NCBI GenBank assembly: GCA_021154885.1 | Contig: JAJKHS010000081.1 | Span: 1-64,000 of the forward strand | From: Thermoanaerobaculum sp. | Lineage (GTDB): Bacteria > Acidobacteriota > Thermoanaerobaculia > Multivoradales > UBA5704 | DNA: 64,000 bases | Reading direction: 5' to 3' | Shown here: positions 1 to 64,000 of the stretch, one piece after another | Position numbering within the stretch: position 1 is the first letter of the stretch | How the letters are laid out: each line of letters starts with the position of its first letter | Position numbers and translations under genes: made by a program | The notes under the pieces: model-generated | The model's input: only the letters and a program-made list of their open reading frames with translations | The model's database searches: none | What the model was told of the DNA's origin: nothing

Positions 1-174
1 CAGGACCGCTTCTGCTCGACTCCCGCCCAGCCGGACACCGCGCGCCTCTTCTTCGTCGCCGGCCATGCCAACCTCGACGGCACGCGGGCCGAGGGGTGGA
101 AGCTGCAGGTGGTGTCGAGCGGGGTGGTGGGGGTGGGGGCGCCGGCCCGGGAAGCTGCATCCTCGGGCCGGTGA
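1..174 (+). CDS. C-terminal end of an unknown protein (partial)
   Basis: An open frame enters from the left edge and stops with TGA at 172-174, leaving 57 residues. The piece contains RLFFVAGHANLDGTRAEGW. An N/D-G-T turn after a strand of that kind is seen near the end of secreted beta-sandwich proteins (choice-of-anchor V or Reeler-like domains), but this short piece cannot prove membership. The tail is Gly/Val/Ala-rich and looks unstructured. There is no start in the window. The frame is called coding because its composition is protein-like and it stays open to the edge. Function is unknown. Confidence 0.45.
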   Translation, partial: QDRFCSTPAQPDTARLFFVAGHANLDGTRAEGWKLQVVSSGVVGVGAPAREAASSGR

Positions 175-189
175 CCGTACCGCCGGGGA

Positions 190-252
190 CCCTCACTCTC
201 CCAACCCTCTCTCTCCCAGCCTCCCCCCCGGCCGCCGGGAGAGAAAGGGCTA
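190..252. repeat. Pyrimidine-rich intergenic palindrome, diverged copy
   Basis: A C/T-rich arm (CCCTCACTCTCCC onward) faces a G/A-rich arm (GGGAGAGAAAGGGC). It resembles, in diverged form, the better preserved elements at 337-395 and 25400-25458. It lies between the convergent ends of the flanking genes. Confidence 0.4.
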
Positions 253-275
253 AGAAAAAACGGAGTTAGTTAGTG

Positions 276-301
276 GCCGGCGGGACGCCGGCGGTCCCAG
301 G
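276..301 (+). repeat. 26-bp GC-rich intergenic repeat, single copy
   Basis: These 26 bases (beginning GCCGGCGGGACG, ending GGTCCCAGG) are identical to 55046-55071 and match the inverted copy at 54982-55007. The flank on the left (AGTTAG, A-run) is also shared in part with the 55 kb pair. It behaves like a REP-type intergenic element: single here, a head-to-head pair there. Confidence 0.7.
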
Positions 302-336
302 GGGTTCTTGCTTCTGCTTGTTTCAGACTAACCACT

Positions 337-395
337 CCCTCTTCTCCCGGCGGACGGAGGGGAGGCCGGGAGAAGAGGGCCGGGGTGATGAGGGT
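337..395. repeat. 59-bp intergenic palindromic element
   Basis: Outer arms CCCTCTTCTCCCGGC and GCCGGGAGAAGAGGG are exact inverse complements, followed by CCGGGGTGATGAGGGT. The element is 59 bp and differs from 25400-25458 at only two positions. It sits in the convergent gap before the beta-helix gene, so it could act as a transcription barrier, but there is no T-tract. Confidence 0.75.
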
Positions 396-413
396 CGGCG
401 GTGGGCGCTTGGG

Positions 414-2330
414 CTAGCCCTTGTCCTCTTCTCCCGCGAGCTTCTTCCGGCGCAGCAGCAGCAGGCCTGCCGCTCCCATCAGGCCGGCGAGGAGGACCTT
501 GCCGGCGTCGCCCAGGGTCGGCACCTGGGCGATCGGCGGCAGGACGTCGTCGTCGAGGATGGTCACCGTCTCGGTGGCCGGGGCGCCCAGAACCGCCCCG
601 CCCTGGGGAGCCGAGAGGGTGACGGTGAAGGCCTCGGTGCCCTCCGGCACGGCGTCGTCGACGATCGTCACCTGGAAGGTCTTCGGCGCCGTGTCCTGGT
701 CCGCGAAGTTGAGCATGCCGGCCGCGGAGAGGTAGTCGCCCGGCGCCATGGCCGTCCCATCGGCCGTGGCGTAGGACACCGACACCGGGCCGTCGCCGCC
801 GCCGGTGCGGTTGACGGTAATGGTGATCGCGCCGGCGTTCTCGTTCACCGAGGCGGCGCTCACCGCGAGCTGCACGGTGCCCGGATTGACCTCCACGGCG
901 CCGATGTCGAAGCCGGCGCCCACCGGCCGCGGCTGGTCGCGCTGGTCGACGGCCGGGCTGGCGGCAGAGCCGTTGTCGATCGCCGGGCTGGTGCTGGCGG
1001 GCAGCATCGTCTGCGTCGGGCCGCCGTGGTTGCCGAGGGCGCTGAGCTGCGCGCTCTGGCCGAAGATGTTGCCGCCGTTGTCGGTGACGTTGGCGGTCCC
1101 CTGGTCCTGCACCAGGTCGTGGTCCAGGATGAAGTTGCCGCCGCCGGAAATGTCGTTGTCGGTGGCGGCCGTGTTGCCGGCGACGATCGTGTTCTCCACG
1201 GGGAGGGAGCCTTGGTACAGGTAGATGCCGCCGCCACTGCCGCCGGCCGTGTTATTGGCAATCGTGGTGCTGCGGACGTCGGAGCCCGTGTACAGGCTGC
1301 CGTAGAAGAAGAGGCCGCCGCCGTTGCCCGTCGCCTGGTTGCCCGAGATGGTGCTGTTCTCGATGACGATGGGATTTTCCGGAGTGTAGAAAAAGGCGCC
1401 ACCGCCATCGCTGGCGCTGTTGCCCGAGAGCGTGGACTGGCGGAGGGTCACCGTCGCGCCGTGGGTGTTGTAGAGGTAGATGCCGCCGCCCCGGCCGCTG
1501 GCCTGGTTGCCGGAGATCGTCGACCGCTCGATCGTCACGTCGTAGCCGGGATTGTAGAGGAAGAGGCCGCCGCCCCGGCTCCCCTTGAGGACGGTGGTCT
1601 GGTTGCCCGAGATCACGGTGTCCTGAATGAGGACCGGCTGGCCCGAGTCGTTGAGGTAGATGCCGCCGCCGCCCTGATCGGCGTGGTTGCCCGAGAAGAC
1701 CGAATTCCTGATCGTCAGGCTGTTGGCGGTGCCGTCCACCCACAGGCCGCCGCCCACGCCACCTTCGCCGGTTGCCGTGTTGTTGTTCACCGTCACGTGG
1801 TCGAGGACCAGGTTCTCGCCGTTGTCGGCGATGCCGCCGCCCGTGGACGCATTGCCACCGGTGAGGGTCAGCCCGGAGATGGTGACGTCGAGGAGCGCGT
1901 CTGAAGAGTAGACGTAGAAGACCCGCGAGGCGTTGTTGCCGTTCACCGTCACCACGGCCTGCCCGGGCCCCTGGACGTCCACCGAGTCGTAGATGTAGAG
2001 CTGGCCAGTGGTGAGGGTGATGGTGCCGGTCAGCCCGGCCTGGAAGGTGATGACGTCCGGTCCCGCCGCGTTGTTGGCGTCGGAGATCGCCTGCCGCAGG
2101 CTGCCCGGACCCGAGTCGTTGAGGTTGGTGACGTTGAACGTGGCCGCCTCGGCCGGGGTCCCGAGACCGAAGCCCATGCCCAGCGTCAGCGCCGCTCCCG
2201 ACGCCAGGAGCCTTCCGGTCTGGGTGGCCCCGTTCCCCTCCGCCTTCTTGCGAGCGCGAGCCAGAGCCCGCCGCTGCCGGCGGGAAAGCCGCTCGGAGCC
2301 CTCACTCCCGTGGGACGAACCTTCACTCAT
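414..2330 (-). CDS. Secreted parallel beta-helix protein with Calx-beta domain and C-terminal sorting tag
   Basis: A 638-residue exported surface protein. The N-terminus is unusual: about 40 polar residues with a basic patch (RRQRRALARARKK) precede the hydrophobic export segment (about 41-62, cleavage near AEAA). Next comes a CSLREA-like start (NDSGPGSLRQAI), then roughly ten right-handed beta-helix rungs with the recurring pattern S-x-I-S-G-N-x-A-x-G-x-G-G-G. A choice-of-anchor Q module (NHGGPTQTMLP, about 420-470) and a Calx-beta repeat (VNENAG to TVTILDDD) follow. The C-terminus has VPTLGDAGK, a hydrophobic segment and RRKK, matching the layout of IPTL/PEP-CTERM-type sorting signals. Likely role is cell-surface adhesion or carbohydrate contact; the ligand is unknown. 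Confidence 0.85.
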   Translation of the reverse strand: MSEGSSHGSEGSERLSRRQRRALARARKKAEGNGATQTGRLLASGAALTLGMGFGLGTPAEAATFNVTNLNDSGPGSLRQAISDANNAAGPDVITFQAGLTGTITLTTGQLYIYDSVDVQGPGQAVVTVNGNNASRVFYVYSSDALLDVTISGLTLTGGNASTGGGIADNGENLVLDHVTVNNNTATGEGGVGGGLWVDGTANSLTIRNSVFSGNHADQGGGGIYLNDSGQPVLIQDTVISGNQTTVLKGSRGGGLFLYNPGYDVTIERSTISGNQASGRGGGIYLYNTHGATVTLRQSTLSGNSASDGGGAFFYTPENPIVIENSTISGNQATGNGGGLFFYGSLYTGSDVRSTTIANNTAGGSGGGIYLYQGSLPVENTIVAGNTAATDNDISGGGNFILDHDLVQDQGTANVTDNGGNIFGQSAQLSALGNHGGPTQTMLPASTSPAIDNGSAASPAVDQRDQPRPVGAGFDIGAVEVNPGTVQLAVSAASVNENAGAITITVNRTGGGDGPVSVSYATADGTAMAPGDYLSAAGMLNFADQDTAPKTFQVTIVDDAVPEGTEAFTVTLSAPQGGAVLGAPATETVTILDDDVLPPIAQVPTLGDAGKVLLAGLMGAAGLLLLRRKKLAGEEDKG

Positions 2331-2446
2331 CTGGCAGATCTCCCCCCGCCTGGCGCGGGCGCACGAAAAACCGTCTCAAGTCGAGAGGGGGATTCTATCC
2401 TGGACCCCGTCAGATTACCACCAGCCACCCGGACTTATAGACGGGT

Positions 2447-2483
2447 TAGAATACGACGCGCCGGGCGGATCGTCCCCCGGCGC
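2447..2483 (+). promoter_or_regulatory. Putative -10 box and leader hairpin before the small Cys-rich gene
   Basis: TAGAAT at 2447-2452 could be a -10 element. It is followed by a strong hairpin with arms GCGCCGGG (2458-2465) and CCCGGCGC (2476-2483), then GAGGAG and the ATG at 2499. No good -35 box is visible, so promoter assignment is weak; the hairpin itself is clear. Confidence 0.4.
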
Positions 2484-2498
2484 TTCTCATTGAGGAGA

Positions 2499-2690
2499 AT
2501 GTCCATGCGCAAGAAGTTCGCTCTCTTGGTGCTCGCCCTCGCGGCCCTGACGGCGTCCGTCACCGTCCGCCCCGTTTCAGCCTTGACCTGCGACGTGAAT
2601 CACCACCTGATCGTCTGCCCCACCTACAGCTTCTGCTGCCCGAACAACGCCTTCTGCGTCTGTTTCCCCGGCAACCCGCAACCGAAATAG
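2499..2690 (+). CDS. Small secreted cysteine-rich peptide
   Basis: A 63-residue product starting at ATG 2499 with GAGGAG just upstream. MSMRKKF plus a hydrophobic stretch to about residue 27 (cleavage near VSA-LT) forms a classical signal peptide. The mature part is only about 34 residues and carries six cysteines at 31, 40, 46, 47, 53 and 55, including a CC pair and a CVC motif, with a Pro/Asn-rich tail. This spacing suggests three disulfides in a small knotted fold, but I recognise no family. It stands alone between the divergent beta-helix gene and a hydrolase. Possible roles are a secreted effector, an inhibitor or a metal-binding peptide. Function is unknown; the coding call rests on the ribosome site plus signal peptide. 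Confidence 0.65.
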   Translation: MSMRKKFALLVLALAALTASVTVRPVSALTCDVNHHLIVCPTYSFCCPNNAFCVCFPGNPQPK

Positions 2691-2785
2691 CAGCGCCCGC
2701 CCCGCGGGCCAGGCCGTCGACCCGCGGGGCGTCTCAGACGCCGTCGCTCTCGCCGGTACCGTCTTTGCTGTTCTATCCTCACGCC

Positions 2786-3676
2786 GTGTGGTTCCTGCGC
2801 CTCTTCACGCTCGCGACCGGCTGCTGGCTGCGCCTGCTGGGCGCCCGCCGCCGTCGCCTGCGGTGCGGGGAGGTGACTCTGGCCTACACCGTCGCCGGCC
2901 CGCCGGACGGCGAGCCCTGGCTCCTGCTCCACGGCCTGGGCTCGGTGGGCGCCGGCTGGGCCCCCGTCACGCGGGCGCTGCGCCGCGACTGCCGGCTCGT
3001 CATCCCCGAGCTTTCAGCCCTCGGCGGCAGCCGCTCGCCGGGCGACTGCCTGGGGGTGCCGCAGGCGGCGGAGGTCCTGACGCGGCTGATCGAGACCGAA
3101 TTCGGCGGCAGGCCGGTCACGGTGGCGGGCCTGAGCCTCGGCGGCTGGATGGCCGTCCGCCTCGCCCTCCAGCACCCCGAGCAGGTGGCGCGGCTGGTGC
3201 TCGTCGACGCTGGCGGCTACCGCGACCAGGACTGGAAGAGGGTCGAGTCGCTGGTGCGGGTGGACGGCCTCGGCGGCGTCGACCGACTCTACTCGGCCCT
3301 CTTCGTCCGGGTGCCGTGGATCATGAGGATCTCCCGCGCCGCCTTCCTCCAGACCTACACCTCCGCCGCCGTCCGCAACGCCCTCGACGGGCTGTGCGAG
3401 GCCGACACCTTCACGGCCGCGGACCTCGCCCGGCTGGCCATGCCCACGGCCCTGATCTGGGGGGAGCACGACGGCCTCTTCCGCCTGGAGGCGGGCCGCG
3501 CCATGGCGGCCGCGATCCCTGGCGCCCGGCTGGACGTGCTTCCCGGCTGCGGCCACGCCGTCCACCTCGAGTGCCCCGGGGCCCTGGTGGCCGCCCTCCA
3601 GCGCTGCCGCCGGGCCAGCCCTGTCACGGCCGGACGCCGGCCGGCCGGCGCTCCCCTGGCGAGCCCCGCGAAGTAG
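2786..3676 (+). CDS. Alpha/beta hydrolase
   Basis: An alpha/beta-fold hydrolase of about 296 residues. Visible motifs are the oxyanion strand LLLHGLGSVG, the nucleophile elbow GLSLGG with Ser117, the acid-loop region ALIWGEHDGLF, and the catalytic His in GCGHAVH near the C-terminus. These complete the Ser-Asp-His triad. A hydrophobic N-terminal segment (VWFLRLFTLATGCWLRLL) could be a membrane anchor. I chose GTG 2786; an in-frame TTG at 2765 is an alternative. Esterase or lipase activity is likely; the substrate is unknown. The C-terminal 20 residues are low complexity. Confidence 0.85.
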   Translation: MWFLRLFTLATGCWLRLLGARRRRLRCGEVTLAYTVAGPPDGEPWLLLHGLGSVGAGWAPVTRALRRDCRLVIPELSALGGSRSPGDCLGVPQAAEVLTRLIETEFGGRPVTVAGLSLGGWMAVRLALQHPEQVARLVLVDAGGYRDQDWKRVESLVRVDGLGGVDRLYSALFVRVPWIMRISRAAFLQTYTSAAVRNALDGLCEADTFTAADLARLAMPTALIWGEHDGLFRLEAGRAMAAAIPGARLDVLPGCGHAVHLECPGALVAALQRCRRASPVTAGRRPAGAPLASPAK

Positions 3677-3684
3677 AATGAGTC

Positions 3685-3849
3685 ATGGCCAGCCCGGAGT
3701 ACCTCATCTGCCTGGAGTGCGAGAGCCCCTGCTACACCTTCGAGTGGGAGGACGGCAAGGTGTCCGAGATCCTCTGCCAGGTCTGCGGCAACGACGATCC
3801 GGAGCAGTTCGCCCATTCGGACGAGATCGACGCGATGACCGAGATGTGA
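3685..3849 (+). CDS. Small zinc-ribbon protein
   Basis: A 54-residue protein beginning MASPEYLICLECESPC. Two CxxC pairs (Cys9/12 and Cys31/34, CQVC), with an extra Cys16, form a rubredoxin or zinc-ribbon type knuckle. The rest is very acidic and ends DEIDAMTEM. The ATG lies nine bases after the stop of the hydrolase, in a different frame, and the gene is convergent with the kinase that ends at 3861. It was found by reading the frame directly because a larger overlapping frame hides it. Small acidic zinc ribbons often bind nucleic acid or partner proteins; the role here is unknown. Confidence 0.7.
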   Translation: MASPEYLICLECESPCYTFEWEDGKVSEILCQVCGNDDPEQFAHSDEIDAMTEM

Positions 3850-3860
3850 TTTCCGTCTGC

Positions 3861-5285
3861 TCAGGCCGGCGCTTCAATCGCGGCGCGGTGCGGCTCGGAT
3901 GGCGCCGCGGCGGGGAGCTCGACGATCACCGTCGTGCCCATTCCCTTGGCGCTGCGGACGCCGACCCGCCCGCCGTGGGCGCGGACGATGCGGTCCACGA
4001 TGGCGAGGCCGAGGCCGGTGCCCCCCTTGCGGTTGGAGTAGAAGAGGTCGAAGATCTTCGCCTGCTCCTCGCTGGTCATGCCGATGCCGTTGTCCGCCAT
4101 CTCCAGGCAGACGGCGGGGCCCTGGCGCCAGGCGGCGAGCCTGAGCACCGGGGCCCGGCCGGCCTCTTCGGCGGCCGAGAAGGCGTTCTGGGCGAGGTTG
4201 AAGAGGAGCTGGTTCATCTGGGCGGGGTCCACTTTGACGCGGGCGCCGCCGCTGCGGTCGTCCACCTCCATCTGCGCGCCCCGCTTCTGGATCTCTCCGG
4301 CCAGGACCTCCCGCAGCCGCTCCAGCAGGCGCACCGCCGGCATCTCCTCCAGCTCCAGGGGACGCGGCTTGGCATAGGCCAGGAAGTCGGTCACCAGCCG
4401 CTCCAGCCGGCTGATCTCCGAGCGGGTGATGGACAGCAGCCGCTTGCCCGTGGGCGCCGAGTGCGCCGAGCCCTCTTCGTCGATCTCCTCTTCCAGCATC
4501 TGCATGTTGAGGTTGAGGGAGTTGAGCGGATTGCGGATCTCGTGCGCGAGGCCCGACGCCAGGGTACCGATGTAGGCCAGCCGCTCGGCCTCGGCGGTCT
4601 GCAGCTCCAGCCGTTGCGCCCGGCGCAGCAGCACCCAGACGGCGACGAAGGCCGACACCAGCAGCGACATGGAAACGATGGCGGTGAGCGTCGTCTGGCG
4701 AATCAGATCGCGGCGCAGCACTTCGATGCGCTTCTGGAGCTGTGCGGCGCTGATGCCGATCTGCAGCGACCCGTAGTCGCCGATGGGCACCTGGATGTCG
4801 GGCACCTGAAACTCCGTCGTCCGCACCGTTTGCTCCACCCGCGGCTCGGTCCGCGGCGTGGCGATCCGCGGCTGGAGCTCCGGCGACCCCAGCACCAGCG
4901 GCACTGCCGGCTGCGGGGCGGTCGGGACGTGGGCCTCCCGCCGGCCCTGGAAGACCAGGTTGCCGTTCTTGTCATGGATCTCCAGGGTGCTGACGACGTC
5001 CCGCTGGGAGAGCATCTGGTCGATGAAGGTCTGGGTCTCCTTCTCCACCGCCACCGCCGTGTAGAGGTCCTTGCCCTCGCTGGCCGCCCGGTGGGCGATC
5101 CGGCCGGCGAGGGTCTGGGCCTGGGCCCGGGTCTCGAAGAGCACCCGCTCCACCTCGCGCTGGGAGAGGGAGCGGAAGATCAGCCAGCCGAAGAGCGCGA
5201 TGTTGAGCAGGACGAACAGCCCGAACACCCCGGAGGCGATCAGCACCTGGCGGGAGAAGGTCGTCGATCTCGCCACGCGTTCCAT
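3861..5285 (-). CDS. Membrane sensor histidine kinase (orphan)
   Basis: A 474-residue sensor kinase. Transmembrane helices at about 13-36 and 199-221 flank an extracytoplasmic sensor domain of about 160 residues. A linker leads to a HisKA domain with His248 in LAHEIRNPLN, then a HATPase domain with N (NLAQNAFSAAEE), G1 (ADNGIGM), F and G2 (GGTGLGLAIV) boxes. All catalytic boxes look intact. No response regulator is adjacent, so its partner is unknown. The gene is divergent from the peptide transporter at 5370, leaving about 85 bp for both promoters. Signal unknown. Confidence 0.9.
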   Translation of the reverse strand: MERVARSTTFSRQVLIASGVFGLFVLLNIALFGWLIFRSLSQREVERVLFETRAQAQTLAGRIAHRAASEGKDLYTAVAVEKETQTFIDQMLSQRDVVSTLEIHDKNGNLVFQGRREAHVPTAPQPAVPLVLGSPELQPRIATPRTEPRVEQTVRTTEFQVPDIQVPIGDYGSLQIGISAAQLQKRIEVLRRDLIRQTTLTAIVSMSLLVSAFVAVWVLLRRAQRLELQTAEAERLAYIGTLASGLAHEIRNPLNSLNLNMQMLEEEIDEEGSAHSAPTGKRLLSITRSEISRLERLVTDFLAYAKPRPLELEEMPAVRLLERLREVLAGEIQKRGAQMEVDDRSGGARVKVDPAQMNQLLFNLAQNAFSAAEEAGRAPVLRLAAWRQGPAVCLEMADNGIGMTSEEQAKIFDLFYSNRKGGTGLGLAIVDRIVRAHGGRVGVRSAKGMGTTVIVELPAAAPSEPHRAAIEAPA

Positions 5286-5369
5286 ACCGGATCAGGATAG
5301 CACCCGCCCCGGCGAGCGCGCCGGGGCTTCCTTTCCCGCCATTGTCTCGGGTAGGATGGCCCGGCTTTC

Positions 5370-7022
5370 ATGGACACGAAATCTTTCGCCCCCCGGCTTC
5401 GCCTGCTGGCCACGGTGCTCGCCGCCGCGGCCCTGCTCGCCGCCGGCTGCCGGCGCGAGCCGCAGCCGGCCGGCCAGGCGGGGTCCGGCGCTCCTCACCG
5501 GGGCGGCACCGTGGTCACCGGCTGGACGGCCGAGCCCGGCGGCGTCAACGACCTGATCCTCCCCGCGAGCCAGCCCACCCACGAGATGCTGTTCCGGGTC
5601 TTCCTCCATCTGGTGGAAGAGCAGTCCGACTTCGACCAGCACCCGCCGACCTTCAGGCCGCAGCTCGCCCGTTCCTGGGACTGGTCGGCCGACCACAAGA
5701 CGCTCACCTTCCATCTCCGCGACGACGTGGTGTGGAGCGACGGCGTGCCGGTGACGGCGGACGACGTGCGCTGGACCTGGCAGGCGCAGATGAGCAGGGA
5801 CGTGGTCTGGGAGGGGGCCGACTCCAAGCAGTGGATCACCGACGTCGAGGCCGTGGACCCGCACACCGTGCGCTTCCACTTCTCCCGCGTCTACGCCAAG
5901 CAGCTCCTGGACGCCAACGAGGGGCTCGTCTATCCCAAGCACGCCTGGGAGAAGCTCCCCTTCTCGGAGTGGCGCAAGAGCGGCGACTGGTTCAAGCAGC
6001 ACCTGGTGGTGGACGGGCCGTTCACCATCGGCTCCTGGCAGCCGCAGCAGCAGGTGGTGCTGCAGCGCAACGAGCGCTATTACGAGAAGGGCCTCCCCCG
6101 CCTCGACCGGGTGGTGATGCGCCTCGTCCCCAGCCAGTCGGCCGGGCTCACCCAGCTCTTGAACGGCGAGCTCGACTTCCTCCCCCAGATCGCTCCCGGC
6201 GACGTGAAGCGGGTGCAGGCCGCGCCCCAGCTCCAGCTCATCGCCTACTGGTTCAACGTCTACGTGGCGGTGGGCTGGAACAACGAGAACCCCCTCTTCC
6301 AGGGCCCCGAGGTGCGGCGCGCCCTCACCCTCGGCATCGACCGGCAGAAGATCGTGGACACCCTGCTCGGCCCCTACGGCCGGGTGGCGGATTCCCCCGT
6401 CCTCACCATGGTCTGGGCTCACGACAAGTCGCTCAAGCCCTGGCCCTACGACCCGGCCGAGGCACGGCGGATCCTCGCCGCCAAGGGGTGGCGGGACACG
6501 GACGGCGACGGCGTGCTCGACAAGGGGGGCAGGCCCTTCTCCTTCGAGCTCCTCACCAACGCCGGCAACCAGCTCCGCACCGACGCCACGGTGATGATTC
6601 AGGACCAGCTCAAGCAGATCGGGGTCCAGGCCATGCCCCGCCAGGTGGAGTTCAACACCCTGATGAGCCAGACCAACGAGGGGAAGTTCGCCGCGGCGAT
6701 CCTCGGCTTCACCATGGACACCAGCCTGGACCTGCGGAGCAACTTCCACAGCCGGTCGATCGTCGAGGGAGCCAACTACGTCCGCTACCGCAACCCGGAG
6801 ATGGACCGCCTGATCGAACAGGCGGCGAGCCAGCCGGAGATGCTGGCCGAGAAGCCGTACCTCGACCAGATCCAACAGCTCGTCCATCGTGAGCAGCCGG
6901 TGACCTTCCTCTGGGAGTCGCAGCGGCTGACGGCGGTCAACAAGAAGGTGAAGGACGTCAGGCCCACCCTGGCCTTCTCCTTCTTCAACCTGAAGGAATG
7001 GTGGGTCGAACCGAAGCCCTGA
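5370..7022 (+). CDS. Peptide ABC transporter substrate-binding lipoprotein
   Basis: A 550-residue SBP_bac_5 (DppA/OppA-type) binding protein. Residues 1-26 are a lipoprotein signal with lipobox LLAAGC and lipidated Cys27. The body has the family hallmarks: RGGTVVTGW start, LARSWDWSADHKTLTFHLRDDVVWSDGVPVTADDV, LTLGIDRQKIVDTLL and FNLKEWWVEPK near the end. It captures oligopeptides or similar ligands in the periplasm and hands them to the two permeases that follow. It overlaps the next gene by 25 bases. Ligand specificity cannot be read from sequence. Confidence 0.93.
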   Translation: MDTKSFAPRLRLLATVLAAAALLAAGCRREPQPAGQAGSGAPHRGGTVVTGWTAEPGGVNDLILPASQPTHEMLFRVFLHLVEEQSDFDQHPPTFRPQLARSWDWSADHKTLTFHLRDDVVWSDGVPVTADDVRWTWQAQMSRDVVWEGADSKQWITDVEAVDPHTVRFHFSRVYAKQLLDANEGLVYPKHAWEKLPFSEWRKSGDWFKQHLVVDGPFTIGSWQPQQQVVLQRNERYYEKGLPRLDRVVMRLVPSQSAGLTQLLNGELDFLPQIAPGDVKRVQAAPQLQLIAYWFNVYVAVGWNNENPLFQGPEVRRALTLGIDRQKIVDTLLGPYGRVADSPVLTMVWAHDKSLKPWPYDPAEARRILAAKGWRDTDGDGVLDKGGRPFSFELLTNAGNQLRTDATVMIQDQLKQIGVQAMPRQVEFNTLMSQTNEGKFAAAILGFTMDTSLDLRSNFHSRSIVEGANYVRYRNPEMDRLIEQAASQPEMLAEKPYLDQIQQLVHREQPVTFLWESQRLTAVNKKVKDVRPTLAFSFFNLKEWWVEPKP

Positions 7023-8005
7023 GCCGCACCTTGGCCGGCTTCCTCCTGCGGCGCCTCGCCGCCTCGCTCCTGCTCCTGCTGCTGGTCCTCACCGTCCTCT
7101 TCTTCCTCGTCCGCCGCGTGCCGGGCGACCCCACCCAGTTCGGCGAGGGCTCGCGGCTGACGCCGACGCAGCGCGAACGGCTGCAGGAGCTCTACGGCCT
7201 CAAGCGCCCGCTGCTGGCGCAATATCTCGACTGGGTGTCGTCCGTGTCGCTGCGTTTCGACTGGGGGACCTCCCTGTCGCAGCAGCGTCCGGTGTCGGCC
7301 GCTCTCCTCGACGCCCTGCCGGCCACCGCGATCCTCGCCTTCTCCGGCCTGGCGGTCGAATACCTCCTCGCGCTCCTCCTGGGGATCGCCGCCGCCCGCC
7401 GGCCCGGGTCGGGGCTGGACCATGCCATCCGCGTCGGCGGCCTGCTCCTCTATTCACTGCCGATCTTCTGGCTGGGGTTGATGGCCGTCCTCCTCTTCGC
7501 CTACCTCTGGCCCGTGCTCCCTTCGAGCCACATGCACTCGGTGGACGTCGACCTCCTGAGCCCCGCCCAGAGCCTCCTGGACCTCGGCCGCCACCTCGTG
7601 CTGCCCGCCCTGGTGATGGGGTTCGGCGTCGGCGGCGGCACGGCCCGCTACGTCCGCGCCCGGCTGCTCGAGGTGCTGGGCCAGGACTACATCCGCACGG
7701 CCCGGGCCAAGGGGCTCTCGGAGCGGCGGGTGCTGTGGGTGCACGCCCTGCGCAACGCCGCCGTGCCCATCGTCCAGCTCGTGGGCGTGACGCTGCCGGG
7801 AATGCTCTCGGGCGCCCTGCTCATCGAGGTCGTCTTCTCCTGGCCCGGCCTGGGGCTGCTCGCCTTCAATGCCATCCTGGCGCGGGACTACCCCCTGATC
7901 CTCGGCGCCACCTCCTTCAGCGCCACGCTGGTGATCCTGGGCAACCTCGCGGCCGACCTCGCCCACGCCTGGCTGGACCCGGTGGTCCGGAATGAGGCGG
8001 CATGA
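6998..8005 (+). CDS. Peptide ABC transporter permease, DppB-type
   Basis: A 335-residue inner-membrane permease. The N-terminal helix (about 18-42) ends in RRVPGDP, the signature of DppB/OppB proteins. Five further helices carry the EAA loop RTARAKGLSERRVLWVHALRNAAVP, which docks the ATPase. The start overlaps the end of the binding-protein gene, and the stop overlaps the next permease by 4 bases, so the genes are probably translationally coupled. No ATPase gene follows in this window. Confidence 0.92.
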   Translation: MVGRTEALSRTLAGFLLRRLAASLLLLLLVLTVLFFLVRRVPGDPTQFGEGSRLTPTQRERLQELYGLKRPLLAQYLDWVSSVSLRFDWGTSLSQQRPVSAALLDALPATAILAFSGLAVEYLLALLLGIAAARRPGSGLDHAIRVGGLLLYSLPIFWLGLMAVLLFAYLWPVLPSSHMHSVDVDLLSPAQSLLDLGRHLVLPALVMGFGVGGGTARYVRARLLEVLGQDYIRTARAKGLSERRVLWVHALRNAAVPIVQLVGVTLPGMLSGALLIEVVFSWPGLGLLAFNAILARDYPLILGATSFSATLVILGNLAADLAHAWLDPVVRNEAA

Positions 8006-8997
8006 GCAGGAGGCGGCCGGCGCCCACCCTGCTGTGGGGCGGCGCCCTCGCCGGCCTGCTGGTGGCGACCGCGCTGGCGGCGCCCCTGCTCGCGCCCTAC
8101 GACCCCGCCGAGCAGCTCGATCCGCCGGCCGGGCTCTATCGCCCGCCGGGGACGGTGCTGGCCGCCGTCCATCTCGCCGGCGGCGGCTGGCGGCTGGCGG
8201 ACCGGGTGCGGCGCACTGCCGAGGGGCTGGAGATCGAGCGCCTGGGGCAGGCGGAGACCCTGCCGGCGGATCAGGTCTCCAACCTCACCGCGCGGGGGGT
8301 GGCCGACCGCCGCGTCTTCCTCCTGGGGAGCGACCGGTTCGGCCGCGACCTCGCCTCGCGGGTGCTCTACGGCACCCGGGTCTCCCTGGCCGTGGGCCTG
8401 CTCGCCGTGGCGCTGGCCCTCACCCTGGGTGTCGCCGTGGGCTCCGCCGCCGCCATCGGCGGCCGGCTGGCCGACGCCGTGCTCATGCGCGGGGTCGACG
8501 CGCTGATGGCCTTCCCCTGGCTCTTCCTGATGATGGCGCTCTCGGCCTTCCTCCATCCCGGCCCCGGATTGATCGTGGTGATCCTGGGGGCCACGGGCTG
8601 GATGGCCATCAGCCGGCTCACCCGGGCGGAGATCCTGAGCCTTCAGAACCGGGAGTTCATCCTCGCCGCCCGCGGCCTGGGGCTGTCCCCCTTCGCCATC
8701 CTCTGGCGCCACCTGCTGCCCAACGCCTATACGCCCGCGGCCATCCGCGCGACACTCCAGATCGCCGACATGATCCTCCTGGAGGCGGCCCTCTCCTTCC
8801 TCGGCCTCGGCCTCCAGCCGCCCATTCCGAGCTGGGGAAACATGATCTCCGAAGGCCAGGACGTCCTCCTCCAGTCCTGGTGGGTGGCCACCTTCCCGGG
8901 CGCCGCCCTGGCTCTCACGGTCATCGCCTTCAACCTGCTGGCCGATGGCCTCCAGGACACCTTCAACCCCAGGGCTGCTACACTGCCGCGCTTGTGA
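8002..8997 (+). CDS. Peptide ABC transporter permease, DppC-type
   Basis: A 331-residue partner permease. A first helix at about 14-32 (LAAPLLAPYDP, typical of DppC) is followed by a soluble insert of about 85 residues. The core then begins at LLGSDRFGRDLASRVLYGTR. The EAA loop is REFILAARGLGLSPFAILWRH. The insert is longer than in E. coli DppC, as in many Acidobacteria. Its stop overlaps the MFS start (GTGA). The two ATPase subunits expected for a dipeptide transporter are absent from the neighbourhood, so a shared ATPase encoded elsewhere is likely. Confidence 0.92.
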   Translation: MSRRRPAPTLLWGGALAGLLVATALAAPLLAPYDPAEQLDPPAGLYRPPGTVLAAVHLAGGGWRLADRVRRTAEGLEIERLGQAETLPADQVSNLTARGVADRRVFLLGSDRFGRDLASRVLYGTRVSLAVGLLAVALALTLGVAVGSAAAIGGRLADAVLMRGVDALMAFPWLFLMMALSAFLHPGPGLIVVILGATGWMAISRLTRAEILSLQNREFILAARGLGLSPFAILWRHLLPNAYTPAAIRATLQIADMILLEAALSFLGLGLQPPIPSWGNMISEGQDVLLQSWWVATFPGAALALTVIAFNLLADGLQDTFNPRAATLPRL

Positions 8998-10187
8998 ACG
9001 AACCACGCCAGCCCGTCGGACGGCGAGCCCGGCTCACCGTCTTCCTGACCATCCTCCTCGACCTCGTCGGCTTCGGGATGATCCTCCCGCTGCTGCCGTT
9101 CTACGCCGAGCGGTTCAGCGCCACGCCGGTCCAGATCGGTCTGCTGTTCACCTCCTACAGCCTGACCCAGCTCGTGTTCGCGCCGCTCCTGGGGCGCCTC
9201 TCCGACCGGGTGGGCCGGCGGCCGGTGCTCCTCTTCTCGATCACCGGCAGTGTGGTGGCCTACGTGCTCTTTGCCGCAGCCCCCAACTACGCCGTGCTGC
9301 TCCTCGCCCGCTCCCTCTCCGGCCTGGCGGCGGCGAACTATGCCATCGCCCAAGCCTACATGGCGGACGTCTCGGCGCCCGAGGAGCGGTCGAAGGCCAT
9401 GGGACTGGTGGGCGCCGCCTTCGGCCTCGGCTTCGTCCTCGGGCCGGCGCTGGGGGGCATCCTGGCTCATGCGGGCGATCCGCGAATCGTGCCCCTCGCC
9501 GCGGCGATGCTTTCGGGTGCGAACCTGCTCGTCGCCTTCTTCGGCCTGCCCGAGTCGCTCTCCCCGGAGCTGCGAGGCCGGGCCACCCGCGGCTCGTGGC
9601 TCGGCTGGTCCGACCTGGCGATCGTCTGGCGCGACAGCCCGCTGCGCGGGCTCATGCTCCTCTTCTTCCTGGTGATGTTCTGCTTCTCGATGATGGAGGC
9701 GACGCTCGCCCTCTTCTGCCAGCAGCGCTTCGGCTTCGGAGTGCGGCAGACGTCGTGGCTCTTCGTCTTCGTGGGCGTCATCCTGGTCATCGTCCAGGGC
9801 GGGCTGCTGGGGCGGCTGGTGAAGCGCTACGGCGAGCGGTCGCTGATCCTCTCGGGGATCGTGCTGATGGCCTTGGGCCTCGTCATCCTTCCCCTGTCCC
9901 AGCTCTGGCTGCTGCTGGTGAGCCTCGGCCTCCTCGCCGTGGGCCAGGGGGTGCACAACCCGTCGAGCCTCGGTCTGCTCTCGCGGCTGACCGACGAGAG
10001 CTCGCAGGGGAGCACCATCGGCCTCTCCCGCAGCTTCGGGGCCCTGGCCCGCGCCTTGGGGCCCGCCGCCGGCACCTTCCTCTTCGGCGCCGCCGGCGCG
10101 GCCTGGCCGTTCTGGACGGCGGGCGGGTTGATGGTGGTTGCCCTCTTCATCGCCCTCGGCGTCCTGCGCCAGGTCACCATCGTCTGA
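8994..10187 (+). CDS. MFS drug or metabolite exporter
   Basis: A 397-residue 12-helix major facilitator, TetA/Bcr-like. It starts at GTG 8994 inside the stop of the preceding permease. Motif A between helices 2 and 3 is [13 protein letters not shown], and the antiporter motif region is [13 protein letters not shown] second loop shows [11 protein letters not shown]. It is probably a proton-coupled exporter. Its place after peptide uptake genes may simply reflect operon growth. Substrate unknown. Confidence 0.88.
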
Positions 10188-10190
10188 ACA

Positions 10191-11273
10191 GTGCTGACGA
10201 GCGACTTCGACTACGAGCTGCCGGCGGCGAGCATCGCCCAGGAGGCGGCCCCGCGGGGGGAGAGCCGCCTGCTGGTGCTCGACCGCGAAGGTCCGGACCG
10301 CCATGCCCGGGTCGGGGACCTCCCCCGCCTGTTGCACTCGGGAGACCTGCTGGTGCTCAACGACACGCGGGTGATCCCCGCGCGTCTCTTCGGCCGCCGG
10401 GCCGGGAGCATCGGCCAGACCGGTGGACGAATGGAGCTGCTGCTGATCGAGCGTCTCGACGAGTTGGAGTGGGACGCGCTGGTGAAGCCGGGGAAAAGGG
10501 CGCGGCCCGGGACCGTGATCGAGCTCGACGCAGACCTCACCGCCGAGGTGACCGACAAGCGGGAGGACGGTCGACACCGCCTGCGTTTCTCGGCGCCGGT
10601 GGAGCCCCATCTGGACCGGCTGGGGCACGTCCCCCTCCCCCCCTACATCCACCGGCCGGACACGCCCGAGGACCGCGAGCGCTATCAGACGGTCTACGCC
10701 CGCTCCCCCGGCGCCGTGGCCGCCCCCACGGCCGGCCTCCACTTCACGGCGCGGCTGCTGGAGGAGATCGCCGCCGCGGGTGTCGCGATCGCCCGGGTGA
10801 CGCTGCACGTGGGGATCGGCACCTTCAAGCCGGTGACGGCGGAGCGGATCGAGGACCACCGCATGGAACGCGAGCGCTACGAGATCGGCGAGGAGGCCGC
10901 GACCGCGATCCGCCACGCCCGCGAGCGGGGGCGCGTCGTGGCCGTGGGGACGACCGTGGTGCGGACCCTGGAGTCGGCGGCGCTCGCGGGAGAGGGCACG
11001 GTCCGCCCGGGGGCCGGCGCGACCGAGCTGTTCATCACCCCCGGCTTCCGCTTCCAGGTGGTGGACGCCCTGCTCACCAACTTCCACCTCCCTCGCTCCA
11101 CGCTGCTGATGCTGGTCTCCGCCTTCGCCGGCCGCGAGCGGGTCCTCGCCGCCTACGAGGAGGCGGTGCGGGAGGGCTACCGGTTCTACTCCTACGGCGA
11201 CGCCATGCTGGTGGAACGGCGGCCGACGCGGCCGACGCGAGCAATGCGGCTGGCCAGCACGGCCGCGCCGTAG
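10191..11273 (+). CDS. queA: S-adenosylmethionine:tRNA ribosyltransferase-isomerase
   Basis: QueA transfers and isomerises the ribosyl group of SAM onto preQ1 in tRNA to form epoxyqueuosine. The 360-residue protein carries family landmarks throughout: FDYELP near the N-terminus, LLVLNDTRVIPARL, PLPPYIHRPDTPEDRERYQTVYA split by short loops, AAPTAGLHFT and HVGIGTFKPV. The end reads FYSYGDAMLV. It starts at GTG 10191, three bases after the MFS stop, so it is the last gene of the co-directional run. The last 82 bases overlap the 3' end of larB on the other strand. The PTPS-like protein at 39444 is not obviously a queuosine gene. Confidence 0.96.
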   Translation: MLTSDFDYELPAASIAQEAAPRGESRLLVLDREGPDRHARVGDLPRLLHSGDLLVLNDTRVIPARLFGRRAGSIGQTGGRMELLLIERLDELEWDALVKPGKRARPGTVIELDADLTAEVTDKREDGRHRLRFSAPVEPHLDRLGHVPLPPYIHRPDTPEDRERYQTVYARSPGAVAAPTAGLHFTARLLEEIAAAGVAIARVTLHVGIGTFKPVTAERIEDHRMERERYEIGEEAATAIRHARERGRVVAVGTTVVRTLESAALAGEGTVRPGAGATELFITPGFRFQVVDALLTNFHLPRSTLLMLVSAFAGRERVLAAYEEAVREGYRFYSYGDAMLVERRPTRPTRAMRLASTAAP

Positions 11274-11974
11274 CCGTTGTCGATGTTCACCACGCCCACC
11301 CCGGGAGCGCAGCCGTTGAGCATGGTGAGGAGCGCCGCGAGGCCGCCGAAGCTGGCGCCGTAGCCGACGCTGGTGGGCACCGCCACGACGGGCGCCGGCA
11401 CCAGGCTCGCCACCACCGTGGGCAGGGCGCCGTCCATGCCCGCCACGGCGATCACCACGTCGGCCTGGCGGATGGCCTGAAGATTCCCCAGCAGCCGGTG
11501 GAGGCCGGCGACCCCCACGTCGTAGCACCGCTCCACCGCGTGGCCGAACCAGCTCGCGCAGACCGCCGCCTCCTCGGCCACGCCGAGGTCCGAGGTGCCC
11601 GCCGCCAGGACGGCGATGGCGCCGGGCAGGGGCGCCGGCGGGCCGCCCACGGCGAGGATCCGCGCCCGCTCGTGGTAGACGGCCTCGGAATGCCCGGCGA
11701 GCAGCTCCGCCGCCGCCTCGGGCCGCACCCGGGTGAGGAGGACGCGGCCGTGGGCGCGCAGCATCCGCTCCACGATGGCTTTCAGGTCCTCCGTCCGCTT
11801 CCCCTCGGCGTAGACGGCCTCGGGCAGGCCGTTGCGCAGCTCGCGATGGAGGTCCAGCTTGGCGAACCCGAGGTCGGCGTACGGGAGCTCGGCGAGGTTT
11901 TTCAGGGCCGCCTCGGGGGAGACCTCCCCGGCGGCCACGGCTTCCAGGAGACGTTGAAGCTGCTCGGGATTCAA
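11192..11974 (-). CDS. larB: Nickel-pincer cofactor synthesis protein LarB
   Basis: LarB carboxylates and hydrolyses nicotinic acid adenine dinucleotide, the first step of the nickel-pincer nucleotide cofactor. The 260-residue protein has the N-terminal helical part (LLEAVAAGEVSPEAAL, DLGFAKLDLHRE) and the C-terminal PurE-like part with AAGTSDLGVAEEAA, GMDGALPTVVASLV and PTSVGYGASFGG. The start is a TTG overlapping the TGA of larE by four bases, so the two are coupled. Its 3' end overlaps queA antisense by 82 bp. LarC and a LarA racemase are not in the window. Confidence 0.93.
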   Translation of the reverse strand: MNPEQLQRLLEAVAAGEVSPEAALKNLAELPYADLGFAKLDLHRELRNGLPEAVYAEGKRTEDLKAIVERMLRAHGRVLLTRVRPEAAAELLAGHSEAVYHERARILAVGGPPAPLPGAIAVLAAGTSDLGVAEEAAVCASWFGHAVERCYDVGVAGLHRLLGNLQAIRQADVVIAVAGMDGALPTVVASLVPAPVVAVPTSVGYGASFGGLAALLTMLNGCAPGVGVVNIDNGYGAAVLASRIARVGRVGRRSTSMASP

Positions 11975-12774
11975 CTCAGATCGGCTCCGCCCCGGCGGTA
12001 CCCCTGAGGATCGAGCTCGACCCGCTCAAAGCCGAGGGATTGCAGTCGAGGCTCGATCTCGTTCCAGATCGCCGCCAGGCGAGCCACCTCGCCGGGTCCC
12101 ACCTCGACGCGGGCGGCCCCCTGGTCGTGGCGCACGCGGACGACTCGGAACCCGGCGCCCGCCAGCACCTCCTCGGCGGCCTCGATGCGCCGCAGCTTGC
12201 CGAGGGTGACGAGCTGGCCGTGGGGGATGCGGGACGAGAGGCAGGCGTTGGCCGGCCGGTCCCACGCCGAGAGCTCCAGAGAGCGGGCGATCTCCCGGGT
12301 CGCCGCCTTGTCCACGCCGTGGGCGAGGAGGGGGGAGTAGACGCCGCTCTCCTGGACGGCCCGCAACCCCGGCCGGTCCGGCCCGGGATCGGAGGCGTTG
12401 GTACCATCGCACACCACGGCGTACCCCCGCTCCGCGGCCAGGCGGACCATGGTGCCCATGCGCATCCCCTGACAGGCGTAGCAGCGGTGGCTGGGGTTGG
12501 CCACGAACTCCGGGTCGTCGAGCTCGCTGTAGGTGGCCACCTCGTGACGGATGCCGATCTCGGCCGCCAGCCGTCGCGCGTGATCGAGCTCCGCCCCGGC
12601 CAGCGTCTCCGCCGCCGCCGTCACCGCCAGGGCCCGCTCGCCCACCGCCCGCCAGGCCAGGGCCGCCACCACCGCGGAGTCCACTCCGCCCGAATAGGCG
12701 ACCAGCACCGAGCCCCGGCCGGCGAGGTCGGAGACGAGGGAGTCGACGTGGGGGTGGGTGAGGACGTCACGCAT
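11971..12774 (-). CDS. larE: Nickel-pincer cofactor sulfur transferase LarE
   Basis: LarE adenylates the LarB product and donates sulfur to it. The 267-residue protein has the PP-loop SGGVDSAVV at about 29-37, followed by the helical core. NACLSSRIPHG contains the cysteine at the place of the sacrificial sulfur-donor Cys of lactobacillar LarE. A further CxxC (HRCYACQGM, about residues 97-105) might support an iron-sulfur variant; that is inference. It is upstream of and overlaps larB. The promoter would lie within or next to the repeat at 12802-12895. Confidence 0.92.
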   Translation of the reverse strand: MRDVLTHPHVDSLVSDLAGRGSVLVAYSGGVDSAVVAALAWRAVGERALAVTAAAETLAGAELDHARRLAAEIGIRHEVATYSELDDPEFVANPSHRCYACQGMRMGTMVRLAAERGYAVVCDGTNASDPGPDRPGLRAVQESGVYSPLLAHGVDKAATREIARSLELSAWDRPANACLSSRIPHGQLVTLGKLRRIEAAEEVLAGAGFRVVRVRHDQGAARVEVGPGEVARLAAIWNEIEPRLQSLGFERVELDPQGYRRGGADLS

Positions 12775-12801
12775 CGCGGAGCGATGCTAGCACGGGGTCA
12801 T

Positions 12802-12895
12802 CAGGGACCTCAGGGACAGCAGGGACTTCAGGGACAACAAGGACGAGGAAGCCTCTTCGTGTCCCTGCCGTCCCTGTTGTCCCTGCCGTCCCTGG
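12802..12895. repeat. Inverted array of 9-bp units
   Basis: Five tandem 9-bp units of the form CAGGGACNN lie left of a short centre (GGAAGCCTCTTCG). Four to five units of the complementary form NGTCCCTGN lie to the right. The whole can fold into one long imperfect hairpin. The same architecture recurs at 33528-33637 with a longer centre. The 9-bp period is strict. Confidence 0.75.
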
Positions 12896-12903
12896 AGCTC
12901 CTG

Positions 12904-13302
12904 CTACCCCGCCCGCCCCGGGAACTTCATCGTCACGGGCACCAGGAACAGGATCGAGAACACCCCGAAGGCCCACAGTGGGACCAGCGGTGCGGCCCGC
13001 TGATCGACGACGGGCGCCATGGCCCGCAGCAGCACCAGGACGGCCGGCGGACCGAGGTAGTAGATGAAGAGAAAGCGGCGGCGGAGCTGCGGGTCGAAGC
13101 CGCGGGTCCGCTGGACGTAGAGGATGCCGAACCCCCAGCCCAGCGCCACCGCCACGGCGTAGTAAGGGTAGAGGGCCAGCGGCAGGCTCCCCGCCAGGGA
13201 GAGCACGTGGAGGAAGGAGAGGAGGCTCAGCGTCCAGCAGGCCAGGAACAGCCCGAGGAGGATCACCTCCAGACGGCTCCAGTCGCGAGACGGGGGAATC
13301 AC
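12904..13302 (-). CDS. Small four-helix membrane protein
   Basis: A 132-residue integral membrane protein with about four hydrophobic helices (for example LEVILLGLFLACWTL and LWAFGVFSILFLVPV) and a basic loop LRRRFLFIYYLGPP. I chose GTG 13302, which places it 17 bases after the gcvP stop in the same direction, so it is probably the last gene of the gcv transcript. I recognise no family. A role linked to glycine metabolism is not supported by anything other than position. Confidence 0.6.
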   Translation of the reverse strand: MIPPSRDWSRLEVILLGLFLACWTLSLLSFLHVLSLAGSLPLALYPYYAVAVALGWGFGILYVQRTRGFDPQLRRRFLFIYYLGPPAVLVLLRAMAPVVDQRAAPLVPLWAFGVFSILFLVPVTMKFPGRAG

Positions 13303-13319
13303 CGGGGCGTCACCGGCCT

Positions 13320-16284
<2,965 letters not shown>

Positions 16285-16298
<14 letters not shown>

Positions 16299-16671
16299 TC
16301 TTCACGTACTCCTCGTACTGCTCGGCATTCATGAGGTCCTTGAGATCGGACGCGGAGGAGAACCGGAGCTTGATCAACCAGCCCTCGCCGTGCGGGTCTT
16401 CGTTGAGCAGCTCCGGATCGTCGGTCACCGCCTCGTTGACCTCGACCACCTCGCCCGCCACGGGCGTGTAGACCTCGGCCACGGCCTTGACCGACTCGAT
16501 GGTGCCGAGCTCGTCGCCGGTGTCGAACACCTGACCTGTCTCGGGGAGCTCGACGAACACCACCTCGCCCAGCTCCGCCTGCGCGAATTCCGTGATGCCG
16601 AGCACGCAAATGTCGTCCTCGACGCGGATCCACTCGTGCTCTCGCGAATAGAGATTCTCGCTCGGGTACAT
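16285..16671 (-). CDS. gcvH: Glycine cleavage system H protein
   Basis: A 128-residue lipoyl carrier protein. The lipoylated lysine is Lys62 in [11 protein letters not shown], on the hairpin turn expected for the family. The N-terminus [13 protein letters not shown] and the C-terminus [10 protein letters not shown] are standard. It shuttles the aminomethyl group between P, T and L proteins. Forty-seven bases separate it from gcvT upstream, and its end overlaps gcvP. The L-protein (lipoamide dehydrogenase) is not in the window. Confidence 0.97.
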
Positions 16672-16718
16672 GCCTCTTTCGACCCTCCCGTTTGAATTGA
16701 GCTGGTTAGACCACCATT

Positions 16719-17819
16719 TTAGCGCGGGCGGCGATAAAAGGGGAGGTCGACGACCACCGCCGGCAGCGTCTTGCCGCGCACGTCGAGCGCCAGCCGCGTG
16801 CCGGTCGCCGCCAGCGCCGGCGGCACGTAGGCCATCCCCAACGCCTTCTCGAACGTCGGGCTCCAGGTGCCGCTGGTGACGGCGCCGACCGGCGCTCCGT
16901 CCGAGACAACCCCATGACCCTGGCGCGCGATTCCCCGCCCCTCGACCTCGAAGCCCACCAGCTTGCGGGGCGCCCCCTGCGCCTTCTGGGCGAGCAGGGC
17001 GCCGCGCCCCAGGAACTCCCCCTTGTCGAGCTTCACCACCCAGCCGAGGCCGGCCTCGAAGGGGGTGGTGGTGTCGTCGATCTCATGACCGTAGAGGGCC
17101 ATGGCCGCCTCAAGGCGCAGGGTGTCCCGCGCTCCCAGGCCGGCCGGCGCAGCGCCCGCCGCGACCAGCCGGCGCCAGACGGCCGGCGCGTCCGCCGGCG
17201 CCAGGTACAGCTCGAAGCCGTCCTCCCCCGTGTAGCCGGTGCGGGAGATGAGGGCCGGCACCCCGGCCACCTCGCCCTGGCGGAAGCCGTAGTACTTGAG
17301 CTCACTGACTGCCGGGGTGCCGGGCGTCGCCAGGGGGGTCAGGATCTCCAACGCCTTCGGCCCCTGAAGGGCGAGCAGGGCGTACTGATCGCTCTCGTTG
17401 CTCACCTCAGCTTCGCCGTTGGCCCTCGCGGCGATCCACGCGAAATCGCGCTCCGCGTTGGAGGCGTTGACCACCACCAGGAAGTCGTCGGCGGCCAGCC
17501 GGTAGACCAGCACGTCGTCGACGTAGGTCCCCTCTTCGGTGAGCAGGCCGCTGTAATGGGCGCGGCCGGGAACGAGTTTGGCCACGTCGTTGGGGGTGAG
17601 CCGCTGCAGGAACGCCTCGGCGCCCGCGCCCCGCACCCGCACCTCGCCCATGTGGGAGACGTCGAAGAGGCCCGCCGCCGTGCGCACCGCCCGGTGCTCG
17701 TCGATTACCCCCTGATATTGGACCGGCATCTCCCAGCCGGCGAAGTCCACCATCTTCGCTCCGGCCTCCAGATGGCAGTCGTAGAGCGGCGTCCTCTGCA
17801 GAGTCTGAGCTTCGGCCAT
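16719..17819 (-). CDS. gcvT: Aminomethyltransferase, T-protein
   Basis: A 366-residue T-protein, which transfers the methylene group from GcvH to tetrahydrofolate and releases ammonia. Landmarks are [26 protein letters not shown] (broken here for length at residue 20), [23 protein letters not shown], and [11 protein letters not shown] near the middle. The C-terminal barrel contains GYVPP-like AYVPPALA. It is first in the gcv group, divergent from sixA. I looked for a glycine riboswitch in the 178-bp leader and did not find its conserved core. Confidence 0.96.
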
Positions 17820-17929
17820 TGGCTCCAGGTCCTCCCCGCGGTCGGCGAAAAAGCTATCACGGGAGACCGGAAAAAGGGCGCAGGCAACTCCCGGAGCCTA
17901 CTAGCCCGCCCGGGGCGGTTGTCACACCC

Positions 17930-17957
17930 TTGACTTTGCATCGACTTTGCATACACA
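17930..17957 (+). promoter_or_regulatory. Possible sigma-70-type promoter for sixA
   Basis: TTGACT at 17930-17935 and TACACA at 17952-17957 are separated by 16 bases, about 40 bases before the sixA ATG. The spacer contains a direct repeat of GACTTTGCAT. The -10 match is weak. The region also lies upstream of the divergent gcvT. Confidence 0.35.
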
Positions 17958-17997
17958 CATCTCGCGCGATAACGTTCACCCTGAGAGGTGCACCTGA

Positions 17998-18501
17998 ATG
18001 AAGCTTCTCCTCCTCCGTCACGCCATCGCCGAAGAGCAAGAGGACTTCGCCCGTACGGGCAAGGACGACCGCCTGCGCCCGCTCACCGACGAGGGGCGCA
18101 AGAAGATGAAGCAGGGCGCCCGGGGCCTGAAGCAGGTCCTCCCCGGGATCGACCTGCTCGCCACCAGCCCCCTGACCCGCGCCGCCCAGACCGCCGCCAT
18201 CGTCGACTCCGTCTACGGCGGCCTCGCCGAGGTGGAGATCGAGGAGCTCTCCCCCGAGGCGACGCCCACCGACTTCCTGCGCTGGCTGCGCAAGCAGAAG
18301 GCCGAGACCCTCGCCGCCGTGGGGCACGAGCCGAGCATCAGCCTCATCCTCTCCTGGCTGCTCACCGGCAGCGAGCGGCGGCTCTTCGCCTTCCGCAAGG
18401 GGGGCGCCTGTCTGCTCGAGTTCTCCGGCGAGGTGGGCGCCGGCACGGCAACCCTCCTCTGGGCCCTGACGCCGGGCCAGCTCCGGGACCTGGCCGAGTA
18501 G
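17998..18501 (+). CDS. sixA: Phosphohistidine phosphatase SixA
   Basis: A 167-residue histidine phosphatase. The RHG motif is LLLRHAIAE at the N-terminus, and the second catalytic His is in AVGHEPS. Further landmarks are ATSPLTRAAQTA and PLTDEGRKK. SixA dephosphorylates phosphohistidine on signalling or phosphotransferase proteins. It is followed 20 bases later by a CHAD-domain gene in the same direction; SixA-CHAD pairs are recurrent in bacteria. The short size and absence of inserts agree with the family. Confidence 0.9.
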   Translation: MKLLLLRHAIAEEQEDFARTGKDDRLRPLTDEGRKKMKQGARGLKQVLPGIDLLATSPLTRAAQTAAIVDSVYGGLAEVEIEELSPEATPTDFLRWLRKQKAETLAAVGHEPSISLILSWLLTGSERRLFAFRKGGACLLEFSGEVGAGTATLLWALTPGQLRDLAE

Positions 18502-18521
18502 GCCGAAGGCCGACGATTGCG

Positions 18522-19556
18522 ATGACCTCCGGCCTCCTCGCCCGCCCGCCCGCAGAGGGTGCCCGCCTCATCGCCCTCTCCTACCTCGACCAGGCCGCCG
18601 ACGCCCGGCCGCGCCTGAAGGACGAGGACGACGCCGACGCCCTCCACGACTTCCGCGTCGCCCTGCGCCGGCTGCGGAGCTGCCTGCGCGCCTACGACGA
18701 CCTGCTGCAGGACAGCGTCCCCAGGAAGCTCGCCCGGCGCCTCAAGCGCCTGGCCGGCGCCACCGGCCCCGGGCGGGACGCCGAAGTCCAGCTCAAATGG
18801 CTGCGCGACCGCGGCCCCCACCTCGGCCCTCAACAACGCCGGGGGCTCGCCTGGATGCTGGCGCGCCTCCACGGCCGGATGCGGGACGCCTACGGCGATC
18901 TCCGGGAGGAGGTCGAGCGGGACTTTCCCGACCTCGACTGCGACCTGCGGCGCAAACTGTCGGCCTACCGGACCCAGGTCTTCCTCGATCCCGGGGCGTC
19001 GTCCCCCACCCTCGGCGAGGCGACGGCCCGGATCCTCCGCAATCAGGTCGCCGATCTGAAGTCCCACCTCGCCCTGGTCCGGCAGGCGGACGACAAGGAG
19101 GAGGCGCACAAGGCGCGGATCAGCGCCAAGCGCGTGCGCTACCTTCTGGAGCCCTTCGCCGAGGACCTCCCGGAGGCGGCCCCCGTGATCAAGCGCTTCA
19201 AGACTTTGCAGGACCTGCTGGGCGACCTCCACGACGCCCACGTCCTGGAAGACGAGCTGAGGGAGGCCGTCGAGGAGGCCGCCGCCGAGCGCACGCGCCG
19301 CGTCCTGGAGCTCTCCCTCGCCGACAGCCCCGACCCCGTCCGCCTCCGCGCCGAGCGCCGCCGTCCCCGCGAGTCCGGCCTCATCGCCCTCGCCCGCCAG
19401 AACCGCGAGCGCCGCGACCACCTCTTCGCCGCCCTGGAATCCGAGTGGCTGCACGGCAAGGCGGACGAACTCCTGCGGGACGTGGCGGCGCTGGGCGAGA
19501 CGATGGCGGGGGCCAAGGCGGGAGATCAAGCGGGAGATCAAGCGGGGGATCAGTAG
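18522..19556 (+). CDS. CHAD-domain protein
   Basis: A 344-residue protein dominated by a CHAD domain (conserved histidine alpha-helical domain). It shows DADALHDFRVALRRLRS near residue 40, HKARISAKRVRYLLEPF, and KTLQDLLGDLHDAHVL, the second conserved block. CHAD proteins bind inorganic polyphosphate through these basic helices. The tail ends in a small AGDQ repeat (three times). The neighbouring phosphatase suggests a joint role in phosphate or polyphosphate physiology. The last seven bases overlap the SDR gene on the other strand. Confidence 0.88.
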   Translation: MTSGLLARPPAEGARLIALSYLDQAADARPRLKDEDDADALHDFRVALRRLRSCLRAYDDLLQDSVPRKLARRLKRLAGATGPGRDAEVQLKWLRDRGPHLGPQQRRGLAWMLARLHGRMRDAYGDLREEVERDFPDLDCDLRRKLSAYRTQVFLDPGASSPTLGEATARILRNQVADLKSHLALVRQADDKEEAHKARISAKRVRYLLEPFAEDLPEAAPVIKRFKTLQDLLGDLHDAHVLEDELREAVEEAAAERTRRVLELSLADSPDPVRLRAERRRPRESGLIALARQNRERRDHLFAALESEWLHGKADELLRDVAALGETMAGAKAGDQAGDQAGDQ

Positions 19557-20338
19557 GCCCCCCCCAGCGTCTGACCGCCGTCGATCACCAGCACCGCGCC
19601 GGTGGTGAAGCGGGCGGCGTCGCTCGCCAGGTACAGCACCGCGCCCACCAGGTCCTCCGGCTGGCCGATCCGCCGCTGGGGGATGGACCGCAGGGCGCGC
19701 TCCCGCATTTCGGGCGTCGCCCACAGGGCCTCGCTGAAACGGGTCTCGATCAGCCCCGGAGCGATGGCGTTGACGCGCACGTTCTCCCGCGCCAGCTCCA
19801 TCGCCAGGGTCCGGGTCAGCATGATCACGGCCGCCTTGCTGACGCCGTAGACCCCCAGCCCCGAGTGCGGCACCAGGCCCGCCACCGAGGCGACGTTGAC
19901 CACGGCGCCGCCCCCCCGCTCTTTCATCAGCGGCAGACAGGCGCGAATCGTGTGGGCGTAGCCCTTGACGTTGACCTCGAACGTCTTGTCCCACTGCCCC
20001 TCCGCCGCCGCCAGCAGCGGGCCGTAGTGGGGGTTGGTGGCGGCGTTGTTCACCAGCACGTCGACGCCGCCGAAGGCCTCCTTTGCCCGCGCGGCCAGGG
20101 CCTCGACGTCGGCCATCCGGCCGGTGTGACAGGCGACGGCCACGGCCTCACCTCCCTGCGATTGAATCTTCCCGGCCACCGCGGTGAGGCCGCCCTCAGC
20201 CTTGCGGCTGGCCAGCACCAGGCGGGCGCCGGCTGCGGCGAAGCCGAGGGCCACGGCCTCGCCGATGCCGCGGGAGGCGCCGGTCACCACCACCACCTTG
20301 CCGGCGAGGTCGGGGAAGCTCGGAGGGGACGTGCTCAT
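19550..20338 (-). CDS. Short-chain dehydrogenase/reductase
   Basis: A 262-residue classical SDR. Cofactor motif TGASRGIGEA, structural NNAAT, catalytic Ser in NVASVAGL and the YxxxK pair in VYGVSKAAV are all present. The C-terminal IDGGQTLGG is usual. Most similar in style to FabG/SDR family members used for hydroxyacyl or sugar alcohol oxidation; the substrate is unknown. It is convergent with the CHAD gene and 14 bases downstream of the glycosyltransferase on the same strand. Confidence 0.9.
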   Translation of the reverse strand: MSTSPPSFPDLAGKVVVVTGASRGIGEAVALGFAAAGARLVLASRKAEGGLTAVAGKIQSQGGEAVAVACHTGRMADVEALAARAKEAFGGVDVLVNNAATNPHYGPLLAAAEGQWDKTFEVNVKGYAHTIRACLPLMKERGGGAVVNVASVAGLVPHSGLGVYGVSKAAVIMLTRTLAMELARENVRVNAIAPGLIETRFSEALWATPEMRERALRSIPQRRIGQPEDLVGAVLYLASDAARFTTGAVLVIDGGQTLGGAY

Positions 20339-20352
20339 GGTGGAACGATATC

Positions 20353-21354
20353 CTACCGCGCCGGCCGCAGCGTCGCCGTCCGCCCCAGCCAGCGCCCCGC
20401 CGCCCGCAGGGCCAGGGGCACCCGCCGGCTCCAGCGGGGCGGGACGAGGGCGGGGATCGTCTCGAACAGCAGCGTCTCCCAGCGCGGGAGGAGCGCCTCG
20501 GCGGTGAATTCAGCGGCCCGGGCCCGGCCGTTCTCCACCATGGCCTCGTACAGGCCCGGATCGCCCAGCAGCCGGTCCACCGCCGAGCGCGCCTCGGCGA
20601 GGGAGGAGATTTCGAAATAATCCAGCTCCGAGCGGCGCAGCTCCCGGTAGGCGATCTCCGGCCCGAGCAGCGCCGGCACTCCCGCCAGCCAGGCGTTGAC
20701 CAGCTTCGACGCCGGCTTGTTCGTCGAGCGGCCCTCAGGGCGGACGGCGAGGACCAGGTCCGCCGCCCGGAAATCCGGCCAGTCCAGGGCCTGCGAGTCC
20801 GTGTCACGGCCGGCGAACCGCGCCGCGTCCACCACCCACTCGATGCCCCGGGCGGCCAGCAGCTCCCGCCACTCCGGCCCACGGAAGTCGGGGTGGAGAT
20901 TGCCGTCGAACCCCTTGTAGACGAGGCGCCGGATGGCCGTGCCGCGCGCCGGATCGCGGGGGAGGAGCCCCGGCTGCGGCCAGTGGGGGACGTGGAACCG
21001 CCGCCGGCCGTCGGCGAAGCGGCCGTTCTGCACGATCTCGAAGTCGGCGATGAGCGGCTGCCGGTTGTCCGCCCGCGCGGCCACCAGGACGGCGTCCCCC
21101 AGGAGGTGCCGCTGACGCCGCAGGGCGCGGGCCTGCTTGGCGTGGAAGACGATCAGTCCCTCTCCGGGCGGCGCCGCGGCGAGCTCCACGGGCCGGCCCG
21201 CCCGCGCCAGGCGCAGGTAGGTTTGGAGGACCCACACCTGCTCGCCACGCTGAAAGGATCGCCAGTCGCGGTCCGGATCGAGGCGCCGCAGGCCGTCGAG
21301 GTCTTCCTCATCGTCCTCAGCGTCGAGAGCATCGAGAAAAAAGGTCACCCGCAT
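20353..21354 (-). CDS. Glycosyltransferase-like protein
   Basis: A 333-residue soluble protein starting MRVTFFLDALDAEDDEEDLDGL. The second half resembles the C-terminal Rossmann domain of GT-B enzymes: KLVNAWLAGVPALLGPEIAYRE matches the nucleotide-sugar binding helix region, followed by helices with DPGLYEAMVENGRARAAEF. The N-terminal half is poorly conserved. It probably transfers a sugar to an envelope glycan or lipid, but neither donor nor acceptor can be told. Upstream of, and co-directional with, the SDR. Confidence 0.6.
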   Translation of the reverse strand: MRVTFFLDALDAEDDEEDLDGLRRLDPDRDWRSFQRGEQVWVLQTYLRLARAGRPVELAAAPPGEGLIVFHAKQARALRRQRHLLGDAVLVAARADNRQPLIADFEIVQNGRFADGRRRFHVPHWPQPGLLPRDPARGTAIRRLVYKGFDGNLHPDFRGPEWRELLAARGIEWVVDAARFAGRDTDSQALDWPDFRAADLVLAVRPEGRSTNKPASKLVNAWLAGVPALLGPEIAYRELRRSELDYFEISSLAEARSAVDRLLGDPGLYEAMVENGRARAAEFTAEALLPRWETLLFETIPALVPPRWSRRVPLALRAAGRWLGRTATLRPAR

Positions 21355-21430
21355 CGCTGACCCCGAGCTTACAACGCCAGGGCTGGACGGGACTGGTAGA
21401 CTTGCGGGCGGACCTTCAAGGAGACCTCCC

Positions 21431-21859
21431 ATGGCCGTCGAGATCACTGGCAGATACATCGGCAACCTCAAGACGGAGCTGACCCACGGCCCCTCGGGCA
21501 CCGTGATCCGCACCGCCGCCCCCGTGGACAACCAGGGCGACGGCAGCTCCTTCTCCCCCACCGACCTGGCAGCGGCCGCCCTCGGCGCCTGCATGCTGAC
21601 CCTGATCGCCATCGTCGGCGAGCGGGAGGGGATCGACCTCACCGGCCTCTCTTTCCGTCTGGAGAAGCACATGGCCGCCAACCCGCGGCGGATCGGCGCC
21701 ATCCCGGCGACCATCACCATGCCGACGGGCCTCACCGCGGAGCAGAGGAAGAAGCTGGAGAACGCCGCCCTGACCTGCCCGGTCCACAAGAGCCTCTCCG
21801 AAGGCGTCGAGCGGCCGGTCGAGTTCGTGTACGCGAACGCGCCGGTGGCGGTGGGGTGA
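21431..21859 (+). CDS. OsmC family peroxiredoxin-like protein
   Basis: A 142-residue OsmC/Ohr-family protein (YhfA-like subgroup by size). The two redox cysteines are in ALGACMLTL and LTCPVHKSL. These proteins reduce organic hydroperoxides through an intramolecular disulfide. The gene has AAGGAGA upstream of the ATG. Its TGA is followed, three bases later and in the same reading frame, by the 21-bp repeat array at 21863. Confidence 0.88.
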   Translation: MAVEITGRYIGNLKTELTHGPSGTVIRTAAPVDNQGDGSSFSPTDLAAAALGACMLTLIAIVGEREGIDLTGLSFRLEKHMAANPRRIGAIPATITMPTGLTAEQRKKLENAALTCPVHKSLSEGVERPVEFVYANAPVAVG

Positions 21860-21862
21860 GGG

Positions 21863-22364
21863 AACCTTGAGGCATCCAGTACCAGGCTCGCGACGGGTCA
21901 TTCCAACCTTGCGGCGCCTCCAGCCAACCTCGCACCGCCCCCGCCAGGCTTGCTTCGCTACGTGTCAGGCCTGGGACGGATCAGCTCAAGCTCGGGTCGT
22001 CCCGCTGTAACCTCAGCTAACCCTGCCCCGAGCTTGCGCCAGACCGCGCCGTCTTGAGACGAGTCGACGCAAGCTCGGAGCAGGACGCGGCTGGGTTGCG
22101 ACAGATCGGGGAGAGCCTGAGTCGCCTCGTTCCAGGCTTGACAGGTCCCGTCCCAGAACTGACGCCAGTCGTCGCAGACCTGGAACGGGTCATCTCAGCC
22201 TTGGAGGGGGACGCGCCGAGCCTGATGCGAGGCGAGGGATGCTTGAGACGCATCGTGGCAGGCTCGGTCGGCTCGGCTCCAGGCTTGCGGCGTCCCTCCT
22301 CAAGCTCGATCCGGAGCCCGGCAAGCTCGGGACCGACCGTTTCAAGGTTGAGGCGAGACGCCAA
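21863..22364. repeat. Array of 24 degenerate 21-bp tandem units
   Basis: The whole 502-bp gap between the convergent osmC-like and polA genes divides into 24 units, 22 of 21 bp and two of 20 bp. Columns 4-7 follow CTYG in most units (position 5 T in 23 and position 6 a pyrimidine in all). Further fixed points are CG at columns 11-12 in about 15 units, C at column 16 in about 21 and C at column 21 in about 21. The consensus is ARSCTYG-N3-CG-N2-YC-N4-C. Between these columns the units are almost unrelated. Read on the plus strand in register, each unit gives a heptapeptide of the form [R/K/N]-L-x-[T/A/S]-x-R-x, for example RLETSRR, KLGTDRF and MLETHRG. One in-frame stop (unit at about 22009) and the two 20-bp units break the frame. 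It may be a decayed heptad-repeat gene or a non-coding array. Confidence 0.85.
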
Positions 22365-22385
22365 AGAACCGATGAGCGATGCCGC

Positions 22386-25067
22386 TTACCCCTTCGCCTC
22401 GTACCAGCTCGTCCCCCAGCCCACCTCCACCTCCAGCGGCACGGCGAGGCTCGCCACCCCTTCCATCTCCTTCTTCACCAGCGCCGCCACCGGCTCGGCG
22501 TCCTGCTCCGGGACCTCGAGGACCAGCTCGTCGTGGACGGTCAGCAGGAGACGGCTGTGCGGGAACTCGGCGCGCAGGCGGCAGTCGATGGCGATCATGG
22601 CGATCTTCAGGAGATCCGCGGCCGTGCCCTGGATGCGGGCGTTGATGGCCATGCGACGGGCGTTCTCGCGCAGGTTCCAGTTCTTGCTCTGGATGTCCGG
22701 CAGCCAGCGCACGCGGCCGTAGAGGGTCTCCACCTTCCCCTCCTTCTCGGCGCTGGCTTGAGTCTCCTCCACGTAGCGGCGGACCCCGGGGTAGCGGTCC
22801 AGGTAGGCCTTGATGAACTTGTCGGCCTCCCTGGACGGGATGCTCAGCGCCTGGGAGAGGCCGAAGGCGCTCATGCCATAGAGGATGCCGAAGTTGATGG
22901 TCTTCGCCGCCCGCCGCTGCTCCGCGGTCACCAGCTCCGGAGCGGAGCCGAAGACGATGGCGGCGGTGGCGCGGTGGATGTCCTCGCCGGCCAGGAAGGC
23001 GCGGATCAGCTCCGCCTCCTCCGCGATGTGGGCCAGGATGCGCAGCTCGATCTGGCTGTAGTCCGCCACCAGCAGGACGTACCCCGGCGGCGCGATGAAG
23101 GCCTTGCGGATGCGCTGCCCCAGCTCGGTGCGCACGGGGATGTTCTGCAGGTTGGGGTTGGCCGAGGAGAGGCGCCCGGTGGCCGCCACCGCCTGGTTGA
23201 AGCGGGTGTGGAGACGGCCGTCCGGCCCCACCAGGGCGGGCAGGGCGTCGACGTAGGTGGACTTGAGCTTGGTCAGCTCGCGGTAGCGCAGCAGGCTCTG
23301 GGCGATGGGGAAGCCGCGCACCGCCAGCTCCTCCAGCGTCTCGGCGCCGGTCGAGTAGCTCTTCGTCTTCTGCGTGCGCTTGAGGACGGGCAGGCCCATG
23401 TGCTCGAAGAGGACGACGCCGAGCTGCTGCGGCGAGCCCAGGTTGAACCGCTCGCCGGCCTGCTTGAAGATCTCCTCCTCCAGGCTCTCGATCTCCTGGC
23501 CCAGCTCCTCCGACATCTGCTTCAAATAGTCGACGTCGAGCAGGATGCCCGCCTCCTCCAGACCCAGCAGGACCGGCAGCAGGGGGACCTCGATCTCGGC
23601 ATAGACCTTGGCGAGCGGGCTCGCGTCCAGCTCCCGGCGCATCTCGCCGGCGAGGCGGCGGGCGAGGAGCACCCGCTCGCCGGCGTAGGCCGCCAGGCGC
23701 GAGTCGCCCACCGCCGGCTCCTGGCCGCGGTCCCAGCCCACGTCCTTGGGCGTCAAGGGTTTGCGCGCCAGCCGCTCCAGGGCCAGCTCGTCCAGGGAGT
23801 GCCCGTGGATGGAGGGCTTCAGGAGATAGGAGACGAGCATGGCGTCGAACAGCGGGGCCCGGCAGAGGGGACCCCGGACGCAGAGACGCAGGACCTCCTT
23901 GAGGTTGTGGCCCGCCAGGCGCGTCTCCGGGTCGGCCAGCCAGCGATCGAGGGTGGCGAGGGCCGCCTCCCGCATCCCGTCGCGGCGGAAGTCGGCGTAC
24001 ACCACAGGGCTCCCTTCCCCCGCCTCCCCGCCAGTCACGGCGAGGGCCAGGGGGGGCTCCTCCCCCAGGACGGCGACGTAGACCTCGCCCGTCAGCTTCC
24101 CGGCCGCCGCGTTCCACGCCTCGGGGGTCGCGGCCTCCTCGGCGGCCGGGACCTCCTCACCGCCGGCGGCGCCGGCCATGGCGTCCGCCGGCCCCAGCTC
24201 CTCGGCCAGAGAGAAGAACTCCAGCTCGGTGAACAGCTTGCGCAGCGCGTCCGTGTCCGGCGGATCGTGGTGCAGCGCCTCCGGATCGAAGGGGATCTCC
24301 AGGTTGGTGTGGATGGTGGAGAGCTCCTTGGACAGCCGGGCCTGCGCCTCGTGGGCGAGCAGCCCCTCGCGGTAGGCCTTGCGCGTCAGCTCGCCGGCCC
24401 TGGCCAGCAGCGCGTCGAGCGAGCCGTGCTCCTGGATCAGCGCTTTCGCCCCCTTCTCGCCGATGCCCGGCACGCCGGGGATGTTGTCGATCGAGTCGCC
24501 CATCAGGGCGAGGACGTCCGCCACCTTCTCCGGCGGCACGCCGAAGTCCTCCGTCACCTCCTGCGGGCCATAGAGCTTGTTGCGGCCGGTGTGATAGAGG
24601 GCGACCCGGGGCTCGACGAGCTGCATGAGGTCCTTGTCCGCCGACACCAGGACGACGTCGTAGCCCGCCTCGGCGGCACGGCAGGAGAGGCTCCCCAGCA
24701 CGTCGTCCGCCTCGTAGCCCGCCAGCTCCAGGATGGGGATGCGGTAGGCCTCCAGCACCCGGCGGATCCAGGGGAGCTGGCTCGCCAGGTCCTCGGGCAT
24801 GGGGCGGCGGTTGGCTTTGTAGTCCTCGTACTTCTCGCTCCTGAAGGTCTTGCCGACGTCGAGCGCCACCCCCACCAGCTCGGGCTTCTCCTCGCGCAAC
24901 AGCTTGCGCAGCATGGTAACGAAGCCGTAGACGGCGTTCGTCGGCTCGCCCCGCGAGGTGGAGAGGTTGCGGATGGCATAGAAAGCGCGGAAGATGTTCG
25001 AGTACCCGTCGATCAGGAACAGACGGGGGCGGGCGCTGGACTGGGGAGTGGAGCTCGTCTCGGCCAT
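22386..25067 (-). CDS. polA: DNA polymerase I
   Basis: An 893-residue family A polymerase for Okazaki fragment processing and repair. The 5' nuclease domain (about 10-290) begins LFLIDGYSNIFRAFYAI and has the DVLALMGDSIDNIPG helix-hairpin region. The polymerase domain has motif A VADYSQIELRILAH, motif B RRAAKTINFGILYG and motif C TVHDELVLE. The middle 3'-5' exonuclease domain is degenerate: where active enzymes have D-x-E, this one reads VYVAVLGEEPP. GHNLKEVL and HGHSLDEL lack the other metal-binding aspartates. Proofreading is therefore probably lost, as in Thermus polymerases. Confidence 0.96.
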   Translation of the reverse strand: MAETSSTPQSSARPRLFLIDGYSNIFRAFYAIRNLSTSRGEPTNAVYGFVTMLRKLLREEKPELVGVALDVGKTFRSEKYEDYKANRRPMPEDLASQLPWIRRVLEAYRIPILELAGYEADDVLGSLSCRAAEAGYDVVLVSADKDLMQLVEPRVALYHTGRNKLYGPQEVTEDFGVPPEKVADVLALMGDSIDNIPGVPGIGEKGAKALIQEHGSLDALLARAGELTRKAYREGLLAHEAQARLSKELSTIHTNLEIPFDPEALHHDPPDTDALRKLFTELEFFSLAEELGPADAMAGAAGGEEVPAAEEAATPEAWNAAAGKLTGEVYVAVLGEEPPLALAVTGGEAGEGSPVVYADFRRDGMREAALATLDRWLADPETRLAGHNLKEVLRLCVRGPLCRAPLFDAMLVSYLLKPSIHGHSLDELALERLARKPLTPKDVGWDRGQEPAVGDSRLAAYAGERVLLARRLAGEMRRELDASPLAKVYAEIEVPLLPVLLGLEEAGILLDVDYLKQMSEELGQEIESLEEEIFKQAGERFNLGSPQQLGVVLFEHMGLPVLKRTQKTKSYSTGAETLEELAVRGFPIAQSLLRYRELTKLKSTYVDALPALVGPDGRLHTRFNQAVAATGRLSSANPNLQNIPVRTELGQRIRKAFIAPPGYVLLVADYSQIELRILAHIAEEAELIRAFLAGEDIHRATAAIVFGSAPELVTAEQRRAAKTINFGILYGMSAFGLSQALSIPSREADKFIKAYLDRYPGVRRYVEETQASAEKEGKVETLYGRVRWLPDIQSKNWNLRENARRMAINARIQGTAADLLKIAMIAIDCRLRAEFPHSRLLLTVHDELVLEVPEQDAEPVAALVKKEMEGVASLAVPLEVEVGWGTSWYEAKG

Positions 25068-25107
25068 GGCGGGGACATTCTATGTCGGACGAGAAAGGAG
25101 AACGGAC

Positions 25108-25374
25108 ATGCAGGCGATGGGGCTTCTGTCGTGGATCGTGTTCGGACTGATCGCCGGGGCCGTGGCCAAGTTCCTGATGCCGGGGCGGGATCCGGGGGGC
25201 TGCATCATCACCATCATCATCGGCGTCGTGGGCTCCGTGCTGGGCGGCTGGCTCGCCACCCTGCTCGGCTTCGGCGGCATCTCCGGCTTCGACCTGCGGA
25301 GCTTCTTCATCGCCGTCCTGGGCTCGATCGTCCTGCTGATCCTCTGGCGGATGATCAGCGGACGCAGGGTCTAG
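25108..25374 (+). CDS. GlsB/YeaQ/YmgE-type small membrane protein
   Basis: An 88-residue protein of the transglycosylase-associated family with three hydrophobic helices: LLSWIVFGLIAGAVAKFLMPG, IITIIIGVVGSVLGGWLATLL (shown in part) and FFIAVLGSIVLLILW. Hallmark residues are AKFLMPGRDPGG at the first turn. AAAGGAG precedes ATG 25108. Members are stress-induced membrane proteins with no defined activity. It is divergent from polA. Confidence 0.88.
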   Translation: MQAMGLLSWIVFGLIAGAVAKFLMPGRDPGGCIITIIIGVVGSVLGGWLATLLGFGGISGFDLRSFFIAVLGSIVLLILWRMISGRRV

Positions 25375-25399
25375 GGCGGGTGATGCGAGGGGTCTTTCT

Positions 25400-25458
25400 C
25401 CCTCTTCTCCCGGCGGACGGGGGGGAGGCTGGGAGAAGAGGGCCGGGGTGATGAGGGT
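25400..25458. repeat. 59-bp intergenic palindromic element
   Basis: Same length as 337-395 with only two substitutions. Arms CCCTCTTCTCCC and GGGAGAAGAGGG pair around a G-rich centre, and the tail is CCGGGGTGATGAGGGT. It lies in the convergent gap between the small membrane protein and moaB. Confidence 0.75.
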
Positions 25459-25472
25459 CTTGGGCGGGGGGC

Positions 25473-25985
25473 TCAGGTTGTCGCCCGCCGCGCCTGGCTC
25501 AGCAGGTGGCCCGCCTCGGGCAGGATCAGCGCCTCCATGGCCAGCGTCACCGCCTTCGGCGAGCCGGGGAGGAGGAACACCGCGCGGTCGCCGATCAGGC
25601 CGGCGGCGGCTCGGCTGAGCATGGCTGCGGCACCCACCTGTTGGTAGGAGAGCATCCGGAACAGCTCCCCGAACCCCTCGAGCGGACGATCGAAGAGGGG
25701 TGCCACCGCCTCCAGCGTCAGGTCGCGCGGTGAGAAACCGGTGCCGCCTGTGGCGACCACCACGTCGACCCCGGGGCGGGCCAGCATTCCCCGTACCGCG
25801 GCGCGAATGGCGGCCACTTCGTCGCGGACGAGTGTAGAATCCTCGATGCGATGGCCGCTTGCCATCGCCATCTCGCGGATGGTACGACCGCCCACGTCGT
25901 CCTCGGGGCCCCGGCTGTCGCTCACCGTGATCACTGCGAAACCAAGGACGGCGGGAGCGAATCGGCGATGCTGTTCGGCGCTCAT
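25473..25985 (-). CDS. moaB: Molybdopterin adenylyltransferase, MoaB/MogA family
   Basis: A 170-residue protein with the MoCF fold. It adenylates molybdopterin before molybdenum insertion. Signatures are ITVSDSRGPEDDVGG, ATGGTGFSPRD and LPGSPKAV, which form the molybdopterin and metal-binding loops. It is divergent from the efflux operon, and the 168-bp gap between them holds the palindrome at 26012 and the sigma-54 promoter at 26111. With fdhD at 46678 it indicates use of molybdenum enzymes. Confidence 0.92.
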   Translation of the reverse strand: MSAEQHRRFAPAVLGFAVITVSDSRGPEDDVGGRTIREMAMASGHRIEDSTLVRDEVAAIRAAVRGMLARPGVDVVVATGGTGFSPRDLTLEAVAPLFDRPLEGFGELFRMLSYQQVGAAAMLSRAAAGLIGDRAVFLLPGSPKAVTLAMEALILPEAGHLLSQARRATT

Positions 25986-26011
25986 AGGTTCTATTCAAAG
26001 GCTAGCACAGT

Positions 26012-26047
26012 GTCCGCTTCTGGGATGGACGATTCCCGCGAGCGGAC
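26012..26047. promoter_or_regulatory. 36-bp palindrome, likely enhancer-binding site
   Basis: Arms of 14 bases (GTCCGCTTCTGGGA and TCCCGCGAGCGGAC) match as inverse complements at 11 of 14 positions, with an 8-bp spacer. The centre lies about 108 bp upstream of the start point predicted from the sigma-54 promoter at 26111, in the range where NtrC-type activators bind. The regulator gene at 28434 is the obvious candidate. Confidence 0.6.
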
Positions 26048-26110
26048 AGAACTGGCCCGTGAAAGAACACTTAAAATTCGACGCTGCAAGCACTTACGCC
26101 GGTTGAAACA

Positions 26111-26127
26111 TTGGCACGCGCGATGCG
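26111..26127 (+). promoter_or_regulatory. Sigma-54 (RpoN) promoter of the efflux operon
   Basis: TTGGCACG begins at 26111 and GATGC follows. The invariant GG (26113-26114) and GC (26125-26126) are separated by exactly 10 bases, the -24/-12 spacing of RpoN promoters. The -24 half TTGGCACG is a near-perfect match, and the -12 half (ATGC for TTGC) is good. Predicted transcription start is near 26138, 15 bases before ATG 26153. Confidence 0.75.
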
Positions 26128-26152
26128 TAGTTTGGACGGGAGAGAAAACGCT

Positions 26153-27412
26153 ATGAGCATGGACGTACCCCGTACTGGACAAGCACAGAAGCGCCGGCTG
26201 CGGCGGACGGCTCTCATCGTCGCAGGGCTCGCGGTGGTCGCGCTGGTCACCGTCTTCGTGAAGCGGCTGGAGCCGGCGGCGCCGACGGTGTCGGCGGAGA
26301 CCCTGCTGATCGACCAGGTCAAGCGCGGCGAGATGCTGCGCCAGGTGCGCGGCCCCGGCACCCTGGTGCCGGTGGACGTGCGCTGGATCTCGGCGCCGGT
26401 CGACGGCCGCGTCGAGCGCATCCCGGCGCTGCCGGGCGTGCAGGTGAAGGAGGACACGATCCTCCTGGAGATGGTCGACCCGGCGGTGGAGCAGAGCGCC
26501 CTGGAGGCCGAGTCGCAGCTCAAGGCGGCGCAGGCCGACTACGACACTCTGAAGGCGAAGCTGGAGAGCGACCTCCTCGCCCAGCAGGCGTCGGTCACCG
26601 CCGCGCAGTCGGCGAGCGACCAGGCGAAGCTGCAGGTGGAGGCCGACGAGCGGCTGGCCAAGGATGGGCTGATCCCCGAGCTGAACTTCAAGCTGTCGCG
26701 CCTCAAGTCCGACCAGCTCGCCAAGCAGGCGAAGACCGAGGTCGACCGCTACCAGCAGAGCCGGCGTTCGACGGAAGCCCAGCTCGCCGCCCAGCGGGCG
26801 CGGGTGGACCAGATGCGCGGCACCTACGAGCTGAAGCGGCGCCAGGTGGAGTCCCTCAAGGTGCGGGCCGGGATCAACGGCGTGCTCCAGGAGATGCCCG
26901 TGAAGGTCGGCCAGCGGGTGACGCCGGGCACGGTCCTGGCGCGGGTGGCCCGGCCGGAGAACCTGAAGGCCGAGCTGCACGTCCCCGAGGTGCAGGCCAA
27001 GGACGTGCTGAAGGGTCAGACGGCCTCGATCGACACCCGCAACGGCATCGTGCCCGGACGGGTGCTCCGGGTCGCGCCCTCGGCGGTGGACGGCACGGTG
27101 ATCGTGGACGTGGTCCTGGAGGGGCCGCTACCCCAGGGTGCCCGGCCGGACATCTCGGTCGACGGCACGATCGAGATCGAGCGGCTGAACAACGTGCTCT
27201 ACGTCAGCCGGCCCGCCTACGGCCAGGCCAACAGCAAGATCGAGATGTTCAAGGTGACCGCGGACGGCAAACGGGCGGAGCGGGTGCCGGTGGAGCTGGG
27301 GCGCGTCTCCGTCAACACGGTGGAGATCGTCAAGGGCCTGCAGGTCGGCGACAAGGTGATCCTGTCGGACACCTCGGCGCAGGACGGCTATAGCAAGATC
27401 AGGTTGAACTAA
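26153..27412 (+). CDS. Efflux periplasmic adaptor (HlyD/MacA-type)
   Basis: A 419-residue membrane fusion protein. An N-terminal inner-membrane anchor (about 19-36) is followed by a biotinyl-lipoyl half motif (ISAPVDGRVERIPALPG), a long alpha-helical hairpin (about 110-240, rich in Ala/Gln/Lys), the second lipoyl half, a beta-barrel domain and a membrane-proximal domain ending VGDKVILSDTS. It links an inner-membrane ABC transporter to an outer-membrane channel. The first ATG (MSMDVP) was chosen because it follows the sigma-54 promoter closely. The downstream ATPase gene is part of the same unit. Confidence 0.9.
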   Translation: MSMDVPRTGQAQKRRLRRTALIVAGLAVVALVTVFVKRLEPAAPTVSAETLLIDQVKRGEMLRQVRGPGTLVPVDVRWISAPVDGRVERIPALPGVQVKEDTILLEMVDPAVEQSALEAESQLKAAQADYDTLKAKLESDLLAQQASVTAAQSASDQAKLQVEADERLAKDGLIPELNFKLSRLKSDQLAKQAKTEVDRYQQSRRSTEAQLAAQRARVDQMRGTYELKRRQVESLKVRAGINGVLQEMPVKVGQRVTPGTVLARVARPENLKAELHVPEVQAKDVLKGQTASIDTRNGIVPGRVLRVAPSAVDGTVIVDVVLEGPLPQGARPDISVDGTIEIERLNNVLYVSRPAYGQANSKIEMFKVTADGKRAERVPVELGRVSVNTVEIVKGLQVGDKVILSDTSAQDGYSKIRLN

Positions 27413-27467
27413 AACGAGATCTCGCCGTCCGACTCGAACCGACGGCTGAAGCATCAAGGGGGAATCG

Positions 27468-28217
<750 letters not shown>

Positions 28218-28271
28218 ACAGGAATAGGTACCCCGCGCGTCGTGCGCGGGTGATGTTCGCGCGCCTTTGAA

Positions 28272-28304
28272 GGCTGCCGCCCCGATCGCGGCAGCCCTTT
28301 TTTT
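28272..28304 (+). terminator. Rho-independent terminator
   Basis: Perfect 9-bp stem GGCTGCCGC (28272-28280) with GCGGCAGCC (28288-28296), loop CCCGATC, then C and seven T. It ends the adaptor-ATPase transcript 55 bases after the ATPase stop. Confidence 0.9.
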
Positions 28305-28305
28305 G

Positions 28306-28417
28306 CCCTCACCCCCTACCCCCTCTCCCGGTCCCACCCAAATCCGACGGATCGGTCCGATTGGACCGATCCGTCGGATCGCCTGGGAGAAGGGGAAGGG
28401 GCCATGGTGGTGAGGGT
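28306..28417. repeat. Palindromic element carrying a perfect 17-bp-arm hairpin
   Basis: Outer parts CCCTCACCCCC and GGTGGTGAGGGT belong to the same family as 337-395. The middle holds a perfect palindrome: 28342-28358 pairs with 28363-28379 with no mismatch (17 bp), loop GATT. It lies between the terminator and the start of the regulator gene. Confidence 0.75.
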
Positions 28418-28433
28418 TCTATACTTCTTCACC

Positions 28434-29793
<1,360 letters not shown>

Positions 29794-29804
<11 letters not shown>

Positions 29805-31200
29805 GCTGGCGAAGCCGGCGGTGCCGCAGGCGCCGGCCGCCCGGGCGCGCCGCGTCGCCTTCCGCGGCCTGTTCCGGCGCCACCGTCCAGCGGCCCTCGC
29901 CTTCGAGGACCGCGTCCTCCTCCTGGCCCTCGGCACCGGCCTGCCCGGCGCCGTCCTCTCCCTGGTCTTCGCGTGGCACGACGACCACACCCTCAAGCTG
30001 CGCTGGACGGTGACCCTGTTCGTCGTCTTCTTCTGGGGGTGGCTCGCCCTCAAGCTGCGCGACCGGGTGGTGCGGCCGCTCCAGACCCTGGCCAACCTCC
30101 TCTCGGCGTTGCGCGAGGGGGACTTCTCCCTGCGCGCCCGCCCGCCTCAGGAGACGGATGCCCTGTCGCAGGTGGTGAGCGAGGTCAATGCCATCGGCGA
30201 GGTGCTGCGCGAGCAACGGCTGGGGGCGGTGGAGGCGGCGGCCCTGCTCCACCGCGTGGTCGAGGAGGTGGACGTGGCCGTGTTCGCCTTCGACGACTCC
30301 GGGAAGCTGCGGCTGGTCAACCGCGCCGGCGAGCGCCTGCTGGGCGAGCGGGGCGAGCGGCTCCGCGGCCATACCGAGGAGGAGCTGGGGCTGGCGGACC
30401 TGCTGGAAGGCGAGATCCCGCCCATCCTCTCCCGCACCTTCGCCAGCGGACCGGGGCGCTGGGAGGTGCGGCGCAGCACCTTCCGCGAGGGCGGCCTGCC
30501 GCATCGCCTGCTGGTGATCTCCGACCTCTCCCGCACCCTGCGCGAGGAGGAGCGCCAAGCCTGGAAGCGCCTCATCCGGGTGCTCGGCCACGAGCTCAAC
30601 AACTCGCTGGCGCCCATTCACTCCATGGCCTCGACCCTCGCCAGCCTGCTGACCCGGGAGCCGCCGCCCGGGGACTGGAAGGAGGACATGGAGCGCGGCC
30701 TGGAGGTGATCGGCAACCGCTCGGAGGCGTTGATCCGTTTCATGGCGGCCTATGCCCGCCTCGCCCGCCTCCCTCCACCGCGCCGCGCCCCCTGCGAGCT
30801 GTCGCGGCTCATCCAGCGCACCGCCGTCCTGGAGACGCGCCTCCCCGTCTTCGTCGAGCGCGGCCCCGAGGTGACCCTGGAGGCGGACCCGGACCAGATC
30901 GAGCAACTCCTCATCAACCTGATCCGCAACGCCGTGGACGCCGCCCTGCTGACCGGCGGCGGCGTGGGGGTGGGCTGGCGGACGAACGGCACGCACGTCG
31001 AGGTGCGGGTGGAGGACGAGGGCCCCGGCCTCTCGAACACCGAGAACCTCTTCGTCCCCTTCTACACCACGAAGCCGGGAGGGACGGGCATCGGCCTCGC
31101 CCTCTCCCGGCAGATCGCCGAAGCCCACGGCGGCACCCTCACCCTGGAGAACCGTACTCCCGAGCCCGGGTGCGAGGCCCTGCTGCGGCTGCCGGTGTAG
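29794..31200 (+). CDS. Sensor histidine kinase (NtrY-like), partner of the regulator
   Basis: A 468-residue membrane kinase. Two hydrophobic helices at about 41-61 and 71-88 are separated by only a short loop, so it probably senses inside the membrane or cytoplasm. A HAMP-like linker, a PAS domain (about 150-245) and a phospho-acceptor His266 in VLGHELNNSLAPI follow. The HATPase boxes are NLIRNAVDAAL, EDEGPGL and GGTGIGLALS. HELNN is the NtrY-type variant of the H box. It overlaps the regulator gene by 11 bases, which makes a cognate pair nearly certain. Confidence 0.93.
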
Positions 31201-32175
31201 CTACTTCAAATAGTCCAGAAGCTGCTTCGCCGTCGCCGCGTCCGGATCGTTGGGAGCCATCTGCAGGAAGGTCTGGAGTTGCTCTTTGGCCCGGGCCTTT
31301 TTCGCCGCGTCCTTCTCGTCCTTGGCATAGGTCAGGCCGAGGACGTAGTGGGCCTTGGCGAACTTGGGCTCGGCGGGGGCGATCTCGACCACCTTCTCGA
31401 ACCACGTGGCGGCCTCGTCGAACTTGCCACCCCGGGTCAGCTCGGCGCCCTCGTTGAAGTAGCGGATGGCCGTGCCCTCCCCCTTCGGATCGGCCGCCGC
31501 CAGAGCCTCCAGGGTGGCCCGCGCCTTGGCGCCGTCGCCCGCGGCCTTGAGGGCGTCGTAGCGCGCCCTTAAGCCCCGAGGGTCGTTCGGCTTCAGGGCC
31601 AGGTAGCGGTCGGCCGCGGCCAGCGCCTGGGAGTGGTGGCCCAGCTCCAGGTAGAGCTCGGCGAGGGCGCTCTGAGCCTCGGCCAGTTGCGGGTTCAGGG
31701 TGGCCGCCTCTTCGAATTTCGGCGCCGCGGCGGCGAGGTTGTTGGTCTTCAGCAGGTTCACCCCTTCGTTGTAGGCGAGGATGGCCTTGTCGTTCCCCGA
31801 CATCTCTTTGGGGGCAGCGGGGGCGGCCGGGGCCTCCACGGCCTTGGCCAGGGTGAAGGTGAGGCGCAGCGTGTCCTCGACCTTGGGCTTCAACGGCCCC
31901 TCGTAGGGCTTGTATCCGGGCTTCTCCAGGCGGAGCTGGTACTCCTGGGTGCCGTCCAGGATGAGGAGCATGATCTGCCCCTTCTTGTCGCTGACCTTCT
32001 CCAGCTTGTAGCCGGTGCCCGCCCGGGTGAGGGTGGCCTTGGCGCCCTCGACCGGCGTGTTCGTCTCGTCCACCACCGTGCAGATCACCCGCCCTTCGCC
32101 GGCCGCGTGGAGCGCTCCGGCGAGGAGCAGGGCGAAAACGAACGCAGACAGCGCTGCGCGACGGATGGTTATCAT
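31201..32175 (-). CDS. Secreted TPR protein with carboxypeptidase-regulatory-like domain
   Basis: A 324-residue exported protein. The signal peptide (1-24) ends at LHAAG. A domain of about 75 residues follows that resembles carboxypeptidase regulatory or SdrD-like sandwiches (VICTVVDETNTPVEGAKATL). Then come four or more tetratricopeptide repeats (AILAYNEGVNLLKTNNL, AEAQSALAELYLELGHHSQA and others), ending LLDYLK. It is probably a periplasmic or outer-membrane assembly scaffold. Its stop abuts the stop of the kinase gene with no gap, so the two transcripts converge. Confidence 0.8.
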   Translation of the reverse strand: MITIRRAALSAFVFALLLAGALHAAGEGRVICTVVDETNTPVEGAKATLTRAGTGYKLEKVSDKKGQIMLLILDGTQEYQLRLEKPGYKPYEGPLKPKVEDTLRLTFTLAKAVEAPAAPAAPKEMSGNDKAILAYNEGVNLLKTNNLAAAAPKFEEAATLNPQLAEAQSALAELYLELGHHSQALAAADRYLALKPNDPRGLRARYDALKAAGDGAKARATLEALAAADPKGEGTAIRYFNEGAELTRGGKFDEAATWFEKVVEIAPAEPKFAKAHYVLGLTYAKDEKDAAKKARAKEQLQTFLQMAPNDPDAATAKQLLDYLK

Positions 32176-32334
32176 GAGGTCGGTCCCTGCCTTTCTGTCT
32201 GATGTGTCCGTGAAATCCGGCGCCGATTCCAGGTGCAGATTCTAGGGGAAATCGCGCTCGGTTTCCTCCCCCGGCAGACCGGGGACTCGTCGCCGGGCGG
32301 TCTGATACGATTCGGCCCTCGAAAGGGAGGTGCC

Positions 32335-33525
32335 ATGCTGGCCGAACGGATTCCCGCCATCCAGTCCGCCCTGGCCGAGGCCGGCCTCGACGGGTGGTTC
32401 TTCGCCTGCTTCCAGCTCAACGATCCTATCGGGCTCGACCTCCTCGGCCTTGCCGGCGAGGGCAAGCTCGTCACCCGCCGCTGCTACTATCTCATCCCCC
32501 GCGAGGGCGAGCCGAAGAAGCTCGTCCACGGCCTCGAGCCCGCCATGCTCGACCACCTGCCGGGCACCAAGTCGGTCTACACCACCTGGCAGAAGAACCG
32601 CGAGGAGCTGACGCGGCTGGTCTCCGGCCATCGGCGCCTCGCCGCCCAGTACAGCCCCGGCAACGAGCTGCCCACCATCTCCCGCCTCGACGCCGGCACC
32701 GCCGAGCTGGTGCGCTCCGCCGGGGTGGAGCTGGTCTCCGCCGCCGACCTCGCGCAAGCGTTCGCCGCCACCTGGACGGAAGACCAGCTCGCGGGGCACC
32801 GGCGCGCCAACGTCCACCTCCACCGCATCGCGCTCGAAGCCTTCGCGCGGGTGAGCGAGGCCCTGCGGCGGGGGGACCAGATCGACGAATACACCGTGCA
32901 GCGCTTCATCCTCGACGCCTTCGACCAGGTGGGCCTGTGGGCCGAGGCGGACCCCATCGTCGGCGTCAACGCCCACAGCGCCGACCCTCACTATCAGCCG
33001 GGTCCGGACAGGTCGTCGGTCATCCGCTCCGGCGATTTCCTGCTCGTCGACCTGTGGGCCAAGGAGAAGGCGCCGGGGAGCGTCTACGCGGACATCACCT
33101 GGGTGGGCGTCTGCGCCGCCGCGCCCACCGACCGCCAGCAGGAGGTCTTCGCGATCGTGGCCGGGGCCCGGGACGCCGCCTGGGAGCTGGTGCGCAGCCG
33201 CTACCCGCAGCAGCCGGTGCAGGGCTACGAGGTGGACGACGCCGCCCGGGGAGTCATCCAGAAGGCGGGCTACGGCGACTTCTTCATCCACCGCACGGGC
33301 CACTCGATCGGCATCACCGACCACGGACAGGGCGCCAACATGGACAACCTGGAGACTCACGACACCCGCCAGCTCCTGGCGATGACGGGCTTCTCCATCG
33401 AGCCCGGGATCTACCTCCCCGGCGACTTCGGCGTGCGTAGCGAGATCAACGTGGCGCTGACGGCAGACGCCGCCGAGATCACCGGCGCCGAGCCGCAGCG
33501 CGAGCTGCTGCGCCTGCTGGCTTAG
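32335..33525 (+). CDS. M24 metallopeptidase (Xaa-Pro peptidase-like)
   Basis: A 396-residue protein with a creatinase-like N-terminal domain and a pita-bread catalytic domain. Metal ligands are visible in order: LLVDLWAK (Asp), YADITWV (Asp), HRTGHSIG (His), FSIEPGIY (Glu) and RSEINV (Glu). It therefore has the full dinuclear site and should cleave an Xaa-Pro or similar bond. AAAGGGAGG precedes ATG 32335, which decides the start over earlier in-frame codons. It is divergent from the TPR gene. Confidence 0.9.
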   Translation: MLAERIPAIQSALAEAGLDGWFFACFQLNDPIGLDLLGLAGEGKLVTRRCYYLIPREGEPKKLVHGLEPAMLDHLPGTKSVYTTWQKNREELTRLVSGHRRLAAQYSPGNELPTISRLDAGTAELVRSAGVELVSAADLAQAFAATWTEDQLAGHRRANVHLHRIALEAFARVSEALRRGDQIDEYTVQRFILDAFDQVGLWAEADPIVGVNAHSADPHYQPGPDRSSVIRSGDFLLVDLWAKEKAPGSVYADITWVGVCAAAPTDRQQEVFAIVAGARDAAWELVRSRYPQQPVQGYEVDDAARGVIQKAGYGDFFIHRTGHSIGITDHGQGANMDNLETHDTRQLLAMTGFSIEPGIYLPGDFGVRSEINVALTADAAEITGAEPQRELLRLLA

Positions 33526-33527
33526 GA

Positions 33528-33637
33528 AGGGACAGCAGGGACAGCAGAGACAACAGGGACAGCAGAGACGAGGAAAGCTCCAGCCTCTGCGATATTCTTC
33601 GTGTCCCTGAGGTCCCTGTTGTCCCTGTTGTCCCTGC
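33528..33637. repeat. Inverted array of 9-bp units, second copy
   Basis: Units of the form CAGGGACAG or CAGAGACAA repeat at 9-bp intervals on the left, and units of TGTCCCTGN repeat on the right. A 28-bp centre (around AGCCTCTGCG) separates them. The centre-right junction TTCGTGTCCCTG is shared with 12802-12895. It lies between the peptidase and the next gene. Confidence 0.75.
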
Positions 33638-33660
33638 TTCAGCCTGCTACGCTCTTCCAG

Positions 33661-34668
33661 ATGACCCCGCCGGACCGCCCCTCGCGCCCCTCCCCTCTCC
33701 AGTCGCTCCTCGGCACCAGCCCCCGGCCGGACTCGCCGCAGGGCGAGCGGCCGGAGGGGGCTGAGGGGGAAAGCTGGCGGGCTGACTCCCTGTCGCGCAG
33801 CCGGCACAGCCGGCTCGACGTGGAGATCAGCCGTCCCGCCGAGGACTTTGACGAGGAGAAGGCCGCCACCCTCTGCGCCGGCGTCACCCGCGGCCTGCTC
33901 GGCGACTTCGCGCCGGCCCTCCTCCTCCTCCCCGGCACCGAGCGCCGGCGGGCCCAGGCCCTCATCGCCTACGCTCACACCCTCTTCGACTTCGCCCGCC
34001 AGCACGGCGTCGAAGGCGAGCGGCTGGCGCAGATCAATCGCTGGGAGTTCACGCTGGAGGCGGCGCTCTCGGGACAGCCGGTGGGTCAGCCCATCTTCCT
34101 CCGCATGGCCCGGGAGAACGAGCGCCGCCGCTGGCCGGTGGACGCCCTCGACGAGCTCGCCGCCGGCGCCCGTCGCCGGGCCCTCCGCCGCCAGCCGGCC
34201 ACGGTGGCCGACGCCGAAGTGGACGCCCTGAGCCTGGGCCGGGCCGTGGCCGCCGCCCTGCTGGAGAAGAGCCTCAACGCGGAGATCGACGGCCTGGCCA
34301 GCGCCCTCGTCCGCCTCTGGTCGCTTCAGCACCTGGGGGACGAGGTGGACCGCCGGCGCTGCCCCCTGCCGGCCAGCGAGGTCGCCGAGGTCGCTGACGG
34401 CGAGCCCGGCCAGTGGGATCGCAGCCAGCTCCTGGCGTCGGCCCGCCGGGAGTGCGAGCGCCTCCGGGGCCGCTTCCTCAAGGCCCCGCGCGGCCTGGCG
34501 GACCTCCCCCCGGGCTACCGCCGCGCCGCCGTCTTCTCCCTGCTCGCCGCCCTCCGCCTGCTGACGGAGATCGAGGACGCCGACCGCGACCTCCTCGCCT
34601 CGCCGCCTCGCCTGGGTCTTGGCTCCCGCATCGGCTTCCTGGTGCGGGCGCGGTGGTTCGGATGGTAG
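33661..34668 (+). CDS. Squalene/phytoene synthase-like protein, divergent
   Basis: A 335-residue helical protein. It follows the layout of head-to-head prenyl synthases: ALLLLPGTERRRAQALIAYA matches the first helix, and SLQHLGDEVDRRRCPLPASE matches the second aspartate-rich region (LTNxLRDxxED-RGRxYLP in active enzymes). A C-terminal helix LLAALRLLTEIEDADRDLL fits too. The first Asp-rich motif is replaced by TLFDFARQH, and the second keeps only part of its acids, so the protein may not make squalene or phytoene. An earlier in-frame start lies inside the repeat; ATG 33661 was preferred. Family assignment is tentative. Confidence 0.45.
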   Translation: MTPPDRPSRPSPLQSLLGTSPRPDSPQGERPEGAEGESWRADSLSRSRHSRLDVEISRPAEDFDEEKAATLCAGVTRGLLGDFAPALLLLPGTERRRAQALIAYAHTLFDFARQHGVEGERLAQINRWEFTLEAALSGQPVGQPIFLRMARENERRRWPVDALDELAAGARRRALRRQPATVADAEVDALSLGRAVAAALLEKSLNAEIDGLASALVRLWSLQHLGDEVDRRRCPLPASEVAEVADGEPGQWDRSQLLASARRECERLRGRFLKAPRGLADLPPGYRRAAVFSLLAALRLLTEIEDADRDLLASPPRLGLGSRIGFLVRARWFGW

Positions 34669-34708
34669 AGGTATAGGATAGGCCCCTCCTGAAGCATCTC
34701 AAGAGGAG

Positions 34709-35506
34709 ATGATGATCCGGGCTCTCGTCGTCCTGCTGTTGTGTGTGCTCACGGCCGCGCCTCTGGCCGCCCAGGAATTCTCCGGCCTGCAGGAGCCGAT
34801 CAACCCCGACCGGCCGGACTTCACCAATGGGCCCCTCCTGGTGGCGCCGGGACACCTCCAGCTCGAGACGGGGTACACCTACGCGCGGACCGGGTCCGAA
34901 CGTTCGAGGTCCCTGGGGGAGATCCTCCTGCGCTACGCCCTCGACGACCGCTGGGAGGCGCGGCTCGGACTGAATTCCTACGACTGGATCGACAGCGGCG
35001 TGCCTGGAGAGAGGCGGATCTCGGGCTTCGAGGACCCCTTCGTCGAGGTCAAGGTCCGGCTCAACGACGCGGAGGCGAAGCACCGCGCCCCCGGAGTCCC
35101 GGCTCTGGGCCTGCTCGTCCAGACCACCGTCCCCGTGGGCAGCCGCGCCCTGACCGGCGACGCCTGGCAGCCCACGGCCACACTCGCCCTGCATTGGGAC
35201 CTGCCCGCCGACGGGTCGCTGGAAAGCAACCTGGGCTACTCCCGCCCTGCGGACGGCGACCGGCGGTTCGACCAGCTCTTCGCCAGCGTCTCAGCCGGCT
35301 TTCAGCTCAACGAAAAGGTGGGCGGCTTCCTGGAGGGATATGTTTTTTCCAAGGAGAGCGTCGACGGCTCCGCCACCCATTTTGCCGACGTCGGCCTCTC
35401 CTATCTGATCTCGAGGGACCTGGCGCTCGACATCCGGGTTGGAGCCGGACTCGACGCTCCCCACCCCAACTGGTACACCGGCCTGGGCGCCGCCATCCGC
35501 TGGTGA
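34709..35506 (+). CDS. Outer-membrane transporter-like beta-barrel protein
   Basis: A 265-residue exported protein. Signal peptide to about residue 21 (LTAAPLAAQ). The mature start INPDRPDFTNGPLLVAPGHL is the typical opening of the family annotated as transporter or MetA-pathway of phenol degradation. Alternating amphipathic strands follow, with an aromatic C-terminal residue (AAIRW), as in outer-membrane barrels. GAGGAG precedes the tandem ATGATG at 34709. The cargo is unknown. Confidence 0.75.
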   Translation: MMIRALVVLLLCVLTAAPLAAQEFSGLQEPINPDRPDFTNGPLLVAPGHLQLETGYTYARTGSERSRSLGEILLRYALDDRWEARLGLNSYDWIDSGVPGERRISGFEDPFVEVKVRLNDAEAKHRAPGVPALGLLVQTTVPVGSRALTGDAWQPTATLALHWDLPADGSLESNLGYSRPADGDRRFDQLFASVSAGFQLNEKVGGFLEGYVFSKESVDGSATHFADVGLSYLISRDLALDIRVGAGLDAPHPNWYTGLGAAIRW

Positions 35507-35517
35507 GGCCGAGCGCC

Positions 35518-36234
35518 TCAGTAGCTCTCGCCCGGCTTCAGGACGATCAGCTCGCAGGTGACGCCGTCGTTGCCGAGGGCCTTGCGCAGCTTCTCCGGCG
35601 TGCCGGTGAGCGCCGGAAAGGTCCCCCAGTGGATGGGGACCACCTTGCGCACGCCGAGATAGCGGCAGGCGCGGGCGGCCTGGCCGGGGTCCATGGTGAA
35701 CAGGTCGCCGATGGGCAGGAAGGCCAGCTCGGGCCGGTAGATCTCGCCGAAGAGCTGCATGTCCGAGAACAGGGCGGTGTCGCCGGCGTGATAGAAGGTG
35801 TAGCCGCCCGGCAGCCTGACGACATAGCCCGCGGCCGAGCCGCCATAGAGGATCTGGTCGCCGTCGCTGATGCCGCAGGAGTGGTCGGCACGGACCATGG
35901 TCACCTGCAGTCCCAGCACGTCCTGGCAGCCGCCGAGGTTCATGCCGGAGCAGTTCTCGACCCCCTTGCTCTCCAGCCAGTGGCAGGTCTCGAAGTTGGC
36001 CACCACCTTCTTCGGGCGGTGCTCCTTGCACAGCGCCACCGCGTCGCCGATGTGGTCGAAGTGGGCATGGGTGATGAGCACGGCGTCGAGGCGGTCGAGC
36101 TGCTTCAGGCTCTGGGGACAGGCGGGGTTGCCCTGCACCCAGGGATCGATGAGCACCACCTCGCCTCCCGGCAGCTCGCAGCGGACGGTGGCGTGGCCGA
36201 CATACGTGAACTTCGGACGCGGATGGTTGCTCAT
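35518..36234 (-). CDS. Metal-dependent hydrolase, UPF0173 family
   Basis: A 238-residue metallo-beta-lactamase-fold protein. Motifs are YVGHATV, LIDPWVQGNP, THAHFDHIGDAV (HxHxDH), ADHSCG, HAGDTALFSDMQLF and VPIHWGTF. These are the standard UPF0173 set with a dinuclear metal site. Start ATG 36234 is preceded by GGGAGGGAGG; a GTG seven codons earlier is less likely. Substrate unknown. It converges on the outer-membrane gene and is divergent from the arginase-like gene. Confidence 0.9.
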   Translation of the reverse strand: MSNHPRPKFTYVGHATVRCELPGGEVVLIDPWVQGNPACPQSLKQLDRLDAVLITHAHFDHIGDAVALCKEHRPKKVVANFETCHWLESKGVENCSGMNLGGCQDVLGLQVTMVRADHSCGISDGDQILYGGSAAGYVVRLPGGYTFYHAGDTALFSDMQLFGEIYRPELAFLPIGDLFTMDPGQAARACRYLGVRKVVPIHWGTFPALTGTPEKLRKALGNDGVTCELIVLKPGESY

Positions 36235-36304
36235 GGCCTCCCTCCCTTCGTGCACGGCGGATTCTAACCGAGCCGGCGGCCAAAAGCGCTAAGATCAGCG
36301 GGTT

Positions 36305-37153
36305 ATGAGCCGCGCTCCTGTGGACCTCATCGTCGTCCCCTGGGACGTCGACCGCCGCGACACCGCCGCGGCGCGGGCGCCCCGCAAGCTGATACACAGC
36401 CGCTTCCCCCACGAGCTGGGGGCGAACCGCAACGTCCGTGAGGCCGGCATCCCATACCTCGCCATCGGCCCCAGGACCCCGCTCCTGTCCGTGTCCCTGA
36501 TCGCCGGCTCGATCGCCCATCACGTGGCCGCGTCCCGCGCCCGGAGACGGTTCCCTCTCATCCTCGCCGGCGGCTGCCTGGCCGCCATCGGGGTCGTTGC
36601 CGGTCTGCAGAAAGCGGGCGGCGATCCCGCCGTCCTCTGGGTCGACGCGCACGGCGACTTCAACAATCCGGGATCGAGCCCCAGCGGCTATTGGGATGGC
36701 ATGGCCCTGGCGACGGTCTGCGGCGTGGGCCTGGACCTCCGGGACCTCGTCGAAGACTTCCACCCCCTCGCCGTGAACCGGGTCCTCCACCTTGGGGGCC
36801 GGGCGTTCGATCCGCTGGAGAGCGAGAACGTCCGCCGGCATGGGCTGGCGCTGGTGCCCGCGGACGGGCTCGCCGGCGAGGAGACCCGGGAACGCCTCCA
36901 CCGTCTGACTGCAACCGGCGGCTACTACCTCCACGTCGACCTCGACGGCCTCGATCCGCAGGACGCCCCCGCCGTGGGCTTCCCCGTGCCGGACGGCGTC
37001 CGCCTGGACGACCTTCTGGACGCCCTGGGAGAGCTCCCGCCTCCGGAGGCCATGACGTTCTCCGCCTTGAGCTTCGACCGCGCGGACGCGGAGGCGACAA
37101 AGCGCACGGTCGCCACCTGCCTGCGTCTCGCCGACGCCTTCGCGCGCTTCTAA
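36305..37153 (+). CDS. Arginase-family (ureohydrolase) protein with an altered metal site
   Basis: A 282-residue protein of the arginase/agmatinase fold. WVDAHGDFNNPG gives the DAHxDxN ligands and VDLDGLDPQDAP the DxDxxDP ligands. Where family members have GGDH or GGNH, this protein reads LAGGCLAAIG, so the first metal-binding His is a Cys. It may bind a different metal, have one metal, or have changed activity. GG..C..A places it near formiminoglutamase-like outliers at best. Start ATG follows AGCGGGTT without a clear Shine-Dalgarno. Confidence 0.8.
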   Translation: MSRAPVDLIVVPWDVDRRDTAAARAPRKLIHSRFPHELGANRNVREAGIPYLAIGPRTPLLSVSLIAGSIAHHVAASRARRRFPLILAGGCLAAIGVVAGLQKAGGDPAVLWVDAHGDFNNPGSSPSGYWDGMALATVCGVGLDLRDLVEDFHPLAVNRVLHLGGRAFDPLESENVRRHGLALVPADGLAGEETRERLHRLTATGGYYLHVDLDGLDPQDAPAVGFPVPDGVRLDDLLDALGELPPPEAMTFSALSFDRADAEATKRTVATCLRLADAFARF

Positions 37154-37156
37154 CCC

Positions 37157-37188
37157 CCAAAAAGGAAAAGCGGCCGGGGTAACGGCCG
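37157..37188 (-). terminator. Rho-independent terminator for the ArsR-type gene
   Basis: On the minus strand, stem AGCGGCCG pairs with CGGCCGCT around a 6-base loop, followed by TTTTCCTTTTT. It lies about 60 bases past the regulator stop and next to the 3' end of the convergent arginase-like gene. Confidence 0.75.
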
Positions 37189-37249
37189 CTCGGAGAACCG
37201 GATCCGCGGCGGCCCTGCAGGGCCGTCGCGTGCCGGGGGTGTATGGTGC

Positions 37250-37597
37250 TCAGACCTGGAACTGCTTGAAGAAGTTGTCGCGCAGCTTGGCGTTGAATTC
37301 GTGGTCGGTCAGACGGTAGTAGATCGTCTGCGCGTCGCGGCGCGGAGCCACCAGCCCGTAAGCCTTGAGCTTGGCCAGGTGCTGGGACACGGCCGAAACC
37401 GACACCCCGAGCATCTCCGCCAGGTCGCACACGCACAGCTCCTTCATGTTCTCGAGCAGGTAGAGGAGCTTGAGCCGGGTGGAATTCCCGGCGAGGTTCA
37501 TCAGCTCCGCCGCCTCTTCGATGTCCGGCGTCCCCTCTAGGTTCTGCCGGATCTGGGCCATTTCCTTCGATGACATGTTCGGCGCCTCACCTTTCAT
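37250..37597 (-). CDS. ArsR/SmtB-type transcriptional repressor
   Basis: A 115-residue winged-helix protein. Start ATG 37597 has GGAGGTAAG just upstream. The metal-sensing motif MKELCVCDLAEML contains the alpha3 CxC pair found in arsenic, cadmium or lead sensors. The recognition helix is VSVSAVSQHLAKLK, and the wing is PRRDAQTIYYRL. It should repress its own or nearby genes until a thiophilic metal or metalloid binds. No transporter or arsenate reductase gene is adjacent, so the target is unclear. Confidence 0.9.
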   Translation of the reverse strand: MKGEAPNMSSKEMAQIRQNLEGTPDIEEAAELMNLAGNSTRLKLLYLLENMKELCVCDLAEMLGVSVSAVSQHLAKLKAYGLVAPRRDAQTIYYRLTDHEFNAKLRDNFFKQFQV

Positions 37598-37899
37598 TTT
37601 CTTACCTCCATGTTTCAAGCAATGCAAACCTTGTACCTTCTTGCACCCCCCGGCGGTGCACCCACCGGACGGACCACAAGCTCTTGAGACCTTCTTGGAC
37701 CTCAGTCGATCGGCTCACACTCTCACAGCGATGTTGAACAATCTCGATTATACTCAGGACCATACCCAAAATCTAGAGGTCGGGGAAACTTTCTGCGGGT
37801 TCTTGTCCCGCTTTGGCGCCCCCTCGCACCTTATGGGATTCAAACACTGGCATGTGCTCTTTCATTCCTCTCTCAATCAGTGGCCTGAAGGACGGGGCT
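37598..37899. other. Gene-free interval with a possible promoter for the ArsR-type gene
   Basis: About 300 bp, noticeably lower in GC than the surroundings, with no convincing gene. TATAAT on the minus strand at 37747-37752 could be a -10 box for the repressor gene, leaving a leader of about 140 bases. A short region around it (AATCTCGATT) is a partial palindrome. No clear -35 was found. Confidence 0.4.
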
Positions 37900-39000
37900 T
37901 TAGACCCGCATCTCCCTCCCCTTCCAGCTCGACAGCCGCCCCCGCCGCCGGTCGACAGTCCCCAAGGCGAGCACGGCGGCGAGGGCCAGGGCATCCAGCG
38001 GATAGAGGAACCCCCACGCCGGATGGTGACCGCCGCCGGAGCGCAGGAGCATCGAGGCCGCGGCGCCAGTGGCCCAGAGGAGGGTGGCCTCCACGGCCAG
38101 CCCGGCAAGGACGGTCGTCGCCAGGGCCGCGACCGGCAGGAGGAGGACCGCGAGGGCCGCCGCCACGATCCGGGGGCTCGGGCCCAGCAGGCCGCCCAGG
38201 TTGCGCCGCCAGCCTCGGAACGCCTCTCCCCAGCCTCTGTACATACGCACCCGCAGCCCTGCGGCTCGGAAAAAGCCGGTGCGAAAGCCGCCGGCGCGCA
38301 GGCGCGAGACCATGGCGATGTCGTCGATGACCTCGTTGTGCACCGCCTCGAAGCCGCCGCAGGCCTCCCACGCCTCCCGCCGCAGGAGGATGAACTGGCC
38401 GTTGGCCACCGGCGGGCCGGCGCCGGCGGCGGCCTCCTCCCAGTCGGCGAGCAGCGTGTCGAGCAGAGCGAAGATGGGAGGGACCAGCAGGTTCTCGCCA
38501 AGGCCCCGCACCTCCTGCACGCCGGCCAGGGAGACGGCGTCGAGGCCCCGCGCGGCCGCCGCGGCGTGGGCCCGGGCCAGGAGGTCGGGTGCATGGCGGG
38601 TGTCGGCGTCGGTGGTCAGCAGCCAGGGAGCAGTGCCCCCCTGCGACCCCGCCCAGAGGGCGTGCACCTTGCCTCGCCAGCCCGGCGGCAGGGGCCCGGC
38701 TGCGAGCAGGGCGAGGCGAGACTCGGAGACCGCCCGGGCCGCCACCAGCTCGCCCGAGCCGTCCGTCGAGCCGTCGTCGATCACCCGCACGCGCGGCGCC
38801 GCCGTCTGTCCGAGGAGCGTCTCCACACAGTCCGCTACGTTGTGCCGCTCGTCGCGGATGGGCAGCAGGACAATGGTTTCGGGGACGGGGAGGAGCGGAG
38901 CGGGAAGCACGGGAGCCTGCCGCCGCCGCTCCTCCGTCCGCAGCGCCAGCCCGAAGAAGCCGGCGCCGAGGAGGAGGGAGGCGGCGAGGGTGAGAGACAA
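37900..39000 (-). CDS. Family 2 glycosyltransferase, HpnB-like
   Basis: A 366-residue membrane glycosyltransferase. N-terminal hydrophobic segment, then the GT-A domain: ETIVLLPIRDERHNV, VIDDGSTDGSGE, LTTDADTRHAPDLL (DxD region) and GQFILLRREAWEACGGF. EVIDDIAMVSRLR is the ED-type acceptor site. C-terminal helices (about 280-345) anchor it. The pattern, including PPGWRGKVHALW, resembles hopanoid-associated HpnB. The start is a TTG 16 bases after the SelW-like stop; the two genes are co-directional. Lipid acceptor not proven. Confidence 0.8.
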   Translation of the reverse strand: MSLTLAASLLLGAGFFGLALRTEERRRQAPVLPAPLLPVPETIVLLPIRDERHNVADCVETLLGQTAAPRVRVIDDGSTDGSGELVAARAVSESRLALLAAGPLPPGWRGKVHALWAGSQGGTAPWLLTTDADTRHAPDLLARAHAAAAARGLDAVSLAGVQEVRGLGENLLVPPIFALLDTLLADWEEAAAGAGPPVANGQFILLRREAWEACGGFEAVHNEVIDDIAMVSRLRAGGFRTGFFRAAGLRVRMYRGWGEAFRGWRRNLGGLLGPSPRIVAAALAVLLLPVAALATTVLAGLAVEATLLWATGAAASMLLRSGGGHHPAWGFLYPLDALALAAVLALGTVDRRRGRLSSWKGREMRV

Positions 39001-39015
39001 TTTCGTCCGCAGCGG

Positions 39016-39258
39016 CTAGGCGCCGACCCGAGCCCCGAGCTCCCGCTCCACCTCGCCGGGCTGCGGGAAGCGTCCCAAACTCTTCTTGGAGAAGATCAGA
39101 TCGTTGCCGATGGTGACCTCGAAGACACCGCCACGGCCCTTGATCAACTGGGGCTTGATGCCGTACTGCTTTTCGATCTCAGCCGCCAGACTGGCGGCGC
39201 GGGGATAGTAGTTTCAGCTCGTACAGTACTCAATGGAGACCGAAATCTGGGGGGGCAT
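39016..39258 (-). CDS. SelW/Rdx-family selenoprotein with in-frame UGA
   Basis: An 80-residue product if UGA at 39214-39216 is read as selenocysteine. AGGAGG lies 7-12 bases before ATG 39258. The N-terminus ISVSIEYC-TS-U gives the CxxU redox motif (Cys12, Sec15) at the exact place of the CxxC/CxxU of the Rdx fold. NYYPRAASLAAEIEKQYG, then GGVFEVTIGNDLIFSKK and GRFPQPGEVE, match the family on both sides of the UGA. A SECIS-like hairpin sits 22 bases after the UGA. Rdx proteins are small thioredoxin-like oxidoreductases. The product lies 16 bases upstream of the glycosyltransferase. If Sec machinery is absent, this would be a pseudogene. Confidence 0.8.
39182..39198 (-). promoter_or_regulatory. 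Candidate bacterial SECIS hairpin
   Basis: On the minus strand, GCCGCCA pairs perfectly with TGGCGGC (7 bp) around a GUC loop. The loop begins 22 bases after the UGA and its first base is G. Published bacterial SECIS models ask for a stem of at least 4 bp, a G among the first two loop bases and a UGA-to-loop spacing of about 16-37 bases; all are met. Confidence 0.65.
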
Positions 39259-39280
39259 TCAGCTCCTCCTTTCGCCGCCT

Positions 39281-39286
39281 ATTATA
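39281..39286 (-). promoter_or_regulatory. Possible -10 box for the SelW-like gene
   Basis: A consensus TATAAT on the minus strand lies 22 bases before the start codon. A -35 match is weak, and the leader would be short (about 15 bases), just enough for the ribosome site. Confidence 0.4.
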
Positions 39287-39346
39287 ATGGCCATCTCGCC
39301 GGTCTGGCCAACGCCCCTCGGGCGAGCGCTGGCGCGTCCAGGCTCC

Positions 39347-39397
39347 GCGAAGCCGATGGCGGGCATCGCGAAGCCGATGGCGGGCATCGCGAAGCCC
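39347..39397 (+). repeat. 21-bp direct repeat, 2.4 copies
   Basis: The unit beginning GCGAAGCCGATGG is present twice in tandem (39347-39367 and 39368-39388) without mismatch, plus nine bases of a third. It lies between the SelW-like start and the PTPS-like end. Unlike the 21.9 kb array it is nearly identical between units, so recent. Confidence 0.8.
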
Positions 39398-39443
39398 GCG
39401 GCGCGCCGGCCGGGCCCACCGCTCAGCTCTGCCGTGCAGGCTC

Positions 39444-39926
39444 TCAGCGGAGCTCCGCCTCGTACCAGCACTGCTGACCAGCCGACTCCTCGACGGCGAC
39501 GGCGAGGGCCTCCACGGACGAGCCTGCGAGATGGGGTGCGAGGTCCAGCCAGAGCATGCGCGCCAGCAGCTCGATCGAGGTGTTGGGCAGCGGCAGCACC
39601 AGCGTATCCGCCGCCGGGAAGCGGTACGAGCGCTCGCCGCAGCTCACCTCGACGCACTCCCCCTGGCGCGACCACGAGAGACGGGAGCTCTCGCCCGGGA
39701 TCAGGGTGCGGCTGTCCAGCCGGGCGCAGAGGGCGCGCAGCTCGCGCTTGAAGCGTTCGATGTCCAGCAGCAGCCCCTCGGCGTCCAGGCTGGCGCCGGA
39801 GATCTCCACCCGCACCCGGTAGTTGTGGCCGTGGAGCAGCTCGGCGCCGCCATTGGCGAAGAGGGTGAAATGGGCGGAGGAGAACTTGAAGTCTTCCTTG
39901 GCGAGGACCATGCGGTAGCGGGGCAT
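39444..39926 (-). CDS. 6-pyruvoyl-tetrahydropterin synthase family protein (PTPS-III-like)
   Basis: A 160-residue T-fold enzyme. Zinc ligands are FSSAHF (His) and LLHGHNY (two His). The catalytic position before HGH, Cys in QueD and PTPS, is filled by Glu here: GGAELLHGHNY. That substitution is the mark of PTPS-III proteins, which replace FolB in folate synthesis by releasing 6-hydroxymethyl-dihydropterin. A 6-carboxytetrahydropterin role (QueD) is therefore less likely despite queA at 10191. C-terminal part has LLDIERFKREL and LPNTSIELLA, the usual dimer and substrate-binding helices. Confidence 0.85.
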   Translation of the reverse strand: MPRYRMVLAKEDFKFSSAHFTLFANGGAELLHGHNYRVRVEISGASLDAEGLLLDIERFKRELRALCARLDSRTLIPGESSRLSWSRQGECVEVSCGERSYRFPAADTLVLPLPNTSIELLARMLWLDLAPHLAGSSVEALAVAVEESAGQQCWYEAELR

Positions 39927-40012
39927 GGCGGCATTCTATGCCGGGGCCCCCACCCCACCTCTTCCTGCTCTCTCCCTCTTCTCCCGGGGTCCTACTTTCC
40001 CGCCTTCTTGCC

Positions 40013-40078
40013 ATGCTGATCGTGGTTTCTTATGATGTGGTCAACGATCGACGGCGGGCAAGGCCACCGAAGATCCTG
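40013..40078 (+). pseudogene. cas2: cas2 remnant (N-terminal 22 codons)
   Basis: ATG 40013 opens MLIVVSYDVVNDRRRARPPK, followed by IL. This is the highly conserved first strand and helix of Cas2 (MLxVVSYDxxxDRRRxRxxKxL). After about codon 22 the frame loses all similarity (no FGxRVQxSVFEC) and runs into the CRISPR leader, so only the 5' stump remains. It stands directly before the array, at the expected cas2 position, and shows that adaptation genes were deleted. The break point is near 40078. Confidence 0.75.
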
Positions 40079-40303
40079 AGGTCTTCGTTCTTTGACAACT
40101 CAGACAAAGATCATGCCAGCCTCAATTCGCCATTTTGGCACACCGGTTGGAACTCGGACGCTAACCCGAAATTCTCCAAAGAGTTACCTGGTATTTCAAC
40201 CGGCAGAAACGAGGCGTCGCGGAGGAAAAACGTCGTCGTTCCGAGGAGGTTGGAAAAACAGGCACCTTAAGCCACGTAGATTCAAGAGGTTAGCAGGGGG
40301 TGT
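40079..40303 (+). other. CRISPR leader
   Basis: About 225 bp between the cas2 stump and the first repeat, richer in A/T than the rest of the window, with no gene. It starts near TTCTTTGACAACTC, a motif that recurs in leaders next to cas2 genes. The consistent repeat at this end and the degenerate repeat at the far end agree with a leader here. Confidence 0.65.
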
Positions 40304-41119
40304 CTCGGAATTGCCCTGAGCAGCACGGTGGGATTGCGACTCTCCTTTGGTAGAAAGTCGGATTCGGGGGGGGGGTTAGCTTCTCTCGGAATTGCCCTGA
40401 GCAGCACGGTGGGATTGCGACGGTCCAGTCCCATCCCCGCGTATCTTTCTATCCACAAGCGATCCTCGGAATTGCCCTGAGCAGCACGGTGGGATTGCGA
40501 CTTCTTAGACGCTGGCACCGCGGCTATGAGACTGACGAGAATCTCGGAATTGCCCTGAGCAGCACGGTGGGATTGCGACCTCTTCTTGATCTTCGCGTAC
40601 GCCCCGATCGCTCCAGCGATCCTCGGAATTGCCCTGAGCAGCACGGTGGGATTGCGACCATGTCCACGTGCTGAGTCTCCTTAAGGATGACTGTCGTTCG
40701 TCTCGGAATTGCCCTGAGCAGCACGGTGGGATTGCGACCGACCATAGCCCGCTTCAAAGTTACTTCGGCTTCTTTGCCTCGGAATTGCCCTGAGCAGCAC
40801 GGTGGGATTGCGACAGACGGAAAACGCTTTGTTGCAGCTTCGTTGGTCTCCTACTCGGAATTGCCCTGAGCAGCACGGTGGGATTGCGACAGCGACATGG
40901 CGTGGAGATCCCGCCTGCGTTTTTCTTCTAACTCGGAATTGCCCTGAGCAGCACGGTGGGATTGCGACTCAAACGGGCTGTGCAACGCCCTCACAAGAAC
41001 AGCGTGTCCGCCTCGGAATTGCCCTGAGCAGCACGGTGGGATTGCGACCAAACGGTGAGGTAGTTCAAGAACGGCACCGTGAAGGTCTTGGAATTGCCCT
41101 GAGCAGCACGGTGGATTGC
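40304..41119 (+). CRISPR. CRISPR array: 11 repeats, 10 spacers
   Basis: Ten identical 37-bp repeats start at 40304, 40385, 40465, 40543, 40622, 40702, 40778, 40854, 40932 and 41012. Each begins CTCGGAATTGCC and ends GGTGGGATTGCGAC. An eleventh at 41087 is degenerate (CTTGG start, a missing G, altered end), marking the leader-distal end. Spacers are 38-44 bp and all different; the first contains a run of ten G. The ATTGCGAC 3' end supports plus-strand transcription. No intact cas gene is in the window, only the cas2 stump. The subtype cannot be told; 37-bp repeats of this kind occur in type I and III systems. Confidence 0.98.
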
Positions 41120-41160
41120 CAATCGCTCAGCCCAGGCACGACGTTGCCGCCGGCATGTCT

Positions 41161-41382
41161 CGCCCCGAAGGGGCAAAGGCATGTAGCCCGGGGCTGGCGC
41201 TTTTTGCCAGCCCCGGGTCAACGGGCCCAACAGAACCCTCAAGCCCCAAAGGGGCGGCGGCAGTGGGCTCCGACGATGAGTTGCCGTCGCCCCTTCAGGG
41301 CTCTGGGCACTTTCGAGCTTGGGTTCCCGGGGCTGGCAAAAGGCGCCAGCCCCGGGCTACATGCCGCTACCCCTTCGGGGTA
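41161..41382. repeat. Head-to-head pair of GC-rich palindromic repeats (BIME-like)
   Basis: Left unit: CGCCCCGAAGGGGC, then GTAGCCCGGGGCTGG..CCAGCCCCGGG, then AAGCCCCAAAGGGGCGGC. The right unit is its approximate inverse: CGCCCCTTCAGGGC, then CCCGGGGCTGGC..GCCAGCCCCGGGCTACATG, then CCCCTTCGGGG. Each half contains its own hairpins. Two inverted REP-like units around a centre near 41275 fit a bacterial interspersed mosaic element. It fills the gap between the CRISPR array and the M1 peptidase gene. Confidence 0.75.
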
Positions 41383-41434
41383 GAAAACCTGCTGTGGGAT
41401 ATGCTGGCCTTCTGAATCCAGCCCGGAGGATCCA

Positions 41435-44044
41435 ATGACAGCCCAGCGCTCCCAGGCGGCCCGCCTGCTCGTCTTCCTGCTCCTCGCCCTGGCGGCCCTG
41501 CCGGGCGTCGCCGAACGGGAGCCGTTCGCTCCCGACGGTACGCCTCTCAGGTACATGCCCGCGAGGCAGTACGACCTCCAGCACCTGAAGCTCGATCTCG
41601 CCTTCGACTGGGACGCCAAGAGCGTCGCCGGCACCGCCATCGAGACCCTGACGCCCCTGCTGCCCGGGCTCGACAGCCTGGTCTTCAACGCCGTCGGGCT
41701 CGAAATCGGCAAGGTGCGGGTCAACGGCGCCGAGCGGCCGTTCAGCCTGGACCCGCAGGCCCAGACCCTCACCGTCAAGCTCGACCGGCCCTATGGCCCG
41801 GCGGACCGGATCGAGGCGGCCATCGACTACGCCGCCCATCCGCAGGCGGGACTCTACTTCGTCGGCCCCGACAAGGCCTATCCGGCCAAGCCCCGGCAGA
41901 TCTATTCCCAGGGCGAGTCGGACCTCAACCGCTTCTGGTTCCCGGTCTGGGACTCGCCCAACGATCGCACCACCACGGAGGTGGTGGCTACCGTCAAGCC
42001 CCCCTTCGAGGTGGTGAGCAACGGCAGGCTCGTCGAGGTGACGGACCGCCCCGACGGCCGGCGGACCTGGCACTGGAGCATGGACTTCCCCCACACCACC
42101 TACCTCCTCTCGGTGGCCATCGGCGAATTCGCCAAGGTGTCCGACCAGTGGCAGGGGATCCCGGTCGACTACTACGTTCCGAAGGGCCCCAGGGCCGAAG
42201 AGGAGGCCCGGCGCTCCTTCGGCATGACGCCCGCGGTGCTCGACTTCTACTCCAAGGTCACCGGCCGCCCCTACCCCTATCCCAAGTATGCGCAGGCCGT
42301 GGTCATCGACTACATGTGGGGGGGCATGGAGAACATCTCCGCCACCACCCAGACCTCCCGCACCCTCCACGACGCCCGGGCCGAGCTCGACTTCACCAGT
42401 GAGGGCCTGGTGGCCCACGAGGCCGCCCACCAGTGGTTCGGCGACCTCGTCACCTGCCAGGACTGGTCCAACGCCTGGCTCAACGAGGGCTTCGCCGACT
42501 ACTTCACCGCCCTCTACGAGGGGAACGCCCACGGCCCGGACGAGCTTCAGGCCCAGTTGGACGAGTACCGCCGCGGCTACCTGCGTGAGGACGCGAACCG
42601 CTACCGCCGCCCCATCGTCACCCGGCGCTACGCCGACTCCATCGCCATGTTCGACGGCCACACCTATGTCAAGGGAGCGTTGGTCCTCCACATGGCCCAT
42701 TTCCTTCTCGGCGACGAGGGGTGGTGGAAGGGGATCCACGCCTACCTGGACCGCTTCGGCGGCCATACAGTGGTGACGAGCGACCTCCAGGAGGCCCTGG
42801 AGGATGCCACCGGCGCCTCCCTCGGCCCGCTCTTCGAGCAGTACGTCTACGGCGCCGGCCATCCCGAGCTCAAGGTCCGCTGGAGCTGGCAGCCGGAGAC
42901 GCGGCAGGTGCACCTGGAGATCCGTCAGACCCAGGAGCTCACCGCCGAGACCGGCCTCTTCTCCTTCCCCCTGGAGGTGGCCCTGGTGGGCGAGAAGGAG
43001 ACCGTCGTGCGGCGCCTGCCGGTGGCGGCCCGGGCCGTCCAGGACCTCTACCTGGCCAGCGACGAGCGGCCGCGGACGGTGGTGCTCGATCCCAAGGGCT
43101 GGATCCTGAAGACGGTGGACTTCGACAAGCCGGTCGCCGAGTGGGTGATCCAGCTCGCCACCGCCACGGAGCTCCCAACCCGGCTGGAGGCCATCCGCGC
43201 CCTGGGTGCCCTGGGGGGAGCCGAGGCCGTGGCTGCCCTGGGCCGGGCCCTGCGCGAGGAGCCCTTCCACCTCGCCCGCCGGGAGGCCGCGAAGGCGCTG
43301 GGAGCGGTCGGCGGCGACGCGGCCCTGGAGGCCCTGCGCCCCGGCCTCGCCGACAAGGACAGCCGGGTGCGGACCGACGCTCTCGACGCCCTGCAGCACT
43401 TCCCCACCCACACGGAGCTGATCCCGCTGCTGCGCCGGGCCCTGGAGCACGAAGAGAGCTACTTCGCCCGGGCGGCGGCGGCCACGGCCCTCGGCGCCTT
43501 CGAGAGCCGCCGCGAGGAGGTCGCGCCGCTGCTCGTCGCCGCCCTGGAGCAGACCAGCTTCCATGAGGTGGTCCGCGGCTCGGCCATCATCGCCCTGGGC
43601 AAGCTCGATCCCGACCGGGCCTTCGCCCCCGCCCAGCGCCTGTCGGCGTACGGCGCTCCTATCGACAGCCGCCGTTCCGCCCTCAACGCCCTCGCCGACG
43701 TCGGCAGCAAGAGCTCGCGGCGGCGCGAGGAGGTCCGCAAGGTGCTCGTGGGCTATCTCGACGATCCGAGCTACGTGTTCCGGGAGGGCGTCTATGCCGC
43801 CATCGCCATCCTGGGTGATGCCGCCGCCATCCCCGCCGTCGAGCGCCGGGGCCGGCTGGAGGCGGACGTCCGCCAGCGGCTCCACGCCGAGAAGACCGTG
43901 CACGACCTGCAGAAGAAGAAGGCCGCGGCCGGGAAGGAGGAGAAGGCCCTGCGCGACCGGCTGGAGCAGCTCGAGCGGGAGTCGGAGGTGTTGAAGGACC
44001 GGGTGCGGGCGTTGGAGGAGACGAAGGGAGGGAAGGGGCTGTAG
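41435..44044 (+). CDS. M1-family metallo-aminopeptidase with C-terminal HEAT repeats
   Basis: An 869-residue exported protein. Signal peptide to about residue 26 (LPGVAE). The gluzincin core has the exopeptidase motif GGMEN (GAMEN variant), zinc site H328-E-A-A-H332 in VAHEAAHQWFGD and Glu351 in WLNEGFADYF, an exact HExxH-x18-E spacing. Residues about 560-780 form HEAT/PBS-type helical repeats (for example AVAALGRALREEPFHLARREA). The last 70 residues are a Lys/Glu-rich coiled coil. It probably trims peptides in the periplasm. GGAGGATC lies before the ATG. Confidence 0.93.
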   Translation: MTAQRSQAARLLVFLLLALAALPGVAEREPFAPDGTPLRYMPARQYDLQHLKLDLAFDWDAKSVAGTAIETLTPLLPGLDSLVFNAVGLEIGKVRVNGAERPFSLDPQAQTLTVKLDRPYGPADRIEAAIDYAAHPQAGLYFVGPDKAYPAKPRQIYSQGESDLNRFWFPVWDSPNDRTTTEVVATVKPPFEVVSNGRLVEVTDRPDGRRTWHWSMDFPHTTYLLSVAIGEFAKVSDQWQGIPVDYYVPKGPRAEEEARRSFGMTPAVLDFYSKVTGRPYPYPKYAQAVVIDYMWGGMENISATTQTSRTLHDARAELDFTSEGLVAHEAAHQWFGDLVTCQDWSNAWLNEGFADYFTALYEGNAHGPDELQAQLDEYRRGYLREDANRYRRPIVTRRYADSIAMFDGHTYVKGALVLHMAHFLLGDEGWWKGIHAYLDRFGGHTVVTSDLQEALEDATGASLGPLFEQYVYGAGHPELKVRWSWQPETRQVHLEIRQTQELTAETGLFSFPLEVALVGEKETVVRRLPVAARAVQDLYLASDERPRTVVLDPKGWILKTVDFDKPVAEWVIQLATATELPTRLEAIRALGALGGAEAVAALGRALREEPFHLARREAAKALGAVGGDAALEALRPGLADKDSRVRTDALDALQHFPTHTELIPLLRRALEHEESYFARAAAATALGAFESRREEVAPLLVAALEQTSFHEVVRGSAIIALGKLDPDRAFAPAQRLSAYGAPIDSRRSALNALADVGSKSSRRREEVRKVLVGYLDDPSYVFREGVYAAIAILGDAAAIPAVERRGRLEADVRQRLHAEKTVHDLQKKKAAAGKEEKALRDRLEQLERESEVLKDRVRALEETKGGKGL

Positions 44045-44052
44045 GGACGGCC

Positions 44053-44709
44053 TCACTCCCCCTTCAGCGCCTTCCCGTCCAGCCACTGCAACACCACTCG
44101 CAGGGCGTCCGGCCGGATCTCGTGCCCCATCTCGACCTCGCGGTAGGTGATGTTGACGCCGTACGGGCGCAGCGCCTCGCGCGACTCCCGGGCCTTCTCC
44201 ACCGCGATCCGGTCGTCCCGCGTGCCGTGGATCAACAGGATCGGAAAACCCTCCTGCTCCGGCAGCTTCGGCAGGGTCTCGGCCAGCTCTTGCGGGAACC
44301 AGGTCGAGAGGGCCGCGAGGCCGGCGAAGCGCGACGGCTCACGCAAGGCGAGCTCGTAGCCCATCACCCCGCCCTGGCTGAAGCCGGCGAGCACCACCTG
44401 CTTCGGATCGATGGGATAGCGCTGCAAGGACCGGTCGACGAATTGCCGCAGCGCGTCCGCGGCGCGCTGGAAAGCCTCGACGTCGACCGGCCCGCCCGCG
44501 CGCAGAGGAAACCAGCCATAACCATACTGGCCGTTACCGAATGGCACGGCGACGGGACCCTGGGGACAGAGGACGAGAGCGCGCCCCCCGTGCAGCGCGG
44601 GAGCGAGCCCCAGAAGGTCGTGGGCATTGGCGCCCCAACCGTGGATGGGGATGATCGCCGGAAACGGACCGTCGCCGGCCGGGACGTGGGCTGTGTAGAG
44701 AAGGCTCAT
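44053..44709 (-). CDS. Phospholipase/carboxylesterase-type alpha/beta hydrolase
   Basis: A 218-residue hydrolase. Motifs are IPIHGWGANAHDL (oxyanion loop), LAGFSQGGVMGYEL (nucleophile Ser), IHGTRDDRIAV (Asp) and VEMGHEIRPDAL (His). The order and size match the small carboxylesterase/phospholipase (EstB-like) group. ATG 44709 (MSLLYTAHVP) was chosen; an upstream ATG at 44733 is possible, and neither has a good ribosome site. Convergent with the peptidase gene. Substrate unknown. Confidence 0.85.
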   Translation of the reverse strand: MSLLYTAHVPAGDGPFPAIIPIHGWGANAHDLLGLAPALHGGRALVLCPQGPVAVPFGNGQYGYGWFPLRAGGPVDVEAFQRAADALRQFVDRSLQRYPIDPKQVVLAGFSQGGVMGYELALREPSRFAGLAALSTWFPQELAETLPKLPEQEGFPILLIHGTRDDRIAVEKARESREALRPYGVNITYREVEMGHEIRPDALRVVLQWLDGKALKGE

Positions 44710-44752
44710 GCGGGCAAGGATATCGCGAGGCATAACCGCCCGCTCTGGACAC

Positions 44753-45013
44753 TCAGTTGCGGTCGCGAAGGAGAGCCTGGAATCCTGCCTGGACGAAGTG
44801 GTGATCGTGGGTGAGAGCCAGGGTAATGCCGTCACGGACCATGATCCGGAAGGAAGAGCAGTCCGTGTGACTCCAACTCTTGTCGCTCCTATCCTCGTAT
44901 AGTGCGAGCGCGTCCTGGAACTGCCGGCTGGTCTGAGAGACGATCGAGACGTTTGGATTCCGGCGGAGACGCTCGATCAGAAGGACCACCGCGTAGCGCA
45001 AAGTCGCGCCGCG
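44753..45013 (-). pseudogene. Truncated PIN-domain toxin (C-terminal part)
   Basis: About 86 codons ending LLRDRN. SWSHTDCSSFRIMVRDG, then ALTHDHHFVQAGFQALL, is the C-terminal half of a VapC-type PIN nuclease, including the conserved Asp of TDC and the Asp of the final THDHHF. The N-terminal strand with the first catalytic Asp (VDTS) and the following helices are missing: the similarity begins within one base of the antitoxin stop at 45015. About 40-50 codons seem deleted, so the toxin should be inactive. It is directly downstream of its antitoxin. Confidence 0.75.
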
Positions 45014-45014
45014 A

Positions 45015-45290
45015 TCACTGCAGTTGTCCAATAGCTCTGTAATGATCGAAGTTCTTCGCGAGATCCGTCGGAAGCTTTTCCCACTCCTCCATGGGAACGC
45101 TCGCACCGATCTCCAGGACCTCTTCCCAGAAGGGACGGGCGGTAGGATCGAGCTCGGGATAGCGGGTGGGTCCCGACGGCGCCGGATCTACCGTGATCAC
45201 CAATTCCGCCTCGGCACCAACAGGCAGCTCTGGATGATGAGCTTCAATCGTCCCTCCAGGCAGGACAGTTACCCTTTCACGGATCGTCAT
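45015..45290 (-). CDS. Antitoxin of a VapBC-like pair
   Basis: A 91-residue protein. The N-terminus (ERVTVLPGGTIEAHHPELPVGAEAEL) is an AbrB-like beta hairpin of the type used for DNA binding and dimerisation. The C-terminus (SVPMEEWEKLPTDLAKNFDHY) is the neutralising tail typical of antitoxins that partner PIN toxins. AGGAG lies before ATG 45290. The last few residues (RAIGQLQ) may derive from the deletion that removed the toxin start. It may still repress its own promoter. Confidence 0.75.
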   Translation of the reverse strand: MTIRERVTVLPGGTIEAHHPELPVGAEAELVITVDPAPSGPTRYPELDPTARPFWEEVLEIGASVPMEEWEKLPTDLAKNFDHYRAIGQLQ

Positions 45291-45316
45291 GATGCTCTCC
45301 TATTGCCGCACCCGGA

Positions 45317-46123
45317 TCATACACCTTCTTCGCCAGAAACCGGTACCGCCGGGCGGATTGGACCCCGCGCCTCGTCGCCGGAATAGAGTACGCTCTCCAG
45401 GAACAAACCGGAAGGGGGCGCCGTCCACTCGGCCGGCAACCCCTTGCCTGACTTCGGCGTCCTGGCGGCGATCAGCTCCTCGAGGGCTCGCCGGTCCAGC
45501 TCCCCCGCCCCGACCTTGACCAGCGTCCCGACCAGCCGCCGCACCATCTTCCAGAGGAAGTGCGAAGCGGTGACGCGGACGAGGATCAGCGCGCCGGCCG
45601 TCGCGACCTCGACTTTGTCGACGACGACGATCGTGCTCGGCTGCTCGGACGGTTTCTCGGCGAAGAGACGGAAATCGTGCCGGCCGGCGAAGAAGGCGGC
45701 CGCCGAGCCCATGCGTCGGTCGTCCAGCGGGCGCTTCACCCACCAGACCCAGCGCTTGGCCAGCGCCGTGCGGCGGCGCGAGATCTGGTAGAGATAGGAA
45801 CGCGAGACGGCATCGTGCCGGGAGTGGAACCTGTCCGCCGCGGCGGTGAGGGAGAGGACGTGGACGTCCGCCGGCAGGCGATCGTTGACCTCCCGCTGGA
45901 AGAGCTCGGGATCGACCGCGCCCTGGAGCCGCAGGTGGGCCGTCTGCGCCAGGGCGTGCACGCCCGCGTCCGTCCTCCCCGAGCCGCCCAACTCGCGCAC
46001 TACCCCTCCGGCCTCCTCCACCGCCCGGCGCAGCTCCCCTGCCACGGAGCGCGCATTCTTCTGCTCCTGCCAGCCGTGATACCGGGTGCCTTCGTACTCC
46101 AGGGTGAGTCGGTAGGTGGGCAT
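45317..46123 (-). CDS. truA: tRNA pseudouridine(38-40) synthase
   Basis: A 268-residue TruA. The catalytic aspartate is Asp52 in GSGRTDAGVHAL. RLTLEYEGTRYHGWQ at the start, and FLWKMVRRLVGTLVKVG near the C-terminus, are diagnostic. It converts uridines 38-40 of tRNA anticodon stems to pseudouridine. ATG 46123 was chosen because conserved sequence begins there; the frame upstream is not conserved. Divergent from the small secreted protein gene. Confidence 0.95.
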   Translation of the reverse strand: MPTYRLTLEYEGTRYHGWQEQKNARSVAGELRRAVEEAGGVVRELGGSGRTDAGVHALAQTAHLRLQGAVDPELFQREVNDRLPADVHVLSLTAAADRFHSRHDAVSRSYLYQISRRRTALAKRWVWWVKRPLDDRRMGSAAAFFAGRHDFRLFAEKPSEQPSTIVVVDKVEVATAGALILVRVTASHFLWKMVRRLVGTLVKVGAGELDRRALEELIAARTPKSGKGLPAEWTAPPSGLFLESVLYSGDEARGPIRPAVPVSGEEGV

Positions 46124-46256
46124 CCGCGGATTATTGCAGACCGTCGAGGCGGCGATGAAAATCTGCGAAAGAGGTGCTAAGATCCCACTCTCGACAAGAC
46201 TCATCGGACCCACTCCGGGTCCCAACCTTTTATCACTCGATTGGAGGAAAGCCGCG

Positions 46257-46601
46257 ATGAACAAGAAGACGACTGTCCTGCTCCTCACCCTTCTGGCTCT
46301 CACCATGCTCGCGCTGCCCCTGGCCAGCGCCGGCACCAAGGGCTCCTGGACCGGCTGGATCACCGACGCGAGCTGCGGCGCCAAGGGCGCCAAGGCCGAG
46401 CACAAGGCGTGTGCCGAGAAGTGCATCGCCAAGGGCGAGAAGCTGGTGTTCTTCAACAACGCCGACAAGAAGCTCTATTCGCTGGACAAGCAGGACGTGG
46501 CCAAGGACAACCTCGGCCATGAGGTGAAGGTCACCGGCGAGGCCGACGGCAGCGCCATCCAGGTCGAAGCCATCACCCCGGCTGCCAAGGCCGGCGCCTA
46601 G
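46257..46601 (+). CDS. Small secreted protein with GWITDxxC motif
   Basis: A 114-residue exported protein. Signal peptide 1-25 (ALPLASAGTKG). The mature part has GSWTGWITDASCGAKGAKAEHK, split here by its Cys, then CAEKCIAKGEKLVFF. It ends in a beta-rich NLGHEVKVTGEADGSAIQVE. This layout (GWI[TS]D-x-C, C-x3-C, VKVTG) is common in Acidobacteria as small periplasmic proteins of unknown role (DUF5818-like). The three or more cysteines could bind metal or form disulfides. TTGGAGGA precedes ATG. Confidence 0.75.
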   Translation: MNKKTTVLLLTLLALTMLALPLASAGTKGSWTGWITDASCGAKGAKAEHKACAEKCIAKGEKLVFFNNADKKLYSLDKQDVAKDNLGHEVKVTGEADGSAIQVEAITPAAKAGA

Positions 46602-46609
46602 TAACTGGT

Positions 46610-46650
46610 TGAGGGCCTGCCCCCCACCGTCCCTTCGGGGCGGGCCCTCA
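46610..46650. terminator. Long GC-rich hairpin between convergent genes
   Basis: TGAGGGCCTGCCCC pairs with GGGGCGGGCCCTCA apart from one bulge. It stands between the end of the secreted protein gene and the end of fdhD. There is no T-run, so termination is likely only if hairpin strength suffices or Rho helps. Confidence 0.5.
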
Positions 46651-46677
46651 CTTCCCCGACCCTCCTCTCTGTAACCC

Positions 46678-47589
46678 TTACACCGTGCGCAAAACCGACC
46701 GTTCCCGCCGCCGGGGCGAGCCGGGCGGGAGGGCTCCGGCGATCCTCTCGGGACCGCTGTAGATGTTGAAGCGGTCGCCGCGGAGGAAGCCCACGAGAGT
46801 CATGCCGAAGCGCTCGGCGAGGTCGACGGCGAGGCTGGACGGGGCGGAGACGGCGCAGACGATGGGCACGCCGGCCACCATGCATTTCTGCAGGATCTCG
46901 TAGCTGGAGCGGCCGCTCACCATCACGAGGTGGCCGGCCAGGGGGAGGAGGCCCTGGAGGAGGGCCCAGCCCATGAGCTTGTCGAGGGCGTTGTGGCGGC
47001 CCACGTCCTCGCGGGCGGCGAGGAGACGGCCTGCGGCGTCGAAGAGGCCCGCGGCATGGAGGCCGCCGGTGACGTCGAAGAGCCCTTGCGCCTCGCGCAG
47101 CTTGACGGGCAGGGTGGCGAGAACCCCGGGCGCCACCTCCGGTCCCGCGGAGACCATCCCGGAGACCCGCAGCTTGAGCGCCTCCAGCCCCGCCTTGCCG
47201 CAGACGCCGCAGGCGCTGGTGGCGAAGAAGTGGCGGTCGAGGCCGGCGAGCTCGGGCGCGGGCACCCCCTCGGCCAGCTCCACCTCCAGGATGTTGTCGC
47301 AGGCGTCGCCGGTGTTCCCCTCGGGGGGATCGAGGCAGGGGGCCGCGCGCCGCACCTGCTCGCGCGCGGCGATCACCCCCTCGGCAAAGAGGAAACCGAG
47401 GGCCAGCTCGGCGTCCGCTCCCGGCGTGCGCATGGTGACAGCCACGGTCCGCCGCCGGCCCTCCTGGACCAGCCGGATCTCCAGCGGCTCCTCGGTCGCC
47501 AGGTGATCCGGCCGCTCCTCCACTCCGTCCGGCCCCACCCGCCAGACGCGGGCGCCCGTCTTGCTCGGCTTGGCGGCGCGCGGTCGCAT
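46678..47589 (-). CDS. fdhD: Formate dehydrogenase accessory sulfurtransferase FdhD
   Basis: A 303-residue FdhD. It carries sulfur from IscS to the molybdenum cofactor of formate dehydrogenase. The persulfide loop CGVCGKA (Cys-x2-Cys) is present in SACGVCGKAG. Other landmarks are TPGADAELALGFLFAEG, AREDVGRHNALDKL and VSGRSSYEILQKC. ATG 47589 was chosen where homology starts. It lies 5 bases downstream of the PAP2 gene on the same strand. No formate dehydrogenase gene is in the window. Confidence 0.94.
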   Translation of the reverse strand: MRPRAAKPSKTGARVWRVGPDGVEERPDHLATEEPLEIRLVQEGRRRTVAVTMRTPGADAELALGFLFAEGVIAAREQVRRAAPCLDPPEGNTGDACDNILEVELAEGVPAPELAGLDRHFFATSACGVCGKAGLEALKLRVSGMVSAGPEVAPGVLATLPVKLREAQGLFDVTGGLHAAGLFDAAGRLLAAREDVGRHNALDKLMGWALLQGLLPLAGHLVMVSGRSSYEILQKCMVAGVPIVCAVSAPSSLAVDLAERFGMTLVGFLRGDRFNIYSGPERIAGALPPGSPRRRERSVLRTV

Positions 47590-47594
47590 TGGCG

Positions 47595-48458
47595 TTAGTT
47601 TCTCACAGGCGGGCGGTGATGGCGACCCGCTCCGAATGAACGGGCGTACCACCGTGGCCACACGTCCAGCCCGATCCAAGCGATCACCAGATAAACCAGG
47701 TAGGCCACCGGTGCCCTTTGGACGAGGCCCGGCGAGAGCCGCTCGGGTAGCCAGAGCAGGAGACCGCCCAGGAGAGCGACGAGGAGGATGCCGCCCCCGA
47801 CGATCACCGCTCGGCCCTTGCCGTCCCGGGGGGGCTCGAAGTCCGGCCGGGCGAGGAGCGAGCCCACCAGCAGGCCGCAGGGGAGCGGGTCCGTCAGAAA
47901 GGCCACGGCCAGGCCGCCCACGACGGCCAGGGGCACCCAGACCCGGCGCTGGAGGGGCCACGCCGGCGGGCCGGACCAGCCGCCCGCCGCCCAAGCGAAG
48001 AGCGCGCCGAAGAGGAAGCCGCCCCCCACGTCCGCCGGCACGTGCACGCCCAGGTAGAGCCGCGACAATCCCACCCCCGCCATGACGAGCAGCGCCGCCA
48101 GCCACAGCAGCGGCCGGCGGTAGTGGAAGGCGAACGCGAGGTAGAAAGTGGCCGCGTTCATGCTGTGGCCGCTGGGAAAGCCGGCGCCGCCGCCCGTGCG
48201 CCGGTCCAGCGCGGTGGCGAGCGTCGGGTCGGCCACGTAGGGCCGTTGGGTGCCGAAGGCGCCCTTGAGGACATGGTTGGCGAGGATGGACGCCGCGAAG
48301 ACGATGGCCAGCCGGCGGCCGAACCGGGGATCGACCAGCCAGTAGTAAAGGGCGAGAAGGCTCCACAGCACCGCGCTCGTCCCCAGGCCGGTGAGGGTGA
48401 GGAAAACGGGGTGGAGCCCGGGGCCGAAGAGAGATTGGATGGCGCGGATCGTGCTCAT
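47595..48458 (-). CDS. PAP2-family membrane phosphatase
   Basis: A 287-residue integral membrane protein. The three phosphatase motifs are KGAFGTQRP, FPSGHSMNA and SRLYLGVHVPADV, with the conserved Lys/Arg, His and Arg/His. It probably dephosphorylates phosphatidate or undecaprenyl diphosphate. About eight hydrophobic helices flank the motifs, with a C-terminal extension of three helices. ATG 48458 (MSTIRAIQS) was chosen. Divergent from ku and upstream of fdhD. Confidence 0.9.
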   Translation of the reverse strand: MSTIRAIQSLFGPGLHPVFLTLTGLGTSAVLWSLLALYYWLVDPRFGRRLAIVFAASILANHVLKGAFGTQRPYVADPTLATALDRRTGGGAGFPSGHSMNAATFYLAFAFHYRRPLLWLAALLVMAGVGLSRLYLGVHVPADVGGGFLFGALFAWAAGGWSGPPAWPLQRRVWVPLAVVGGLAVAFLTDPLPCGLLVGSLLARPDFEPPRDGKGRAVIVGGGILLVALLGGLLLWLPERLSPGLVQRAPVAYLVYLVIAWIGLDVWPRWYARSFGAGRHHRPPVRN

Positions 48459-48525
48459 GGGAAGAGAATAGTGGCTGGGATCGGCATGCATCTTGCGTTC
48501 CCACGCCGCGCGGAGGGTGATTCCC

Positions 48526-49443
48526 ATGGCGCGAGCGATCTGGAAAGGGAGCATCAGCTTCGGTCTCGTCAACATCCCCGTGGGCCTTTACTCGGCCGAG
48601 ACGCGGGACGACATCAGCTTCAAGCTGCTGGACCGGAAAACGAAGTCTCCCATCCACTACAAGCGGGTGAGTGAGGAGAGCAGCAAGGAGGTCCCCTGGG
48701 AGGAGACCGTCCGCGGCTACGAGTACGAGAAGGGGAAGTACGTCGTGCTCTCCGACGAGGACCTGAAGCGGGCGGCGCCCGAGGCCACGCAGACGATCGA
48801 CATCGTGAATTTCGTCGACCTGGAGGATATCGACCCCCTCTACTTCGACAAGCCCTATTTCCTCGCCTCCGACGCCAAGGGCGCCAAGGCCTACGCCCTG
48901 CTGCGCGAGACCCTGCGCCGGACGGGCAAGGTGGGGATCGCCAAGGTGGTGATCCGCACCCGCCAGTACCTGGCCGCGGTGGTCGCCCGGGGCGAGGCGG
49001 AGGTCCTCACCCTGGAGCTGATGCGCTACGCTCACGAGTTGCGCGACCCGTCGGAACTGGACGTTCCCCGCGGCAAGGCCGGGGTCTCCGAGAAGGAGTT
49101 GGAGATGGCCCGGCGCCTGGTCGAGGGCATGGTGGAGGCCTGGGACCCCGACGAGTACAAGGACGACTATCGGGACGACCTCATGAAGATGATCGAGGAG
49201 CGGGTGGAGGCCGGCGAGCTCGAAGGCTCGACCGCGCCCGCTCCCAAGCCGGAAAAGGCCCGAGGCCAGGTGGTGGACCTCATGGCTCTCCTGAAGCGCA
49301 GCCTCGACGAGGAGCCCGCCAGGAAGCCGGCCAAGAAGGCCCCGGCCCGTAAGACGGCGGCCAAGCCGGCCCGGAAACCGGCGGCGCGCAAGCCGGCCAA
49401 GAAGGCCGCCGCTGCCGGCAAGCACAAGCGCAAGAGCGCCTGA
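48526..49443 (+). CDS. ku: Non-homologous end-joining protein Ku
   Basis: A 305-residue bacterial Ku. MARAIWKGSISFGLVNIPV is the standard start, followed by the ring-forming core with RGYEYEKGKYVVL, FVDLEDIDPLYFDK and ELMRYAHELRD. The C-terminal 60 residues are a Lys/Ala/Pro-rich basic tail (KKAPARKTAAKPARK), as in Ku proteins that bind DNA beyond the ends. It loads on double-strand breaks and recruits LigD, whose gene begins 12 bases later. Confidence 0.97.
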   Translation: MARAIWKGSISFGLVNIPVGLYSAETRDDISFKLLDRKTKSPIHYKRVSEESSKEVPWEETVRGYEYEKGKYVVLSDEDLKRAAPEATQTIDIVNFVDLEDIDPLYFDKPYFLASDAKGAKAYALLRETLRRTGKVGIAKVVIRTRQYLAAVVARGEAEVLTLELMRYAHELRDPSELDVPRGKAGVSEKELEMARRLVEGMVEAWDPDEYKDDYRDDLMKMIEERVEAGELEGSTAPAPKPEKARGQVVDLMALLKRSLDEEPARKPAKKAPARKTAAKPARKPAARKPAKKAAAAGKHKRKSA

Positions 49444-49455
49444 GGCAAAACCGCC

Positions 49456-52248
49456 ATGGCCCTCGAAGAGTACCGGCGCAAGCGCGACTTCAAGGCCACT
49501 CCCGAGCCCGCGGGCAAGGTGGCCCCCAGGAAGGGGAAAGCCAAGGGGAAAACCAAGGCGCAGTCCTTCGTCATCCAGAAGCACGCCGCCAGCCGCCTGC
49601 ACTACGACTTCCGGCTGGAGATGGAAGGGGTGCTGCGGAGCTGGGCCGTGCCCAAGGGGCCGAGCCTCGATCCTGGCGAGAAGCGCCTCGCCGTCCACGT
49701 CGAGGACCACCCCCTGGACTACGGCGGCTTCGAGGGAATCATCCCCAAGGGCCAGTACGGCGGCGGCACGGTGCTGCTCTGGGACCGCGGCACCTGGACC
49801 CCCGAGGAAGAGGGCGATCCGGTCGCGGCCTATCGCAAGGGGAAGCTCAAGTTCCGCCTCGACGGCGAGAAGCTCCAGGGCGGCTGGACCCTGGTGCGCA
49901 TGCATGGCCGCCAGGGCGGCGACAACGGCGAGAACTGGCTCCTGATCAAGGAGAACGACGACACGGCCCGGCCCGGCAGCGGCGACGCTATCGTCCAGGA
50001 GCGGCCGGAGAGCGTCGAATCCGGCCACGGCCTGGAGGAGATCGCGGCCGACCCTGACCGGGTCTGGCAGTCGAATCGAGCGGAGAGCGCCGGAGACGAT
50101 TTCAAGACCAAGATCGCGGCCAAGGCGATGAAGAAGGTTTCGGGTAGGGGCGGGTCTGGACGGACGGGAGGGGGCTCGACCCGCCCTGCGGAGGCCCTCG
50201 ATCCCGCGTCGATCCCCGGCGCCCGCAAGGCGAAGATGCCGGCGCTGATCGAGCCTGAGCTCGCGACCCTGGTGGACGAGGTCCCGCGCGGCGAGGAGTG
50301 GATCCACGAGATCAAGTACGACGGCTACCGCGCCCTCTGCCATCTGAAGGATGGCGAGGCGCGGCTCATCACCCGCACCGGCAAGGACTGGACGGACCGC
50401 TTCGAGCCTGTGGCCGGGGAGGCGGCGACGCTCCCCACCGGCGCGGCGGTGCTCGACGGCGAGGTGGTCGTCCTCGAAGCGGACGGCACCAGCAGTTTCC
50501 AGGCGCTCCAGAACGCGCTGTCGGAGAACCGCGGCAAGGACCTCGTCTACTTCGTCTTCGATCTCCTCCATCTCGACGGCTACGACCTGCGCCCCGCCGC
50601 CCTCGAAGCGCGCAAGCAGGCGCTCGGCGGCCTCCTCGCGGGCCGGGCAGGCGCCGTGCGCTTCGGCGACCACGTCCGCGGCGGCGGCGAGGGCTTCTAC
50701 CGCCAGGCCTGCGACTTCGCCCTGGAGGGGATCGTCTCCAAGCGGGCCGACCTCCCTTACCGCGCCGGCCGCAGCAAGGACTGGCTGAAGGTGAAGTGCC
50801 TGAAGCGCCAGGAATTCGTGATCGTGGGCTTCACCGATCCCGAGGGCTCCCGGGTGGGCTTGGGCGCCCTGCTGCTCGCCGTCAACGAGGGGGGGGAGCT
50901 GGTCTTCGCCGGCAAGGTGGGCACCGGCTTCACCGACCGCACCCTCCTCGATTTGAGGCGGCGGCTGGACAAGATCACCGTCGACAAACCAGCCTTCAGG
51001 AACGCCCCGCGCGGGGCCGAGGCGCGGCGCAGCCACTGGGTGAAGCCGCAGCTCGTGGGCGAGGTGGCCTTCACCGAGTGGACGCGCGAGGGCATCCTGC
51101 GCCATCCTACGTTCCAGGGGCTGCGCGAGGACAAAAAGCCGGCGGACGTCGTGCGCGAGCGCCCCCAGGAGCTGCCGCCAGAGGCCGCGGCGCCTAAATC
51201 GGCGAAGACTCCGGCGAAAGCGCCGGCGAAACGCCCGGCGGCGAGAAAGAAGGGCAGCGCCGTGAAAGCGAAGAAAGGCCCCAAGCCCCCCGTCCGGCCC
51301 GCGCCCGAGGAGGCCGAGGTGGCTCCCCAGGGGCGAAGCCGCAAGAAAGAGATATTGATCGCCGGGGTCCGCTTCTCCAACCCCGGGAAGGTCCTCTACC
51401 CCGAGCAGGGAGTGACCAAGCGCGACCTCGCCGTCTATTACAGCCGGATCGCGGACTGGGTCCTCCCTCACCTCGCCAACCGTCCCCTCACCCTGGTGCG
51501 CTGTCCCGAGGGGCAGGCCAAGCAGTGTTTCTACCAGAAGCACGTCAACGAGAACTTCCCGGAGTCGGTCTACCGGGTGGACGTCGAAGAGGGCGGCAAG
51601 AACCAGCCCTACGGTGCCGTGGACTCGCTCGAAGGGCTCCTCTCCCTGGTGCAGATGGGCGTCCTCGAGCTCCACGTCTGGGGCTCCCACCGCGACCGGA
51701 TCGAGCAGCCCGACTACGTGGTCTTCGACTTCGACCCCGACGAGGGACTCGCCTGGGAGCGGGTGGTCGAAGGGGCCGTCACCGTGCGCGACTTCCTCAC
51801 GGACCTCGGCCTGCGGACCTTCCTCAAGACCACCGGTGGCAAGGGACTCCACGTCGTGCTCCCCCTCACCCGCCGCGCCGAGTGGGGCTGGGACGAGGTC
51901 AAGGCCTTCACCAAGGCGGTGACCGAAACGGTCGTGGCCGCCGAGCCGGCGAAGTACACCTCCAAGCTCCCCAAGGTCGACCGCAAGGGGAAGGTGTTCA
52001 TCGACTACCTGCGCAACGGCCGCGGCGCCACCTCCATCGCCCCCTTCTCCACCCGCGCCCGGCCCGGCGCGCCCGTCTCCACCCCTCTCTTCTGGGAAGA
52101 GCTGGAGACCGATGTGAAGGCCAACACCTGGACCGTGCAGAATCTCCCCGGCCGCCTCGAAGCCCTCCCGGCCGACCCCTGGGAGGACTTCGGCAAGGTC
52201 CGCCAGTCGATCACCGCGGCGATGAAGAAAGCCGTGGGGATGAAGTAG
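49456..52248 (+). CDS. ligD: Multifunctional DNA ligase D
   Basis: A 930-residue LigD with order phosphoesterase, ligase, polymerase. The 3'-phosphoesterase (about 30-190) has FVIQKHAASRLHYDFRLE and EDHPLDY. The ligase (about 250-580) has nucleotidyl Lys287 in EIKYDGYRA. A Lys/Ala-rich linker (about 575-640) leads to the polymerase/primase domain with FSNPGKVLYPEQGVTK, catalytic DFDPDE near residue 758, and KTTGGKGLHVVLPL. It trims, fills and seals broken ends with Ku. All three active sites look intact. Confidence 0.97.
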   Translation: MALEEYRRKRDFKATPEPAGKVAPRKGKAKGKTKAQSFVIQKHAASRLHYDFRLEMEGVLRSWAVPKGPSLDPGEKRLAVHVEDHPLDYGGFEGIIPKGQYGGGTVLLWDRGTWTPEEEGDPVAAYRKGKLKFRLDGEKLQGGWTLVRMHGRQGGDNGENWLLIKENDDTARPGSGDAIVQERPESVESGHGLEEIAADPDRVWQSNRAESAGDDFKTKIAAKAMKKVSGRGGSGRTGGGSTRPAEALDPASIPGARKAKMPALIEPELATLVDEVPRGEEWIHEIKYDGYRALCHLKDGEARLITRTGKDWTDRFEPVAGEAATLPTGAAVLDGEVVVLEADGTSSFQALQNALSENRGKDLVYFVFDLLHLDGYDLRPAALEARKQALGGLLAGRAGAVRFGDHVRGGGEGFYRQACDFALEGIVSKRADLPYRAGRSKDWLKVKCLKRQEFVIVGFTDPEGSRVGLGALLLAVNEGGELVFAGKVGTGFTDRTLLDLRRRLDKITVDKPAFRNAPRGAEARRSHWVKPQLVGEVAFTEWTREGILRHPTFQGLREDKKPADVVRERPQELPPEAAAPKSAKTPAKAPAKRPAARKKGSAVKAKKGPKPPVRPAPEEAEVAPQGRSRKKEILIAGVRFSNPGKVLYPEQGVTKRDLAVYYSRIADWVLPHLANRPLTLVRCPEGQAKQCFYQKHVNENFPESVYRVDVEEGGKNQPYGAVDSLEGLLSLVQMGVLELHVWGSHRDRIEQPDYVVFDFDPDEGLAWERVVEGAVTVRDFLTDLGLRTFLKTTGGKGLHVVLPLTRRAEWGWDEVKAFTKAVTETVVAAEPAKYTSKLPKVDRKGKVFIDYLRNGRGATSIAPFSTRARPGAPVSTPLFWEELETDVKANTWTVQNLPGRLEALPADPWEDFGKVRQSITAAMKKAVGMK

Positions 52249-52256
52249 GATTACCC

Positions 52257-54029
52257 ATGAAGCCGACGTATGGAATCCGGGCCTCGGCCCTGGCGGCACT
52301 GGCGGCGGTCGCCGCCCTCGCCTTGGCGGCCGGTTGTACCCGCAAGCCCGGACAGCACCAGCGCGAGCCCCTGCCCCCCCAGGTGAGCCAGCTCCTGCGC
52401 GAGACGGTGCAGAACCGAGCCCTCCCCGCGACTTTCAAAGACCAGAAGGAGCTCCAGCGGACGTGGAAGGACCTCCAGAGCTTCTACGACAAGCGCGGCT
52501 ACCGGCCCGCGTGGTCTGACCGCCGGGGCCCGCGCCCTCAGGCAATGGAGCTGATCCAGGCCATCCCGCCGCTCGCCGCCGACGGCCTCGACCTCCGGCG
52601 CTACCCCGCGGACCGCCTCGCCGCCCTGGTCCGGGAGGTGCGGACGGCGAAGTCCTTCGACGATCCCCAGGCCCAGCGCCGGCTGGTGGACCTCGACGTG
52701 GAGCTGACCTACACCTGCCTCTCGCTGGCGGCCCACCTGGCGACCGGCCGGCTGCAGCCCGAGACGCTGCGCGTCGACTGGTACACCCGGCGGCGCAATG
52801 TCGACCTCGAGTCCCGGCTGGACCAGGCGCTGACGGCGGACAGCCCCGGGGAGATCGTGAAGATCCTCCGGAGCCTCGCTCCTCCCTACGCCGACTACCA
52901 GCGCCTGGCCCAGGCCCTGACAGGCTATCGGGGGATCGCCGCCCGCGGCGGGTGGGGCGAGGTGCCCCCCGGGCCCGTCCTCAAGACCGGCGACCACGGT
53001 CCCCGGGTGGCGGCCCTGCGCTCCCGCCTCACCGCCTCAGGCGACCTGGCTGCGCCGGCTACGCCCGCCAAAGCCGGCCCCGCCCCGGACGCCTACGACG
53101 ACGCCGTCGCGGCCGGCGTCTCGCATTTCCAGCGCCGCCACGGCCTGGAGGCGACGGGCCAGATGGACGCGGACACCCTGGCGGCGCTCAACGTCCCCGT
53201 CGCGGAGCGCATCCGCCAGCTCCAGGTCAACCTGGAGCGCTGGCGCTGGATGCCGGCCTCGCTGGGCGACCGCTACATCCTGGTCAACGTCCCCGAGTTC
53301 CGCCTCGACGTGGTGGACGGCGGCCAGACCCCGCTGTCCATGCGGGTGATCGTGGGTAAGACCCAGAGCCGCACCCCGGCGTTCAGCGACCGGATGACCT
53401 TCATCGAGCTGAACCCCTCCTGGAGCCTGCCGGACGACATCGTCGCCAAGGAGGTCGCCCCCAAGGCGGCCAGGAATCCGGGCTACCTGCGGAGCCACGA
53501 CATGGAGCTGGTCAAGCGCTCCGGGGGCAAGGAGGAGGTGGTGGACCCCTCGGCGGTGGACCTCTCCCGGATCGGCCACGGCTCGCCGTACCACCTGCGC
53601 GAGAGGGCCGGGGAGGAGAACCCCCTGGGCAAGATCAAGTTCATGTTCCCCAACGAGTTTGACGTCTACCTCCACGACACGCCGACCCACCACCTCTTCG
53701 ACAAAGCCGAGCGCGACTTCAGTCACGGCTGCATCCGCCTGGAAAAGGCGATCGACCTGGCGACCTATCTCCTCAAGGACGACCCCCAGTGGACGCCGGA
53801 GGCGCTCCAGGCCGCCATCGACTCGGGCGAGCACCAGACCATCTCGCTCCACCGGCCGCTGCCCGTCCACATCCTCTACTGGACGGCCTGGGCGGATGCC
53901 GACGGTACGGTCGAATTCCGCAGGGACATCTACGGCCACGACGCCGAGCTCGAGCAGGCGCTGGCCCAGGAGCCGCCCGTGTGGGTGGAGCCGGGGACGA
54001 TGCGGGGGGACGTGCGGGCGGCGCGGTAG
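52257..54029 (+). CDS. L,D-transpeptidase lipoprotein (YcbB/LdtD-type)
   Basis: A 590-residue periplasmic enzyme. Lipobox LAAGC at about residues 22-26 follows a 20-residue hydrophobic segment. A scaffold domain (about 60-250) is followed by a peptidoglycan-binding motif (FQRRHGLEATGQMDADTL) and the YkuD catalytic domain. The active Cys492 is in HGCIRLEKAI, and His is in SHGC and YLHDTPTHHLF. It makes 3-3 cross-links in peptidoglycan or attaches lipoproteins. It starts 8 bases after ligD, so is co-transcribed with ku-ligD although functionally unrelated. Confidence 0.93.
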   Translation: MKPTYGIRASALAALAAVAALALAAGCTRKPGQHQREPLPPQVSQLLRETVQNRALPATFKDQKELQRTWKDLQSFYDKRGYRPAWSDRRGPRPQAMELIQAIPPLAADGLDLRRYPADRLAALVREVRTAKSFDDPQAQRRLVDLDVELTYTCLSLAAHLATGRLQPETLRVDWYTRRRNVDLESRLDQALTADSPGEIVKILRSLAPPYADYQRLAQALTGYRGIAARGGWGEVPPGPVLKTGDHGPRVAALRSRLTASGDLAAPATPAKAGPAPDAYDDAVAAGVSHFQRRHGLEATGQMDADTLAALNVPVAERIRQLQVNLERWRWMPASLGDRYILVNVPEFRLDVVDGGQTPLSMRVIVGKTQSRTPAFSDRMTFIELNPSWSLPDDIVAKEVAPKAARNPGYLRSHDMELVKRSGGKEEVVDPSAVDLSRIGHGSPYHLRERAGEENPLGKIKFMFPNEFDVYLHDTPTHHLFDKAERDFSHGCIRLEKAIDLATYLLKDDPQWTPEALQAAIDSGEHQTISLHRPLPVHILYWTAWADADGTVEFRRDIYGHDAELEQALAQEPPVWVEPGTMRGDVRAAR

Positions 54030-54034
54030 GGGCT

Positions 54035-54958
54035 TTAATTTCGCGCCGGCTCCGGCCGCTCCACCTCGCGGGGGCCGCGCGAATCTACCCAGCTCTTCAC
54101 CAGGGTGGCGAGGAGGATCACGCCGCCGCCAGCGAGCGATCCGGCCCCGGGCCGCTCGCCGTGGACCAGCCAGGCCCAGATGGGGTTGAGCACGGGCTCC
54201 AGCAGGAGGAGCAGCGACGCCTCGAAGGCCCGCACCTTCTCCAGGCCCCGGAGGAGGAAGAGGTAGGCGAAGGCGATCTGGAACACGCCCAGGTAGCCGA
54301 GGATGGCCCAGTCCATGGGCCGGCTGGAGCCCACGGGCAGCGCCAGGGGGAGGCACGCCAGGGCGGCGAAGACGTTACCCCAGAACGCCGCGGCCGGTCC
54401 CCACGATCCCCCCCCCTCGCCCGCCGTGCGCCCCAGGGCCCGCAGGCCCATGATGGTGAGCGCCCAGGTGACGCCCGAGACCAGGGACAGGATGTTCCCC
54501 AAGAGCGGATTCGGCGCGGTGGCCGAGACTGGGTCGAGCCCCACGAAGAACAGTCCCAGCCCCAGAGCCAGGACCACCATGTAGAGGACGTCCCGCGCTC
54601 GCACCGGCTCCCTGAGCAGCCAGGGAGAGAGGAGGAGCACGTAGAGGGGGGCCGTCGACTGGAGGTAGATCGCCCCCGCCGCGGTGGTGAGCTTGTTGGA
54701 GAGGACGAAGAGGATCAGGGTGCAGGCGTACGCCAGCCCCACCCCCAGCACGCGCAGGGTCGGCCGGCGCCGCACCTCCCGCAGCAGGACGAACAGGGAG
54801 AGGGCAGCGATGGCCGACCGGAGGCACGCCACCTGCCACCCTGCCAGGTGCACCGCCTTGATCGCCGCCCCGCCCGACGAGAACAACGCCGCCGCCGCCA
54901 GCACCCTGAGGCGCGCGGAGAGGGGGGTGGGCTCGGGGCGGGTAGGAGGCGGGGGCAT
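54035..54958 (-). CDS. EamA/DMT-family transporter
   Basis: A 307-residue protein with ten hydrophobic helices in two EamA repeats, the first around FSSGGAAIKAVHLAGWQVACL and the second around NILSLVSGVTWALTIMGLR (cut to fit here). It is probably an inner-membrane metabolite exporter. ATG 54958 was chosen because the residues before MPPPPTRP are not conserved. Convergent with the transpeptidase gene. Substrate unknown. Confidence 0.85.
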   Translation of the reverse strand: MPPPPTRPEPTPLSARLRVLAAAALFSSGGAAIKAVHLAGWQVACLRSAIAALSLFVLLREVRRRPTLRVLGVGLAYACTLILFVLSNKLTTAAGAIYLQSTAPLYVLLLSPWLLREPVRARDVLYMVVLALGLGLFFVGLDPVSATAPNPLLGNILSLVSGVTWALTIMGLRALGRTAGEGGGSWGPAAAFWGNVFAALACLPLALPVGSSRPMDWAILGYLGVFQIAFAYLFLLRGLEKVRAFEASLLLLLEPVLNPIWAWLVHGERPGAGSLAGGGVILLATLVKSWVDSRGPREVERPEPARN

Positions 54959-54981
54959 GGTGACGGGGGATCTTATCTTCC

Positions 54982-55071
54982 CCTGGGACCGCCGGCGTCC
55001 CGCCGGCAACTAACTCCGCTTCTTTTTTAGAAACAGAAGTTAGCAGCCGGCGGGACGCCGGCGGTCCCAGG
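54982..55071. repeat. Head-to-head pair of 26-bp repeats
   Basis: 54982-55007 and 55046-55071 are exact inverse complements over 26 bp. The inner flanks AACTAACTCCGCTTCT and AGAAGTTAGCA are also partly inverse. The right copy is identical to 276-301. A 38-bp A/T-rich centre (TTTTTTAGAAAC) separates the arms. It lies between divergent genes, so it cannot be a simple terminator. Confidence 0.85.
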
Positions 55072-55158
55072 GAGGGCGCACAGGGAGGCCAGCCTTGCCC
55101 TCGTCACACTCCTGAGCTAGCCTGTCAGCTCGACCAGGGAAAGGACCCGACCGCCGAG

Positions 55159-56487
55159 ATGCCCGAGCCGCTGCGCAAAATCTTCGTCCTCGACACCTCC
55201 GTCGTCCTGTACGATTTCAACGCCCTCCAGAACTTCCAGGAGCACGACGTCGCGATCCCCATCACCGTGCTGGAGGAGCTGGACCAGTTCAAGAAGGGCA
55301 ACTCCGTCCTCAACCTCCAGGCCCGCGAGTTCATCCGCCAGCTCGACAAGCTGTCGAGCCACAACATGCTCCACGAGTGGATCCCCCTCGACGGCCCCGC
55401 CCGCGGCAAGTTCCGGGTGGTCACCGAAGAAGGCACCAAGGTCGACGCCGGCGAGGTCTTCGGCTCCCGCAAGGCCGACCACCGGATCCTCAACGCCGCC
55501 CTCACCCTCACCCAGGCCCATCCGGACCGCCGGATCATCCTGGTCAGCAAGGACGTCAACCTCCGCCTCAAGGCGCGCGCCCTCAACCTCCCGGCCGAAG
55601 ACTACGAGACGGTCAAGATCAAGGACCTCGACCATCTCCCCAAGGGAAAGAACGAGGTCGAGATCGCCGACGGCACCACCATCGACCGCCTCTACCAGGA
55701 CGAGTGGTTGCCGGTCGAGGCGGTGCTGAACAGCCGGCCGCCAGGCAATCAATACTTCATCCTGCGCAGCGGCTCGAAGTCGGCCCTGGCCTACTACAAT
55801 CCCCGCACCGACCGCATCGAGCGCGTGGTCAAGCCCATCGCCTACGGCATCTCGCCGCGCAACGCCGAGCAGACTTTCGCCCTGCACGCCGTGCTGAACC
55901 TCGACGTGCCGCTGGTCAGCCTCTCCGGCGCCGCGGGCACCGGCAAGACCCTGCTGGCGCTCGCCGGCTCGCTGGAGCAGCGGCGGCACTTCCGGCAGAT
56001 CTACCTCGCCCGGCCCATCGTCCCCCTCTCCAACCGCGACATCGGCTTCCTGCCGGGGGACGTCAATTCGAAGATCAACCCCTTCATGCAGCCGCTGTGG
56101 GACAACCTGGGGATCATCAAGAACCAGTTCGACGAGAAGGAGCGGGAGTACAAGAAGGTGGACGAGATGGTGGAGACCGAGAAGCTCCACATCGTCCCCC
56201 TGGCCTACATCCGCGGACGCAGCCTGTCGAACGTCATCTTCATCGTCGACGAGGCTCAGAACCTCACGCCCCACGAGGTCAAGACCATCATCACCCGCGC
56301 CGGCGAGCGCACCAAGATCGTCCTCACCGGCGACATCTTCCAGATCGACACCCCCTATCTCGACGCCCACAGCAACGGCCTCTCCTACCTGATCGACCGC
56401 CTCCGCGGCAATCCGCTCTATGCCCACGTCAACCTGGAGAAAGGCGAGCGGTCCGCGCTGGCGAACCTGGCGAGCACGATGCTGTAG
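55159..56487 (+). CDS. PhoH-family ATPase with N-terminal PIN domain (PhoH2/YlaK-type)
   Basis: A 442-residue protein. The PIN-type nuclease domain (1-150) begins FVLDTSVVLYD and has ILVSKDVNLRLKA, which supply the acidic residues. The PhoH helicase-like domain has Walker A GAAGTGKT at about 257-264, RPIVPLSNRDIGFLPGD and Walker B FIVDEAQNLTPHE, then LTGDIFQID. PhoH2 proteins unwind and cut RNA. Start ATG 55159 is right after the conserved promoter-side gap. It stands alone on its strand. Confidence 0.93.
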   Translation: MPEPLRKIFVLDTSVVLYDFNALQNFQEHDVAIPITVLEELDQFKKGNSVLNLQAREFIRQLDKLSSHNMLHEWIPLDGPARGKFRVVTEEGTKVDAGEVFGSRKADHRILNAALTLTQAHPDRRIILVSKDVNLRLKARALNLPAEDYETVKIKDLDHLPKGKNEVEIADGTTIDRLYQDEWLPVEAVLNSRPPGNQYFILRSGSKSALAYYNPRTDRIERVVKPIAYGISPRNAEQTFALHAVLNLDVPLVSLSGAAGTGKTLLALAGSLEQRRHFRQIYLARPIVPLSNRDIGFLPGDVNSKINPFMQPLWDNLGIIKNQFDEKEREYKKVDEMVETEKLHIVPLAYIRGRSLSNVIFIVDEAQNLTPHEVKTIITRAGERTKIVLTGDIFQIDTPYLDAHSNGLSYLIDRLRGNPLYAHVNLEKGERSALANLASTML

Positions 56488-56516
56488 GGGAGGCGGGCGG
56501 GCCGCGGCGGCTCGGG

Positions 56517-57518
56517 TCAGACGTGGTTGAGCAGCACCAGCTCGTGAGGGTGGGGCTCGAGGTACACCTGATCGCGGAGGCACTCGACCTCCTGCCGCCG
56601 GACGTGGTGGCGGATCAGGGTCATGGGGGCGACGAGGGGCGCGAGGCCCAGGCGGTAGCGCTCGATCGTCGCCACCAGCTCGGCGCGGTCCCCGCGGTCG
56701 AGGCGGTCCGAGATGAACCCCAGGAGGTGATGGAGAACGTTGGTGTGGCCGCGTCGCGAGGCGGGGCGGCTCAGAGTCGCGGTCAGCCCCGCCAGGTAGC
56801 TGTCCGTCAGCTCCTGCACGGAGTCGCTCCGGCCGGCGTCGCCCAGCAGCCTCCCCAGACGGCGCAGGGCGGACGGGTTGCGGGCCATGAGCAGGAGCTC
56901 GTGGCGCTCGTGGTAGCGCATCAGGGCGGCCCGGGTCCAGCCTGCCCTTCCCCCCTCCTGCCAGCGGTGATGGGCGAAGACGCGGGTGACGAAGCTCTCG
57001 CGCAGCCGCGGATCGTTGAGCCGCCCCTCCTCCTCGACAGGCAGGTGGGGCAGGCGGGCGAGGAGCGCCTGGGCGAAGATCCCGCGGCCGTCCTTCGCCG
57101 ACGCGCCGGCGCCCCCCGCGGGAGGATAGACCTTGACCCGCTCCAGGCCGCAGGACGGCGAATCCTTCTTGAGGACGTAGCCGTCGAGGCTCAAGGTCGC
57201 CAGGGCCTCCACCCGGCCCCGGGAGAAGTTGCGCATGACGTCCGTGAGGTCGGCCCCGGTGCTCGGCATCCGCAGCCGCACGCCGCCGCCGATCCGCTCC
57301 AGGCGGATGGCCGGCCGCGGCGTGCCCATCCCCAGCTCCACCTCGGGGCAGACCGGCACCCATTCCACGAACGGGCCGAAGGTATCGACGAGGAAGTCGT
57401 CGCGCTTGTGGCCGCCGTTGTAGCGCACCTCCTGGCCAAGAAGGCAGGCGGAGATGCCGATCCGCACCTTCGGCGGAGCGGCGTGGCGCGGTTCGGACTT
57501 GGAATTCTCTGGGTGCAT
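56517..57518 (-). CDS. DUF523 (TudS-type) and DUF1722 fusion protein
   Basis: A 333-residue protein. N-terminal DUF523 (about 18-165) has ISACLLGQEVRYNGGHKRD, VPVCPEVELGMGTPR and LKKDSPSCGLERVK. The three cysteines can hold an iron-sulfur cluster as in the 2-thiouracil desulfidase TudS of this family. The C-terminal DUF1722 (about 195-325) has LMRYHERHELLLMARNP, GHTNVLHHLLGFI and RHHVRRQEVECL. Such fusions are common (YbgA-like); desulfidation of a nucleobase or thiourea is a reasonable guess only. Convergent with phoH. Confidence 0.88.
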   Translation of the reverse strand: MHPENSKSEPRHAAPPKVRIGISACLLGQEVRYNGGHKRDDFLVDTFGPFVEWVPVCPEVELGMGTPRPAIRLERIGGGVRLRMPSTGADLTDVMRNFSRGRVEALATLSLDGYVLKKDSPSCGLERVKVYPPAGGAGASAKDGRGIFAQALLARLPHLPVEEEGRLNDPRLRESFVTRVFAHHRWQEGGRAGWTRAALMRYHERHELLLMARNPSALRRLGRLLGDAGRSDSVQELTDSYLAGLTATLSRPASRRGHTNVLHHLLGFISDRLDRGDRAELVATIERYRLGLAPLVAPMTLIRHHVRRQEVECLRDQVYLEPHPHELVLLNHV

Positions 57519-57627
57519 CCTCGAAAGCGTCCCTGAAGCGTTCGGCTTCGGTTCTGGTGCTGCAATGCGCGGACCAGCGTACAATCTTCATCGGCCGGCG
57601 CTCCGCCGGGTTCGAGGAGACAGACCG

Positions 57628-57939
57628 ATGCATCCCTTCATCGCAAGCCGGAAGAGCGACCTCGAGGCTCTCTGCCGGCGCTTCGGCGTCCACAGGCTGG
57701 AGATCTTCGGATCAGCGGCTGGCGGCGAGCGCTTCGACGTCTCCCGGAGCGATCTCGACTTCCTCGTCGACTTCGCTCCCGCCTCGCCTGGGGAACTGGC
57801 GGATCGCTACTTCGGGCTGCTGGAGGCGCTGGAGACTCTCTTCGGGCGGTCCATTGACCTAGTGATGACGGCAGCCATCAGGAATCCCTACTTCCTCCAG
57901 GGCATCCAGCCGTCGCGAGAGCTCCTGTACGCAGCTTGA
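57628..57939 (+). CDS. Minimal nucleotidyltransferase (MntA-type antitoxin)
   Basis: A 103-residue MNT protein. GS(x)-D-D signature: FGSAAGGERFDVSRSDLDFLVDF contains the GSx9-10DxD motif (shown without its outer residues), so the nucleotidyl transfer site is intact. Proteins of this type AMPylate a HEPN RNase toxin encoded just downstream. Here the HEPN gene is reduced to a stump (57929-57964). It may now be an orphan. Start ATG 57628 follows GAGGAGA. Confidence 0.85.
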   Translation: MHPFIASRKSDLEALCRRFGVHRLEIFGSAAGGERFDVSRSDLDFLVDFAPASPGELADRYFGLLEALETLFGRSIDLVMTAAIRNPYFLQGIQPSRELLYAA

Positions 57940-57964
57940 AGCCCGGAAATATCTCTTCGACATC
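57929..57964 (+). pseudogene. HEPN toxin remnant (first 12 codons)
   Basis: In the frame overlapping the end of the MNT gene, ACG CAG is followed by LEARKYLFDI, the conserved start of DUF86/HEPN toxins (typically MQLEARKYLYDI). The expected ATG reads ACG at 57929-57931. After TGG at about 57967 similarity stops and the next gene begins. So the toxin has lost both its start codon and almost all of its body. The match is short, so the call rests on context. Confidence 0.55.
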
Positions 57965-58023
57965 TGGGGAATTCCACCCTCCCCTCTGCGTTTACACTCT
58001 CGGTCCTTCCGGGAGAGGACGCC

Positions 58024-59202
58024 GTGCCCGATTCAGCCGACCGCGACGAACGCATCCGCCAGGCCCTTCAGCTCTTGATCGACGAGGTTCGGGAACGGAT
58101 CGACCGCCACCCTCTGGGCCACCTGGTGGCTGGCCGCGGCGAGCGCATCGACCTGCGTCTCTCCCTCCCCACGGCCCTGCGCGACGGCCAGATCGCCAAG
58201 GCTGGCCAGGACGCCGCGGAGTCGCTCCACGCGGCGGTCCAGGCCCTCCTCCACCACAGCGCCGTGTTCCAACCCGGGCGCGTCCTCTGCCTGCGCTGCC
58301 AGACGGCGGCCTGCGAGCACGCGGCCCCCACCGACAGCCGGCAGGTCTTCGCCGGCTGGGGCAGAACCGGCCTCCCCCGCTTCGTCGACTTCGGCCAATG
58401 GCTCCTGGCGCGGCGCGATCCGCGGGTGGACCTCCTCTACCGCGACACGCCCCAGCTCCTCACCGTGGTGGTGCCCGAAGCGGAGCTGGCCGGCGACCTC
58501 ATCCCCGTCTTCGGCCAGCGGGAGGACAGCTACCGCATCCACGCTCAGGTGGCGGCGGGATGGTACCAGGCGCCCGATCCCTCCGGCGTGGCCGGCTGGC
58601 GGCGGCCGCTCGCCGTCTCGTTGCAGGTGATCTCCACCCGGGCGCGGCGGCACCACCGACGCTTCGGCGTCAACGTGGTGGGGATCGGCCCGGGAGGCGA
58701 GCCGCTGGAGCACCTCTTCGACAAGCTCGGCGAGGTTTCCTGGGGCGACGCCGTGCGCTGGGCTCAAGGGGTGCTGCTGGGGATCGAGGGGCAGCTCGAG
58801 AGCGCTCCCCGCACCCCTCCGGAGGTGGTGGACAAGCGCATCGAGGGGCTCGTCCAGGCTGTGGCCCGGCGCTTGGAGAAGGGGTGGCGGGGCAAGGAGC
58901 GCCGCACCCGTCACGGCCAGCAGCGGCACTCCGAGGGGGACCGCCCCACCCGCATGGCCCTCGCCGACTTCGCCCGGGCGACGCCGGAGGACTTCCTCTT
59001 CGACACCCGGCGCGAGACTCTGGTGGTGGTGGGCGACCGCGGCCGGGCCCACGTCTTCAGCCTCGCCGGCAAGCTGGTGACCTCGGTGCGCTACAACCCC
59101 GCCGTCATCGAGAAGCGCCGCCAGAATGGCCTCTGGCGCCCCGCCGCCGCCGAGGAGGTGAGGACGGTGCGCGAGCGGCTGGAGGCCGCTGGGCCGGCGT
59201 AG
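58024..59202 (+). CDS. Conserved hypothetical protein with a Cys-His cluster
   Basis: A 392-residue soluble protein starting at GTG 58024. I do not recognise the family. A zinc-binding candidate [11 protein letters not shown] (C-x2-C-x4-C-x-H) lies around residues 92-102, somewhat like a SWIM finger. Later parts have [19 protein letters not shown] and a basic region [18 protein letters not shown]. The C-terminal [20 protein letters not shown] looks like a beta-rich module. It might interact with nucleic acid. Its last 98 bases overlap the M23 gene on the other strand. Confidence 0.7.
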
Positions 59203-59740
59203 CCCTCTCGTGGTGAGGGGGGCCCGCCAGCAGCGGATACGGGTTCCGCGCCTCGCCGCCCGCGTAGATGCCGTAGTGGAGATGGGTCGGCGTCCCCTGG
59301 GCGTTGCCCGAGTCCCCCACGTAGCCCAGCACCGTCCCCACCTCGACCCAGTCCCCGACCGCCGGCGTCTCCCATTCGTCCAGGTGGGCGTAGTAGTGGC
59401 GCCAGCCCGCGGGGCCGAAGACGGTCACCGTCCTGCCTCCCAGCCGGTTCCACCCCTTGCTCACCACCACCCCTTGCGTGGTGGAGTGGATGGGCGTCCG
59501 GCGCGGGGCGAAGATGTCGATCCCCTCATGCCGGCGCCCCTCGGAGCGCGCGGCGCCCCAGGTGTCCGTCAGGTCCGAGGGCGCCACCCCCTCGACGGGG
59601 ACGGGCAGGGAGGCCGGCGGCGGCTGGCGGTACAGCTTCACCACCCGGACGAGGTTCTTCAGATAAGGGTAGGACCAGATCAGGAACAGGAGGAGCAGCG
59701 CCAGCCCCACCAGCCGGAGGACGACCTTGCGCCAGCTCAT
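59105..59740 (-). CDS. Membrane-anchored M23 peptidase (LytM-type)
   Basis: A 211-residue protein. An N-terminal membrane helix (about 8-26) anchors the periplasmic M23 domain. Zinc and catalytic motifs are [11 protein letters not shown] (HxxxD), the YYAHLD block and [11 protein letters not shown] (HxH). All ligands look present, so it may cleave peptidoglycan cross-bridges or regulate an amidase. The last 32 residues are a Pro/Arg-rich tail inside the overlap with the previous gene; the domain itself ends before it. Confidence 0.88.
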
Positions 59741-59820
59741 ACGCGCCTCTATCCTGGCTGGCCTCGGCTTGCCATGAGCTTATTCTAAGATGTGAAGCCC
59801 CGGCGGTAGAATCCGCCGGC

Positions 59821-60441
59821 ATGACGTACCTGCCCCTCCTCTCCGTACTGCTGCTCGCCGTCGTCGCGTCTCCCCCGGGTCCCGCCCTGCCGGGCGAGGC
59901 ACGCCAGACGCCGACGGGCGAGGTCTGGGTGGAGATGGTGAGCGCCGGGGCCGGCAAGCCGCACGAGGGGGTTGGCCGCGGGGTGATCGAGGCGCCGCCG
60001 GAGCGGGTCTTCCGGGCGCTCACCGACTACGCTCACTGGCAGGAGTTCATGCCGTTCCTGAAGCAGGCCGACGCCCGGCCGCAGGCGGACGGCTCGGTGC
60101 TGAGCCGGCACGTGATGGCCCTCCCCTCCCCCCTGGGTGAGCGCCGGTACCAGGTCCGCTTCACCCAGGGCATCGAGGCGGGTCCGGAGGGCCGCCAGGG
60201 GAAGACGTGGTGGATCCGCTGGGCCTACGTCGAGGGCTCGGGCAACGTCTCCGGTCACCACGGCTCCTGGCAATTGACGGCCCTGGGGCCGGGCCGCACC
60301 CTGGCCGTCTGCCGCCTCTACACCGACCCGGGCGGCCTCACGCCGCACTGGGCCATCGACCGCGGCACGGAGCAGACGCTGCCCTGGATCTTCCACGGTC
60401 TACGCCAGCAAGTCCGCCGTTCCCGGTACGACGGTCTCTAG
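59821..60441 (+). CDS. Secreted SRPBCC/START-like protein
   Basis: A 206-residue exported protein. Signal peptide to about residue 25 (SPPGPALPGEA). The mature domain GVIEAPPERVFRALTDYAHWQEFMPFL (cut to short pieces: GVIEAPPERVF, LTDYAHWQEFMP) is the polyketide cyclase/START opening. It continues as a helix-grip fold with WQLTALGPGRTLAVCRLY. Such proteins bind hydrophobic ligands in the periplasm. Ligand unknown. The ATG lies 60 bases downstream of the divergent M23 start. Confidence 0.8.
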   Translation: MTYLPLLSVLLLAVVASPPGPALPGEARQTPTGEVWVEMVSAGAGKPHEGVGRGVIEAPPERVFRALTDYAHWQEFMPFLKQADARPQADGSVLSRHVMALPSPLGERRYQVRFTQGIEAGPEGRQGKTWWIRWAYVEGSGNVSGHHGSWQLTALGPGRTLAVCRLYTDPGGLTPHWAIDRGTEQTLPWIFHGLRQQVRRSRYDGL

Positions 60442-60497
60442 GGTACAATCAGCAGGTCCCGTAACCTCTTTCGGCGCCAGCGGCGAGGCAGGCCACC

Positions 60498-61685
60498 ATG
60501 AACCAACAGAACAGGCAGGACATCCTTGCGCTCGAGACCCACCTCGGCACCGAGCTGCACCGCCGCTCCACCGAGTTGACCCGCGCCTGGCTGGACCGGC
60601 TGATCGAGCGGCTGGACGTCCATCCGCGCCGTATCTTCCCCACCGACGCCCTGCTCAACCACATCCCCGAGGTGCTGCGGGCCATCTCCGACTATCTCTG
60701 CTCCGACGGCGCCCTGGAGCACGAGGAGATGCTGCGGAGCGAATTCGGCAAGATGGCCCGGCTGCGGCGCGAGCAGGGCTACGACATCGACGAGATCCTG
60801 GCCGAGTTCGAGATCCTGGGCGAGATCCTCTACAACGCCCTGCGGGAGGAGGCGCGGCGGTTCGGGCGCAAGGTGCCTCCCGACTATGCCATCGAGGTGG
60901 CCGAGCGCCTCTACCGCTCGCTGACGGCCATCACCACCATCACGGCGACGACCTTTCGCGAAGAGGGGTTCCGGGACCGCCGGGAGCGGGCGCGGCTGCT
61001 GGGCGGCTTCGGCCGCGAGCTGGCACACGAGCTGCGCAACCGCCTGAGCACGGCCGAGGCCGCCCTCCACCTGCTGGAGGCGAACGGCGTCGACCCGGCC
61101 ACCCGCGAGCGGACGCTGCGCACCCTGCGCAATACCCTGCGACGCATCAAGGGGGTGGCAGACGACGTCCACTCCCTCGCCATCGCCCAAGGGAGCGAGG
61201 AGGGGGCGCAGGGCAGGCGCCTGTCGCTGCGGACCCTGCTCGAAGAGGCGGTGGACGAGCTGCGGGGGATCGCGGACGAGAAGGCGGTGCGCATCGAGGT
61301 CCGGGAGCCCATCCCCGACGTGCAGGTGGACGCCATCCGGGTCGAGCTGGCGCTGATCAACCTGGTGGGCAACGCCGTCAAGTACTCCGATCCTGGGGAG
61401 GAGGAGCGCTGGGTGCGCATCGCCGTGCAGCGTGACGAGGAGGGCTACTGGCGCATCTCCGTCTCAGACAATGGGATGGGCATCCCGGACGACATGCAGG
61501 ACCGGGTCTTCGAGCAGTTCGTCCGCGCCCACCCGGGCATCGCCGACGGCACCGGCCTGGGGCTCGCCATTGCCCGCTCCGCCGTCGAGCAGATGGGCGG
61601 CAAGATCTGGCTGGAGAGCAAGCCCGGCATCGGCACCACCTTCCACTTCACCGTGGTGGACCCGCCGGCGGCGCGGGAGGACTAG
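60498..61685 (+). CDS. Soluble sensor histidine kinase with RsbRD-like N-terminal domain
   Basis: A 395-residue kinase with no transmembrane helix. The N-terminal all-helical sensor domain (about 10-155) resembles RsbRD N-terminal regions (LTRAWLDRLIERL, EFEILGEILYNAL). The HisKA H box is ELAHELRNRLSTAEAAL, and the ATPase has NLVGNAVKYS, DNGMGIPDDM and GTGLGLAIARS. It probably senses a cytoplasmic signal. No response regulator is adjacent. It lies 120 bases upstream of the RiPP precursor gene, in the same direction. Confidence 0.88.
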   Translation: MNQQNRQDILALETHLGTELHRRSTELTRAWLDRLIERLDVHPRRIFPTDALLNHIPEVLRAISDYLCSDGALEHEEMLRSEFGKMARLRREQGYDIDEILAEFEILGEILYNALREEARRFGRKVPPDYAIEVAERLYRSLTAITTITATTFREEGFRDRRERARLLGGFGRELAHELRNRLSTAEAALHLLEANGVDPATRERTLRTLRNTLRRIKGVADDVHSLAIAQGSEEGAQGRRLSLRTLLEEAVDELRGIADEKAVRIEVREPIPDVQVDAIRVELALINLVGNAVKYSDPGEEERWVRIAVQRDEEGYWRISVSDNGMGIPDDMQDRVFEQFVRAHPGIADGTGLGLAIARSAVEQMGGKIWLESKPGIGTTFHFTVVDPPAARED

Positions 61686-61738
61686 GGCTCCACTCCCAAA
61701 GCCATCCTCCGGACGAATCTTGCATACCCACCCCGTTG

Positions 61739-61752
61739 GGGGGTTGATTTGC
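61739..61752 (+). promoter_or_regulatory. Weak sigma-54-like promoter before the RiPP precursor
   Basis: GG at 61739-61740 and GC at 61751-61752 (within TTTGCC) have the 10-base spacing of RpoN sites, but the -24 half lacks CAC. A sigma-70 reading (TTGATT at 61744) is equally weak. Mentioned because the gap is short and another RpoN promoter occurs at 26111. Confidence 0.25.
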
Positions 61753-61805
61753 CCTCCCACTTCGCGCATTGTGGAGGGAGCATCGTCCCAAGAGGAGACA
61801 AGATC

Positions 61806-62054
61806 ATGAGCGAAGAGCTGAAGAGCTTTCTTCAGAGCCTGCGCACGAAGCCCGAGCTGCTGGCGGAGCTGCGGTCCCTGCATGGGGACCCGGAGGCGGC
61901 GATCCGGTGGGCTCGCGAGCGGGGATGCCATCTGACGCCCGCGGACGTCGCCGAGATCCGGGACAGCGACCGGGAGCTTTCAGACGACGAGCTCGAACAG
62001 GCCGCCGGCGGCGACACCGCATGGCCGCCGCCGCCGCCTCCTCCGGGTCCCTAG
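61806..62054 (+). CDS. Nif11-type RiPP precursor with polyproline core
   Basis: An 82-residue peptide. GAGGAG stands before ATG 61806. The leader (1-69) follows the Nif11/nitrile-hydratase-like leader pattern: SEELKSFLQSLRTKPELLAE, then DPEAAIRWARERGCHLTPAD, then LSDDELEQAAGG, with a double-glycine cleavage site. The core (70-82) is only 13 residues: DTAW, seven prolines, then GP. A peptidase-containing ABC exporter would normally cut after GG and secrete the core. No other Cys, Ser or Lys lies in the core, so conventional lanthionine or thiazole chemistry is not expected beyond Thr71 and Trp73. It is first in a pair with 62079. Confidence 0.8.
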   Translation: MSEELKSFLQSLRTKPELLAELRSLHGDPEAAIRWARERGCHLTPADVAEIRDSDRELSDDELEQAAGGDTAWPPPPPPPGP

Positions 62055-62078
62055 GCCCCCGTCGCTCCCGGGGCGCCA

Positions 62079-63098
62079 ATGACACCGGTCGCATCCCCGG
62101 CCTATGGTGACTGGCTGCGGGTGGCGCGGCGGCACCTGACCTCGCCACTCCGCAGTCCCCAGGCCCTGAATCGCCTGCTCTCCGTCGGCGCTCATCTCCC
62201 GGGAGATTGCCAGGGAGCCCTCGAAGTCCATCTGGGAGCGGGCGGCGCTGTCGACCTGTCGGTTCGCGTCGAGGAACCTGAACAGGCCAGTCGTCTGGCG
62301 GAGCAACCCCTGCCCGCCCACCTGTGTCGTTTTCTGTCCCGCTGGTCCGAGGCAGGAGGCCCGTTTTCCAGCATCCCCTGTGTCTGGCTCGAGCTCGACT
62401 TGGACCGGCCGGTGCAGGGCTTACCCATTCCCTCGGTCTGCACCCGGCTGCCACGGGAGGCAGACCTGGACTGGATCGTCGAATCCCTGCTGCCCGCACT
62501 GCATGGCGGCCCTCTGAGCGAGGCCCAGAGCCGGCTGGTGCGGCGCTGCCACGGCGAGATCCCCGAGGGGAGCTGCCTCCTCTATGTTTTCAGCCTGCTC
62601 TCCCGGCCGGGAAGCCCGGTGCGGATGGAGATCTTCGGGCTCGATCCGGCCGGCGCGCTGGCCTACCTGCACCGCGTGGCGCCCCAGGCCGCCCCACCTC
62701 TGGCCGAGATCGCGCCCGTCTTCGAGGGGATCGAGCGGCCCCACCTCTCCTTCGACATCGGCGCGGAGATCCTGCCGAGGGTGGGCCTCGAAGGCTCCTT
62801 CCCCCGCCAGCGCGAGCCCCGCTGGTCTGAGCTCTTCGCGCGTCTCGTGGCCCGCGGCCTCTGCACGCCCGCGGAGCGGGACGCCATTCTGGCTTGGCCG
62901 GGGTACGACACCTTCTGGACGGCCGCAGCAGACTGGCCCCTGGAGCTGGCCGGCATGGGCGGCTTCTGCGTGCGCAACCTCAGCCACGTCAAAGTGGTGG
63001 CGCAGCCGGGCCGGCCGCCGGAAGCGAAGGTCTACCTGCTGGTCTCTTATCGGGCCGCAGCCAGCTCGCCCGCAAGGCGGTCGGTCCTCTCCACGTAG
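62079..63098 (+). CDS. Unknown protein paired with the RiPP precursor
   Basis: A 339-residue soluble protein whose ATG lies 24 bases after the precursor stop, so the two are co-transcribed. I do not recognise the family. Alternating beta-strand-like and helical stretches are visible: HLSFDIGAEILPRVGLEGSF, then a helix RWSELFARLVARGLC, then FCVRNLSHVKVV and GRPPEAKVYLLVSY at the end. There is no signal peptide and no obvious metal or nucleotide site. By position it is a candidate modifying or binding enzyme for the core peptide. Its 3' end overlaps the TPR gene by 52 bases on the other strand. Confidence 0.65.
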   Translation: MTPVASPAYGDWLRVARRHLTSPLRSPQALNRLLSVGAHLPGDCQGALEVHLGAGGAVDLSVRVEEPEQASRLAEQPLPAHLCRFLSRWSEAGGPFSSIPCVWLELDLDRPVQGLPIPSVCTRLPREADLDWIVESLLPALHGGPLSEAQSRLVRRCHGEIPEGSCLLYVFSLLSRPGSPVRMEIFGLDPAGALAYLHRVAPQAAPPLAEIAPVFEGIERPHLSFDIGAEILPRVGLEGSFPRQREPRWSELFARLVARGLCTPAERDAILAWPGYDTFWTAAADWPLELAGMGGFCVRNLSHVKVVAQPGRPPEAKVYLLVSYRAAASSPARRSVLST

Positions 63099-64000
63099 AC
63101 CGGCAGCCCCAGTTCCGCGAACAGCCGGCGGGCCTCGCCGAGCTGCCCCGCCGCCGCCTCGGACCCGGCGCCAGCCAGCAGCGCCAGATCGAGCCGGGTG
63201 CGGGCCACCTCGAAGGAGGCCTCGATGGCGCGGAAGCTCTCCAGTGCCTCCTGAAGCCACTTCTCCGCCTCCTCCCGGTCGCCGGCCGCGCGGGCGACGC
63301 GCCCCAAGGCGCGCTGGGCCATGCCGCTGCCGTAGCGAAACCGGACCTCCCCGGTGACGGCGAGCGCCTCGCGGGCGAGCTTTCGGGCCTCGTCCAGGCA
63401 GCCCGAGAGGAGACGAGCCTCGGCGAGGAAGGCGGAGAACCAGCCCAGGAGCTGCTTCATGCCGGCCCGGCGCAGCCGCTCCACGGAATCCCCCAGCGCT
63501 TCCGTGGCCCTGGGGATGTCTCCCTTCTCCAGGTAGGCGTAGCCGAGGAAGCCTAGGGCCGCGGCGGTGTTGAGAGGGTCCTGAGCCCGTTCCAGCCCGC
63601 CCTGGCACTCCTCGATGCCGCGGTCGAAATCCCCTAGGGAAGCATGGAAATAACCGGTGCTCCAGGACGGATCGAGCCGGGGGTCCTGAAGGGCGCGCCA
63701 GACCCCCTCGGCTCGTCGCATCCGGTCGAACGCGTCGTCGAACTGGCCCAGGACGTAGTGATGAAAACCCGCCACCCAGTAGGCCTGCCCCTGCCACCAG
63801 CGGTCCGTGCTGCGCTCCAGCAGGTCGACGGCCCGCCGGCCGTGCTCGATTCCCTCCGAAAACCGGCCCGACCAAAAGGCGTCGCGGCAGAGCACGTACC
63901 AGGCGCGACCTTCCGTCATCACGTCGCCGCCGCGCCGCGCGGCCGCAATGGAAACGTGGGCATTGGCCGCGGCCGCCTCCTGGTCGCCCAGGTAGCTGTC
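63047..64000 (-). CDS. TPR-repeat protein (partial, runs off the window)
   Basis: At least 317 residues, open to the right edge with no start in the window. The sequence is a run of tetratricopeptide-like helix pairs, for example GQAYWVAGFHHYVLGQFDDA, then LGFLGYAYLEKGDIPRATEAL and RALGRVARAAGDREEAEKWL. This is the layout of the C-terminal half of large regulators or kinases of the AAA-TPR or Ser/Thr-kinase-TPR type. The missing N-terminal part should decide which. Its end overlaps the RiPP partner gene, so it may belong to the same locus or merely adjoin it. Confidence 0.75.
   Translation of the reverse strand, partial: DSYLGDQEAAAANAHVSIAAARRGGDVMTEGRAWYVLCRDAFWSGRFSEGIEHGRRAVDLLERSTDRWWQGQAYWVAGFHHYVLGQFDDAFDRMRRAEGVWRALQDPRLDPSWSTGYFHASLGDFDRGIEECQGGLERAQDPLNTAAALGFLGYAYLEKGDIPRATEALGDSVERLRRAGMKQLLGWFSAFLAEARLLSGCLDEARKLAREALAVTGEVRFRYGSGMAQRALGRVARAAGDREEAEKWLQEALESFRAIEASFEVARTRLDLALLAGAGSEAAAGQLGEARRLFAELGLPVYVERTDRLAGELAAAR

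What the first reader, a model, noticed from the sequence alone, without database searches (positions are those of the whole stretch)
39016..39258. SelW-like gene with CxxU: a selenoprotein hidden by an in-frame UGA
Reading through TGA at 39214-39216 restores a complete Rdx-family protein: CTS-U at the redox site and conserved NYYPRAASLA and FEVTIGNDLIFSKK after it. A perfect 7-bp hairpin with G at the loop start lies 22 bases downstream, meeting the bacterial SECIS model. A standard gene caller would miss or split this gene.
Basis: partly seen in the sequence, partly recalled or inferred. Interest (0 to 1): 0.8.

Follow-up and report, generated by a model that had tools for sequence, protein, structure and literature searches.

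The report
Bacterial SelW-type selenoprotein gene
This is an intact small gene whose internal UGA codon almost certainly stands for the rare amino acid selenocysteine, making a bacterial selenoprotein W of a family described about twenty years ago: real and easily missed by gene finders, but ordinary.

Summary
On the minus strand, window 39258-39016 is one 80-codon frame with a TGA at 39216-39214. Read through, it is a complete Rdx/SelW-family protein with a CTSU motif. The same genome has tRNA-Sec (TCA), selA, selB and selD, and selD itself carries an in-frame TGA. Relatives have TGA at the same codon: 4 of 4 genomes of the family, and 87 of 97 loci read across Acidobacteriota and other phyla, with Cys in 9. 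The 7-bp hairpin alone is weak evidence: 1001 of 5000 synonymous recodings fold at least as well. The comparative evidence is strong: two synonymous third-base pairs are paired in 82 of 82 and 81 of 82 distinct sequences, with C-G/G-C swaps. The loop's third-base T occurs in 75 of 82, against 8% at other third positions. So this is a SECIS-decoded selenoprotein, not an error or pseudogene. The family is already published (PMC1088965, PMC1794560, PMC4607533). It is a new member of a known kind, of low novelty.

The parts
39016..39258 (-). selW-like selenoprotein ORF, 80 codons plus TAG stop, with an in-frame TGA read as selenocysteine
   Evidence: intact frame with TGA=U; Rdx PF10262 72.4 bits, NF041051 93.8 bits
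39214..39216 (-). TGA codon for Sec15 in the CTSU redox motif
   Evidence: TGA at the same codon in 87 of 97 loci read, Cys codon in 9, 1 unreadable
39182..39198 (-). SECIS hairpin GCCGCCA-GUC-UGGCGGC; loop starts 22 nt after the TGA
   Evidence: fold; third-base pairs conserved 82 of 82 and 81 of 82 with compensatory swaps; loop T in 75 of 82
39265..39270 (-). AGGAGG Shine-Dalgarno-like site, 6 nt before the ATG
   Evidence: read
39281..39310 (-). promoter-like TGGCCA-18-TATAAT
   Evidence: the only site found in 37800-39500, 0.1 expected; a consensus match only
37900..39000 (-). family-2/21-type glycosyltransferase gene 15 nt downstream, possibly co-transcribed
   Evidence: Pfam; found beside selW in L018/L052, L019, L020, L025 and L027

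Best explanation
The gene encodes a SelW-like (Rdx family) selenoprotein. Shown from sequence: an intact frame across one TGA, a complete Sec-decoding gene set in the genome, TGA conserved at that codon in relatives, and an RNA hairpin just downstream kept by compensatory synonymous changes. Inferred: SelB carrying Sec-tRNA(Sec) binds the hairpin and decodes the UGA as selenocysteine, giving an 80-residue thioredoxin-like protein with a Cys-x-x-Sec pair just before its first helix. That pair likely cycles between selenenylsulfide and reduced forms as a small thiol oxidoreductase. Its partner and physiological role are not known.
For: Own genome: tRNA-Sec 67.3 bits with TCA anticodon; selB 351 bits with its C-terminal part; selA 452 bits; selD 332 bits with its own in-frame TGA. 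TGA at the site in all 4 genomes of the family. In a 396-genome phylum sample the 79 best matches (own genome included) all contain one TGA. TGA in 87 of 97 loci read. Third-base pair 23-29 (counted from the T of TGA as 0) is paired in 82 of 82 distinct sequences (71 C-G, 11 G-C; shuffled mean 62.9, 0 of 5000 shuffles as high). Pair 20-32 is paired in 81 of 82 (shuffled mean 66.0, 0 of 5000). The loop T at a third position occurs in 75 of 82, against 105 of 1312 elsewhere. UGA-type SelW goes with selA: 97 of 106 genomes with it have selA above cut-off, against 153 of 290 others, Fisher p 5e-14. Predicted fold matches SelW-related structures 2fa8 and 2obk, TM 0.84-0.87, and mouse SelW 2npb, TM 0.70 (model pLDDT 80).
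Against: No protein-level proof. The hairpin's stability alone is unremarkable, and no Rfam SECIS model matched. Shuffle and Fisher tests ignore shared descent: on a tree the 23-29 state changes at least 5 times, and only 2 independent pairs lie on well-supported branches, too few for a sign test. Nine of 106 genomes with UGA-type SelW lack an above-cut-off selA, though 7 of those 9 have selB over the cut-off and 8 of 9 have tRNA-Sec over the cut-off.
Confidence: 0.96

Rival explanations
1. Sequencing or assembly error, or a pseudogene: the TGA is a mutated Cys codon.
For: The window is one contig of a 161-contig assembly; Cys-containing relatives exist (9 of 97 loci read).
Against: The same TGA appears independently in 87 of 97 loci, including all 4 genomes of the family; the rest of the frame is intact and conserved; the closest homologs are TGA, not Cys.
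Confidence: 0.02
2. TGA is a true stop, and a 14-codon leader is followed by a separate downstream ORF started at TTG (39147).
For: the ORF listing gives a 43-aa TTG ORF downstream.
Against: The conserved IEYC..U motif spans the TGA and aligns without gaps in relatives; the SECIS hairpin is conserved at synonymous sites; the full Sec machinery is present.
Confidence: 0.01
3. UGA is decoded as Trp or Cys by a changed genetic code, not as Sec.
For: The TGA lies within an open frame.
Against: The adjacent PTPS gene ends with TGA as its stop (39446-39444); a TCA-anticodon tRNA-Sec and the whole sel set are present; homologs have Cys there, not Trp; a conserved hairpin would not be needed.
Confidence: 0.01

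Closest known systems
Bacterial SelW-like selenoproteins (CxxU; Pfam Rdx PF10262, NCBIfam TIGR02174 and NF041051)
   Same: Same family by profile, same CxxU motif, UGA-encoded Sec and downstream hairpin as described in PMC1088965 and PMC1794560 (passages).
   Different: Only the host: a MAG-type Acidobacteriota lineage, with a glycosyltransferase gene next to it.
Epsilonproteobacterial SelW selenoproteins (PMC4607533)
   Same: UGA-encoded SelW with a 5/6-bp apical hairpin, missed in annotation (passages); the model NF041051, named SelTWH_Campy, scores above its cut-off here.
   Different: A different phylum.
Cys-type SelW-related proteins (Agrobacterium Atu0228, PDB 2fa8; Streptomyces SAV_2001, PDB 3dex)
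   Same: Same fold and family.
   Different: CxxC (CTQC) in place of CxxU; in this phylum they form a distinct CTQCRW type.
E. coli fdhF SECIS element
   Same: The apical sequence GGUCUG is the same as in many glycine-bearing relatives, and AGUCUG here differs by one base; both lie in the reading frame just after the UGA.
   Different: One codon nearer the UGA in E. coli; unrelated protein.

Membership tests
SelW-like / Rdx family (PF10262, TIGR02174) | Profile score over the curated cut-off | tested here: met
   72.4 bits (cut-off 22.6), 59.9 bits (34.2), NF041051 93.8 bits (88)
SelW-like / Rdx family (PF10262, TIGR02174) | CxxU or CxxC after the first strand | tested here: met
   CTSU at the end of strand 7-12, before helix 18-32
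SelW-like / Rdx family (PF10262, TIGR02174) | Thioredoxin-like SelW fold | tested here: met
   best matches are SelW-related structures, TM 0.81-0.87; a predicted model
Bacterial selenoprotein (Sec-decoded UGA) | In-frame UGA conserved in relatives | tested here: met
Bacterial selenoprotein (Sec-decoded UGA) | Hairpin with loop 16-37 nt after the UGA and G at the loop start | tested here: met
   loop 22 nt after the UGA, starts with G; spacing rule from PMC10778597 (passage)
Bacterial selenoprotein (Sec-decoded UGA) | tRNA-Sec, SelA, SelB and SelD in the genome | tested here: met
Bacterial selenoprotein (Sec-decoded UGA) | Selenium found in the protein | not testable with these tools
   needs 75Se labelling or mass spectrometry
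Thiol/selenol oxidoreductase activity | Redox activity with glutathione or thioredoxin | not testable with these tools
   inferred from the family; PMC1088965 calls the function unclear (passage)

The most novel reading that the evidence does not exclude
In this acidobacterial order, Sec-type SelW is functionally tied to the neighbouring glycosyltransferase (a conserved selW-GT unit), giving a testable physiological context for bacterial SelW, for example redox control of a cell-envelope glycan step.
Probability: 0.12. Interest if true: 0.45.

Novelty: new member of a known kind. Interest (0 to 1): 0.2.

Why it matters
It adds a well-supported member, in a little-known acidobacterial lineage, to a family that annotation pipelines tend to lose. 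It also shows that the element can be proven by covariation at synonymous third bases when a single hairpin cannot. It changes no concept.

Tried and rejected
Hairpin stability as proof: rejected, since it is not significant against synonymous recoding. Rfam SECIS models: no match to any SECIS family; the only hit at E up to 5 was a chance PVT1_4 match at 0.5, on the other strand. Other selenoproteins in the window: a scan gave 83 TGA-plus-hairpin candidates and printed only those with a GUC-type loop or a nearby Cys. Among those, by eye, only the selW frame looked like a real protein; none of the others was profile-searched. Plasmid similarity: no match. Tree-based independent-pairs tests for covariation were underpowered, with 2 pairs on supported branches.

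L057 and L113 were not caught by the motif. L057 was then read by hand as TGA and counted in the 87 of 97, but it is not in the pair counts. L113 has no readable site. Four identical sequences were removed (86 to 82). Of the 115 genomes matched, one place was read from each of 82 (own genome, 29 automatic loci, 52 chosen by me), mostly higher-scoring ones plus 8 of the 9 genomes whose only matches had no stop. Weak matches were mostly not read.

Full report
Observation. The minus strand of the window carries an 80-codon frame, 39258-39016, interrupted once by TGA at 39216-39214. It starts with ATG 6 nt after AGGAGG and has a TATAAT-type promoter-like site further up. Read with TGA as Sec it gives MPPQISVSIEYCTSUNYYPRAASLAAEIEKQYGIKPQLIKGRGGVFEVTIGNDLIFSKKSLGRFPQPGEVERELGARVGA. 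A standard ORF list shows only a 43-aa fragment. Profiles put it in Rdx/SelW: PF10262 72.4 bits, TIGR02174 59.9 bits, NF041051 93.8 bits, all above cut-off. Solved relatives by sequence include Atu0228 (2fa8) and mouse SelW (2npb, weak). A predicted model (16 sequences, mean pLDDT 80.4) matches 2fa8 and 2obk at TM 0.84-0.87 and mouse SelW at 0.70.

Machinery. The window's genome (8.2 Mb, 161 contigs, 96.6% complete) has a tRNA-Sec with TCA anticodon (67.3 bits, over the cut-off). It has selB (351 bits with its neighbouring piece), selA (452 bits) and selD (332 bits). selD itself has an in-frame TGA at what I recall to be the catalytic Cys position, followed by a hairpin. The genome search found one Rdx gene, this one. 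The neighbouring PTPS gene ends in TGA used as a stop, so TGA is not globally reassigned.

Who it is. A genome placed in the same genus has the homolog on a 7685-base contig. A contig of the same length in the public collection, QHVW01000346.1, is titled Acidobacteria bacterium isolate gp7 AA5, and the neighbouring genes match the window's at the same identities. The window is therefore inferred to be Acidobacteriota.

Relatives. All 4 genomes of the family, own included, have the gene with TGA at the site. In a phylum sample of 396 genomes, 115 matched; the 79 best matches, own included, each contain one TGA, and the first match without a stop ranks 80th. I read 97 loci in all: 87 TGA (86, L057), 9 Cys codons and 1 unreadable. 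Eight of the nine Cys forms are a distinct CTQCRW type like Atu0228; the ninth is a Caulobacteraceae CTSC form. selA above the cut-off is present in 97 of 106 genomes with a TGA-containing match and in 153 of the 290 others (not corrected for shared descent). Of the nine exceptions, 7 have selB and 8 have tRNA-Sec over the cut-off, so assembly gaps are the likely cause.

SECIS. The hairpin GCCGCCA-GUC-UGGCGGC has its loop 22 nt after the TGA, within the 16-37 nt range quoted in PMC10778597 (passage). Alone it proves nothing: 1001 of 5000 synonymous recodings with local codon usage fold at least as well, and 507 of 5000 have such a stem. Across 82 distinct TGA-bearing sequences the geometry pairs third codon positions with third codon positions. 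Pair 23-29 is intact in 82 of 82 (71 C-G and 11 G-C, always swapped together) and pair 20-32 in 81 of 82 (C-G, T-A, T-G, G-T, G-C), each beyond all 5000 shuffles. Pair 17-35 is also in excess (52 of 82, shuffled mean 35.7), pair 14-38 is not, and non-partner third-base pairs show no excess. The loop's third-base T occurs in 75 of 82, against 105 of 1312 at other third positions. In five neighbouring genes AGT is 1 of 86 Ser codons and GGT 6 of 167 Gly codons, yet AGT or GGT fills this codon in 72 of 82 relatives. Shared descent tempers the counts: at least 5 changes of the 23-29 state on the tree, and only 2 independent pairs on well-supported branches, both in agreement. The apical GGUCUG of E. 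coli fdhF equals that of many glycine-bearing relatives and differs by one base from AGUCUG here.

Context. selW lies 15 nt upstream of a glycosyltransferase gene. The pair is also found in L018/L052, L019, L020, L025 and L027 among the loci searched, whose short flanks may hide others. Compared with L018 and L020, the selW-GT unit is inverted between an ArsR-type regulator gene and PTPS.

Literature. SelW-like CxxU selenoproteins in bacteria are in PMC1088965 and PMC1794560; missed annotation and hairpins of SelW genes are in PMC4607533 (passages read). PMC1794560 lists 4 selenoproteins of 3 families in Acidobacteria; the passages seen do not name them. PMC12013277 lists an acidobacterium with 3 known selenoprotein genes (passage). 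Searches made.

Verdict. The redox role and its partners are inferred from the family. Novelty is low.

Noticed in passing
window 40291-41124: Repeat array of 11 copies at 75-81 nt spacing with a constant core (CTCGGAATTGCCCTGAGCAGCACGGTGGGATTGCGAC), CRISPR-like; cas genes not looked for.
   Followed up: partly
L014 1501-2433: The genome's own selD carries an in-frame TGA (GGUAAKIG) followed by a GGTCC-GGG-GGACC hairpin, so SelD is itself a likely selenoprotein.
   Followed up: partly
window 37250-39926 versus L018 and L020: The selW-glycosyltransferase unit is inverted between an ArsR-type regulator and PTPS relative to a same-genus and a same-family genome.
   Followed up: partly
G049 and G196: Two genomes rated 99-100% complete have UGA-type SelW, selB and tRNA-Sec but no selA match; an assembly gap or a very divergent selA.
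   Followed up: partly

Follow-up and report, generated by a model that had tools for sequence, protein, structure and literature searches.

The window, by which we mean the whole stretch of 64,000 nucleotides that was analysed, carries near its end a short precursor gene and a partner gene that starts 24 nt after the precursor stop codon (Table 1). The coordinates and the description of both open reading frames given in an earlier note were found to be correct. The precursor is translated into the leader MSEELKSFLQSLRTKPELLAELRSLHGDPEAAIRWARERGCHLTPADVAEIRDSDRELSDDELEQAAGG followed by the core DTAWPPPPPPPGP, so that the product runs MSEELKSF...LSDDELEQAAGG before the core begins. Against the NCBIfam model TIGR03798 (leader_Nif11) the leader scores 46.0 bits (cut-off 32.3), with residues 3-69 covering the full length of the model, and against Pfam Nif11 it scores 28.0 bits (cut-off 23.8). 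The Nif11-like leader ending in AGG that had been proposed is therefore genuine, and with a score above the curated cut-off and a GG end the peptide belongs to the Nif11-leader RiPP precursors. The leader frame is kept in the congeners, where 44/70 and 47/70 residues are identical. A promoter and terminator scan gave a promoter-like match at the start of the partner gene (62079) and a terminator-like site inside it.

Table 1. Features annotated at the precursor locus, in window positions
Feature	Position	Strand	Details
RsbRD_N histidine kinase, soluble	60498..61685	+	upstream; may not belong to the system
Shine-Dalgarno-like AGAGGAG	61791..61797	+	8 nt 5' of the precursor ATG, read from the sequence
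Precursor ORF	61806-62054	+	249 bp, ATG start, 82 residues
Nif11-type leader	61806..62012	+	69 residues, ends AAGG; TIGR03798 and Pfam Nif11
Leader L(x)4L segment, LSDDEL	61977..61994	+	residues 58-63, shortly before GG
Core DTAWPPPPPPPGP and stop codon	62013..62054	+	compared with 12 relatives
Core Trp73 codon	62022..62024	+	predicted prenylation site; sole Trp of the core
Predicted ABBA-type aromatic (indole) prenyltransferase	62079..63098	+	1020 bp, 339 aa; model repeats, Foldseek matches, invariant residues
Zinc-ribbon / nucleotide cyclase / AAA / TPR protein, C-terminal TPR part	63047..64000	-	Guanylate_cyc, AAA_16, TPR_MalT

Surroundings of the gene pair

In all three members of the genus, and in this genus only, the gene for the soluble RsbRD_N histidine kinase was seen upstream of the precursor gene. 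A regulatory role for this protein is possible, though unsupported, and we do not claim it as a ComP-like receptor given its RsbRD_N sensor domain and its restriction to the genus. The other upstream genes have no evident role in a RiPP pathway. On the downstream side, the gene for a cyclase/TPR protein of 1095 aa (contig 63047-66334; L049:7048-10335) is convergent to the partner gene, overlaps its end and continues past the window. This protein shows a partial match of 300 bits to TIGR03903 (TOMM_kin_cyc), below the full-length cut-off, and is probably a regulator. A member of its family adjoins the partner gene in 8 of the 13 loci of the acidobacterial clade described below. Such a protein was observed beside the partner gene at the window locus (L049) and also at L052, L054, L057, L058, L060 and L061. 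Cyclic-nucleotide-binding proteins are encoded close to the partner gene in several loci, including on the window contig beyond the window, and control by cyclic nucleotides may be a recurrent trait of RiPP production or export in the order.

A complete NHLM (NHLP/Nif11) bacteriocin export system with a C39 peptidase lies on the contig about 16 kb downstream, beyond the window, comprising matches to TIGR03797 (951 bits), TIGR03796 with C39 (1113 bits) and TIGR03794 (382 bits). C39 domains occur on the contig of the partner gene in 9 of the 13 genomes examined, and a GG protease and exporter are thus linked to the gene pair. The system itself has nothing unusual and is probably shared with other peptides, among them at least two other GG precursors on the contig. 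One of these precursors, ending in LADEALDSVAGGELDGGHDTVYATTSQQNDVTHNDATELT (contig 68828-69028), adjoins a grasp-with-spasm pair (contig 66396-69028; L049:10397-13029; TIGR04193, 324 bits; TIGR04192, 277 bits), and pair and precursor together are likely a graspetide locus. A second, Cys-rich GG precursor with AGGSNGNCSCPPGSTATGTYDNGNCSC (contig 74435-74656) follows a TIGR04463-like radical SAM/SPASM maturase (contig 72917-74656; L092:6918-8657) whose score of 204 bits lies below the cut-off. A Lant_dehydr_C protein is also encoded on the contig beyond the window. The small two-gene system that had been described is hence part of a wider setting, in which its contig also encodes an exporter, the cyclase/TPR protein and further RiPP maturases. 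The possibility of an anti-phage system was dismissed as PADLOC gave no match.

Conservation of the gene pair and of the core

Homologs of 62079 were found in 16 of the 72 genomes of the same order and, more sparsely, in 12 of the 396 genomes drawn across the phylum, as well as on cyanobacterial and Azospirillum plasmids. A scan of genome contigs with a single query sequence gave one relative, and a search of viral contigs gave none. In the tree of 27 homologs the window protein falls within a 12-member clade (support 100/99); a thirteenth clade locus from the same genus, L017, holds a truncated gene and was left out of the tree.

A GG-terminated precursor adjoins the partner gene in all thirteen loci of this acidobacterial clade. 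Most of the precursors lie just upstream of the partner gene, with one convergent arrangement (L004/L052), and both orientations are seen. They carry an acidic L(x)4L segment ahead of AGG, and four of them (L007, L011, L012 and L013) appear to consist of this segment only, without a folded Nif11 part. Of the 16 genomes of the order with a 62079 homolog, 11 have a Nif11 leader, as opposed to 3 of the 56 that lack the homolog, and nine of the eleven carry the leader no more than about 0.5 kb from the partner gene. Taken together, the adjacency in every clade locus and this co-occurrence establish that the pairing is real, as the earlier note had held, and with the leader match they bear out the assignment of the locus as a RiPP locus. 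The same note had reasoned that the pairing would be accidental if homologs of 62079 occurred without leader peptides or if the precursor frame was not conserved in relatives; on both points the pairing withstood examination within the clade.

Each of the thirteen clade cores contains exactly one Trp, usually directly after GG. The cores are DTAWPPPPPPPGP (window), DIWPPP, DDNWPPV, WDGNGGGGG, WCGNESTIG (L005), WTNPTNNNGGG, WSGDEPGGGGTGG, WTGDPPPPGTGGGG, WSSSDPPPPPPGGGG, WAGNNPPPDPPPGGGP, WTGDDGGNGGG, WTGDPGS and WTGEGGGDGGDDGSTTGG, some being only 6-7 residues long. Apart from the Trp, Gly and Pro (50 and 33 of 149 residues) make up most of the cores together with polar residues; about half of the cores are Pro-rich and the others rich in Gly, Asn or Asp. 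The Thr and Asp of the window core are not conserved, and the Trp alone is common to all. The conserved core element is the Trp and not the prolines. Polyproline, which had been noted as unusual for a core, was ruled out as a functional signature and is not the defining feature. Two observations count against reading the Trp as a prenylation site: it stands at core position 3-4 in the window genus and at position 1 elsewhere, and a few homologs outside the clade (L045 and L068) lie near precursors without Trp.

Predicted fold of the partner protein

Searches of Pfam, NCBIfam and the PDB sequences gave no match to the 62079 protein, and its homologs, when scanned singly against the HMM libraries, gave nothing above cut-off. 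Among 15 family members, there was no NCBIfam match at E<=1 to the cyanobactin prenyltransferase model TIGR04445, and no match to Pfam Trp_DMAT (PF11991) or PTase_Orf2 (PF11468). Profiles of up to 27 homologs showed no link to ABBA enzymes among the PDB sequences. A search of the genomes with PF11468 and TIGR04445 for reference ABBA sequences gave no match, the controls likewise being without match.

Structure prediction was carried out with AlphaFold on a two-sequence alignment of the window protein and a 52%-identical relative (L002). The model of 62079 has a low mean pLDDT of 53.6 and consists of five alpha-alpha-beta-beta repeats; with L002 as the target the mean pLDDT is 59.6, also low, and the repeat order is alike with the last pair broken. 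This order is the circular order of the alpha-beta-beta-alpha repeats of the ABBA (PT-barrel) class, in which five such repeats make a 10-strand barrel. In Foldseek searches against the PDB the top 50 matches of each model were all ABBA-type aromatic prenyltransferases, with best E-values of 1.4e-4 (62079) and 6.1e-6 (L002), although the TM-scores are modest at about 0.3-0.5, as low-confidence models would lead one to expect, and neither model is independent of the other. The matches include AmbP3, IptA, CymD, MpnD, DMATS1, PriB, FgaPT2 and AtaPT as well as LimF, PagF, KgpF, Orf2 of strain CL190 and EpzP.

Eleven residues are invariant across the 27 homologs, which range down to 21% identity to the window protein: E49, L52, D59, D107, R176, R182, G236, H303, K305, K317 and Y319. 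In DMATS-type enzymes a Glu of the first strand together with barrel-lining Arg, Lys and Tyr residues binds the indole and the diphosphate. On the basis of its predicted fold, and with the low pLDDT, the modest TM-scores and the missing profile link as counter-points, 62079 is a putative ABBA aromatic prenyltransferase. The protein had been described as being of no recognised family; this holds with respect to the HMM libraries, while the fold prediction that had been suggested as a check indicates that it is not a wholly unknown kind of protein.

Proposed pathway and its alternatives

The closest system by description is that of Moorena producens (mpp cluster; PMC11791876), where the ABBA enzyme MppC attaches a geranyl group to one Trp of MppE, a lanthipeptide with a Nif11 leader, and requires both a folded leader and an L(x)4L motif in the leader of its substrate (PMC12715784). 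Comparing MppC by description, the two systems share a Nif11-type leader with L(x)4L, a GG end and a short core with Trp, beside an ABBA-type enzyme that is predicted in our case. The oxygenase and terpene-synthase neighbours of MppC have counterparts beside members of the wider family, L046 for example. The MppE core ACWRWSG, on the other hand, is made into a lanthipeptide by the LanM enzyme MppM before prenylation whereas the window core lacks Cys, and the Trp in the window clade lies within 1-4 residues of GG and is followed by a Pro/Gly-rich tail.

With this precedent and with LSDDEL placed shortly before GG in the window leader, the locus is likely a prenylated-RiPP cassette. The Nif11 leader, L(x)4L segment included, would dock on the adjacent ABBA-type enzyme, which would then move an isoprenyl group from a diphosphate donor onto the indole of the single core Trp. 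The NHLM-type ABC exporter would then use its C39 peptidase to cleave after Ala-Gly-Gly, and the short peptide so secreted would carry a lipidated Trp close to the N-terminus, followed by a Pro-rich tail, which elsewhere in the clade would be rich in Gly, Asn or Asp. The identity of the leader, the pairing, the conserved Trp, the class of fold and the link to an exporter come from computation, while the transfer and its donor, the position on the indole, the order of these steps and secretion are inferred.

Other prenylating enzymes offer partial parallels. The cyanobactin enzymes PagF, LimF and KgpF have the predicted fold in common with 62079 and act on peptides, but they need no leader and take peptides that have been freed and are mostly macrocyclic (PMC12715784). 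Fold matches were best to DMATS-type and bacterial indole prenyltransferases (IptA, CymD, PriB and AmbP3), which act on free Trp or small indoles and show no detected sequence similarity to 62079; the CymD, PriB and IptA structures contain L-Trp or analogues. ComQ/ComX and PalQ yield a prenylated Trp in a short peptide, as proposed for the window product, but the ComQ-type and PalQ enzymes have the trans-isoprenyl diphosphate synthase fold and not the ABBA fold (PMC13290415). This all-alpha fold was rejected for 62079, as its model alternates helices and strands and no such enzyme was found among the top 50 matches.

The Trp could also serve for recognition only, with the ABBA-fold partner modifying the peptide elsewhere, such as on a Thr or Asp oxygen or the N-terminal amine, or using another donor. 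Asp and Thr do precede the Trp in the window core and cyanobactin ABBA enzymes prenylate Ser, Thr, Tyr, His and Arg besides Trp (PMC12715784), but this seems unlikely given that the Trp is the one residue kept in all 13 cores and that many of the best fold matches are indole or Trp enzymes. A decidedly unlikely alternative is that the core is changed mainly by the grasp-with-spasm pair or the TIGR04463-like radical SAM protein, leaving 62079 with another substrate or an accessory role. These maturases lie 3-11 kb downstream and could act on the window core; each, however, has a GG precursor of its own next to it (contig 68828-69028 and 74435-74656), and neither is a constant neighbour of the 62079 family, unlike the Trp precursor.

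It is highly improbable that the pairing is accidental or that the small ORF is no RiPP precursor but, for example, a Nif11-domain regulator. Leader types do vary in the wider family, with NHLP and mersacidin-type examples, and some of its homologs are without an obvious adjacent precursor. The constant adjacency in the clade in both orientations, the Nif11 co-occurrence and the linkage to an exporter have nevertheless largely refuted this reading already.

Association with LanM is seen both within and outside the clade. LanM is adjacent to the L005/L053 locus, with LanM-like genes also in the vicinity of L004, L007 and L013. Outside the clade, L064 and L063 adjoin LanM and mersacidin-type precursors with CLCWSC and CVCWSC in their cores, the Pseudanabaena homolog (L046) occurs with LanM, Nif11 leaders and 2OG oxygenases, and the Azospirillum homolog (L047) with several copies of a leader-like peptide and a LanM-like gene. 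At the window locus the genes called at contig 56000-85725 include no LanM-like one, and the core lacks the Cys that lanthionine formation requires in addition to Ser/Thr. Trp prenylation seems to accompany lanthionine formation in certain lineages and to occur by itself in others. Judging by the sister loci, which have LanM and Cys-Trp cores, the window may hold a lanthionine-free, apparently prenyl-only variant.

Several fusions and unusual neighbours were observed in the wider family. Among distant homologs, L018, L037 and L040 carry squalene-cyclase-like repeats fused to the prenyltransferase domain, and repeat proteins of this kind are neighbours in L036, L041, L046 and L047 (Pfam support is weak for both sets); these suggest cyclisation of a peptide-bound prenyl chain. 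In L044 (L044:1486-2373 and onward, minus strand) the domain is, by inspection, fused to one of radical SAM-like type, and the record annotation of L046 (L046:8737-10530) gives a fusion with a 2OG-Fe(II) oxygenase. About six near-repeat short GG-leader precursors with Cys-rich cores (GGGYCTGCEGCDRCNGCDGQGGG) lie 3-5 kb from the prenyltransferase gene at L060:11058-12876, and an NHLP leader without a GG core (TIGR03793, 60 bits) lies just upstream of a distant homolog at L062:6619-6813.

The system had been thought undescribed. No paper on an acidobacterial prenylation system was found in the openly readable literature, but MppC is a characterised precedent, leader-guided Trp prenylation by an ABBA enzyme having been described in 2025 (PMC12715784). 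What is new is the acidobacterial clade, the cores that lack Cys, a window locus that in addition has no LanM, the shortened leaders seen in part of the clade, and a family absent from Pfam and NCBIfam. Tentatively, these loci could form a RiPP class of their own across the acidobacterial order, in which Trp prenylation of a short, mostly Cys-free, GG-released peptide is the defining and sole core change; this class would be related to lanthipeptide prenylation, having lost the enzyme for lanthionine formation, and its products may be ComX-like secreted lipopeptide signals.

The proposal gives testable chemistry to a protein family outside Pfam and NCBIfam. Members of this family turn up repeatedly in the RiPP clusters of Acidobacteria, cyanobacteria and Azospirillum, either by themselves or as fusions with cyclase-like, 2OG or radical SAM domains. 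The clade would provide minimal precursor-enzyme pairs for leader-guided Trp prenylation without lanthionine chemistry, of use in enzymology and peptide lipidation. As its members occur with and without LanM, the combining or separating of prenylation and macrocyclisation is open to direct examination, and a secreted prenyl-Trp peptide would resemble the ComX signal in form.
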